Origin: Effrenium voratum
Taxonomy: Eukaryota; Sar; Dinophyceae; Suessiales; Symbiodiniaceae
DNA: 64,000 nt
Direction of reading: 5' to 3'
NCBI GenBank assembly: GCA_963377175.1
Contig: CAUJNA010003793.1
Location: 145,001 to 209,000, forward strand
Shown here: piece after piece, positions 1 through 64,000 of the stretch
Numbering within the stretch: the first letter of the stretch is position 1
Layout of the letters: each line of letters opens with the position of its first letter
Made by a program: the position numbers and the translations under genes
Notes under the pieces: model-generated
What the model saw: the letters and a program-made list of their open reading frames with translations, nothing else
The model's database searches: none
What the model was told of the DNA's origin: nothing

Positions 1-2861
1 ATACTTTCATGAAAGGTTAGGTCCAAGGAGACATAGTACTAGAATTACGCCCTTCGGGAGAAACATCAACCGAAGGGCCAACACTGAAGAAACGTGACAC
101 ACAAAAGGAGTGCTTTGAGCTTGGAATATGTTGCCGCCCTAGCTACGATGCTTTGTGGTTGTGCAATGTGTGTTTTGTTTTGAAGACATGCTTGGGATGG
201 TATGCTGCTTGGGAATTAGAAAGTCAGGTAGCATGTTGATGTTCATTGTTGGTGACCTTCAAAAGGTCTTACAGGCGTACCAAGCAACAATCATTGAGCA
301 GACCAATGCCATATCCTCCCTGTGCAAATGTGCTCAAAGGTGCAAGGGCAGGGAAGACATCCTCCAAGGCGTCAACCTTAACGGAGGGGTGAGTTTGTTA
401 TCCGGATCATGCTTGCCACCGGAACCAGCATGTCCTTGGTGAGTTTCCATTTTTTTCCTATTGAAGGTGTGAGTTGTCCTTTTTGGCCTACAGGGATGAG
501 TTCCGCCAACCACCGCAAACCCTCAACCGCCCCCTTGTTCATTTTGCCGGGGCACTCAGCCAGTGAGTTGCGAGGCCTGGGCAGCTATGTTGCAGTGGGC
601 TGTGTCAACCAGGATGGAGGAGCCTTCGCTCCCAGCCCCTCGGAAAACAAAGCTGTTTTGAGACCTGTTTTTTGGTTTGATCTTGCTGGGGTGGCGGGTG
701 GGTTGTTGCTGGTGGTTGGAGGTGGTTGTGGGTGGTTGGTTGGGGCTGGTGTTGTTCTTAGCAGAAACCAAAGGCAAATCACTCACAGACCGGAGCCGTT
801 GCAACCCATGTGGACACGGGTGCCAAGCTGGGGCGACTTAAATGCATCGGATGCCCTGGCCATGAGCCAATTTGTTTTTGGCTTGCAACTCGGGATGCGC
901 CACCCAACCACTTGTGATTTAATCCGCATTTGCTGGTTTCCCCTGCTGTTGGTTTCCTTTAAAGGGCCGAGTTGGTCTCCTTTGAACCAAATCGACCCAA
1001 CCCTGGGTGCAACCATGGATGGCGTAAGCTCCGTCCATCACATGTGGCAAGAACTGCAACACATTGTTTATGAGCAAGAGTTATCGACGCATCTTCAAGC
1101 CACTGTACTCATTTCTGCCGCATGTCACACCTCAGGAGATTCATGAAGTGGCCATACTGTGGATGGACACAATCCAGCAACACTTGGAAACCATGGGCAA
1201 CCATTGTTTGCTGCCATTTACAAGGAAATCATCATTCCAGGGTTTCTTAGATGGTGCAGGATTTCGTCCATCCACAGTAGGTGTCCTTTTTGGTTGGTTT
1301 GCTTAAAAAATAGAGGGCCCTGGTTTAGTTGGTTGATTCCATTTACCAGGGAAACCCATCGATTTTTCCAAAAGGCCACCTATGGAAGTGGCCGGGTTGA
1401 TACTTGCTCGCTGGGCTTCCCCACTTGGGTTCCCCCGTTCGGGGACTCATCAAGGGCACCTCCCAGTGCTTCTGAGTTGGGGTGTGCTGGTCTAAGACAC
1501 CATATTGTTGGCCTGCTGTTTCCAGGATGTATCAAAGTGTGTGCGCTTTTATTCCTGTGAGTCACTTGAAGATGTCACTTGCAATACGAACACAAGTAAA
1601 CAACGGACACTAGCAGCATGGTTGCCCGATGCTTGATTCTGCAATGCCGCACAGAAGTTCCTCAATGTCTCAGCAACCACCGCCATGATCTCAATGAACT
1701 GTTCCTTTTCAGGGCCTTGGACCCTGTCACGTTCATTTTTCGGGGAGCGCGTGGACCGGGTCAACTCCTGCGCCGTTTCGCGCCCAGGCTGGGACTTTCG
1801 ATCTGGGCACAACAAGCCACGCCAAAGTGGCCACACTGGCGTCACGCAGCTTGCCGCGAAAACAGGTTGGGGGGTGTCTGAAAATTTGGAGACCCTAAAC
1901 TTCATGGTTGTTGTTGGGACACATTTTACGTGTTTTTGCTGATTGTGGGTTTAGTGGATTTGAAATCCCCACTGAAGTGGTAAAGAAATTGTTTTGGTTG
2001 CTCCCCTTCAAACGTCAACCAAGAAAATATTGGCAGCTTCCTGATTCACTTCAATACCATCCCAACACTTCCATCCTCAACAGAGACACACCCACATTTG
2101 GTGTGTCTTTTACGAGGGCAACTTTTGCCATTTACAGGAAAGCAGCAGAGACCCCCCCTTTGGGGAGTTCCCTCATTTTGATTGTTTGGGGAATCTCCGT
2201 TTATCAATGCCCTGCTTGGGGACCGCTCAGAGCCATCAATTTGGGTTGCCCAAGGGTCAGCAGGATCCCCGAATCGGGCTGGGAAATTGAATCCATCGTC
2301 CATTTCTGCCAAAGCACATCGCCGAATCTCTCACAAATGTGCATAAAGGCTACGGGTTTCGGACGCCATATCCATGGCATTTGACCGTGGCTCTCCGTTC
2401 ACAGTTGTCATGCTTCCAGTGTCGGGCACAACAGGGAGCTTTCCGCTCGCTCTTGGAATGAGGGGCGCATGCGTTTGCCGTGGTTCCCCAAAAACTATGC
2501 GATTGACTTTCAGGCAGTGAAGCGGAACAAATGGTATGGCTGCAAAGTTTGATCGCCATGGACCTTTTTTGGGAAACCAGCAAGAGGGCGCTGAAGCATT
2601 TGTTGTTTCGCCTCGTGTGGTCTGTCTCAGAGGTCCATAGAGCGGGGGTTGGCAAGCCCCGGATCCCTCCCAGGAATTCCTTTCACACGAAGTGTCCTTT
2701 TCGGACGGGGGAGTCTGTTTTTTTGTTTGTTCCCCCCGTGTTTGTTTTTGTGTGTTTTTTTGTTTGGGGTGGTGGGGGGCGGGGAGTGTGAATCGGTGTT
2801 GTTTGGATCGTGTCTTCAAAAGCCTGCAAGTGGACGCCCACCAAGGGCGATGTCGGCTCAG
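1..2861. other. No gene recognised; left edge, probably intron or 5' part of the beta-helix gene
   Basis: I see no conserved coding block here. The first recognisable exon of the plus-strand gene starts at 2862 and matches the middle of its family. The N-terminal exons must therefore lie in this stretch or left of the window, but I could not pick them out. A T/G-rich tract lies at about 2700-2790. Confidence 0.5.
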
Positions 2862-21144
<18,283 letters not shown>

Positions 21145-21685
21145 GTGAGTCACTGGGAGCAATCCACTCGTTTTTTCTACCCCACGACCAGTTTTTCACT
21201 CTGGGTGTCGGGGTGCAAAAACGCAGGCTGGGAGGTCGAAAAACATGTCCACCATTTGTTGAGACTTGTGCATCACCTGTGCTATGCGCATGTTGGGATG
21301 GTTTTGGTGCGCTATGTACATGCCAGTTGACTTGCCATCCTTTCATTCAATCCATTTTGCGAGCTTCATGTTTCAACTGCACGCCCTACACGTCCTCCGG
21401 CAGTCCCTCCTTGCTTCTGCAACAGACGATAACTAGAAGTGTCGCTCCCCATGAGTGCAGTTCCCTGTATAGCAGGCAACCAATGGAACCACCCTATTAC
21501 ATTGAACTCGGATCCACTGGGGCTCTGTCACCTAATTTGCGCATTTCTGCGTGTGTGCCGAAATCCGACCTTTTGACCGTTTGGCTTGCGCATCTTGACC
21601 TCGTAGTCCCTGAACACCTGACCTCTACCCCCAGATCCTCGCAAATCAGCGCGTTGGCGTCGGCTTTTTGGTTTGGAACCGGCAG

Positions 21686-21740
21686 GTGGCATGAGCGCCA
21701 TCGCCGTCCGGAACGCGGACGCGTACCTCTGGGGCTTCAA
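21686..21740 (+). CDS. Candidate exon, unassigned
   Basis: After GGCAG there is a GC3-rich frame containing MSAIAVRNADAYLWGFKDV. The codon choice looks coding. It may be a downstream exon of the beta-helix gene, but phase to exon o does not fit directly. The end is arbitrary. Confidence 0.4.
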
Positions 21741-21759
21741 GGACGTCGCCGCGCTAAAT

Positions 21760-23855
21760 TGGCACCTGGACAGAGAAAAAACCGACGGGTGTCTCACGAA
21801 ATTGGCGGGATTGAATGGAAACGAACCCAGTGGTCCAGTGGGTTGCTTCGTTTTTTCCATATATTTTGAGAGGGGTTCCGCAAAAGCTCAACCAACCAAA
21901 AAAGGATGGTGGTGGTTGTCCTGTTGGTTTCCTTTTTCCAGCCACAAAATGCGATCGACAGAGTTCCCCGCCTCCCCTTTTCGTGGTTTTGAACATCTGC
22001 TTGTGGTTGCGGGTACCTATCTTCTTGAATATGCTCCAAGGAAGCCTGGAAACTTGCCAACTGATGTTGATCTGTGTTGCCAGGCAGCCCTCATTTCAGG
22101 TGCTTCAGTTGCCACTAGGTACACCTACGTAGGTATCCAACTTCAAGTGAGAATCCCCTGGCTAGGGATGATGTTTACCTGGATACAGAAGGAAACATTT
22201 TTTGCTTAGGCTCCAGCAATTGGAGGCAAACCCATGCTTTCCTTGGCCACTCAAAATGATTGTTTTTTGCAAGCAAGTGCAAACATATGCTAAGGAAAAA
22301 CAACCGGAACCATGACTTGTTTGGTGCCAACCATGGGCAAAGGCTACTCTTCTGAAAACTCACATGAAACAAGCCTTGAGCTCCATGTTGCCAGTGAGCA
22401 TATACCCCCCTCAGAGTTCCGATGCTGGAAGTTTGGTGGGTAGATGTTTGGCCGATTTCCGAGGCATGATTCCTTTTTCCCTTCTCGTTTGGCAGCTTTC
22501 GCATGAACAAGTGGTCCTTTGTTAGGGCCACTAGTCACGCCCACAGCGAGATCCATTGGGACCAAAGAATTGCCCCTTCCATGTGAAGTAGCAGGGTGCC
22601 TCCAGCTTCCCAGGAACATGCAGTGGCCTCTGGAATCCCGGTTGACCTGCAAGGCGCTTAAAAAGCTTTGCCGGAAGCCTGCGCCTTTTCTTGTGGGTAG
22701 GGAGGCCAAAAGGAAACCGAAGGTGCCCCCTGCTCGTGTTCTTGGGCATGCGTCGAGGAAGTAATAGGCTCCTAGGGCCAAAAGAGGTTATTCGGGGTGC
22801 AACCGATTAGCTTTCAGACCCGATAATAGCTGATGGTGGGGCTGGAAATCTGTGGACTTTCGCGGAAGCCTTGTGGAAGGTTCGCGGACGGTCAGTGTTT
22901 GCAGATGGTGTCCCCAACAGCAGCCACTGGAACCCTTCGGCTACACAACTCCGAAACCAATCAAAACCCTTTGCCACAATTCCAAACCAATCGAAACCCG
23001 ATCCTACAGTCCGACTTGCGGCGCAATTCGTGTTCCTTCCTCAAGGGAGCGAGGTACAACAGGGATCCCTAGCTAGGAGCCTGCGGCCTCCCAAATCTTA
23101 CTTCTAGCTACTGTTGGTTTGGATATTGAACTTTAACCTTTTTGGACAAATGTGCGTTTCTTCGCTTTGGACTGCTTTCTCTAACATGAGGTGCCTCCTA
23201 AAATTGCACAAATTCTTTGCTTGTCAAAGGGAAGCAACGCCTTAAAATTGAGAGCCCCAGATGTTCCTGTTGGCTTTCTCAGGCATCCGTGCGAGAAACG
23301 GGTTGAACCCTTCTTCGTTGACACGAAGATTGTAAGAGACTTAGAGGATCCAGGGTTCTGTTTAGGTTGGCCGCTCATGTTTGTCCTGAGACCCCAAAAA
23401 ACCACGTAGTTTGCATCTGGTTCGCGAAACCTGCATTTTGTTTTTGTCCGCCAGGCATGGTGCGATGCCACCAGCCAGTGTTTGGATACTGGGGTGTCCC
23501 CGCCGAGATAGACCCAGAGCCCATCGCGGCCTGTGGGGTGTTATATAGGCCCTATGTGAGCCATGCATGGTCAAAGATCCTTTCTGTGTTCTTGGTAGGA
23601 ATGGTCATGGACCTTTATGAGGGGATTTGGACAACTGTCACAAGGAATATTGACCATGCTACATCTTGACTGCCTGTGTGAACTTTTAACTGGCAAGAAA
23701 TTCTGAACCGAGCAGCATCGAGGCAAGCAGATTTCCAAATGGAAATCACGATGTTTTTGCCCGAGAAGCTGCCAAAAGCGCTTCCGATTCCTACGGCGGA
23801 TTCGGGCCACAATTTGTTGTGTTGAACATGGAAATGGGAACAAACATCCTCAATT
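21760..23855. other. No gene recognised between last exon candidates and the AT-rich island
   Basis: Mixed-composition DNA with small open frames but no motif I can identify. It probably contains 3' exons or UTR of the plus-strand gene. A run of AACC-type words occurs at about 22950-23010. Confidence 0.4.
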
Positions 23856-23859
23856 GAAA

Positions 23860-26800
23860 ATACAAATATTAAAATATAGAAAACAAATATATCCATCTAA
23901 ACATATTGAGCAGAATTTCCATACCTGTGCGAGTGTTTAGCAAAATCTTTGCGAAGAATATTTCAATGTGTGGTTTAATTTTATGTTTTGTCGGAAATTT
24001 ATAATTTATTGGTTTATACAATATATATATATGATTTTTAATAATGAATATATAGAATTATTATTTGAGAATAAATATATTAATATATATTTTATATTTG
24101 ATAAAATTAATTTTAAAATAAAATACCCATAAAAATCTATTGATATTTAATTGTTAAAAACATATTAAAATATATATTGATTTATTTAAATTTGTTTAGA
24201 ATTATATAATTAAATTGAATAATTATTTTTAAATTATTTATTTATTTGAAGTATTGAAAAATTGATTATGAATTATAATAATAATTTTATATTTATTGAA
24301 AGAATAATTGTAATGTTTGGCATAGGTTTATTGAAATTATATATAATAAATTAATAGGATATATTAATATACATATTATATTTATTTGCTAAATATATTA
24401 ATATATTATTTTTTTGAATTTAATTTTAATATTAATAATAGGAAATATATTTTAAACCACAATATATAAGAATTTAAATTTATTGGACCCGGATGGTGTT
24501 TAATTAGTTTTAAGAAATGAAATGGATATATTAAATATATATATTAGCAATTTCTTTCCGATTATTGGTTAAGGAAAAAAAAAAAAAATAATATATGTTT
24601 TTAATAAACATATTATAATAAAAAAAAAGAATGATTATTTATTATTATATTTATGAAATTATATTATTTATTAAAGGAGGTAATAAATAAGGATTGGTAG
24701 ATTATATTATATTATTTATATATTTGCTCGTGTTTATTCTGATTCCCTATATTATCTATATATTTATACTAATACATTAGATTAATAATCGCTTATATGA
24801 TATCTTATAATATCTGTATATCGAGGATATATATCGAATTATTTTCATTTCCTTTTTTGGGTTTGCGAAATATTTAAAGAAAAGAATGAATATTAATTTT
24901 CTTAAATATTCGGAGAAAAAATCAATAATATTCATTTTATTTAAAAATTAATTATATATTTATAAATTATAATTCTTATTTTATTATAATTTCTTCATTT
25001 TCATGTTATATTAATTTAATTATTTATAATTAATTATAATTCAATTAAACAACCCAATCAATATTTATATATTTATATAATTTTAAATTATAATATAAAA
25101 ATCATTATTATATATATAAACTACAATCAATTAATTCAATTTTATTTCATAATTATAATAATTAATTATAATTATAATAAAATATACATTTATAATTCAA
25201 TAATATATATATCATGTGTAGTATTATTCAATATATTATATCAATTAATATAATATATATATAAATATAATTACTAATATAAAATTATATTTATTAATTT
25301 AAAATAATATTTAAATTATAAACTCATAATATATTAGTTCCCAATTAATTTATATTAATTAAATTTTTGAATATCTCAAATTTAATAAATCTAATTAAAA
25401 TGATTATTGATTATATTTATTCTTATATTATATATTCAATTCTCAAAATATAAATTGAAATTCCCTAAAATTATAAATAATCTTATTCCAAATCCATATT
25501 TTTATAATTTATATAATATATATCAATAATGTATCAAATATCAAATTTAAATAATTATATAATATTATATTCAATAACATAATAAATTCATTAAATTAAT
25601 AATTATTAATTATTATCTTCAAGGTCGATTATATATAAAAATCAATTATTTATTTTTTTTTATTTTTTTTATTTTTTTTATTTTTTTCATTATATATATA
25701 ATAATAAATATATCCAATTCTTAAAATAAATATAGAATCCCAAAAAATATATATTATATATTTCTAGCATAAATATTTAAATCTAAAATAACTAAATAAA
25801 AATACAAATGATATATATAATTATTTTAAATCAACACGCTCAACAATCATAAATCATATCTCTTTAAATTAAATTTCGATGATTAATTAAACAATAATTA
25901 TTCTTTTCCAATCTTATTTTTAAACCGAACCTACCATCATATACAAGCAACCAAACTCAATCAATCTCCCAAAACCATTCCAATAACAATAATCAATATA
26001 TTTCTCAAAAACAAAAACACATTCAAATAAATACACATAAAAAACCCTTATCCGTTCCTTTACCTTAAATTTCATAAACATCGTAAATTAAAATAATAAC
26101 AAAAATAGAAAGAAAAATATAAACACATTTATACCACCTATTTCGTCCATGCCCAATCAAACCAAATCTTAATTACTAAATACCATCCAAATTCAATATC
26201 CAAACGAAAACCAAACACCTAAGCCAAAAATTGCAACGAAAAATTAAACAAAATATAATAATTATTAATCCTCTATTTAAAGATAATTATGTATTAATAA
26301 AACAATAAAATTCTAAAACATTCTTTATTTTATATTAATTAATCCTTTCGTTAATATATTCCAACCTCTACTTAATGTAATAGATTAACTCAACAATATA
26401 CAAAATTTGTTCCATCATTAATCATCTTGAAAATTACCTATTAATTTCATTAATATCTATTCCTTTTCCCAATTATTTGTTAAATAAAACAAATATTAAA
26501 AAAATAATATCTTTACCTAATAATATAATCCAAAAAAAATAATATCCCAACAATAATTCATTGTTTAATAACAATTCGATATTTAATAAACAATTCAATA
26601 ATTCAAAATATATTTCTTATCGATATATTCTAAAAAAACAAAAACCATAAATAATGTGTCTAAATATTCATAAAATAATAATAAAAAGAAAAAAACATAT
26701 ATCCTATTTAATTGTTATTCGATTAAAAAAAAAAAAAAAAAAAAAACTATTTCCTTTCAATAAATTAAATAAATATCATAAACATCGGACAAGTAAAACA

Positions 26801-26900
26801 ATATTCCCTTCATTTGTTTTTCTCAATTATACGTATTCGCCGGATCAGCATCCAATTCACAAAGCTTATTCAGCCTCAAAGCACCAAGCCACCATCCGTT
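23860..26900. other. 3-kb extremely AT-rich island with strand-skew switch
   Basis: Base composition changes abruptly from roughly balanced to almost only A and T, with no gene-like frame longer than about 80 codons. Left of about 24.9 kb the rare non-AT bases are mostly G and T exceeds A; to the right they are mostly C and A exceeds T. Homopolymer and TA-step tracts are common. Rightward coding lies to its left and leftward coding to its right, so it is the meeting point of two gene blocks. An inserted organelle fragment is the alternative, but no tRNA, rRNA or protein match is visible. Confidence 0.85.
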
Positions 26901-27129
26901 GGTGATTTGCTAATAGGAAAGCACATATGTATATAACACAATCCCTATACCAATAAAACCTACCTACTACCTAGCATAGCTTTTAAATTCATCAAGATAA
27001 TAGCCAGCTGATGCTTAATCCCTTTAATCCCATCGTACCAACATCCATTTGTGCGGTTTAGCTTCTGCCCAAATAGGCTAATGTCCAACCCTCAAACCGT
27101 CAACAAAAAACCACTTAGACATTAATTTC

Positions 27130-29390
27130 AGAAAAAAACAACCTAGTACAGTCCCCACTAACATAATGTACACCAAAGGGTTCCTCCGCTCTCAATTCAT
27201 AGGCACTAGCTTGCCCTCGGATCACACGAGCACGTTACTCCATGTACAATTGCAACTCATTCAATGTGGTTTCAGCCAAAGATCTACATGTTCCTTTAAT
27301 TGCTTCGTGATGGGTGAACCATGACTACAGGGTCACAAATACTCGGCTTGCCTTGGTATAATTAATAAATCACAACTATGGAAAGCGTGCCATGATTACT
27401 CTTGATAGGTGATCAATTAACTGGCAAAAACCGCTGAGCAAGCCCTGGCATCTAGGTGAATCATAATCAATCACCACCCTGGCATAAGGGCTCAAAGGAA
27501 ACCATGAGTTTCGGGAAGCATGTGCAGCACGGTCCAAATTGCTGGTTTCCTCAAGACGGCACGGGAATGTTAGTGAGTCCCCTGTTTTGTGGCAACACTC
27601 AATATGTGACTTCCGCCACGTCCCTCCCGAAGAGGACATTTAGACAAAACCTCATGGGTATGTGTCAAAAATAAGGTGGCACCATTGTATGTTTAAGAGG
27701 GAACTGCGAAAACAGGCCCAGCTTGACACAATCAGATTTTGCCTCTGGGCACCTGGGTTAAGCCCCGCTTGCGGGAACTGGTGGCAGCTGACCATCCTAC
27801 AAAACCGAACCATAGGTGTCGAAGCACCCCTCTTTTGGGACTTTTCAACCACAAAAAGCAGGCGCCCCGTACGACATTTACAGCAATGCTCAAGCCACCA
27901 GCTCAGCATCCTTGGATCTGAGGGTTGCAAATTGTAATTGTTTGGGCCCCTTGTTGGCTGAAAGAAGGGCTCAGAAAACGGATTCAAGCTTTATGTGTGT
28001 GTGTTTGCTTTCCGGTCAAAGTGTTGAGAGACCCCTATTTAGGCCCTATTTTGACACATGCCCCACACGTCCCATTCACTGTGTAAAGCCGTTTCGGTCA
28101 AGTGCACGTGGCTGCATGCCCCCTCTTTTGGATGGGCGTTGCAACTCCAATTTGGGACTTGCCAAAATGCCCACTTAGAAAGACCCGTCCAAATCAGGCA
28201 GAGGTGGTTCCACATTCTGGGAACAGATTCAAGCATGTGCTCTGGCTGAACATCTCATCTAGTCGAGAAAACAGGGCTGAGTTGGATAGCAATGAAAAGT
28301 GTTGACCCGTTAAATTGGAATCCAACTCCCAGGACACAGGACACCATGCGACTGGAGTCCCCAATTTCCGTATGTGCCCGTTTGTCGTGAGTCGGGCAAA
28401 CGTAATCCAATCTTAGCTGTCCAACGCAGCCAAGTACCAAGTACCACAAATACGCCTGCAAAGGATGACAAAATACCCCCTCTCACAAAGGGCAACGCCA
28501 ACTCCAACGCGCTGCTCAAAATGCTGGGTTCCAATCCTAAATGCCTCATTTCCATTATGAAACCACGGGCCAAATCCACCAACCCAAGGGTAGGATCGTG
28601 CGGATTGCTTTTGTACAGTCCAAACAGAAACAAAACCAACACAAGATTCCAAGGAACACTTCCCAGTCTTTTCGGGGATCCTTCTTTCCACCAAACCCGG
28701 AAAAAACAGCTGGCTTTTGAAAGGATGGTTGCAAGATTGGAAATGAAATCCACCCATAGAAAGAAAGATGGGTCCGAAGATTTTCTGGGCAGACGCCAAA
28801 TCTTCCGCCTCCTTCGTCTCAATGGACGCAGCCATGCAAAACCTCGTGCGTCTCACAACCACCCCCCGCAAAAAAAATGTCTGCTGCATCCTTGACAACC
28901 AACAAAAAGGAAGAAACCAGCTGTTTTCAAAGCCGAAGGAAAGCCGCCCTGCTGCTGAGCTTATTAGGATAATACTTGGGGTTGGACCTTTCAATAGCCG
29001 GCACCACGTCTGACTTTCTGAATTGTGCCCAAGCCACATCCAATGAACCGCCAATTCAGGACCCTCTAAGGACTCTAGAATTATGTTCCCTGCTTTCTGG
29101 TTTGCGCCGCATGCGTAAGACTGCCTTTCTGTTTGCATGTTTGTGCATGCGTGTGTTCGTGTCATTTTCTGTTGGTTGCTGGGGTGCATTCATCGGCTCT
29201 GGACGCCAAATCGGCGCAACTCGACAAGGCATACCGCATCAGAGATGGCTGCGGGGCCGCTTGCAGTGTTACAGAGTGGCAACCACACCCTCAGCACCAT
29301 ACCTTGCTAGCACAAACAAATTGCATCCCTTTAGTATCGACGCCTCCGTTTACAGCGGAACCAATATACCTTGGCGCATCCCCATATGGC
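27130..29390 (-). pseudogene. Truncated copy of the 58.65-61.05 kb segment
   Basis: Long stretches match 58.65-61.05 kb in the same order and orientation, for example GAGCAAGCCCTGGCATC (27436 and 58893), ACCACCCTGGCATAAGGGCT, and the block around GAACATCTCATCTAGTCGAG. The copy holds the likely start codon region (minus strand, ATG at 28835, MAASIE) of that gene. It lacks the 3' exons found at 57.8-58.5 kb. The similarity ends at the border of the AT-rich island. Frames differ by many indels, so it is probably a dead partial duplicate. Confidence 0.75.
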
Positions 29391-29785
29391 AATTGACATG
29401 GTGATGGACAATCCACAACACAATGGTAACGGCTTTACCAAGAATATCATCATCTTATATTGCCTGGCACTATAATAGTTCTAATACTAATCGTTTTCTG
29501 TACGTATCGATATTCCGGCCCCATGAGCCGCGCCGGGAGGTCACACTCACCCGAAAAATGAAACCAGTTGCTGTTGAGACTGGCATGCAGACCGGGCACC
29601 CGGGCTTTGCGTCAAAACAATGGTCTGGTGCAAAACAAAGACAATCAAGGATCTGAGTACAGTGCTTTGCTGCAACTGCTTGGCGATTTTGTCTGCTGTG
29701 ACTGCACGCAGCTGCCACGGCACCTCGTGGAACTATTGGAGCTGTACATCAACAAAGGCATTGGCCAAAACAAGCAAACTTCAGG

Positions 29786-31569
29786 CTAGCAAGTCAACGG
29801 TGTCGAGCTTGGTGGGCCCACAGTCTGATCTGGAAGGCTTCTCGTACCATTGCACCCGGAAGCAAAGTAGTTGGCGCAGCCCAAGAACTTTGACCCATCG
29901 CTTCTGTTGGCGCGCTCCACCATGCCACCACCACACTTGGGGCAAGAAGGGCTTGCTGCCGCTGGGGACGGCTGCTGAAACGATGTCGAGCTTGGTGGGC
30001 CCACAGTCTGATCTGGAAGGCTTCTCGTACCATTGCACCCGGAAGCAAAGTAGTTGGCGCAGCCCAAGAACTTTGACCCATCGCTTCTGTTGGCGCGCTC
30101 CACCATGCCACCACCACACTTGGGGCAAGAAGGGCTTGCTGCCGCTGGGGACGGCTGCTGAAACGATGTCGAGCTTGGTGGGCCCACAGTCTGATCTGGA
30201 AGGCTTCTCGTACCATTGCACCCGGAAGCAAAGTAGTTGGCGCAGCCCAAGAACTTTGACCCATCGCTTCTGTTGGCGCGCTCCACCATGCCACCACCAC
30301 ACTTGGGGCAAGAAGGGCTTGCTGCCGCTGGGGACGGCTGCTGAAACGATGTCAAGCTTGGTGGGCCCACAGTCTGATCTGGAAGGCTTCTCGTACCATT
30401 GCACCCGGAAGCAAAGTAGTTGGCGCAGCCCAAGAACTTTGACCCATCGCTTCTGTTGGCGCGCTCCACCATGCCACCACCACACTTGGGGCAAGAAGGG
30501 CTTGCTGCCGCTGGGGACGGCTGCTGAAACGATGTCGAGCTTGGTGGGCCCACAGTCTGATCTGGAAGGCTTCTCGTACCATTGCACCCGGAAGCAAAGT
30601 AGTTGGCGCAGCCCAAGAACTTTGACCCATCGCTTCTGTTGGCGCGCTCCACCATGCCACCACCACACTTGGGGCAAGAAGGACGTTGCTGGCTTGCACC
30701 TGTGCCTAGTTGTGAGTCATGTTCTGTAGCCTTTGGACTCTCATTGTTCAAGACTTGCACCTCAACCTCTTTCCCTTCAAATCGTGGATCAAATCTCTGC
30801 AAGAAGTATGGCAGCGCAGGCTCCTTGTGCTCTTGCCTGTGAATGAACCCAAAGTACAGGTTGGGGACCCGCACTGAAACTGATAGCTTCTTCTGAAGAC
30901 GCCTCTGAGCCTCCTTGATACACCACAATCGGTGGTTACCCTCCACCACGTAGAGCTCACCATGGAACCGGACAGCCGTCAACTCCAGCTTTCTGAAGCT
31001 TTCCTGACCTGTGACCAACTGATCAACCAACTCCTGTAGTTTAGCACCTGGCTGCTTCCCATGTTCCAAGGTGTCCGAAATGAAAGCCTTGGCAAACCGA
31101 AGCTCCTCGCAATCCACTTCTTCGACCTCGCCTCTACCTGCAATTCCCCTCACAGCCTCAGCAGCTGCCGACCATGAACCCAGGTGCAAATCGGACAAGA
31201 GTTTTGTCCTGGTATCTAAGCACTGCTGGCACTTCATATGGCCTCTTAAACCTTGGATGGCTTCTTTCACCTTGGCTTCCTTATCTGCGTCAGTCATGGC
31301 TTCTGAAATGTTGCGCTGGAGCTTTCGCAAAAGCGCATGGTTTTTGCGAAGCTGGCGCTTCGGGCAACCCTGCCCGTGCTCCTTCCATTGCAGCAGCTCT
31401 TCCCGGAAGAGGACCCAGGGAAAGCTGGGACTCGGATCTTTCTTCTCCAATGAGACGCCCTGATCCACGTACTTCATATGCCAAGCCGCCAGCGCAAGTT
31501 GGGTCAGGGTAAAATTCTGCCGCTCGACTTCTTCTTGGACTCGCTTTTGGAGGTGCGTGAGCCATTCAC
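29786..31569 (-). CDS. ParB-like domain protein with five topoisomerase-type C4 zinc fingers, terminal exon
   Basis: The frame is open from the acceptor CCCTAG (exon start 31569) to a stop at 29786. An internal ATG lies at 31477, but coding sequence continues upstream of it (ERQNFTLTQLALAAWHMKYV), so that ATG is not the real start. Numbering from the internal ATG, residues about 165-210 contain VRFHGELYVVEGNHRLW, a ParB/sulfiredoxin-like nucleotide-binding motif. From residue 268 come five copies of a 61-residue unit. Each has CPKCGGGMVERANRSDGSKF followed by LGC and a further Cys (C-x2-C-x18-C-x7-C), the topoisomerase zinc-finger pattern. The fingers suggest nucleic-acid binding; the ParB-like fold suggests nuclease or NTP binding. 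The exact role is unknown. The upstream exon at 31940-31792 joins in phase. Confidence 0.88.
29803..30700 (-). repeat. 183-bp coding tandem repeat, five units
   Basis: The word TGTCGAGCTTGGTGGGCCC recurs at 29801, 29984, 30167, 30350 (one base changed) and 30533, an exact 183-bp period (61 codons). Units are almost identical at the DNA level, including silent sites. This implies very recent expansion or gene-conversion homogenisation. Confidence 0.95.
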
Positions 31570-31791
31570 CTAGGGATGCTTGAGCGGGAAGAACAAGCAG
31601 GGAATGAACAATTGTTTGCTAAATCATACGAGAACCATTTCAAAACAACTTCCTGTGCGTGTTGATATTGGGACCCTTTCGCCATTGTTCTTCTTACATT
31701 CTACCGTGCATCTTGGTGGCGTGCCCATTTCTTGGAGGGAATCCAACGGTAAATGACTTCAGACCATTTGGACCAGTTCACCTCGCAGCTC

Positions 31792-31940
31792 CTCATCCAT
31801 GCAAGCGTTCGGGTTGCCTCCAGCCTCACGTTCTGCCCGGTTGCACCCATCCCTGATGTTCTGTGCCCAGTCTCCTCTTACCCTTGCGGCCAGCTTCTTC
31901 ATCGCTTCACACTTTGGTGGCCCAAGCTCATCACAGAGTC
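31792..31940 (-). CDS. ParB/zinc-finger gene, upstream exon
   Basis: It lies between the acceptor AACCAG and the GT donor at 31791. It encodes CEAMKKLAARVRGDWAQNIR and ends MDEELR plus one base. Joining to 31569 reads DEELRGEWLTHLQKRV in phase. The charged helical character continues smoothly across the junction. Confidence 0.8.
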
Positions 31941-33087
31941 CTGGTTAGCTTTTCAGCCCCCAGTACCAACAATACGATATCCAATTTTATGGCAGCCTAG
32001 TTCATCTACATTGGTGGCGGTTGCGCGCTGGGACCGGCAAAGACATCAACCATCATCTGAAGCAAAAGCAATGCTGGTCCTTTCCACGCCTTCATGAGAT
32101 CCGCATCTGCTCCTCTCTCTCCTGGAGCCTTTGCCGCTTGAAACTCCTAGTGGCAGGGTTGGGCCATCCCATGTTGGTGAAATGACAACATGGTTGGTAG
32201 ACAAAATCCGGTAGACCAATGAATCATGGGCTAGACATTGTACCAACTGTTGCAGGATTTTGCCCATCAACTGTATCACCCAACATCAATGCGAACCCAT
32301 TGTCAATTGATTCCTAGTCCGTCAGAGTGTTAAGATTTTTTTATTAGGCAAGACAATAGACCCTCATTTGGTCCAGCAACAAATTAGCTGAAGCTCTCAA
32401 CCGCTCGAAAAAATAAAATAGGAAAACAAAAAAAAACAGCTCCCCGCTGAAACTGACCAGCATAATTAGTTATTTCCGAGCCCCAACTCTCAGCCCTAGT
32501 GTGGTCGGGTTGGTTTTGAGCACCCTTGGTTTCCTTGGCTCAGGGCCTGAGGATTGGGTGTTCGCTTTTGGGGCAGCAGCGTCCAATTTCCCAACAAAAT
32601 GTGTTCGAGAAAGATCTGTGGGTCACCAACCTTTGATATACCTCGTGCTGCGCCTTTAGATCTAGTACATCTAGCCGGTGACTTACATATTTTCCTCGAA
32701 CACATTTTTTGACAACTTACCACACCTCTGGCTCAGAGTTTGGAAATTGGCGCTGCTGCCTCAAAAGCGCGAACACTCAATCTCAGGCCCCTCAGCAAGG
32801 GACCCCAAAAACAACCCGAAACCAAAACCAACCCGAGCACACTAGTGGAGGCACTGTGACACCAAACGAAGACCAAAAATGGCAGAGAAACACCTCCTTT
32901 CAACAAACAACCAAGGTAACCAGGGTCAAAACAAGCCCAACCACACCAGTGCATCAAAGGCAAGACCCGCAAGGGCTGAGAAACACCTTCTTTCAATAAC
33001 CAAAATTAGAAAGCCGGTCAAGACTCTGGATTGACACCACGATTTCTTATTCCCCATCAAACGTTCAAGAAATCTTGCAGACCCTAG
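31941..33087. other. Intronic stretch with an imperfect inverted repeat; possible small exons
   Basis: Minus-strand sequence near 32.02-32.15 kb has coding look in two frames (KRQRLQEREEQMRI or MKAWKGPALLLLQ), and I cannot decide between them. The segment 32515-32610, read on the minus strand, resembles 32697-32840 on the plus strand (shared CGAACACATTTT, GGAAATTGG, GCTGCTGCC). This forms a large imperfect inverted repeat. AGAAACACCTCCTTTCAA recurs with changes at about 32888 and 32980. Confidence 0.55.
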
Positions 33088-33660
33088 TCAAAACACCGTA
33101 TCATTGGATTCGTGACCAGCCCCCAGTTTTGCCTCAAAGGCTTTGGCTGCTTGCCGGTAGCACTCCCCAGCAGAGGTCTGCGAGTGAACGGTCTGCGCCC
33201 CTTCCTTCTTGTTCATGAAATCCCATCTGGGGCCATTAGGATAAGGCCCAAGCTTGGGCAACGGCTTCCCCTTCTCCACATCCAAAGATTTGCAGTACGC
33301 TGCTGCTGTCTGTCTTCCTTCCAGTGAAGAGGCGGCCAAAGGCCCTTCTCCGGCCTTCATCTGCCACTGCCAGTGGTGTAGCCCGATCTCCTCCCTCGGA
33401 GGGTACTCTAACAGGAAGTGCGCATGTACATCGACCAAGCTGTTGATGACAACATCTGTCAATTGAGGATCTTTAAAGCGTGGAAGGGGACCTGGTGCAG
33501 TCTCACCTCGAAATGAACTCACCACCTCTTCCTGCGTGATGACCTGGAAATAATCACCTGGCGGCTTCAATCTATTCTCTGGGATGATGACCATCCTCCG
33601 CCATGAGTAGCTAACAGTATTAACCATGGCACATCTCAAAACGTTGCTAAAACGCCTATC
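33088..33660 (-). CDS. Candidate exon(s), unrecognised protein
   Basis: A minus-strand frame with coding character reads PGDYFQVITQEEVVSSFRGE, later VVINSLVDVHAHFLLEYPP and KPLPKLGPYPNGPRWDF. It ends at a stop at 33088 or earlier at a GC donor. A plausible acceptor in phase with the upstream exon is CCCAGAG before AATAGATTG. It may belong to the same gene as the ParB/zinc-finger exons. Function unknown. Confidence 0.6.
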   Translation of the reverse strand, partial: DRRFSNVLRCAMVNTVSYSWRRMVIIPENRLKPPGDYFQVITQEEVVSSFRGETAPGPLPRFKDPQLTDVVINSLVDVHAHFLLEYPPREEIGLHHWQWQMKAGEGPLAASSLEGRQTAAAYCKSLDVEKGKPLPKLGPYPNGPRWDFMNKKEGAQTVHSQTSAGECYRQAAKAFEAKLGAGHESNDTVF

Positions 33661-33691
33661 AGCCACCATCAAAGTCCCAGGACAAGTTCAC

Positions 33692-33853
33692 CTGTAGCGG
33701 CCGTCCCTTTTTGGAAAAGAAGAGTGCGCCAGGAGCACACTTGGCGCGCAAGGCCTCTGAATCCTTGGCCACGGCCAGTCTCAAGGAATTCGGATCTCGA
33801 TCGGAGAGATAATTAATAATCACCTCACCAGTCAATGCCCTCCAACCACTCTC
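33692..33853 (-). CDS. Exon of unrecognised protein
   Basis: The exon is 54 codons in phase 0 between the acceptor CCCGCAG and the classical CAG|GTGAAC donor. It includes GWRALTGEVIINYLSDRDP and ALRAKCAPGALFFSKKGRPL. No family is recognised. It is probably the same transcript as the exons below it. Confidence 0.75.
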
Positions 33854-33869
33854 CTGCGGGTGGCCCCCT

Positions 33870-35055
33870 GCCGGTCATGCTGAAGCTTGCAAACGAAGAT
33901 TGCCCTACCAATTATGTTGTTACAGGCGTGGGATATCCTTGAGATACCCTGATGTCTTCCAACAATAGGGGCCGAAATGGTTTTCGGACAGGAACCCTTA
34001 GAGTTGGACAGATTGTCAACAAAGCTGCTTTGATAACTCTAATCTAGGGTATTACCAGCGATCAGCAAACTATTGCTGCACGTTCATCCAGGGTTACGTC
34101 AAATCCATTATACTGTGCGTTCTTCGGGGTTACGTCGAATCCGTTTTATAGTTTAGGTGTGACAAGAATAAACCACCACAATTTCCCACCTACAAATGTT
34201 GGGTTCAGTATTGTCACACCCACATGTTTCACCAGTCATTGATTCAACTTGAAACATGTCGAAACATTCAAAACCAAAGGGCATCACATCTGGTCCACCA
34301 GAATGTTTCACTTGTGTTAGATTACGTGGTGAATGGCCGTTGAAAACGTTGCGATTTCAACTACGATCCCGCCACGGGGGGGGGGCATTGCGCACTAATA
34401 CCACCATCACATACACTTCTGTCACCTTATCCTCCAACAATTTCGCATGCTAGTGACTGGTAGTGGAACATCCGTCAAAAAGGATGCTTATCACTTGATG
34501 CATCATGGTGTCCGTTTAGCTCTTATATTGCCACATTCAGTTCCGGAAGTGCAGTTCTATGGCCACATCAGCGCAAGTCCTCAGCATCGCAGGGCACCAT
34601 CAAGAAAATCTCATTGTCCTTCAGCCAGGGTTGGGCCATCCCTCGGATTGAATCAAGCAATGATGATTAGATCCCACTATCATCTGTCAGTTCATCGCTT
34701 CAAACTTTGTCCAGGCTGCTGATTGGGTGCGGTCTGAGAACAAGCCCACGTCCTATTCTTGGTTCTGGTTCTCAACAAAATGATCTCAAACGTTGGTTGG
34801 ACCTACTGATCTGTGTCACAAGGTCCAACCTTGCCTTCAACTCCAAAGAGCCGCCCTCTCCCTGGGGCTCGGGGTGGCCACGCGCTGACCAACAACCTCT
34901 CAGATGCACGTGCTTCATGGCCTTCTTCAAAGCCGCCTCCTTCTGACGCAAAATCACCTCCAACCTGGCAGTTTTTCAGGTTACCGCTGCTGGAGCTAAA
35001 AACCCCAGACAGGAAGAACGTGGCGGAACAGGCGGCAGACGTTCAATAATTGTAG

Positions 35056-35131
<76 letters not shown>

Positions 35132-36410
35132 CATGATCATCATCCGGGAATCAGCTGCGCACCCACTCAAACCCAGTTTCTGCACCCAATTTTCCAGTCA
35201 CTTCCGCAATTTCCTCCCACAAAACGCGCGCCCGCTCAGCACTGCGGACGCCCGCGAGAGCCAGACCAGAGGAGGAGGGGTGGAGGGGGCGGTGGGGTGG
35301 GGCAATCGCGTTCCCTGCCCAAGCAGCTGCCCGCTAGCGCTGCACACACGCTAGACAAATGCTAAGCAAACCTGCTCAAGCGCACCCGCTCAGCAGGGCT
35401 CCCCGTAGTCAAGACACATTCGCACGGCGCCACAGCGAGAGCTCCAACACAATGACCATGAGACGGGGTGCAAAGGCGACAGAAAGCTCGGGTGCAAAAC
35501 ATCATCGTCGTCGTCGTCGTTGTTGTCATCATCATCATCATCATCATCAACATCATCATCATCATCATCATGTGTCACATCACCTTTGGACAAAGAACGG
35601 TTACCCTATGGGCTGTGAGTCAAGAGCCTGGTAATGCAGTGACCGTCAAGACAGAAACTGTCAAAACTAGTCGAGTCCAGGAAACAATGGGTGCTGGTGC
35701 GGGTCGAAGCCACACAGGAGCAATTCCAAGTGAGTCCCGATGTACGTCTTTTGGCTCCAGATTTCGGGCTCAGTCCTTCGCAGCCAGATATAGGGTGGCG
35801 GGGCACCATCTACCCAAAATGGTGCGTCGAGAAACCATAGGGAAATCCAAACACTTCAGATGTATTCAGGCGTGAAAGAGAAACGTGGAAACGCTGAAAT
35901 CCAGTTAATTTCGGCCAAAAAACACCCCATGGTTGGAGGTACACTGCTACCCCCAAGGTTTAGACACCCCGCACATGGTCTTCTCATCATGCAGGTCGTA
36001 ATAGAGCCCATCGAAGGCACCCGCCCTGAAGCCATCCATTCGGCTCACCCTCCGCAAGTACCTCGGATCGAGAGAGTTGGCGGATCTCCGGGTTGAAGAC
36101 CCATGGGTTGGTTCATGGGGATATGTACAAGATAACCCGCTATTAAAAATACATGGTTTCCTGTAGGCTTTTTTTTCATATGTCCATCCGTTGAGAAGAC
36201 CTGCGCAACATGTTCCGGGGGCGAAAGGATGGAACGCAAACTTGAAACCGCGCATAAATATACAAATATGCATCTATGAACCATCATTTTTGAATATCGT
36301 TTCAACTCGATGTTGAATAGCCTATTAAATACTGAACCCCCAGGTTCACATGACATCGCTTGATACGTTGACAATTGAATTTCAGCAAGTCCAAGATGCC
36401 TTTTATGCCC
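33870..36410. other. No gene recognised; two (ATC)n microsatellites
   Basis: (ATC)n occurs at 35055-35130 and (GTC/ATC)n at 35504-35571. A small direct repeat, GGGTTACGTC[AG]AATCC, occurs at about 34090 and 34130. The segment 35.2-35.4 kb is GC-rich but shows no convincing exon. Confidence 0.5.
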
Positions 36411-36416
36411 CTGCAC

Positions 36417-36865
36417 CAGCGCCTTCATATCACACTGAGCAGCTTCCAAGCGGAGGATCACATCCAGCCCCAAGGAGGTGGGCCGAACTCGGCTGAAGCT
36501 CAGCACTGACAAGCATTCCTGTGAAAAATCTGTGGCCCCAAATTTCAGCATGGTCTCGGGCACCTCCACTTTTCTGGAGCCCTTGAGCCGTGGGCTGGCG
36601 ATCAGCATGCCCTTCAGCCCAGAGCAACGGATCTGCGCGGAATCCCCAACCAGGCGGTTGAGGCCAAAGGTCTCGCAACCGCCGGCTGCGGCGGCCAACA
36701 TCTCCAGGATTTCGGGGTCCGCTTCGCCCGCGCCGTCGTCGCGGATGAGCTGCTCGTCCACGAAATCCGGCACGACTTGGATCTGGAGGTGGACGGCCTC
36801 CAGGGTTTGCGGAGAAATAGCCAGAATATGTGATTGGTAGTTGAAAACGAGACGTATACAGTAGC
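36417..36865 (-). CDS. Cellular RNA-dependent RNA polymerase (RDR-type) fragment, one exon
   Basis: This 449-bp exon lies between TTTAG and the donor GTGCAG. It contains AQIRCSGLKGMLIASPRLKG, then VPETMLKF, and then LSVLSFSRVRPTSL followed by a leucine-rich helix. These correspond to the eukaryotic RDR family series QIRYGGxKGxxxxDP, LRPSMxKF, and the 'W/S-R-Y-xP-x-LNRQ' helix near the start of the catalytic half. The catalytic DxDGD block is not in this exon and was not found nearby. RDR enzymes make double-stranded RNA for RNA silencing; that role is inferred from family. Flanking exons remain unplaced. Confidence 0.6.
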
Positions 36866-37741
36866 CTAAACCACGTAGCAGTACAGAAATGTATATTGGA
36901 ACATAACTACTTCAAAGGGATTCTAAGGAGCAAGAAGCTTCGTGTTGGTTCACGCACAATACTCCCAGAGCAAATAGAGTTTGCTTTACAACCAATTTGG
37001 ACCGGGCCTCCATGTAGACAATCATGGATGAAAACAGTTGCTTTACTCGCGCTCTCAAGCGGAACGTGGGATTTGGGATCTGCGCTGTGGCTTTCTCCAA
37101 CCTGGCAAGCAGGGCAAACGGGTTGATTCACAAGGGTTGCTTTCGGGTGATTAAACATGGCAGTGGGGAACTAAAATTTGCGGTAGGAAAATCGTCGGGA
37201 ATCAATTCATGTCCCATTGCCAAAAACAATTCTTGGTTGGATGCCAACTGTTATTACACCGCCGTGCCAACAAACCGCTACGACATGTCTTAGTGGTCGA
37301 GTTCATCTGTCTTTCGAACATGATGCTAACTATTCGAAGTGTGAAATTGTATTTGTGTACACGATGCCAGGGAACGACTCTTATGATTGAACATAAAACC
37401 TGCCATCAATCAACATATAGTCGTTGCAATGTTCAAAACTGTCGTTGGAGCAGCTACCCAGCCGTAGAAGCAACCCTATTATATCGTATACTACTGCCTT
37501 ATTGCGCCGATAAAACAGATACTCCGATATGTTGATAAATTCCATGTCAGATAGATGATACATGTGTTCGTTTTACATTAAGCCATATCACAGAACATTG
37601 CACGGCTATACATATTTTTATAATTTGGTTGTATGGCCATGATTGGCCATGGGTTAAAACTTTGGTGTTGGCCATCCATTTGCAGCCTCTGGAGGCTATG
37701 GTACCATTTTGGCCCCATGGCCATACATCATCCTTCATCAC

Positions 37742-37867
37742 GCCCGTTGGCCAGTCCTGGCCTGAAGACCTTCCCGAAGCCCAGCGCAAGATCGATCTGC
37801 TCAGACCCGCCAAAGGGGGGGGCCGCCAGCCAGGCGCTCGGTCCGTGAGGATAGGCGTCGGCCTTGC
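37742..37867 (-). CDS. Candidate exon, unrecognised protein
   Basis: It lies between CACGTAG and a possible GT donor. It is a GC3-rich frame containing GKADAYPHGPSAWLAAPPFG then LALGFGKVFRPGL. No family is recognised. Copy 3 of the terminal-inverted-repeat element ends about 35 bp upstream of the acceptor. Confidence 0.55.
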
Positions 37868-37903
37868 CTACGTGGAAGGGGCAACAAGCGTCAAGCGGCC
37901 ATG

Positions 37904-37995
37904 GGCCAAAACCCCGTGCCGCCAGTGAACATCCCAATCCCTGCTAAAATAATCGCACCTATCCCAAAACATTAGCAATGGTTGACCATTGGCCA
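37904..37995 (-). mobile_element. Terminal-inverted-repeat element, copy 3 (partial)
   Basis: It reads, on the plus strand, TGGGCCAAAACCCCGTGCC then CAGTGAACATCCCAATCCC, and ends with a decayed GGTTGACCA. It shares the core word with copies at 3969, 19178 and 55197. It is in sense orientation just upstream of an inferred minus-strand acceptor. Confidence 0.65.
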
Positions 37996-37999
37996 CAGG

Positions 38000-39161
38000 C
38001 TCAGATTTCCTTTGCTCCAGCTGGCTGGAGGTCCTGACTCTAGAGTCTCTAGAAAGGAGGTGGCTAAACAAATGCAGAATAACAAGTCGGAATGGTTCAG
38101 AACGGGTAAGTTAAGATGGCGAAAACATAGTCTGTGAACGGCTCGTAAAAGGGTCAAGAAAGGCGAAGAGATGACACAACATATATAACTGATTCCTACC
38201 CGAACCAACAAGAATAGAAAGCAAATAATATAGATTTACTTATTGCTGTTGGCCTCTGGTAACCTGGCGCGGCCCTTGGCAATTCCTATTTCCAAGTAAG
38301 CGCATGAAAGCATTGCTGGGATTTCCATTGCAATGCCCAAGTGTAACTAAATGGCGAAATACCAAGCCAGGATAAGTATGACGATGCAAACACTGTCAAT
38401 ACGCTTGGGACGAGTCATGTGGCATATCCAGTGTCATAAACCCACATTTGGTAAGCTTCGCATTGATTGTTCCAACAATAATCAGAGTCAAGTTTGTTGT
38501 TGGGCATGCCTCGCCATGATAGGGTCCTAGTGATTCGTGATGCGCCTTCAAGTGCATGCAACTATCATCAATACCACCGAAGTATATATTTCGCAATAGT
38601 TCACATGATTTCACATATATGTTTCTTGATTGTCAACACCTAATACCGCCTAATACTAAGCCTACAACAAAAACATGTCAAGCCAGTGTGTGAACTTGGG
38701 ACCTACATTTACCCATCAAACATGCTGCCGTAGTTGGTTGAATCCCGCAGGGCCTGTAAGATCCGGATCGATTCAACAGGTAAAATCTGGATCCACTGAG
38801 CAACGCCTAGTGGAAGTGACGATATGGCCATGGGTTTAGTTATCATTAGATTTCCATTACAAAATTAATTTTTGGGACGCATAGCCATATTGCTGAGTTG
38901 ACCAGTTAACGGGATAACCGTGGTTGGAATGGTGGTTACTGACTACCTATATCCGGAGGCCCCCATATTGGGAATCCTTGCATCAAGCCGTCAAAGTCCG
39001 CAGGAGAACCACTGGATGACCATTCATTTTGTCGGAACAGATGCAAAGGGTGACTGAACATGGCATTTGGAGTCCTTTTGAGCGGACTTTCCTTTGCCAT
39101 GTTACGTACTAATGCAATACTCGACTCGACGATAACAACATATCCGCCCCACTGCCCCAGG
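38000..39161. other. No gene recognised
   Basis: Moderately AT-rich sequence left of the retrotransposon, with scattered short frames and no motif or notable repeat. Confidence 0.5.
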
Positions 39162-39364
39162 TGCCTATCCCCGAAGGGAACTGGTACCCTGTGGTAGTAG
39201 AGGTCGTTGTGTTGGTCCCTGGATCTATTCCGGTATTCCGGAGAGAATCCAATATGCCAATGTGGATGATTGGAGGATGGATTGTCCCTGGTGGATTGTC
39301 TTGTGGATAATCCTGGAAGCGGCCTGCTAAGGTTCTTTTGCTTCACGCGATCATGAATGATGCA
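39162..39364 (-). repeat. 3' LTR
   Basis: On the plus strand it runs from TGCCTATCCCCGAAGGGAAC to ATGATGCA, so the ends are TG and CA. It matches the other LTR apart from a few substitutions and an 8-bp repeat of the TATTCCGG type near 39226. Similarity may extend about 10 bp further left (CCACTG). Confidence 0.88.
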
Positions 39365-39381
39365 ATGATACACAAAAGGGG

Positions 39382-39401
39382 CCTTGAGCCAAATGTTGCG
39401 G
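39382..39401 (-). other. Possible relic of the dinoflagellate spliced leader
   Basis: The minus strand reads CCGCAACATTTGGCTCAAGG. This differs from the dinoflagellate spliced-leader sequence, as I remember it, by two substitutions and two single-base losses; the 3' GGCTCAAG is exact. It sits just upstream of the 3' LTR. It could be chance. Confidence 0.4.
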
Positions 39402-39651
39402 GAGATCAACTGGTCTGAGAACCAAACACAAAACAGACATAAATTTCTTTTGATCTCCAGCACTAAGTATGAAATACTATTGGCTTCATAGCCTTTGGCC
39501 GTAGCCTTGATGTATGCCGTAGCCATGCTGTATGCCGCAGCCATGTGTATTAAAAATGCCGGATTCATCCTCTTTTCTGCTCGGATGCAATGTCTTGGCT
39601 TTCGAAATGGAAAACACTATGTGCTGCTTCTTTCTGAGATACCTAGATGTA

Positions 39652-40191
39652 TCAAAAGGTGATGTGCAACGCTATGTACACGCGGGACGATTGTGAAACT
39701 ATTGATCTCTCACTCATGGTATAGTCTTGTAGACGGCGAGGCGTATGAATCTTCATGGTCAGTTGGATCGACGATACCATCGGCGGCTGCTCCGTCGGAT
39801 TGACTGCCATAGTCTCCATAATCATTCCAGGTCGCGCTGCTATAGTCCTTCCACTGCTTCTGATGTCCCCACTGCTTAATGTAGTCCTTGTACTCCTGCG
39901 GGGTCCAGGCTTGTTTCTTCTTGATGTACTCCTGGTATCTCGCAGAGCTGCATTGCTTGGTTGCAGATTTTCTGCGGATGAGACCTGGTAATCGAATATG
40001 GCCTTGGTTGGATGGTTCCGCATGAATTCCAGTTGTTCATCATCCATGCCGTTCATCTCGTCCTTCCGGAAAGCCTGGATGTTCGTTTTGCCCCATCCAA
40101 ATACGAAAGTCATCATCACATCTGGGAATGTTCGATCATATCCTGATCCACACTTCATGTACGATGACGGACAATGGATGTTAGGGTGCAC
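39652..40191 (-). CDS. Retrotransposon 3' frame, possible EEP C-terminal region
   Basis: The first half has coding character: CPSSYMKCGSGYDRTFPDVM, then FVFGWGKTNIQAFRKDEMN and EFMRNHPTKAIFDYQ. The rest is basic and low in hydrophobics, likely out of frame. It follows the GDxN segment after a one-base shift. No independent family is recognised. Confidence 0.45.
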   Translation of the reverse strand: MHPNIHCPSSYMKCGSGYDRTFPDVMMTFVFGWGKTNIQAFRKDEMNGMDDEQLEFMRNHPTKAIFDYQVSSAENLQPSNAALRDTRSTSRRNKPGPRRSTRTTLSSGDIRSSGRTIAARPGMIMETMAVNPTEQPPMVSSIQLTMKIHTPRRLQDYTMSERSIVSQSSRVYIALHITF

Positions 40192-41405
40192 GAAGTCTCC
40201 ATTGCATACTCCATTCTGTCCACGAGTGGCAAATCTTTCGTTTCATTCCACAGGCTCTGATATGCTCTCATGAGGATGTTCACGAGACCGTTGGCCGGAT
40301 TGAAGACGTGCTGGAGTTTGCTGTAGGTGTTCGCTGATTTGTTGGCGTCTCCGGTGATCGCATCACATCAGTACAAAGTCACGAGCGGCATGATTTCATT
40401 TTGAAGATCTTCCCTTGCTGCTCCATGGCTAATTGAAGGATGGATGTGGAAAACTCCAATGGTAGCGAATGGGAGATCTGCCCTCGTTATGTGGCGGTCG
40501 TCATACTCGTGGAGTGACTTGTTGGATGATTTCAGGATCATGCCACGAAACTCATCACTCTGCTCGATATGGCGGCCATGTCCTTGGACAATGGTGCGTG
40601 TTGGCAATCTCGGTCCAATGTACTTCTTGGATTCAGTAAACATGGATGGTCCTGTGGTTGCCAAGCAATCCGAGGTCGGAATTTCGTATTCGGGATCAGT
40701 GCAACTTCCTTCAGTTCCGAAGAAACATCTGAACATTCCGAATGTGGTTCCCCAATTCTGGCTCTTGGTGGAAATGTGTCTTGCCAGAAGTTCCACTCTT
40801 GCAGAAGGTCCGCCACGGACAAAGCATGCGATCGGTCTGGATGACCATTGCTTGATCACGATGCCCTTGTAACCGTATCGGATGAACGTCTTGATGAGCT
40901 CCCTGGATTTCTCATCATTAGGACTGAAGAATGCGTCTGCTTCATTCAGGCATAAGATGTGTGCACTGTTCTGCATCATCATCTTTACGATCGGTCGATC
41001 CTTCATCGGCATGTTGTACACCTCCCTGTTGTCCAGCTTTGGATTCCTTGTGAGGTTTCCATGGTTCAGGGTAAGCATGTTGATCGCTATGGATGAGGTG
41101 AACTCATGCATATTGAGATAGTCCACAGGAGGACGGTCGGTCGGCTGCGTCAGCGATCCCAGGATATCGGCATAGGCTCGGATGATTTCCGGGTCATCAT
41201 GTGACCTGAGCTTCTTCAATCCAAGCGGAAGCTTAATCGGATATCCGGATCCTGGTTGAGCTTTCTTGTACTCGTCAATGAATGCCGTCTCTTCTTGGTC
41301 TCTGAGGAAGTATCTTTTTCCTTGCTGTGCTTGGTGGAATTCACATAATTGAAGAAGGCATCGGCAAATTCGCGGATCTTGGTGTCGTACATCTCGAATC
41401 TTCAT
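40191..41405 (-). CDS. EEP (endonuclease/exonuclease/phosphatase)-like protein of the retrotransposon, interrupted by TGA
   Basis: The frame overlaps the end of the Tpt1-like frame by 65 bp. After a charged N-terminus it reads SSIAINMLTLNHGN (first EEP strand), AHILCLNEADAF (the 'LQE' metal-binding Glu position), GYKGIVIKQWSSRPIACFV, later ATIGVFHIHPSISHGAAREDL (the 'HL' strand). An in-frame TGA then follows LVTLY at 40368. The same frame continues as CDAITGDANKSANTYSKLQH, which carries the GDxN catalytic motif. A frame change near 40190 leads to a further frame ending near 39652. EEP proteins cut or dephosphorylate nucleic acids or lipids; which applies here is unknown. Either a damaged gene or recoding. 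Confidence 0.65.
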
Positions 41406-43203
41406 AACTGAGATGCTTCTTCATGATCCACTTGTTGCTCGCCATGAGGCTGCCATCAGGTTCAAATGCTGCGACAATGTTCCTGGTTTTGTCTGTCAAC
41501 GTTGTTCGCTCTTCGGAGAGTCGGATGCCATAGTCTTGGTCCTTGAGGAATGCAAGGATCAACAGTGCATCTCTTCCTGCTGGCACATGGGTCAATGCGG
41601 CTGACTCATCGTCGTCAAGGATGACGTCATCGATGCGTGCCATGTGGACGTGCATTCTCCCCGAAGGGTTTGACTGGGATTTCCCAGATTTGAGCCCGTG
41701 CTCGATGATGCTGAAGAGATGATTTCCATAGGTTGCATGGAACATGAATGTGATGGGCTTCTTCGCGAACGGCTTGATTTTTCTCTCTTCTTCAATGGTT
41801 GGTGGTGCCGGCCTTCGCATTCTGTGCTTGGGCTGAGCTGTGCCTTCATCTTCATGAGGCGCCTCGGATCTTGACGGATGCGGACTTGGCGGAATAGATT
41901 CCGGTGGTAGATCATAGTCCGGTTCGTCGTGTTGAGGCTCTTTCTGCTGCTCAGAGTACAGGGGTCGTCCAAAGGATTGGATCTCGACTTGTCCTGTGTG
42001 TCCGCTGTTGCATCTCACGTAGAACTCCATCTCTGGATCGACATAGAATTCCTTGCCATCGGGCCTGAGTGCATTTTGTGCGGATCTTGTGGTAAGCTTG
42101 TCGATCCATCGATTCCTTGGAACAATTTCTCCCCGTGCCTTGCGCTCCTTATATGGCCCGTCCACGGATGGAAATACGAATGCAATTTCGAAACGTGATT
42201 TTCCATAGCTCGGGAACATAGCCATCAAGAGAAGTCCTGGCTTATTTCCAATGAAGTTCCTGGCATGTGTGATGCAGGTCAATGCGTCATAGAGCTCGAT
42301 GGATCCATCAGGACCCATGTCCACTGGTCGTTCGCATTCCTTATGGATTCCATGCCTTGGATCATGTCGAAGACATCCGGAAAATGATCTGCTCATTCTC
42401 TCAATTCGCCAGAGGATGAGATCTGTGATCTGTTTCGCCTTGGATGGATCCATGCGGAAGTATTTGCAAACCTGTTCGACATTCTGGACGGTCTTCTCGA
42501 GATCAATGTTGCCTTTGTGGCATACCATCGGGATGATGTCGGTTCCGTAAACTTCGGATTGAGCATTGGTGTAGCAGCAGATGCTGTAGACCTTCTTGAT
42601 GAAGTCCATGTATTGCTTCTCCGCATGATGTCCTTCACCTTGGAGTGTTGGCTGCCAGTAATCGTTGAATCTGGCCTTCAACCAGAATACCTTAACTCCA
42701 TGCGGTCTCTCATGCTCAGGAACGAAGTGGAAATCCGGATTGACATCGAGGATGGTTGAGCATTCCCTGTAGTACTCGTACACAAAATTCAGGAATTTTG
42801 AGTTTCCGAAAGGTGCGGGGTGTACGGATTCCTTCTGGAGGCTGATGTTTGTATCCGATCCATATGTTACAAACCACCGATCATTGGATGTGAGAACAGG
42901 CCGCATCACTGGTCGCCTTGGAAGTGCAGGTCGATCACCAGGATGATCGTCGGATTCCGTCTCTTCATCCAGGATGTTCTTTGGTGCTGGCTTGACCTTG
43001 GAGACAAGCCTCAATGCTGGTGGCGGTGACTTTGGAACAAGTTTCGGATGCGGCATCGCCTTTGACGTAGGCCTTCCTGCGGGAGGATGCCCTTCTTCAT
43101 CTGAATCATCGTCGTCGGAATCTGGATCATAATCAACCTGCTCCATGTTGACGTTCTCGGGTTGCTGAGAGGCGGATGGATTCTCATCGGCGACTTGCTC
43201 CAT
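41341..43203 (-). CDS. Tpt1/KptA-like RNA 2'-phosphotransferase carried by the retrotransposon
   Basis: An intact 620-codon frame starts at an ATG followed by an acidic, Pro-rich tail (residues 1-105). Residues 106-260 form an unrecognised globular region. The Tpt1/KptA motif series follows: CLRHDP (277-282), KSRFEI (335-340), VRCNSGHTG (396-404; family R-x-x-Q-GHS), FHATY (488-492; family HGT), HGL (502-504), GRMHVHMA (515-522; family R-x-HIH-A) and AGRDALLIL (542-550). Family enzymes use NAD+ to remove an internal RNA 2'-phosphate in tRNA splicing. Usual length is about 200-250 residues; here the two lobes are separated by a Pro/Glu-rich insert (about 410-480). Position between RNase H and the 3' LTR, same strand, indicates element cargo. 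Activity is inferred only from motifs. Confidence 0.82.
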   Translation of the reverse strand: MEQVADENPSASQQPENVNMEQVDYDPDSDDDDSDEEGHPPAGRPTSKAMPHPKLVPKSPPPALRLVSKVKPAPKNILDEETESDDHPGDRPALPRRPVMRPVLTSNDRWFVTYGSDTNISLQKESVHPAPFGNSKFLNFVYEYYRECSTILDVNPDFHFVPEHERPHGVKVFWLKARFNDYWQPTLQGEGHHAEKQYMDFIKKVYSICCYTNAQSEVYGTDIIPMVCHKGNIDLEKTVQNVEQVCKYFRMDPSKAKQITDLILWRIERMSRSFSGCLRHDPRHGIHKECERPVDMGPDGSIELYDALTCITHARNFIGNKPGLLLMAMFPSYGKSRFEIAFVFPSVDGPYKERKARGEIVPRNRWIDKLTTRSAQNALRPDGKEFYVDPEMEFYVRCNSGHTGQVEIQSFGRPLYSEQQKEPQHDEPDYDLPPESIPPSPHPSRSEAPHEDEGTAQPKHRMRRPAPPTIEEERKIKPFAKKPITFMFHATYGNHLFSIIEHGLKSGKSQSNPSGRMHVHMARIDDVILDDDESAALTHVPAGRDALLILAFLKDQDYGIRLSEERTTLTDKTRNIVAAFEPDGSLMASNKWIMKKHLSYEDSRCTTPRSANLPMPSSIM

Positions 43204-43543
43204 GGGGCAGTCTGATGTCTCATCTTCTGGATCGTCCGAAGATCATATTGAGAATGGGCATGTCTTCGAAGTGATCGAGCATACAAGATTGCAAAGGTCG
43301 GATTGGTTGTAAACCGAAAGTGGCTGCGGATGCAGACACATATTTCTTGAGATTCAAAATGGGTCAAGTGCAAACACGCGCATCACGGAATTGAGGAATT
43401 GAACATATGCAAAACGAAAAACTCATGCATCAGAATTCGTGGACATGCGGATCATGCCCAGGTTCCCCAATAAGCAAACATGGATTCTGCTATACCGACT
43501 CCTGCAAAAGCAAGGATGTCGGGTCCGTGCTTCGTGTTGCGTG

Positions 43544-44137
43544 CTACCACTCAACCAAAAATGCCTTGTTCTGCAACATGGTACGGAAGGGTGGATGTGC
43601 ATCTACATTCAAGAGATTGCCGGTGAGGACGGCCTTGATGAGCTCGTCTGCTTTAGCTGAATGCTTGGTCAGCGAATCTGCCAGACAATCTTCACTCCGT
43701 ACATGTGCAAGGTCGTGCATCTGTCCACTGTTGCTTTCCTTTCTCAACATCTGGATCAAATGCATTGTTTCTTTCTGTTCCGGTTGATGTGTTGTGGATG
43801 CTGTGGTGACAAGATTGTTCGCATCAGTGCGGATGTGTACATCTGCAATTTCGCCCGTTATGTCTGACCAGAGGCCGCGAAGAAATAATGCTGAACCGTA
43901 ACAACGCATTAGTCCGTGCAACTCTGCAACAGTAGTGGACATGGTTGTGGCGGTGATCTTGTGCGTCTCATAGTCGACCAGTGAGCCTCTCGAGTTCGAT
44001 GAGCCCTGGCGAAGATCTCTTTGTTCTGCAAGAAAGATAACACGCGCACGATGGGATGACATATCCTCGTTGTTGCGATAGGATGCCTCTGGATAGCCAA
44101 CTACGCGTGTCTTGCCACGAAGGGGCCAGAATCTCAT
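43544..44137 (-). CDS. Copia RNase H
   Basis: Read after a frame change from RT. It contains VVGYPEASYRNNED (family GYSDASxAxxED, so the first catalytic Asp position reads Pro-Glu), TVAELHGL (catalytic Glu), HIRTDANNLV (catalytic Asp) and EDCLADSLTK. It degrades the RNA of RNA/DNA hybrids during reverse transcription. The altered first motif may mean an inactive copy or a sequence error. Confidence 0.85.
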   Translation of the reverse strand: MRFWPLRGKTRVVGYPEASYRNNEDMSSHRARVIFLAEQRDLRQGSSNSRGSLVDYETHKITATTMSTTVAELHGLMRCYGSALFLRGLWSDITGEIADVHIRTDANNLVTTASTTHQPEQKETMHLIQMLRKESNSGQMHDLAHVRSEDCLADSLTKHSAKADELIKAVLTGNLLNVDAHPPFRTMLQNKAFLVEW

Positions 44138-45399
44138 GCTAAGCGGGATGCTTTTGATGGTTCTGACTGTCTTATTATAATGGCGCGAACGTCCTCAATG
44201 GTCGCTGATGATGTCTTGGATGCACACCTGGAGAATTGATAACCAATGTGGAACTGCGTTCGCGACTGTAACCAGTTGATCTGACCTAGGACACTTCTGT
44301 ATGCAGTATGCATTTGTGGAGTAAGAGGAGTGTCGTCCTTCAGGTGTTTGTCAAAAGTGATCTCCTGCAGTTCGTCGATGGCAACATTCTGATGAACATT
44401 GATGTACCAACCGTGCTTGTCATCTTGCTTCCATTGGATGCGCTGTCCTACGAAGAGGCAATCATTTTTGTCCTCGGAACCAACCTGAAAATCTTTCCGA
44501 AGTCGTCCCATGATTTCCTTCTCGAACACGTCATCCCCCGTCATAAGAAGATCATCTACATGAAGAGACAGTGCTCCATGAACTTGTCGATTCTTGGCAT
44601 TGTTACCAGAAACAGGATCCATGAGGTAATCAACTGCTCCTTCGAGATCGAAAGTTGTGGATGACTTCTTTTCACTCACCAATGCGGGCTTCGGAAGCTG
44701 CTTGCCGTAGTACACGTATGTACAACGGTCTGCCCGGGTTGGCACCAGTCCATAGGAACGAAGTGCCGAGTCAAGGATGTTCCACCATCTGCGGGGTGCG
44801 TCATTCAGCCCGTAGGCAGGCTTCTTCATGCGCGCTCCAATGTGTGGTGGATATCCCATTTCAGGAGGTATCTGACAAATGATGTCACGAGACTGATCGT
44901 ATGCTTCGCCTTGGAGAAATGCTGTCTTCAAATCCATGTGGAATATATTCCAGCCTTTATTTGAGGCTGCTTGGATTGCAAGGCGGAAACCACTCCTGGA
45001 TGCAGCAGGACTGTCTGTCTGCTGATCATTCTTCTGCTTGTCTTGGAAGCCTCGGAGGACCCAGCGAGCCTTGGTCTTCAGGAAGTTACCATCCTTGTCT
45101 CGCTTCAGGGTTAGAACCCAGCGACCGGTGACCCAGTTCCTGACCTGAATCTTGCGTGTATCGACTAAGTCGAACACTTCATTGTCAAGCCATGATTTGC
45201 ACTCAAGCTGCTTGGCTTCTAGGAATTGCTTCTGATAAGCTCTTATTTCCGTGGCTGTAGCTTCCTTCCGCTTCTTGCCAATGAGTGCGGATGTGGATGA
45301 AGCCTTCAAGGATTCTTGATTGGATGAATACAGAACTAAGAGTGCACGGTCATCGTCGGTCATGTTCTTGCATAACTGGTCAACATGATTCTGATCCAC
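44134..45399 (-). CDS. Copia reverse transcriptase
   Basis: A 421-codon frame with the copia RT order: NWVTGRWVLTLKRDKDG (88-104), FHMDLKTAFLQGE (153-165, first catalytic Asp 156), KKPAYGLNDAPRRWW (192-206) and SLHVDDLLMTG (278-288, catalytic DD; His replaces the common Tyr), followed by the thumb and the connection GQINWLQSRT. It synthesises cDNA from element RNA. The frame ends in a shift just before RNase H. Confidence 0.95.
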   Translation of the reverse strand: MDQNHVDQLCKNMTDDDRALLVLYSSNQESLKASSTSALIGKKRKEATATEIRAYQKQFLEAKQLECKSWLDNEVFDLVDTRKIQVRNWVTGRWVLTLKRDKDGNFLKTKARWVLRGFQDKQKNDQQTDSPAASRSGFRLAIQAASNKGWNIFHMDLKTAFLQGEAYDQSRDIICQIPPEMGYPPHIGARMKKPAYGLNDAPRRWWNILDSALRSYGLVPTRADRCTYVYYGKQLPKPALVSEKKSSTTFDLEGAVDYLMDPVSGNNAKNRQVHGALSLHVDDLLMTGDDVFEKEIMGRLRKDFQVGSEDKNDCLFVGQRIQWKQDDKHGWYINVHQNVAIDELQEITFDKHLKDDTPLTPQMHTAYRSVLGQINWLQSRTQFHIGYQFSRCASKTSSATIEDVRAIIIRQSEPSKASRLA

Positions 45400-46450
45400 A
45401 GATCTTCTGTTCGGCTGTCATGAGTGACCAATGCGCTTCATCTAGAACGAGATCAGCTTGGTGATCATCGTGGGATCTGGTCCTCTGAGAGTCTTCTGAA
45501 TCTCCATCTTCCTGGTCAGTGAATCTCATGGTTCTTTCTGAACTTCCAGTGCCGGATGAGGTTGGAACATGAGGAATCAGTTCTTCCTCACTTTCATATT
45601 GGACCGGCAAATTCGCTGGATTGTTCGGATTATAATTGGATGAAGATGCAGGATCATGTCTGGGAGAATGCCCAGGTGACTCATCATTGTCATCTGGCTT
45701 CTTCTTCTTCTTCTTCCCAGTCTTCTGCTTCTTTGATGGACTGCCGGTTGTTTCTTCTTGCGCAAGTGTTGGCAGTTCAAGATCTTCATCTTCTGCTTCG
45801 GGATTTGTAAGAATCGCAGGTGGTGAAGGTACCACGACAGTCGGAAGAATTGGCTGAGATGATTGCGACTGTGACGGCAAAGAGACATCACCCCCCAGTC
45901 GATTGAGTCCACTTGAGGGTGAAATGGACTGTTTTTGAGGTTTAAGCGCTGCATCTCCTCCGCCAGGCTTGTCGTGTGGCGGTAGTGGAGGATCCACTGG
46001 ACTGTCTGGTGACACACTGCGTGGTGCTGGCGGCATGGGATGATCAGGCTGATGTGGAGGATCCGGAGGAGGATCTGACATGTTCTCGTCCGGCGTTGGA
46101 GGTCTTGGATCAGGCATGGGATGGTCCGGTTGATCAGGTGGCTGCTGCGTGTCAGGTTGTTGAGGTGCATCCGTTGGATCCAATGGATCCGTCTCGATGG
46201 GCATCGGCCTGATGGCCGGCGCATCGGTGAACGACTGATGAACGGATGAAAACATCACAGCATGCCAAGTCTTCGGATCATACTTCTCCCAATTGCATTT
46301 TGATGCAGGCAAGACCCAAATTCTATTCAGCTGATCAGGCTGCCAGAAGGATATGATTGCATCGTCCGGAGGTGACGTAATAGGCATATTGATGCCAATG
46401 GTGTGGACGTATGCGGTGCATGCATCATACTGAGTGGATGAGATGCACAA
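45380..46450 (-). CDS. Copia polyprotein, proline/aspartate-rich linker
   Basis: A 356-codon frame between the methyltransferase-like and RT domains. The N-terminal 90 residues include IISFWQPDQLNRIWVLPASK. The rest is very rich in Pro, Asp, Gln and Ser, with a basic KKQKTGKKKKKKP run that could be a nuclear localisation signal. It is probably a disordered linker of the polyprotein. Confidence 0.75.
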   Translation of the reverse strand: MCISSTQYDACTAYVHTIGINMPITSPPDDAIISFWQPDQLNRIWVLPASKCNWEKYDPKTWHAVMFSSVHQSFTDAPAIRPMPIETDPLDPTDAPQQPDTQQPPDQPDHPMPDPRPPTPDENMSDPPPDPPHQPDHPMPPAPRSVSPDSPVDPPLPPHDKPGGGDAALKPQKQSISPSSGLNRLGGDVSLPSQSQSSQPILPTVVVPSPPAILTNPEAEDEDLELPTLAQEETTGSPSKKQKTGKKKKKKPDDNDESPGHSPRHDPASSSNYNPNNPANLPVQYESEEELIPHVPTSSGTGSSERTMRFTDQEDGDSEDSQRTRSHDDHQADLVLDEAHWSLMTAEQKICGSESC

Positions 46451-46453
46451 TTG

Positions 46454-47568
46454 TCACAACTTCTTACAGCCATTCCACATGTTCTGACATCGCCAGTCAT
46501 TAGGATCTTGCTTGAAGATGTCGATTTCAGTCTCAGGTGGGTACTGCTTCATCGTCTTCTGGAACTTCTGAACTAGCGGATCCTGGATGACCAATGGTTG
46601 AACGTCCTTGTTGAACGGCAGGTCTTGGATTCTGACTGCAAGACTGCTGCTGGTCATGTTGAACTCCTTGTCAATGGCTTCCATCTCCTTTCTCAGGATA
46701 TCAACCTGCTTGATGGTGAATGGTTCATCCAAGAGGTACACCTCATTGTCAAGCGGTTTCACCTGCAAGTGTCGTAGGAGGATGTGCGCGAGATCCTGAC
46801 AGAACTGGTAAGGATAAACCTGTGCCAGTTTGGTCCTGCTTCCGAAGGTACCAGCGTTTCCCTCTAGGGGTTGGTGTTCATGCTTGACTGAGCTGGAAAT
46901 TTTTTTACACCTTCTGAAGATCGGTCTCATGACCTCGGAAGGTAAACAGTGCATCAAGCTCGTGGGCTTGAGACTTCTGAGCCCGGATTCAGGATCTTTA
47001 AGTCCGTATGCACAGAAATGGAAATTTTTCAGGTCACGGATGGATCTGAAAACAATTGTTGCATGCATTTCAGATACCATAACCTGGATGTCTGAGGATT
47101 TTCTATGATGAAGTATCTTCTGTGCTTCAACTGATATCGCGCAATGGATGCCACAAATTCAACCATGGGAAGGTAGCGTCTCCGCTTTTCCCCAACCTTT
47201 TGTTGGTCTTGTTGGATGTTCTGCATATTTGACCATGGTCCACAGACCGGTGCCATAAGGATGACATCAGGTGCTTGTTCCCTGATGATCTCCATGACCA
47301 TGTGTCGTCCCTTGGATGTCATTACATCGAATCCTGTGCGGATGTCTACGGGGGCACTTCCTGCAAAGATCTTGAGAACGTGGATCTCCCTACGTACACA
47401 ATTCCAATGTGCTTGTTCAGGAATGGATGTGAGGTCCTCGACGAACACGTTCTCTGCTGGATGAGGTACTACAGGTTTTGGAGTTGGTTTTTCCCGCGAT
47501 ACGTAATGGCACTGAGGATCTTGGCTTAGGAGCTGGTGCGGATGATTCCTTTTTCTTGGTATCTGCAA
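46454..47568 (-). CDS. C5-DNA-methyltransferase-like domain of the copia polyprotein
   Basis: Two frames meet at about 47.05 kb. The first has REIHVLKIFAGSAPVDIRTG (motif I region), PDVILMAPVCGPWSNMQNIQ (motif IV region; the family Pro-Cys is Val-Cys here), and RRYFIIENPQTSRLW (motif VI, EN). The second continues with FCAYGLKDPE, KPTSLMHCLP, and YPYQFCQDLA. The layout matches methyltransferase-like domains known within algal and dinoflagellate retroelements; C5-methyltransferases inside Symbiodinium retrotransposons have been reported. Catalytic ability is uncertain because of the changed motif and the frame shift. Confidence 0.75.
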
Positions 47569-48883
47569 AGGAGCCTGGTTGCTCCTTCTGCAAGGTCTTC
47601 TGGTAATAGAAGATCAATTCCGGGTTTCCCCGGAGGGATGGTCTCATCCTTCCTGAGCTTCGTCATGTTAACCTTGATGAGTCGAGTCCCAAGATCAAGT
47701 CCTACCATCGCTCCTTCAATGGAAATGACCTTTCCTTTTAGCCATATTCCTCCCTTGCTTCCATCGGAACGGATCTTGGATTTGTCTTCCTGCCAGTAGA
47801 ATACCTTGTCCTTCACCTGAAGGGCTTTGAACTCATTCGGAGATTTTGAGCAAGGTCTCGTCGGATGTCTTCGGATTGACGTGCTTCTTGGAAAGCTTGC
47901 TTTGACAGCTGCTTGATCTGGATGGCTGTCAGCTCTTCTTCATTCCTGTCAATCGTCAACTGAGTTGGTGTTGCGACATCGAGTTGGATGAGATCTGCTG
48001 GTCGTCTTCCGAATGCGAGCTCCAATGGTGTTACACCCCCGTAGGTGACGGTCTGATTCCTGACAGTTGCAGCGGCCTTCGCTAGCTGCCTGTATGTCAC
48101 TTTCTTCAGTGTTGCAGGTGCTGTACCTGCTTTGATGGAACTTAGCATGATCTTGAGTTGTGCCTTCAGGAGTCGAACTGCTGCTTCAGCTCGATTTGGC
48201 CATGGTGTATTCGGTCCCAAGGATATCGGTGTGATGTCAAGGGACTGATAGAAATGTTCCCATGTATCTGTCATGAAGGCTTGATCTGCGACAACTGATT
48301 TGTGCAAGTGGTACTGGTCAAAATAGTTCCTGAGGACAGTGATGTTCTCGGCTTCTTGCGTAGTTGTCACTGCCTCTGCAGTGAGCAATGTTGTTGCTCC
48401 ATCCAGGATGACAAGAACAATGATGTGTTCTCCTGTTCCAAGAGGAACTTGACAGTGATCAATGAATGTCATGTCACCAAAGGTGTCCGCTCGGAGTCCA
48501 CTTGTTTTGCTTCGTGATGGTGCATGTTTTGCCGCTTGGCAAACTTCACACTCACTTCGGATCTTGTCAAATAGATCGAATGTTGATTTCGGCAAATGAA
48601 GTGCGCGGGTTCTAAATCGAAATTGATCTGTTGTCATGTGATGATGCTGCAGGTGGAGTTTCTTCAACTCTTCGGGATTTGACAATCGCTTGTGGATTCT
48701 GCCTAGGGCAAGCGGAAGCGATGTTGGTTCTTCTGAGGATGGTGCGAAAGGATCTGGCTCAATAGTCGACCGGCCCCTCTTGTCGATGATCCTGTCTGCT
48801 GCCGATCCTGAACCTGCTTCTTCGTCCTTAAGTGAATTGTCCGCGAAGGTGAAAATGGTCTTACCTGTCCACAGGTTAATCAT
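47526..48883 (-). CDS. Copia integrase
   Basis: Two overlapping frames. The zinc-binding H-H-C-C region is LHLQHHHMTTDQF with CEVCQAAKHA. The catalytic D,D,E triad is visible as MTFIDHC, SVVADQAFMTD and PWPNRAEAAVRLLK. The second frame (47816-47526) has a C-terminal barrel-like segment, VFYWQEDKSK with KGKVISIEGAMVGLDLG. It inserts element cDNA into chromosomes. Confidence 0.92.
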
Positions 48884-48921
48884 CGGTTTATTTGCCTGGG
48901 ATGTAAGTCTCCAATTGTCTT

Positions 48922-50146
48922 CTAGAATGTCTGGATCTCCACCTGCGGATGCATCAATGATTTCCGTAGTACGTTCTCGGCTAATGTGATCAGGATTGAT
49001 TGGACATTCCTTGGCTCCATTTGGTGTGAACAGCGCCTTTTAATGTGCACACGGATGAGCTGCTTGTTCTTCTTGTCAAGGATCCAATGGTCCTGCTTTT
49101 GGGACCCAATGATCTTAGGAGTTGCTAGGCCCTCCTTTGTCTCGGGTGATTTTGCTGCACAAACAGTTTCGCTCTTGGTGAGATCCCCGGAGGGAAACTT
49201 GATGCTGTTATCATCGTCATAGACATAGTTGATGAGGCCCTTGTGAGCAATGTCTCCATGCGCCTTCACTCTTGCAACTCCAGCGAGATCGACGAGTGCA
49301 TGTCCTGTACCAGATACCGGAACTGCTTGACGGTTCATGCCAAAGGCTTTGCATGTGATCTTGTCACATTGAGCTGTGTGCTCGATAGTCATGTAGAGGT
49401 TCCGCATCTGGCTGATGCTGAGTAGGATTGGTACAGTTCCTTGTTCAAGGACGTCGATGTTGGTTGGTACTGCATGGAGGAGTTGTGTGATATCGAAGAT
49501 GCAGGGTCCAATTTACCCTGGCGGTCTCTCCATTTGCAAAAGTGAACTTGGTCTCGGCTGGGATGTACTCATAGGAGATGATGTCCTTCATTGGTTCGAT
49601 GGCCTGAGTAAAACGCTGGATTGCATGCCAGCTGCCCATAGATCTGGTACATCCATTGTCCAGAATCGCATAGGTCGGGTTGTGCTGAGGGTTGATGACA
49701 GGCGCCATCAGCTTTGTTGCCAGAAGGCTGTGATTTGTTGTGACGGACAGATTGTGTTCTGAAACTGTATCTGATTGGATCAGCTTCTCGTGGATGGCCT
49801 TTTTCCCAGGATGCTCATATGCATCATGGAATGCCATTAACGCTTGTCCTGTGCTGGATGTCTCATGGGATGAGTACCAGCCATGTTCGTTCCATGTCCA
49901 TGATTGATCCCAGTCTTGGTCTGTCCAACCGGCATAGGTAGGCTCCATGGATGGTGCAGTCTGCTGGATGGCGGGCTGCTCCTCCGTCTTCTCTGCAGTG
50001 GCTGCAAACGTCTTGGATTTTCCTTTCTCCTGTCCGCTCTTTCCCTTGCCACTCTCATAGGATGGAGAACCTTTGTTTCCATCATAGGGATATATTTTAA
50101 TTTTGATTTTCCTTTCTTTCCCTTCTTTCCTTTGCCTTTTCCCCAA
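48922..50146 (-). CDS. Copia protease region
   Basis: Two frames (50146-49445 and 49407-48922) joined by a shift near 49.455 kb. A Lys/Gly-rich gag tail is followed by NPTYAILDNGCTRSMGSWHA, the retroviral-type aspartic protease active-site region. The usual D-[ST]-G reads D-N-G. The flap-like ETKFTFANGE follows. The second frame has EQGTVPILLSISQMRNLYM, the last protease strand. It cleaves the polyprotein. Confidence 0.8.
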
Positions 50147-51312
50147 TATGCCTGGTCGTAGGGGTCATAGTTTTCGTTGGCCATATTGGCCTTTCCGCCA
50201 GAACCGCTTTTTCTGAAGGGTTTAAAGCCACCTCGTTGGTGACTGTCCTTTTTGTTTCCTGATTTTCCTTTTCCTTTTCTCTTCTTGAACTTGAAGTTCC
50301 GCCCCGACACTTTTCTTGCTATGAACGCATCGTTCTCCTCGAGGACCCAGAACGTCTTTTCATCGTTGTTTGACATGAATCCTTCAAGTCCTTCTTCATC
50401 CTCAACCCAGAGGCCTTCTTCTCCTTCGTATTCACCTTGTTCGATGATGAAGAATGTGTTGCTTCGGTTGCCTCCTTGAGGTCGGATGGATGGATCTTGG
50501 ATCGATGTTCTCGTCGTGATGAAGAGTTCATGGTAGTGCGTCTTCAGCATCTCATAGGAGTAGTTTTCTAGTGAGATGTTTCTCAATGACCTTGCACTTG
50601 TCAGTCTTTCTCGTTGCTGATCTGACAGCTCACTTTGAATAATGAAAAACTGTGCAATGAGATTATCCCCGAAGGGAAGTGCGTCCCGCTGTCTGTCCTG
50701 CATTCCTTGGATATACTGTCTGAGGACTGTCGGATTGAGCAGGGCTGGAGGCGGTGCTCGAACACCGGCTGCTTGCTGATGTCGAGCAATTGTTCTTGCA
50801 TTTGCGTCCTGTACGGACTGTCGAAATGATGGGGACTGTGCCGTGAAAACGGGCATCAAGTCCATCCATGCTACCTTCAATCTCATAAGAAGGATTTCGA
50901 ATTTTGAGGTAAAAATGAGGAACTCTTGGTTCTGCCTTCTACTGTTGAAGAAACTGAGGAGCCTGTACAGATACACGTTGGTCGCACCTTTCAAAAAGTA
51001 CTTCTTCAGCGTGTTCTTGAAATAGTTGACTCCTTCATCAGGATCTTGCAAAAGGTCGTTTTGGAGGACCGCCTTGTACATATATGCATCTCCTGTTAAT
51101 CTGCTTTTGAGCAGAGGTCCTCTCTTGGGTGCTTCCACCGTCGTGATGGTCACCCAATCGTCCACGAGTTCTTCATACCTGAACCAGCTGACTTTTCCGT
51201 CGTACGATGGCGGCTGCTTGGCGGTCATCGTATAGCCTGGATTTTTGGCCATACTTCTCCATCGGATGACATCTTCCCTTGGATCTCTGCAGAAAACCCG
51301 CTCCGCTACCAC
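50090..51312 (-). CDS. Copia gag-like protein
   Basis: The frame opens just inside the 5' LTR. It contains KVSWFRYEELVDDWV, LKSRLTGDAYMYKAVL and YFKNTLKKYFLKGATNVYLY, a helical capsid-like region, then a basic Lys/Gly-rich tail (FKFKKRKGKGKSG, GGFKPFRKSGSGGKA). No CCHC zinc knuckle was seen. The true reading probably shifts frame near 50.09 kb into the protease frame. Confidence 0.82.
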
Positions 51313-51321
51313 CCACTGGGG

Positions 51322-51517
51322 TGCCTATCCCTGAACGGAACTGGTACCCTGTGGTAGTAGAGGTCGTTGTGTTGGTCCCTGGATCTATTCCGGAGAGAAT
51401 CCAATATGCCAATGTGGATGATTGGAGGATGGATTGTCCCTGGTGGATTGTCTTGTGGATAATCCTGGAAGCGGCCTGCTAAGGTTCTTTTTGCTTCACG
51501 CGATCATGCATGATGCA
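51322..51517 (-). repeat. 5' LTR
   Basis: Direct repeat of 39162-39364, sharing GGAACTGGTACCCTGTGGTA through GCTTCACGCGATCATG. Differences are a handful of substitutions and short indels, which suggests a fairly recent insertion. Confidence 0.9.
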
Positions 51518-51739
51518 ATGCTCGCGCGGTGATTCGAAGACGCTTCACTAAAGCGCAACTCAGTTTGTCAAAAACATTGGGGTGTTCGATTCCCCCCGGG
51601 TCCGCTTTCGCATCCTTAGCAGCTCCAGCGGCACATCGCCAGCATCACCTGCATCATACGCATCAGCGCCTGCCAAGGATGCGGATGATGCAAGTGGTGC
51701 TGGGGATGTTGCCCATGCTGGTGAAGGAACATCTGGAAA

Positions 51740-53640
51740 TGAAGGAGGGAAAGTGGGGAAAGGATCTCAACAGGGAAAGGGAAATATCGGAAAGGGGAGA
51801 AGATCTGGGAGAAAAGGACTTAGGGGGGAAAGGGGGGAAAGGATCTCAACCGGAAAAGAGGGGAAGGATCTTAGGGAGGGAAATGGAGAAAGATCTCAGG
51901 GGGGGAAAGGCCTTAGGGAGGAAAGGGTCTCAACAGGGAAAGGGTGGGAAAGATCTTAGGGAGGAAAGGGAGAAGATCTGAGGGGAAAGGCCTTAGAGGG
52001 AAAGGATCTCAACCGGAAAAGAGGGGAAGGATCTTAGGGAGGTCAAGGGAGAAGATCTCAGGGGGGAAAGGGGATCTCAACATGGAAAGGTGGGAGAAGA
52101 TCTTAGGGAGGAAAAGCGAGAAGATCTCAGGGGGGGAAAGGCCGTAGGGGGCAACAGGGAAAGGGGGGATAACATCTTAGGGAGGAAAGAGAAGATCTTG
52201 GGGGGAAAAGGCCTTAGCGGGGAAAGGGGGGGAAAGGATCTCAACAAGGAAAGGGGGGAAAAGATCTTAGGGAGGAATAGGAAGATCGCGGGGGAAAAAA
52301 AGGCCTTAGGGGGGAAAGGGGGGAAAGGATCTCAACAGGGAAAGGTGGCAAAAGATCTTAGGGAGGAAAAGGGAGAAGATCTCAGGGGGGGAAAGGCCTT
52401 AGGGGGGAAAGGCGGGAAAAGATCTCAAGATCTCAGCAGGGAAAGGGGATCTTAGGGAGGAAAGGGAGAAGATCTGGGGGCAAAGGCCTTAGGGGGGAAA
52501 GGGGAGAAATGATCTCTACAGGGAAAGGGGTGGAAGAGATCTTAGGGAGGAAAGGGAGAAGGGGGGAAAAAAGGCCAACAGGAAAGGGGGGGAAAGATCT
52601 TAAGAAGGAAAAGGGAGAAGCTCTCAGGGGGGGAAAGGCCTTAGGGGGGAAAGATCTCAACAGGGAAAGGGGGGAAACAATCTTAGGAAGGAAAAGGGAG
52701 AAGATCTGGAAAGGCCTTCGGATAGGGGGGGAAAGGATCTCAACAGGGAAAGGGGGCAAAGGATCTTAGGGAGGAATAGGGAGAAGATCTCAGCGGGGGG
52801 AAAGGCCTTGTCAACAGGGGAAGGGGGGGAAAGGTCTCAGGGAGGAAAGGGAAAAGATCTCCGGGGGGGGGGGGGGAAAGGCCTTAGGGGGGGGGGGGAA
52901 AGGGAGGAAAAGGGAGATGATCTCAGGGGCGAAAAGGCCTTAGGGGGGAAAGGAAAGGATCTCAACAGGGAGAGGGATCTTAGGGAGGAAAAGGAAACTC
53001 AGAGGGAGAAAGGGCCTTAGGGGGGAAAGGGGGAATGGATCTCAACAGGGAAAGGTGGCAAAAGATCTTAGGGAGGAAAAGGGAGAAGATCTCAGGGGGG
53101 GAAAGGCTTTAGGGGGGAAAGGGGGGAAAGGATCTCAGCAGGGAAAGGGGGGGAAAGATCTTAGGGAGGAAAGGGAGAAGATCTGGGGGCAAAGGCCTTA
53201 GGGGGGAAAGGGGAGAAATGATCTCAACAGGGAAAGGGGTGGAAAAGATCTTAGGGAGGAAAGGGAGGATCTGGGGGAAAAACGGCGAACAGGGAAAGGG
53301 GGGAAAGGGAGAAGGTCTCAGCAAGGGAAAGGCCTTAGGGGGAAAGGGTGGGAAGGATCTCAACAGGGAAAGGGGGGAAACAATCTTAGGAAGGAAAAGG
53401 GAGAAGATCTGGAAAGGCCTTCGGGGTAGGGGGGGCAAGGATCTCAACAGGGAAAGGGGGCAAAGGATCTTAGGGAGGAATAGGGAGAAGATCTCAGCGG
53501 GGGGAAAGGCCTTAGGGGGGAAAGGGGGGAAAGGATCTCAACAGGGAAGGGGGGGGGAAAGATCTCAGGGAGGAAAGGGAAAGATCTCGGGGGGGAAAAG
53601 GCCTTAGGGGGGAAAGTTGGGGAAATTCCGAAGGGACGCA
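51740..53640 (+). repeat. 1.9-kb purine-strand minisatellite
   Basis: Tandem, variable units of roughly 80-110 bp are built from words such as GGATCTCAACAGGGAAAGG, GATCTTAGGGAGGAAA, GAGAAGATCTCAGGGGGGGA and AAGGCCTTAGGGGGGAAA. The plus strand is almost wholly A and G, with G runs of 5-14. Lys/Gly/Arg-rich plus frames and Pro/Phe/Leu minus frames are artefacts. It begins about 220 bp after the retrotransposon. Confidence 0.92.
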
Positions 53641-53951
53641 AATAAGAAAGCAAGCCTGTAATGTCGGCGGCCTGAGCCGGAGGCGTTAAAATAAGGTCAC
53701 AACCCCCCAAACCTACGAGAAGGGCAAGTAAAATGTATTCACACTCGAACACTAGACCTTGGTTGGAATTCTTTGCCATTGGGCATACCACGTTACAAAC
53801 GTAACTGAGCCATCCCATCATCCCCAAACTGCAATGATCAATTACAGCGCAAGCCTTCGGCGATCAACATGTTCCTTCCTGACCTGCCCCCATCCACTGC
53901 TCTTGTCCAATTCAAATATAAGTTTAAAACTGTCAAGTAGGCTATGAGGAC

Positions 53952-54196
53952 CCAAATGCTCTCAGAGCTGCTGGAAGATACAAAGTAGTAGCGTCTGCCA
54001 CCATGCTCGAAGCCGCTCGAATATCGCTCCACGGCAACTTTCAACTCCAGGCTCTTGGCCGGGAATTCCATGGTGATAAACTGCCAGCCCTCTTCCGGGC
54101 GCAGCTTCCAATGTACCGCGCGACGGACATGCTCACGGGTCTCAATGAACTTGGCCTCCGGCAGTGCAACGATGGGGATGGATATTCGAGGAGTGG
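53952..54196 (-). CDS. Exon of unrecognised protein
   Basis: It lies between CCCATAG and a GT donor at 53951. It is a clearly coding frame: SIPIVALPEAKFIETREHVR, then HWKLRPEEGWQFITMEFPAK, ELKVAVERYSSGFEHGGRRY, and YFVSSSSSESIW. Codon third positions are GC-rich. No family is recognised. The mix of strands and charged loops suggests a compact beta-rich domain. Neighbouring exons were not found. Confidence 0.75.
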
Positions 54197-54409
54197 CTAT
54201 GGGATACGGGTAAAAGCCCTGATATCAAGATGGTACCGTATGTCTTGACTGGTGGTGAAATAGCGATAGAACATGTTGATTTCGGACAGGGTTTTCCCTA
54301 TTATGCCCAACAAGTTGCATCACGTTGTATCCTAAAAATCCATACATCAGTTGACAAAGGCGGTTCTGCATAAACACCTGCTTGCACATGTTGGGTCCAA
54401 ACAGGCTTA

Positions 54410-54862
54410 ACACCCCGGACAACCCCCCGGACAAACCCCCGGACAACCCTCTGGACAGCTTTGAGGGACAACCCTCCGGACAGCTTTGAGGGCCCGAAAA
54501 CCCGGACCCCCGGACAAACCCCCGGACAACCCTCCGGGGACAATCCCCCGGACAAGTCTTCGGACAGGTTTGGAACACGCCAACACCACGCGGAAACCAC
54601 TCGGAAACCACTCGGAAACCGCTCGGAAACCACTCGGACACCGCTCGGAAACCACTCGAAACCCGCTCAAAACCACTCGGAAACCACTCGGAAACCACTC
54701 GGGAATCACTCGGAGGGAAGTATTCCCGCGGGAGGGGGGGGGGGGTTGCAGCATAAAACTCGGCAAAGTGCGCGGACAACCCTCCGGACAACCCCCCGGA
54801 CAACTTGCCGGCTAGTTGTTTGTCCCGCACTTTGTCCCGCACTCTGTCCCACATATCGAGGG
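54410..54862 (-). repeat. Cluster of 11-12-bp minisatellites
   Basis: Units of the type CCGGACAACCC (54410-54570) pass into CGGAAACCACT (11 bp, 54590-54712), then a G run, then CCGGACAACCC units again (54770-54812) and GTCCCGCACTTT words. Frames across it are artefacts. Confidence 0.88.
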
Positions 54863-55196
54863 GGGTGTTTATGCAGAAGGGCATTCGTCAAATCATCGGT
54901 GGCCCACCTCTCCATCATGGACTTTGAAGCAGGACACCGGCACTCGGCCGGGTTTTTGCGCTAGCAGCTCTGTGAAATCCAGGGTTTCGCTGGGCAAATT
55001 CCAGGAATGACTCACATCACCTCAGGTCATGGCCATGCCGAAAACAACAACTGCCATCCGCCCATCCATGGCTTGGTGTTTGAGCAGTATTGAACCCCCT
55101 GAAGCCAACAAAAAGCATTGTTTGCACACCAAACCAGCGTTGACTATCCATAACTACTTGTATCCCACTACGACTCCTCAGTTGCACAGTAGACCA

Positions 55197-55289
55197 TGGG
55201 TCAAAATCCCATACCCCCAGTGAACATCACAATCCCCACTCAAATAGGTTGTAACTGGGTGGCGCACCGATCCCATTGGTTTTGACCCA
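55197..55289 (-). mobile_element. Terminal-inverted-repeat element, copy 4 (best preserved)
   Basis: This 93-bp element has perfect 10-bp inverted ends, TGGGTCAAAA and TTTTGACCCA (11 bp counting the next A/T). It contains CAGTGAACATCACAATCCCC. On the minus strand the GT of the first end (55286-55285) lies where the SAM-domain exon stops, so it can act as splice donor. Confidence 0.8.
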
Positions 55290-55499
55290 TCAGAGAACCT
55301 CTGGCCGTTCGCCCTGCCTTCCAGACACCACTCAGACTGTTCGCTGGGCAGAGATGGGACGGAGATCACCGAGAGCTCCTGCAACGACTGCTGAAGCTTT
55401 CGGAACCTCCGCCGTGGCACGAGCTTCACCCCCGCTTTCTCCAAGTCTTCCTCTTCGAGCAGTTGCAGATCCTCAAGGGTTGGCAACATCTGGCAACTT
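55287..55499 (-). CDS. SAM-domain exon
   Basis: It follows TTCTAG and contains LPTLEDLQLLEEEDLEKAGV then KLVPRRRFRKLQQSL, the C-terminal half of a sterile alpha motif domain (helices 4-5). A Ser-rich stretch and WCLEGRANGQRFSDG follow. SAM domains mediate protein-protein or RNA contacts. The exon ends exactly at the inverted-repeat element. The N-terminal half of the domain should be in an upstream exon at higher coordinates, not located. Confidence 0.7.
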
Positions 55500-55559
55500 C
55501 TAGAATCATTCGATGGGTAAGTGAAACATTTACAAGAAATCATGGATACCATCAAGATC

Positions 55560-57780
55560 CATCAAGTCTGGTGACTCTGTTTCCTTGAACGAGTATTGGC
55601 CCGTCACAATCAACACGTGCTTGCCAGCATTGCCGACGTTGTCTAGATGAAATGATACAATGGATTCAGCACATTAATGGATCGCGAGCACTAGCGAGTA
55701 TATACCCCGATTGGTTTAGAATTTGACGTGCCTTTTTTCCGTCTCCGGTAGCCTACTTTGTATTTTCTGATTTCATGATCGGGTTTGCACGCTTTTTTGG
55801 CCGAGTCGGTCACGCCCTCTCCTCAACGTGTTGAACACCCCAATCATCCAGAAATTGAATCAAGAAATCAAGGCCAGCTTCTTTAAGATGTGCCTCCACT
55901 TGACTTCTTGCCATTGCGCGACTGAAGCTTCAAACGGCCCGGCCTCCAGTCCTCTTCCCGGCCTTTTTCCGGAAGAGGATGGGAAAGGGCCAGAAAAAAA
56001 GAGGGGTCCTAAGAATTTGCGGCTTAAGAGATTGGAGTTGCTTGGAAGAGGTTTGCCTAAAAAAACAAAAATCCCGTCTCTGAATACGAGAAGATGAACC
56101 CTCTGGGCCCAAACCCTGCAGCCAAAATGTGTCGTGCCGTGACTAACGTGCGCAAGTGCTAAGCAGTTTGAAGAACAACTAGAAGAAAAACACCAACTTC
56201 ATGCAGAAATTAAGGCTAAGAAATTAAGGGTCCCCTCAGTCCGACGAGCCCGGAGTCCTATACATAACAACCCTTCAGCATAAAAAAAAAACAACAACAA
56301 ACAGTTAACCAAATACACATAACACACACAAAAAGAAAAAAAACAATCATCCAAATACAAATAACACAAAATACCAAATTCCAACGACATTAACATCAAC
56401 TTTAGCACTCCTTATTGTATCCCCTCTCAATCATGAGTGTTAAAGAAGCAACAACATACAAGTAACACAACGAGCTAGTTCTCACATTGTCGGATTTGTT
56501 AAACATGTCTATATATATATATATGTTCCGTAAGTATACACCTATACACACATATCTCAATCTGTGTGTGCTTCAACATATATATATATAGTATTATTGC
56601 ACAGCGACTCTTCGGACACATATCATAGTCAAGCTTTTCAACAATCGGTCATGTCACATCAACGCCCACATATATATATATATATATATATATTGAAATT
56701 CCTCTAATCACATCATATCCACCATGCGCATATTAGTATTCAGATATTCGAATAGTGATATGTATGTATATATTCATCCATCAATGTTGATTTTATTCGC
56801 TTGGGGCAGGTCCATATCGCAAATATTGTTTTGGATAGATGCCGGTGTCCCCATTGCTCTTCCTCACCACCTGCGGCACAGGGCGCCACTTTGCCGTAGC
56901 AACCTATGGCGGCCTCCCAAAACGCAACCAACCGCTTTCCGCATCGAAATCCAGGGAGTAGCTCCTCTTAACGTCTACCTCTGATGAATAAACTACCCCT
57001 CCTCACCCCCCCCCCCCAAACAATCTCCCCCCCTCTTCCAACATTTCTCCCAAGAAGAATAGGGTCTAGACAAACACAAGAATGGCGGAATGGCTGAGAG
57101 GCATGTCGCATGGAGCCGGGACTCGGAGGTGCAGTGAGCCTTGCGCTTGACTCTTAAAGAAAACCGCAACTCGGGATGGTTGACAACAACCAACGGTCCT
57201 TGTTGGGACACGGCCGGTGTCATGTACGTGGGCACCTCCTTTTTACGGGCTCCAAAAAGACCCAACAGGAAGCAAACATGCTTTTTCCTTGCCCACCCAC
57301 AGAGCGGTCAAGTCCTCTTGAGACCTCTGGAGCAACATGCCCAACAGTGGCAAGAGGCACCTAGCCTATTTTGATATCCTCGCTTAATATAAGGGGAGCC
57401 TCGACAATCAGTTGAAAAATGGCTGATCCTTTCCAACGGAGCTTTTAAGCCGAACCTGCCGGAACGCCAAGCTCAATCATCCACCGCAAACCACTCCAGT
57501 AAAAAAGTCAATCCAAGCCAAGCCCTACCTAAACCCAGACCAATCCAATCCCCAATCAATCCCAAATCAACTCTAGAAGCCTTCCCAACCCAAACCCAAA
57601 GGCCAAAACCCATCCAAAGGCCAAACCCCAAGCCAGAAAGTGGAGAGCGAGGGAAAGGCCAAGCAGAACATCGTGTGGGGAGTTCTGGGAGTTACAGCTC
57701 CGGTGTCCAACTCTTGATCCACTTCTTTGAGGTCCGTTCATTGCGAGTAGGTGGTAGAACTCTAGGTCACTCTCTCATTC
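55560..57780. other. Mostly no gene recognised; TA-rich microsatellites
   Basis: (TA)n tracts occur at 56510-56524, 56577-56590 and 56671-56693. A minus-strand frame around 57110-57250 (EVPTYMTPAVSQQGPLVVVN, HPELRFSLRVKRKA) has some coding look but no family. A C-run lies at 57005-57016. CCAAACCC-type words cluster at 57540-57640. Confidence 0.45.
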
Positions 57781-57785
57781 ATTCC

Positions 57786-60460
57786 TTACTCCAGGCGCTT
57801 GCGGGGAATCTCTAGAGGTACCTTATCTTTCCCCTCTCCATCATTTCTGAGCCCCAGATTTTCGAACCGCACATTCAAAGTCTTCCCACGACTCTGGCCA
57901 ACGAACAGACTTCGCCATCGAGGCCGATACAAAGTGAGTTGTCGCAGGGTTGATGGTTTGAGGAACACCCAACCGCCTGTCCAGAAAGGTCCGACATTCC
58001 CAGCTCTCAGGATTACAGTAATCCAGGCGAAGATACCAGTCCTTCCTTCATCTCTTTCCCTCGCTAGGGAAAAAATAGTAAATCAATCATCTGAACACCC
58101 ATAGGGCAGTTGCCAAAGAGAAAAACGACGTCCTCTGTTGTTGCTGTCTGGCTTTAATTGGAAGCCAATCCCTCTCAAGAAATTGATCACACACCGTGAA
58201 AATCGGGAAAACAACACATCATCCCTTCAGGTCGCCTTTTCTCTCCTTCTGGGTGGCCAAACACTGTCTGAACACGTTCGCCACCAAAACCGTCCCAAAA
58301 GTGTAAAGTTCAACACGGCGTGCGTTGAAGACATCCACTGAGCCCGGGGCGTTGAAGCCTTGCTCCATGCCAGAGCCCTCCTGGCGTGCGAGAACTCGCG
58401 GGAGTCCTTCGCCGAACATGGGGGTGGATTTCCATCGCATGGCTTCCGGCAGGCTGTCCTTGCGCCCAAAAAAGGGGTTCCAGGCGGTTGCTCAGAACGC
58501 TCCTTTCAAGATCCCATCCCCATAGGCTAGAACCACTTTGTCGCAGAGACTTCCGTTGGCCGGGTCACGTGAGAGAGTGCTTTAACGACAATAAGGAGCC
58601 TGAAGCGGACATGGCCAGGAGTGAGACAAGCGCTCCCACTTGCCTTTTGCTCGCAGGCGCGGCTCCAAACGCGAGCTCGCATTCGCCATCCCAAGTCACA
58701 TGGGGCTTGCCATCCAATTCACAAAGCTTGCTCATGCGAAATTGCAGCTCACTCGAGGTAGCTGCAACCAGAAGGTCCACATGTTTTGTCTTGTTTCGTG
58801 AAGGGTGTCTCCTGACTACAGGGTCACAGGTACTCAGCTTGTGCCTCGGGTACTCGTGATACGTGACCAGTGCACCGGAAAAAAAAATCGCCGCTGAGCA
58901 AGCCCTGGCATCCGGGTGAGTCATGATCGATCACCACCCTGGCATAAGGGCTATGAAAGGAAACCATGCGCTTTCGGAAAGCGTGTGAGGCGCGGTCCAA
59001 TTGCTGGTTTCCTCATTTGTGAGTTCCGCCACGTCCCTTCCAAATAATCCACAGACTGGAAATTTGGACCAAACCTCATGGGTATGTGTCAGAAGAAGGG
59101 GGCAGCCGTTGTAAGTTCAAAAGGGAACTGTTGCCAAGCATTGCCACTGTTGCGGCCGTCAAATCAGCTGCCTTGACACATTCCCACGCTGTCAACTCAG
59201 TCGTTGCCTCTGGGCACTTGGGTTCACCTTTCAACCCCCGGCAATCGGTCCCCGATGACATCCTACGAACATACGAACCGCAGGTGTCGAAGAGCTTTTC
59301 TTTTGGGTTTTGGGGGAGGCAGGGGAGAAAAGCGCTTCTCGACCACAAAAGGCGCTTCGGGGGGTCAAGGGCAAACCCCGCGCGCCGCGCGCGACTACGG
59401 CAATGCTCAAGCCACCAGCTCAGCATCCTTGGATCGGAGTGGCTGAAAGGGTTGAGTCGAAAAGGGGCTTCAAGCTCCGACAGCCGCCATGTGCTTTTGA
59501 GAGGTGTCCTGTTCACCTCCAAGAGAGAAGCCAAACAAACAGAAAACCAGTGAGGGTACCCCTATTTTGACACAAGACCCACACGCCCCATTCATTGTGT
59601 AAGGCCATTTCCCTCTTTTGGATGCTTTCAACTCCAATTTGGGACTCGCCCAAATGCCCACTTGGAAAGACCCATCCAAATCAGGCAGAGGTCGTTCCAC
59701 GTTTCTGGGAAGATGCAGGCATGTGCTCTGGCTGAACATCTTATCTAGTCGAGGAAACAGGGCTGAGTTGGATGGCAATGAATAGTCTTACCCTCCCACA
59801 AGCTAACATGGAACCTGACAAGGGGTTCCTGGGAAATCTTTAAAGGAACCCCTCTAAGATTGGAATCAAACTCCCACGCAGGACATTCTGATCTCTGGCT
59901 AAAGGATTTCCACCCGTGCCTGGAGTCCCCAATTCGCCGCTGCTTTCATTTTCAGGCTTTATTTCACGGGTAATTTCCTTTCCGTCCCGCAAAGGGGTCC
60001 CTATCTCCCCCGTCTGTCATGAATCGGGCAAACGTAAAGTCCAACGGAGATTTAAATGCAAGATCGTAAGTACCAAGTAGTGCCTGCAAAAGTTGACGAT
60101 CTCCTAACAAAACACAACAAACAAACGGCAACGCCAACGCCAAGGTTATCACATCGGGCTGCTCCAAACGCTGGGTCCGTGAAACCACAGGGCCAAATCC
60201 TCTGGCAACCCAAGGATAGGATCGTGCGGATTGCTTTTAAGCACAGGCCAGTCCAAACAGAAGCAAGTTCCCAGTATTTTGGGGATTTTTGTCACCAAGC
60301 CCCCGAAAGGAGGATGGGTGACAGATTGGACATGAAATCCACCCATAGAAAGATAAAGATAGGTCCGAGGATCTTCTGGGCAAACCTCCTCAAGGCTGCC
60401 AAACTCCTCCTCTTCTGCATCCTTCTCCTCGCCCTCCATGATCTCAATGGACGCAGCCAT
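57786..60460 (-). CDS. Multi-exon gene of unrecognised protein
   Basis: The likely start is the ATG at 60460 (MAASIEIMEGEEKDAEEEEF, an acidic N-terminus), preserved in the truncated copy at 28835. Coding-like exons follow: about 58924-58620 (TWDGECELAFGAAPASKRQ), 58458-58220 after the acceptor CGCAAG (MRWKSTPMFGEGLPRVLARQ, then VFNARRVELYTFGTVLVANV), and about 57901-57786 (KTLNVRFENLGLRNDGEGKD, then KVPLEIPRKRLE and a stop). Introns in between hold sequence shared with 27.1-29.4 kb. Splice junctions are only partly resolved, and the assembly into one gene is inference from strand, order and codon use. Function unknown. Confidence 0.55.
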
Positions 60461-61050
60461 GCAGAACCTCGCGCATCTCACAACCACCCCGAGTGAAAAT
60501 CTGGTTGCTGCATCTTTGAAAACCAACAAAAAGGGAGAAAGGCCAGGAACCTGTCTTCAGGTACAAGTCTTCATGGACCAGGTTGTTTTCAAAGCCGGAA
60601 AGGCCCTCACTCCAGCCCGCAGGCCTGCTGCTGAGCTTATTGAGACACCATTTTGGAGTGGACCTTTCAGTAGCCGGCACCAAGCCTGACTTTCTGAATG
60701 GTGCCCAAGCCACATCCAATGAATCGCAAATTCAGGACTCTCTAGAACCATGCTTCCTGCTTTCTGCATTGCACTGCACGCCTAAAACTGTCTTTCTGTT
60801 TGCGTGTTTGCACATGCGTTCGTTCGTGTGTCTTGTTGGTTACTGGGGTGCATTGACATCGCCGGCGCCAAATCGGTGCGACTTGACAAGGCACACCGCA
60901 TCAGAGATGGCTACAGGGGCACTTGCAGTATTAGAAAGGGGCAACCGTTCCCTGAGCACTGAACCCTACGAGGGCATCCATTTAGTGTCGAAGTGCCTCC
61001 CCTCTATGCACAGCGGAACCAAGACAAAACACCTCGGCGCATCCCCAGCG
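58650..61050. repeat. Segment duplicated at 27130-29390
   Basis: It is collinear with the truncated copy next to the AT-rich island; indels make it about 150 bp longer. It includes the 5' part and upstream region of the minus-strand gene. Divergence is substantial, judged by eye. Confidence 0.75.
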
Positions 61051-61318
61051 AGCACTCTAGCACATTGTCTCGCTGTCATACACCCAGCAAGTGCCTCGCA
61101 CTTGCTGGCAGCGTTGGCCTGAACGATGCCAGGTCACTTCCAAATAGCCAGTGGCAACGCGAAAAAAGGCACCCTGTTTGGTTGCTGCAGTTGATGCTCC
61201 TGGGAAATCTCTCCAACATAAAATGAATTTGCAGAAAAGGACACACACACACACTGGAGGTGTGGGTATCAAGGAAATCCTAACCAATACCACCAATGAC
61301 ATGGAAAATACGCCCCAC

Positions 61319-61432
61319 AGGTCTGGGTATCCACCGTGCGAGCGACAGCATGGCGGCAGCCATCGCCGGCACCATGCGGAAGCCGAACCGCTGGTAGACC
61401 TGAGCCAAGAGATGCCCCTGCCAAGCTTGGTC
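61319..61432 (-). CDS. Exon of unrecognised protein
   Basis: It lies between TTTTGCAG and the donor GTGGGG and is exactly 38 codons in phase 0. It reads DQAWQGHLLAQVYQRFGFRM then VPAMAAAMLSLARWIPRP, with GC-rich third positions. A second frame is also open here but has poorer codon use. No family is recognised. Confidence 0.6.
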
Positions 61433-61439
61433 CTGCAAA

Positions 61440-63000
61440 AACCACCTCCCGGCAATACGCGGCGGCTTCCTTTATTCTTTGAAATGCTGATGTCGCTTTG
61501 AAGCTCCTTTTCGGGCCCAAAATGGCTCCGAATATTGGGGCGCTTCTTGCGGCAATTTTCAAGACTGAACTCATTTCCCCAGGTTTAGCCAATGCGAGCC
61601 CATGACTTCTTTTAGGAAACCACTACAAAGGAGACCCCTTTTGTACCCAAAGCAACTTTGCAAATTCGCCCAAAGGGCGAGTCACACGACTTTGGCTCAC
61701 CTTTTCAACTACGTGACTAGCCCTGGCCCCCAAGAAACTCCATGGTTCTTTGTCGGCTCTTCTCATCTCATCGGCGTGGCCAATGGAGCCAATTCAATTG
61801 ACCATCGAAACTGGGGAGGCCCTTTGGGGTCGCGTTTCAGAGGGAACTGCCATGACGCCATGAGGGGATTGCTCAGCGCCGTCGAGAATTGAAACTTGTG
61901 TCATACTGAAAGGCCTTCCCAACGTCCAATGCTTCACGAGGGAACACCCCCCTTGTATCGCGGAAGTGGGGGAACACCCTCATTGTCACATCCCCGCACT
62001 GTGAGAAAAGCAATGGCGAGGTTTGCCTTTTGACTCTCCTGGGGAACTTATGTGGAAGAAATGTGGGAATTGTGGGTGGCTCACCTGCCGATTCATGCAT
62101 GTGTGCTTTTGGAACGGCTGGTTGGACAGCTGAAAGACGCAAGTGTCAGCTGGGCGTTGAAGATCACTTCCATTTGGTTAAGACCCCTGGGAAAATGAAA
62201 TATTTCCAGTAGTGATATATTCCTTTTAAAACCAACAGGGGAAAATAAAACATATTCTTAAGCAAATGGAAGATCATGACTGCCTCAGCTTTTGACTGCC
62301 TCAGCTTTTGCCACCCAACCAGAAACAAGTGTTTTGATTCTGACCCATACGTAGTACAATCTGATGTGACTCGCTGTGGCTGAGGGCCGGCCCAACCAAC
62401 AGCCGCTTGCGGGCTGCGGCCTCCCAACCCCAGCAGCGACAAAACTCACTTGATTCCGTGAGATAGAAATCGGAAGAGACAGAAAAAGGAGTTGGCTTGC
62501 GCAAATAGTGCCGTTTGCAAACGCGCGTATCCCATTAAGGTTTGTTTAGTTTGTACAGAGTTGATGTTGCAACGATGGCTCAAGCATATTCAACTGGCTT
62601 TGAGCCAAAACAGGGACGTGGATCCAACAAATGGTGGCTTTCCTTCTGGTCTCCTGAACCAACCTGCAAAGCGAACCCTCACAAAGCACACAACCAACCG
62701 GAGCCGCCACATTAATCCAGGGCCATGGAGCCATGGGTAATGGGCAACCCCATGCAGAATCGGCTAGTGGTTTCTCCTTCCGAATTTTGTTGGTCCAAAG
62801 CAAAAACAGCCCAACACAACCCAGGTTGGCTTCTGGTTTCTCCTTAAACCACCCCGAATTGGGTCTGAAGCAAAAAAGAACGGCCGCCCAAAGCGCCCCC
62901 CATCCCGCTTTAAGCTTCCCGAATTGGGTCTAAAGCAACCCAGGCAGCCCAAAAGCCGGCCACTCAACGGGTTCCCAGCTGCGGACGAGGCGCCCAGCCC
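61440..63000. other. No gene recognised
   Basis: Short frames only. TGACTGCCTCAGCTTTTG is directly repeated at 62278-62312. Confidence 0.45.
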
Positions 63001-63059
63001 GCCATCAAAGGCGACACCAAGAAGCCCAAGCTCAGCGGCGCGGTGCTCAGCGCCACCAT
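62995..63059 (-). CDS. Candidate first exon with hydrophobic leader
   Basis: From an ATG at 63059 the frame reads MVALSTAPLSLGFLVSPLMA then GWAPRPQ. It has GC-rich codons and a hydrophobic stretch like a signal or transit peptide. No downstream exon was matched. A weak call. Confidence 0.3.
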
Positions 63060-64000
63060 GGCCCCTGCGCGGCACACCCAAAACCCCGGCCGGCCCACCA
63101 CTGGGCTTGCAACTTCGTGTCAGCGACAAAAAGGGCTAAGATAACTTTCTTTGGTTCCAACCAAATTCCCTTGGGTGACATTTTGAAAGCGCCAGTGTCC
63201 AAAACGGCGTTGTTCAAATGTTTTCGGATGTTTCCTCCCAAATGTGAAGTTTGAACTGGTGTGAACCGGTGCAATGTGTCCATCACGCAGAACAAAGACA
63301 AACACCTATGGCCCCCAAATGGGAACTGAAAGAAGGTTTCTCCATGCATGGAGCCTGATGGGTGAGGTCCCAGACAAAGGTGTAGCTGTGAGTTCAAGGG
63401 GATTGAGCCAAAGGGGGAGTAATAAGCACCGCTTAGGCGTCCCGCTTAGGCTATAAGTGTGATGGTCGGAATAACCTCCCAAATTGCAAAAGGAGAGGCG
63501 TTCGTTCTCATTTGTGTTCCGCAAAGAAACGCAAAGAGCAACCACACCATGGAACCACAGGAGACCTTCTAGAATCTTCCGGAACCCTCCACCCTATCCA
63601 GCCAACGCTCAATCAAACCGCCGGAATCCAAAACCTTCCAGAAGCTTCCAAAACATCTCTTTGCATGAATTTCGACCCTTTCATTCCACGCAACAACCGC
63701 GCTTTCCAGTGCAAAAATTGCTCTCCTTGTCTTAAACGCCTGCTTTGGAAGGCAATGTTACGGGGAACCTACTGGAACTGTAAGAGATTGATACCTTGCT
63801 TTACATGTTTCTTCTTTAAGCCAGCTCGAACCAAAGTGCCGGTTGATAGCTGGACACGTGGGCATCCCATCCCAGTCGCACAACACTGCCAATTGTTGCC
63901 AGTCCAGTTGCATGGCCTTGGTAAACACATGATTCCTGCATCCCATGAACATTGTCCCAGTGATCCCAGTGGCTAGTGACTGCCTCTTCGCGCGTCGAAT
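63060..64000. other. No gene recognised; right edge
   Basis: No motif, notable repeat or convincing exon seen. Confidence 0.45.

Follow-up and report, generated by a model that had tools for sequence, protein, structure and literature searches.

A Tpt1-like domain in a probable third gene of a multi-copy Ty1/copia retrotransposon family of Effrenium voratum

A ~12.4-kb Ty1/copia-type element on the minus strand of the window (the whole 64,000-nucleotide stretch analyzed) houses, between RNase H and the 3' LTR, a 620-codon open frame carrying a domain whose Tpt1-like identity we regard, on sequence comparison, as very likely. We consider it likely that the frame represents the central part of a third gene, ORF3, of ~1,400 residues, which belongs to a multi-copy family; that its enzyme domains serve the element we propose more tentatively. 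The data for ORF3 as an element gene are its position, its many copies, its open frames in divergent subfamilies, its Tpt1 homology, its retained catalytic residues and a dN/dS below 1. The features in the window are:

51320..51520, minus strand: 5' LTR (aligned to the 3' LTR; repeat families D11, D12, D14)
47816..49039, minus strand: open frame weakly matching the integrase core (PF00665 rve, E 0.018, under cut-off)
44137..45399, minus strand: reverse transcriptase (RVT_2; PF07727, E 1.4e-19, 71.1 bits, above cut-off)
43455..44185, minus strand: RNase H region and end of pol (tblastn with the pol frame of copy L093)
43346..43362, minus strand: spliced-leader-like CCATTTTG-AAT-CTCAAG, directly before ORF3 (pattern match)
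39788..43363, minus strand: remains of ORF3 (tblastn of the open 1,379-codon ORF3 of copy L102)
41341..43203, minus strand: 620-codon frame of the initial annotation (Tpt1-like domain, preceded by a portion of the N-terminal region)
41998..42420, minus strand: predicted Tpt1 RNA lobe (LRH ... SRFEI ... R-x3-GH), residues 262-402 (N-half profile match, E 8e-5)
41440..41748, minus strand: predicted Tpt1 NAD+ lobe (HAT ... GL ... GRMHVHMA ... LTD), residues 486-588 (C-half profile match, E 1.3e-8)
39788..41318, minus strand: remains of the putative exo/endonuclease/phosphatase (EEP)-like half (frame P0002 has the motifs NHGN, NEAD and HIHPS; remainder in other frames)
39383..39395, minus strand: spliced-leader-like CATTTGGCTCAAG, adjoining the 3' LTR (exact match)
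39160..39367, minus strand: 3' LTR (alignment with the 5' LTR; repeat families)

The two LTRs were identical in 197 of 209 aligned columns, with 9 gap columns and 3 substitutions. The frame with the sub-cut-off integrase-core match sits upstream of the reverse transcriptase (RT), in copia order, and over 45411-44179 the window RT and the open pol frame of L093 shared 97.6% identity. The RNase H region was labeled by position and matched no Pfam family; its stretch 43547-44137 was matched in 19 of the 20 fetched copies. Inspection by eye for a target-site duplication or polypurine tract at the element found none that was clear. The RT match and the LTR bear out the initial annotation, which had placed the frame between RNase H and the 3' LTR on the element's strand.

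That annotation had also described the 620-codon frame as intact. The frame is indeed open over 41341-43203 (41341-43242, minus strand, when measured stop to stop), but it is a fragment of the ~1,400-codon ORF3, bounded by frameshifts on both its start and its stop side. In tblastn, the L102 ORF3 continued through other frames of the window, which rules out an intact 620-codon gene; the window ORF3 (43363-39788) is interrupted by a gap as well as several frameshifts and is spread over several frames. The layout of ORF3 runs from an acidic and proline-rich N-terminus through a conserved region, the Tpt1 domain with insertions and a charged linker to a probable EEP-like domain, and its ends are long, acidic and W/Y-rich.

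Motifs of the 620-codon frame follow the order LRH (278-280), RFEI (337-340), R397-x3-GH (401-402), HAT (489-491), GL (503-504), GRMHVHMA (515-522) and GR (543-544); the complete Tpt1/KptA motif order reported earlier thus stands, with the spacing given then as R-x4-GH corrected to R-x3-GH. The PF01885 search proposed in the initial annotation gave a match (P0001, E 8e-4, 19.9 bits, best stretch residues 476-523), but at a score below the gathering score of 26. The best of all scanned proteins, homologue P0003, reached E 5.7e-5 and 23.7 bits, still below 26, and several homologues scanned gave no PF01885 match at all. Profile-profile comparison with real Tpt1 gave E 1.1e-7 with a confident core of 33 columns around HAT-HVH, versus a probability of 0.1-0.3% for eight controls (the N-terminal region, the EEP-like region, the reversed profile and five column shuffles). 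When the profiles were split, N halves matched at E 8e-5 and C halves at 1.3e-8, versus 0.24 and 0.41 for the crossed halves; each half paired with its own Tpt1 half only, so the similarity is colinear over both lobes. Outside the 33-column core, the Tpt1 alignment is that of a forced full alignment together with this half test. Among NCBIfam models, plant DapB (E 0.011) ranked above KptA (E 0.2), both far under cut-off. Sequence searches of the PDB gave no sensible match for the Tpt1-like or EEP-like parts, and nothing informative came from PHROGs, from phage records queried with P0001 or from viral contigs searched for KptA, XthA, A2 and YbhP.

The Arg-His-Arg-Arg tetrad and NAD-site His/Thr of Tpt1, named in PMC6333775, align with R279, H280, R337, R516, H489 and T491 of the frame. 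The first three tetrad residues were each present in 21/21 copies and the fourth Arg in 19/21 (Thr or a gap in the other two; Gly in P0078). The HGT motif of Tpt1 reads HAT or HVT in ORF3, with His in 20/21, Thr in 21/21 and Gly replaced by Ala or Val; R544 of GRDALL lies three columns off the equated Tpt1 Arg in the forced full alignment. Ten of 13 key columns were invariant in the 21 copies versus 57% of columns overall, and in five deep sequences 12/12 chosen Tpt1 residues were invariant versus 33% of columns (0 of 20,000 random sets as good), the residues having been picked, partly post hoc, from PMC6333775, reference alignment A4 and the earlier motif list. A chance motif match is ruled out by the profile controls, the half test and this residue invariance. 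With Tpt1/KptA (PF01885) the ORF3 domain shares two lobes in the same order, the tetrad, the NAD-site His/Thr and aligning R-x3-GH and HVH segments; unlike free Tpt1, it lies inside a ~1,400-residue retrotransposon protein, is lengthened well beyond the free enzyme by insertions, has HAT/HVT for HGT and scores below the PF01885 cut-off.

The EEP family is marked by the motif order N, E, H, GD-x-N and a final H-x-P. The second half of ORF3, which the initial annotation had overlooked, appears to have this order in common with the EEP superfamily (Exo_endo_phos, PF03372) and differs from it by a ~120-residue insert between motifs and by a terminal SDH that reads D-S-H or E-S-H. Three motif blocks, whose borders were set after the motifs had been seen, each found its best match in the corresponding EEP block, by a narrow margin in two cases (E 2.7e-4 for the first block, then 0.018 and 0.08), and 0, 2 and 3 of 60 shuffles reached the respective scores. 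This block test took over from a comparison of the whole EEP-like region, which was marginal (profile score 23.0 versus a shuffle maximum of 21.0, n = 40). The N, E, H, H, D and N residues were invariant in the five deep sequences. None of the seven members of the EEP-like alignment A5 matched a Pfam family, even with E values of up to 10 allowed, and sequence searches of the PDB with this half returned unrelated matches only, with E above 1. For the HIHP motif we also weighed, by eye, a JAMM-type peptidase and set it aside, the flanking motifs being closer to EEP. We take an EEP (DNase I-like) domain, as judged from these motifs, to be probable rather than proven.

Uninterrupted ORF3 frames of ~1,380-1,410 codons occur at other loci of the 1.16-Gb genome, in subfamilies that share ~48% identity, and five loci match nearly the whole of P0078 free of stops. 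A 4,239-codon frame at one locus was discarded, as it extends into a stretch of N. Among the fetched copies, which were selected for similarity and long frames, RT lay upstream in 18/20 (some partial) and LTR sequence downstream in 20/20; both tested loci of a divergent subfamily have an upstream RT ~95% identical. Among the best 20 RT loci, the Tpt1 region followed downstream, in whole or in part, at 18. Fourteen, the window's own included, have one of the located ORF3 places close downstream; of the other six, three showed both Tpt1 lobes, one the RNA lobe only, one the ORF3 end only and one nothing in the 2.5 kb read downstream. A single host-gene insertion is ruled out by the many ORF3 copies, the open frames elsewhere and this RT survey: the frame, which would have been found only here and not in related copia copies had it inserted by chance, is multi-copy and accompanied by RT and LTR.

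Median dN/dS was 0.252 for the Tpt1 part (190 pairs), 0.211 for the EEP part (10 pairs) and 0.058 for RT (38 pairs), so the comparison among copies that had been proposed earlier gave values below 1 for both Tpt1 (0.25) and RT (0.06), with that of the Tpt1 part ~4-fold higher. In two pairs of copies the Tpt1 lobes had dN/dS of 0.13-0.35; in the second pair the RNA lobe (0.35) exceeded linker 1 (0.17). In one and the same element pair, dS was 0.59-1.52 across ORF3 regions versus 0.236 for RT; because of this difference, ORF3 and pol may have separate histories. The CCATTTTG-AAT-CTCAAG pattern, defined after it had been sighted, had one match and none in 100 shuffles. A match to CATTTGGCTCAAG with at most one mismatch occurred in 11 of 100 shuffles, and by eye a string akin to it precedes the 3' LTR in 21/21 copies, in diverged form in L112. 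Spliced-leader-like strings together with the genome size make a dinoflagellate host plausible.

Tpt1 strips phosphate from spliced RNA and is best known from tRNA splicing; it is also found in organisms that lack a ligase to match. The Tpt1 domain of ORF3 would use NAD+ and target a phosphate, whether at the 2' position of an RNA or at the end of a nucleic acid; this phosphate would leave as ADP-ribose cyclic phosphate, or else an ADP-ribose cap would remain. The EEP domain would hydrolyze a phosphodiester or an end phosphate. Between them the two might mend or shield the termini of the element's RNA, cDNA or tRNA primer, or counter a host response that cleaves RNA. We hold only tentatively that ORF3 processes nucleic-acid ends to the element's benefit, a reading in which we infer both substrate and activity. 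Doubtful in its particulars is the fuller version, in which a 2'-phosphotransferase plus EEP phosphatase/nuclease repairs or caps broken or marked RNA ends (the element's own genome, the tRNA primer) and so evades host RNA cleavage, the gene having come from a spliced-leader-bearing mRNA and later been swapped among copia lineages.

The unlike dS of ORF3 and RT within one pair, the spliced-leader-like string right before ORF3, of the sort expected from capture of a mature mRNA, and the ~4-fold higher dN/dS would all suit a captured host (or bacterial) gene, transduced as a passenger without use. Such a passenger would decay; yet ~1,400-codon open frames endure in lineages ~48% identical, with every chosen Tpt1 residue invariant and the low lobe dN/dS given above, and we judge this reading very improbable. 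The env-type place between pol and the 3' LTR, the long acidic, W/Y-rich ends and an evolution faster than that of pol could also indicate a mainly envelope-like, capsid-like or scaffold protein, its enzyme folds kept for binding and not for catalysis; the catalytic columns, however, rank among the most conserved, and a mainly structural role is quite improbable. Somewhat less remote, and still unlikely, is an ADP-ribosyltransferase retargeted to a protein, DNA end or 5'-phosphate (e.g. a host factor), with the EEP domain an endonuclease for integration or for cutting host RNA. PMC6333775 relates the NAD+ lobe of Tpt1 to ADP-ribosylating enzymes, insertions may shift substrate choice, and ORF3, like host-facing genes, evolves faster than pol and was maybe exchanged between elements. 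Against this, the Arg-His-Arg-Arg residues that bind RNA 2'- and 3'-phosphates are retained and would be superfluous for a protein-modifying enzyme. An element gene whose enzyme domains serve the retrotransposon is the reading we favor.

Enzymatic cargo in retrotransposons is known. Symbiodinium SymbioLINE-Dnmt and SymbioDIRS-Dnmt3 carry a DNA methyltransferase, Copia there being without DNMT according to PMC5890265. As described there, these elements are likewise retrotransposons that acquired a nucleic-acid-modifying enzyme under purifying selection; they combine LINE/DIRS with a methyltransferase, whereas the present element is of copia type and its Tpt1-like domain is encoded in a distinct ORF that follows pol, and the ORF3-type proteins scanned had no Pfam match to a cytosine methyltransferase domain. 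LTR retrotransposons with additional ORFs (PMC7264820) share an extra ORF beyond gag-pol, and the words phosphotransferase, ADP-ribos- and endonuclease are absent from that paper's main text. Among open-licence papers, judged by title, we found no Tpt1- or KptA-carrying retrotransposon, and no description of a Tpt1-like third gene in a mobile element. If our reading is correct, ORF3 would add a new enzyme class to LTR retrotransposon cargo. Tpt1 residues retained across such distant lineages would also testify, independently, to a selectable role beyond tRNA splicing, in repairing RNA ends or in ADP-ribosylation. The genome contains the family in many copies, and NAD+-based nucleic-acid chemistry in transposition would become directly assayable in it.

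The 620-codon frame initially annotated as a Tpt1/KptA-like RNA 2'-phosphotransferase within a copia retrotransposon is open as described, but it is not a whole gene. Homologues of its protein (P0001) extend beyond the end of the frame, which is one piece of a larger third gene of the element, ORF3, broken in the window:

39160-39367, minus strand: 3' LTR, pairs with the LTR at 51320-51520
43363-39788, minus strand: remains of ORF3, with several frameshifts and a gap
41341-43203, minus strand: open reading frame, 620 codons
44137-45399, minus strand: RVT_2 reverse transcriptase (E 1.4e-19)
51320-51520, minus strand: 5' LTR, pairs with the LTR at 39160-39367

Protein searches returned 63, 24 and 191 relatives (120 of the 191 listed). 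Near-full-length matches to P0078, a homologue representing a divergent ORF3 subfamily, ran without internal stop at five loci (open frames of 1,411-1,435 codons). In the window's own subfamily, two of the copies fetched had ORF3 open for 1,379 and 1,381 codons; the corresponding lengths in two P0078-subfamily copies were 1,393 and 1,407. Identity between the two ORF3 subfamilies is about 48%.

The LTRs align with 197 of 209 columns identical, 3 substitutions and 9 gap columns; no clear target-site duplication was seen by eye at the element ends, and the integrase match upstream of RVT_2 is weak. The sequence GGTGGTAGCGGAGCGGGTTTTC, after the 5' LTR at about 51295-51320 (minus strand), is seemingly complementary to the 3' end of initiator tRNA, and we take it to be the likely, putative primer binding site. 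Adjoining the 5' LTR on the outside is an extended G+A-rich array (51727-53633, plus strand) whose imperfect repeats often recur at intervals of about 26 bases. Past the 3' end of the element, an open frame at 36048-36911 (minus strand) matches PF05183 (cellular RNA-dependent RNA polymerase; E 5.9e-9, over the cut-off), and a 610-codon frame at 29789-31618 (minus strand) carries zinc ribbons of the topoisomerase type, repeated in 5 stretches (PF01396, E 1.8e-30).

The Tpt1-like region is part of the element. In the 1.16-Gb genome containing the window, P0001 had at least 76 matches (71 scored of 2,885 candidates) and P0078 at least 47 (33 scored of 3,217), all such counts being lower bounds. 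Among 20 fetched copies, selected for long frames and a spread of identity, reverse transcriptase (RT) was found upstream of the Tpt1 region in 18, in some only partially; it was not found in L102, and in L110 the stretch is N. LTR sequence lay downstream in 20/20. Sampling was reversed with the best 20 RT loci (99 scored of 2,996 candidates): in 14 of them an ORF3 locus from the P0001 search lay close downstream, a tally made by eye in which the window's ORF3 is one. Three of the other six had a Tpt1 region spanning both lobes (two frame-broken or without the first part), one had the RNA lobe only, one the ORF3 end only, and one nothing in the 2.5 kb inspected. Upstream of the divergent subfamily, RT was about 95% identical at both loci tested. 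A title search of open-licence literature found no retrotransposon with Tpt1, KptA, ADP-ribosyltransferase or phosphotransferase, nor anything when the combination was narrowed to dinoflagellates. The nearest precedent found is a set of LINE and DIRS elements of Symbiodinium that carry DNMT according to PMC5890265, where the Copia elements of that genus are given as lacking it.

Two spliced-leader-like strings were seen. One, (C)CATTTGGCTCAAG at 39383-39395 (minus strand), precedes the 3' LTR and was seen by eye at the corresponding position in L093-L112, making 21 of 21 copies, although the L112 string has diverged. The dinoflagellate leader is given as DCCGUAGCCAUUUUGGCUCAAG in the excerpt of PMC6050394; the full leader had no match in the window at up to 3 mismatches, and its exact last 15 bases occurred in 0/124 loci. 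When one mismatch was allowed, the 13-mer was also matched in 11/100 shuffles. All three results count against a leader reading of 39383-39395. The other string, directly before ORF3 (43346-43362, minus strand), may be the trace of a captured mature mRNA, or a trans-splice site; the surrounding DNA is largely conserved between subfamilies, the leader-like part less so.

PF01885 (Tpt1/KptA) was the sole Pfam match of the frame up to E 10, and its E of 8e-4 corresponds to 19.9 bits, under the curated cut-off of 26; the homologue P0003 scored 23.7 bits and the remaining homologues lower or without match. Among NCBIfam models, plant DapB (E 0.011) outranked KptA (E 0.2), both far under their cut-offs. 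The listed Tpt1 motifs are present, with the spacing R-x3-GH rather than R-x4-GH. Profile-profile comparison with 42 Tpt1 sequences (40 of 80 fetched bacterial loci, minus two with stops, plus four references including E. coli KptA) gave probability 94 and E 1.1e-7, the alignment being confident across a 33-column core that holds HAT and HVH. The probability was 0.1-0.3 in eight controls: the protein's own N-terminal and EEP-like regions, one reversed profile and five column shuffles. When profiles were split, N halves matched at E 8e-5 and C halves at 1.3e-8, against 0.41 and 0.24 for crossed halves. In the full-length alignment, the Arg-His-Arg-Arg tetrad and HGT motif described in the excerpt of PMC6333775 correspond to R279-H280, R337 and R516, and to H489/T491; R544 (GRDALL) lies three columns off the Tpt1 Arg equated with it by eye. 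Key columns were invariant at 10/13 positions in 21 copies (versus 57% of all columns across the Tpt1 region) and at 12/12, including the R544 counterpart, in five deep sequences (versus 33% of all columns). At the fourth tetrad Arg, 2/21 copies have T or a gap, and P0078 has G.

C-terminal of this domain, ORF3 carries NHGN, NEAD, VFHIHP, GDAN and (D/E)SH-x-P, the motif order of the EEP (DNase I-like) family. Pfam gave no EEP match to this half, some hits to unrelated families being at chance level, and a PDB sequence search no sensible match. The first profile comparison used five EEP proteins and yielded a probability of 2.1; against a profile built from YbhP, YafD (both E. coli) and eight relatives from plasmids or phages, the whole region scored 23.0 (maximum of 40 shuffles, 21.0). 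After three AP-endonuclease-type proteins had been added to that profile, block 1 matched its EEP counterpart at E 2.7e-4 (reached by 0/60 shuffles), block 2 at 0.018 (2/60; next best block 0.032) and block 3 at 0.08 (3/60; next best 0.10); the insert between motif blocks matched no EEP block. From these sequence comparisons, the second half of ORF3 is probably an EEP domain. One relative, P0098, is 60% identical to this half and comes from a 1,872-base contig with source 'lgn', versus 'ena' for the other 119 among the matches listed, a hint of wider spread.

Median dN/dS (Nei-Gojobori, near saturation in places, copies picked for open frames) was 0.058 for RT and 0.032 for RNase H (10 and 14 copies), against 0.255, 0.252 and 0.211 for the N-terminal, Tpt1 and EEP regions of ORF3 (20, 21 and 5 copies), the window's copy being in every set except EEP. 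Within ORF3, L125-L126 gave values of 0.09-0.16 for both lobes of Tpt1 as well as for the motif blocks of EEP, and 0.36-0.42 for the linkers. The pair L110-L102 was less clean (NAD lobe 0.14, EEP blocks 0.10-0.22, linker 2 0.57; RNA lobe 0.35, linker 1 0.17). RT dS of the L125 and L126 elements was 0.236 (upstream parts L123-L124) versus 0.59-1.52 by region in ORF3, with a smaller gap in the window's subfamily (L093-L109: RT 0.31, Tpt1 0.44, EEP 0.55). The gap reflects either ORF3/pol exchange between elements or constrained synonymous sites in pol.

In Tpt1 enzymes, the RNA 2'-phosphate attacks NAD+ (excerpt of PMC6333775). The Tpt1-like domain would likewise have NAD+ attacked by an RNA 2'-phosphate, and its EEP partner would hydrolyse phosphodiesters or end phosphates. 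Since the 2'-phosphate-binding tetrad is kept, RNA targets are favoured over protein targets. Retargeted ADP-ribosylation seems rather unlikely. That ORF3 is mainly structural we consider rather improbable, and that it is a passenger more improbable again. We tentatively prefer the reading in which the Tpt1-like and EEP domains jointly process nucleic-acid ends, the simplest joint role, acting perhaps on element RNA or cDNA, on the tRNA primer, or on RNA that the host has cleaved.
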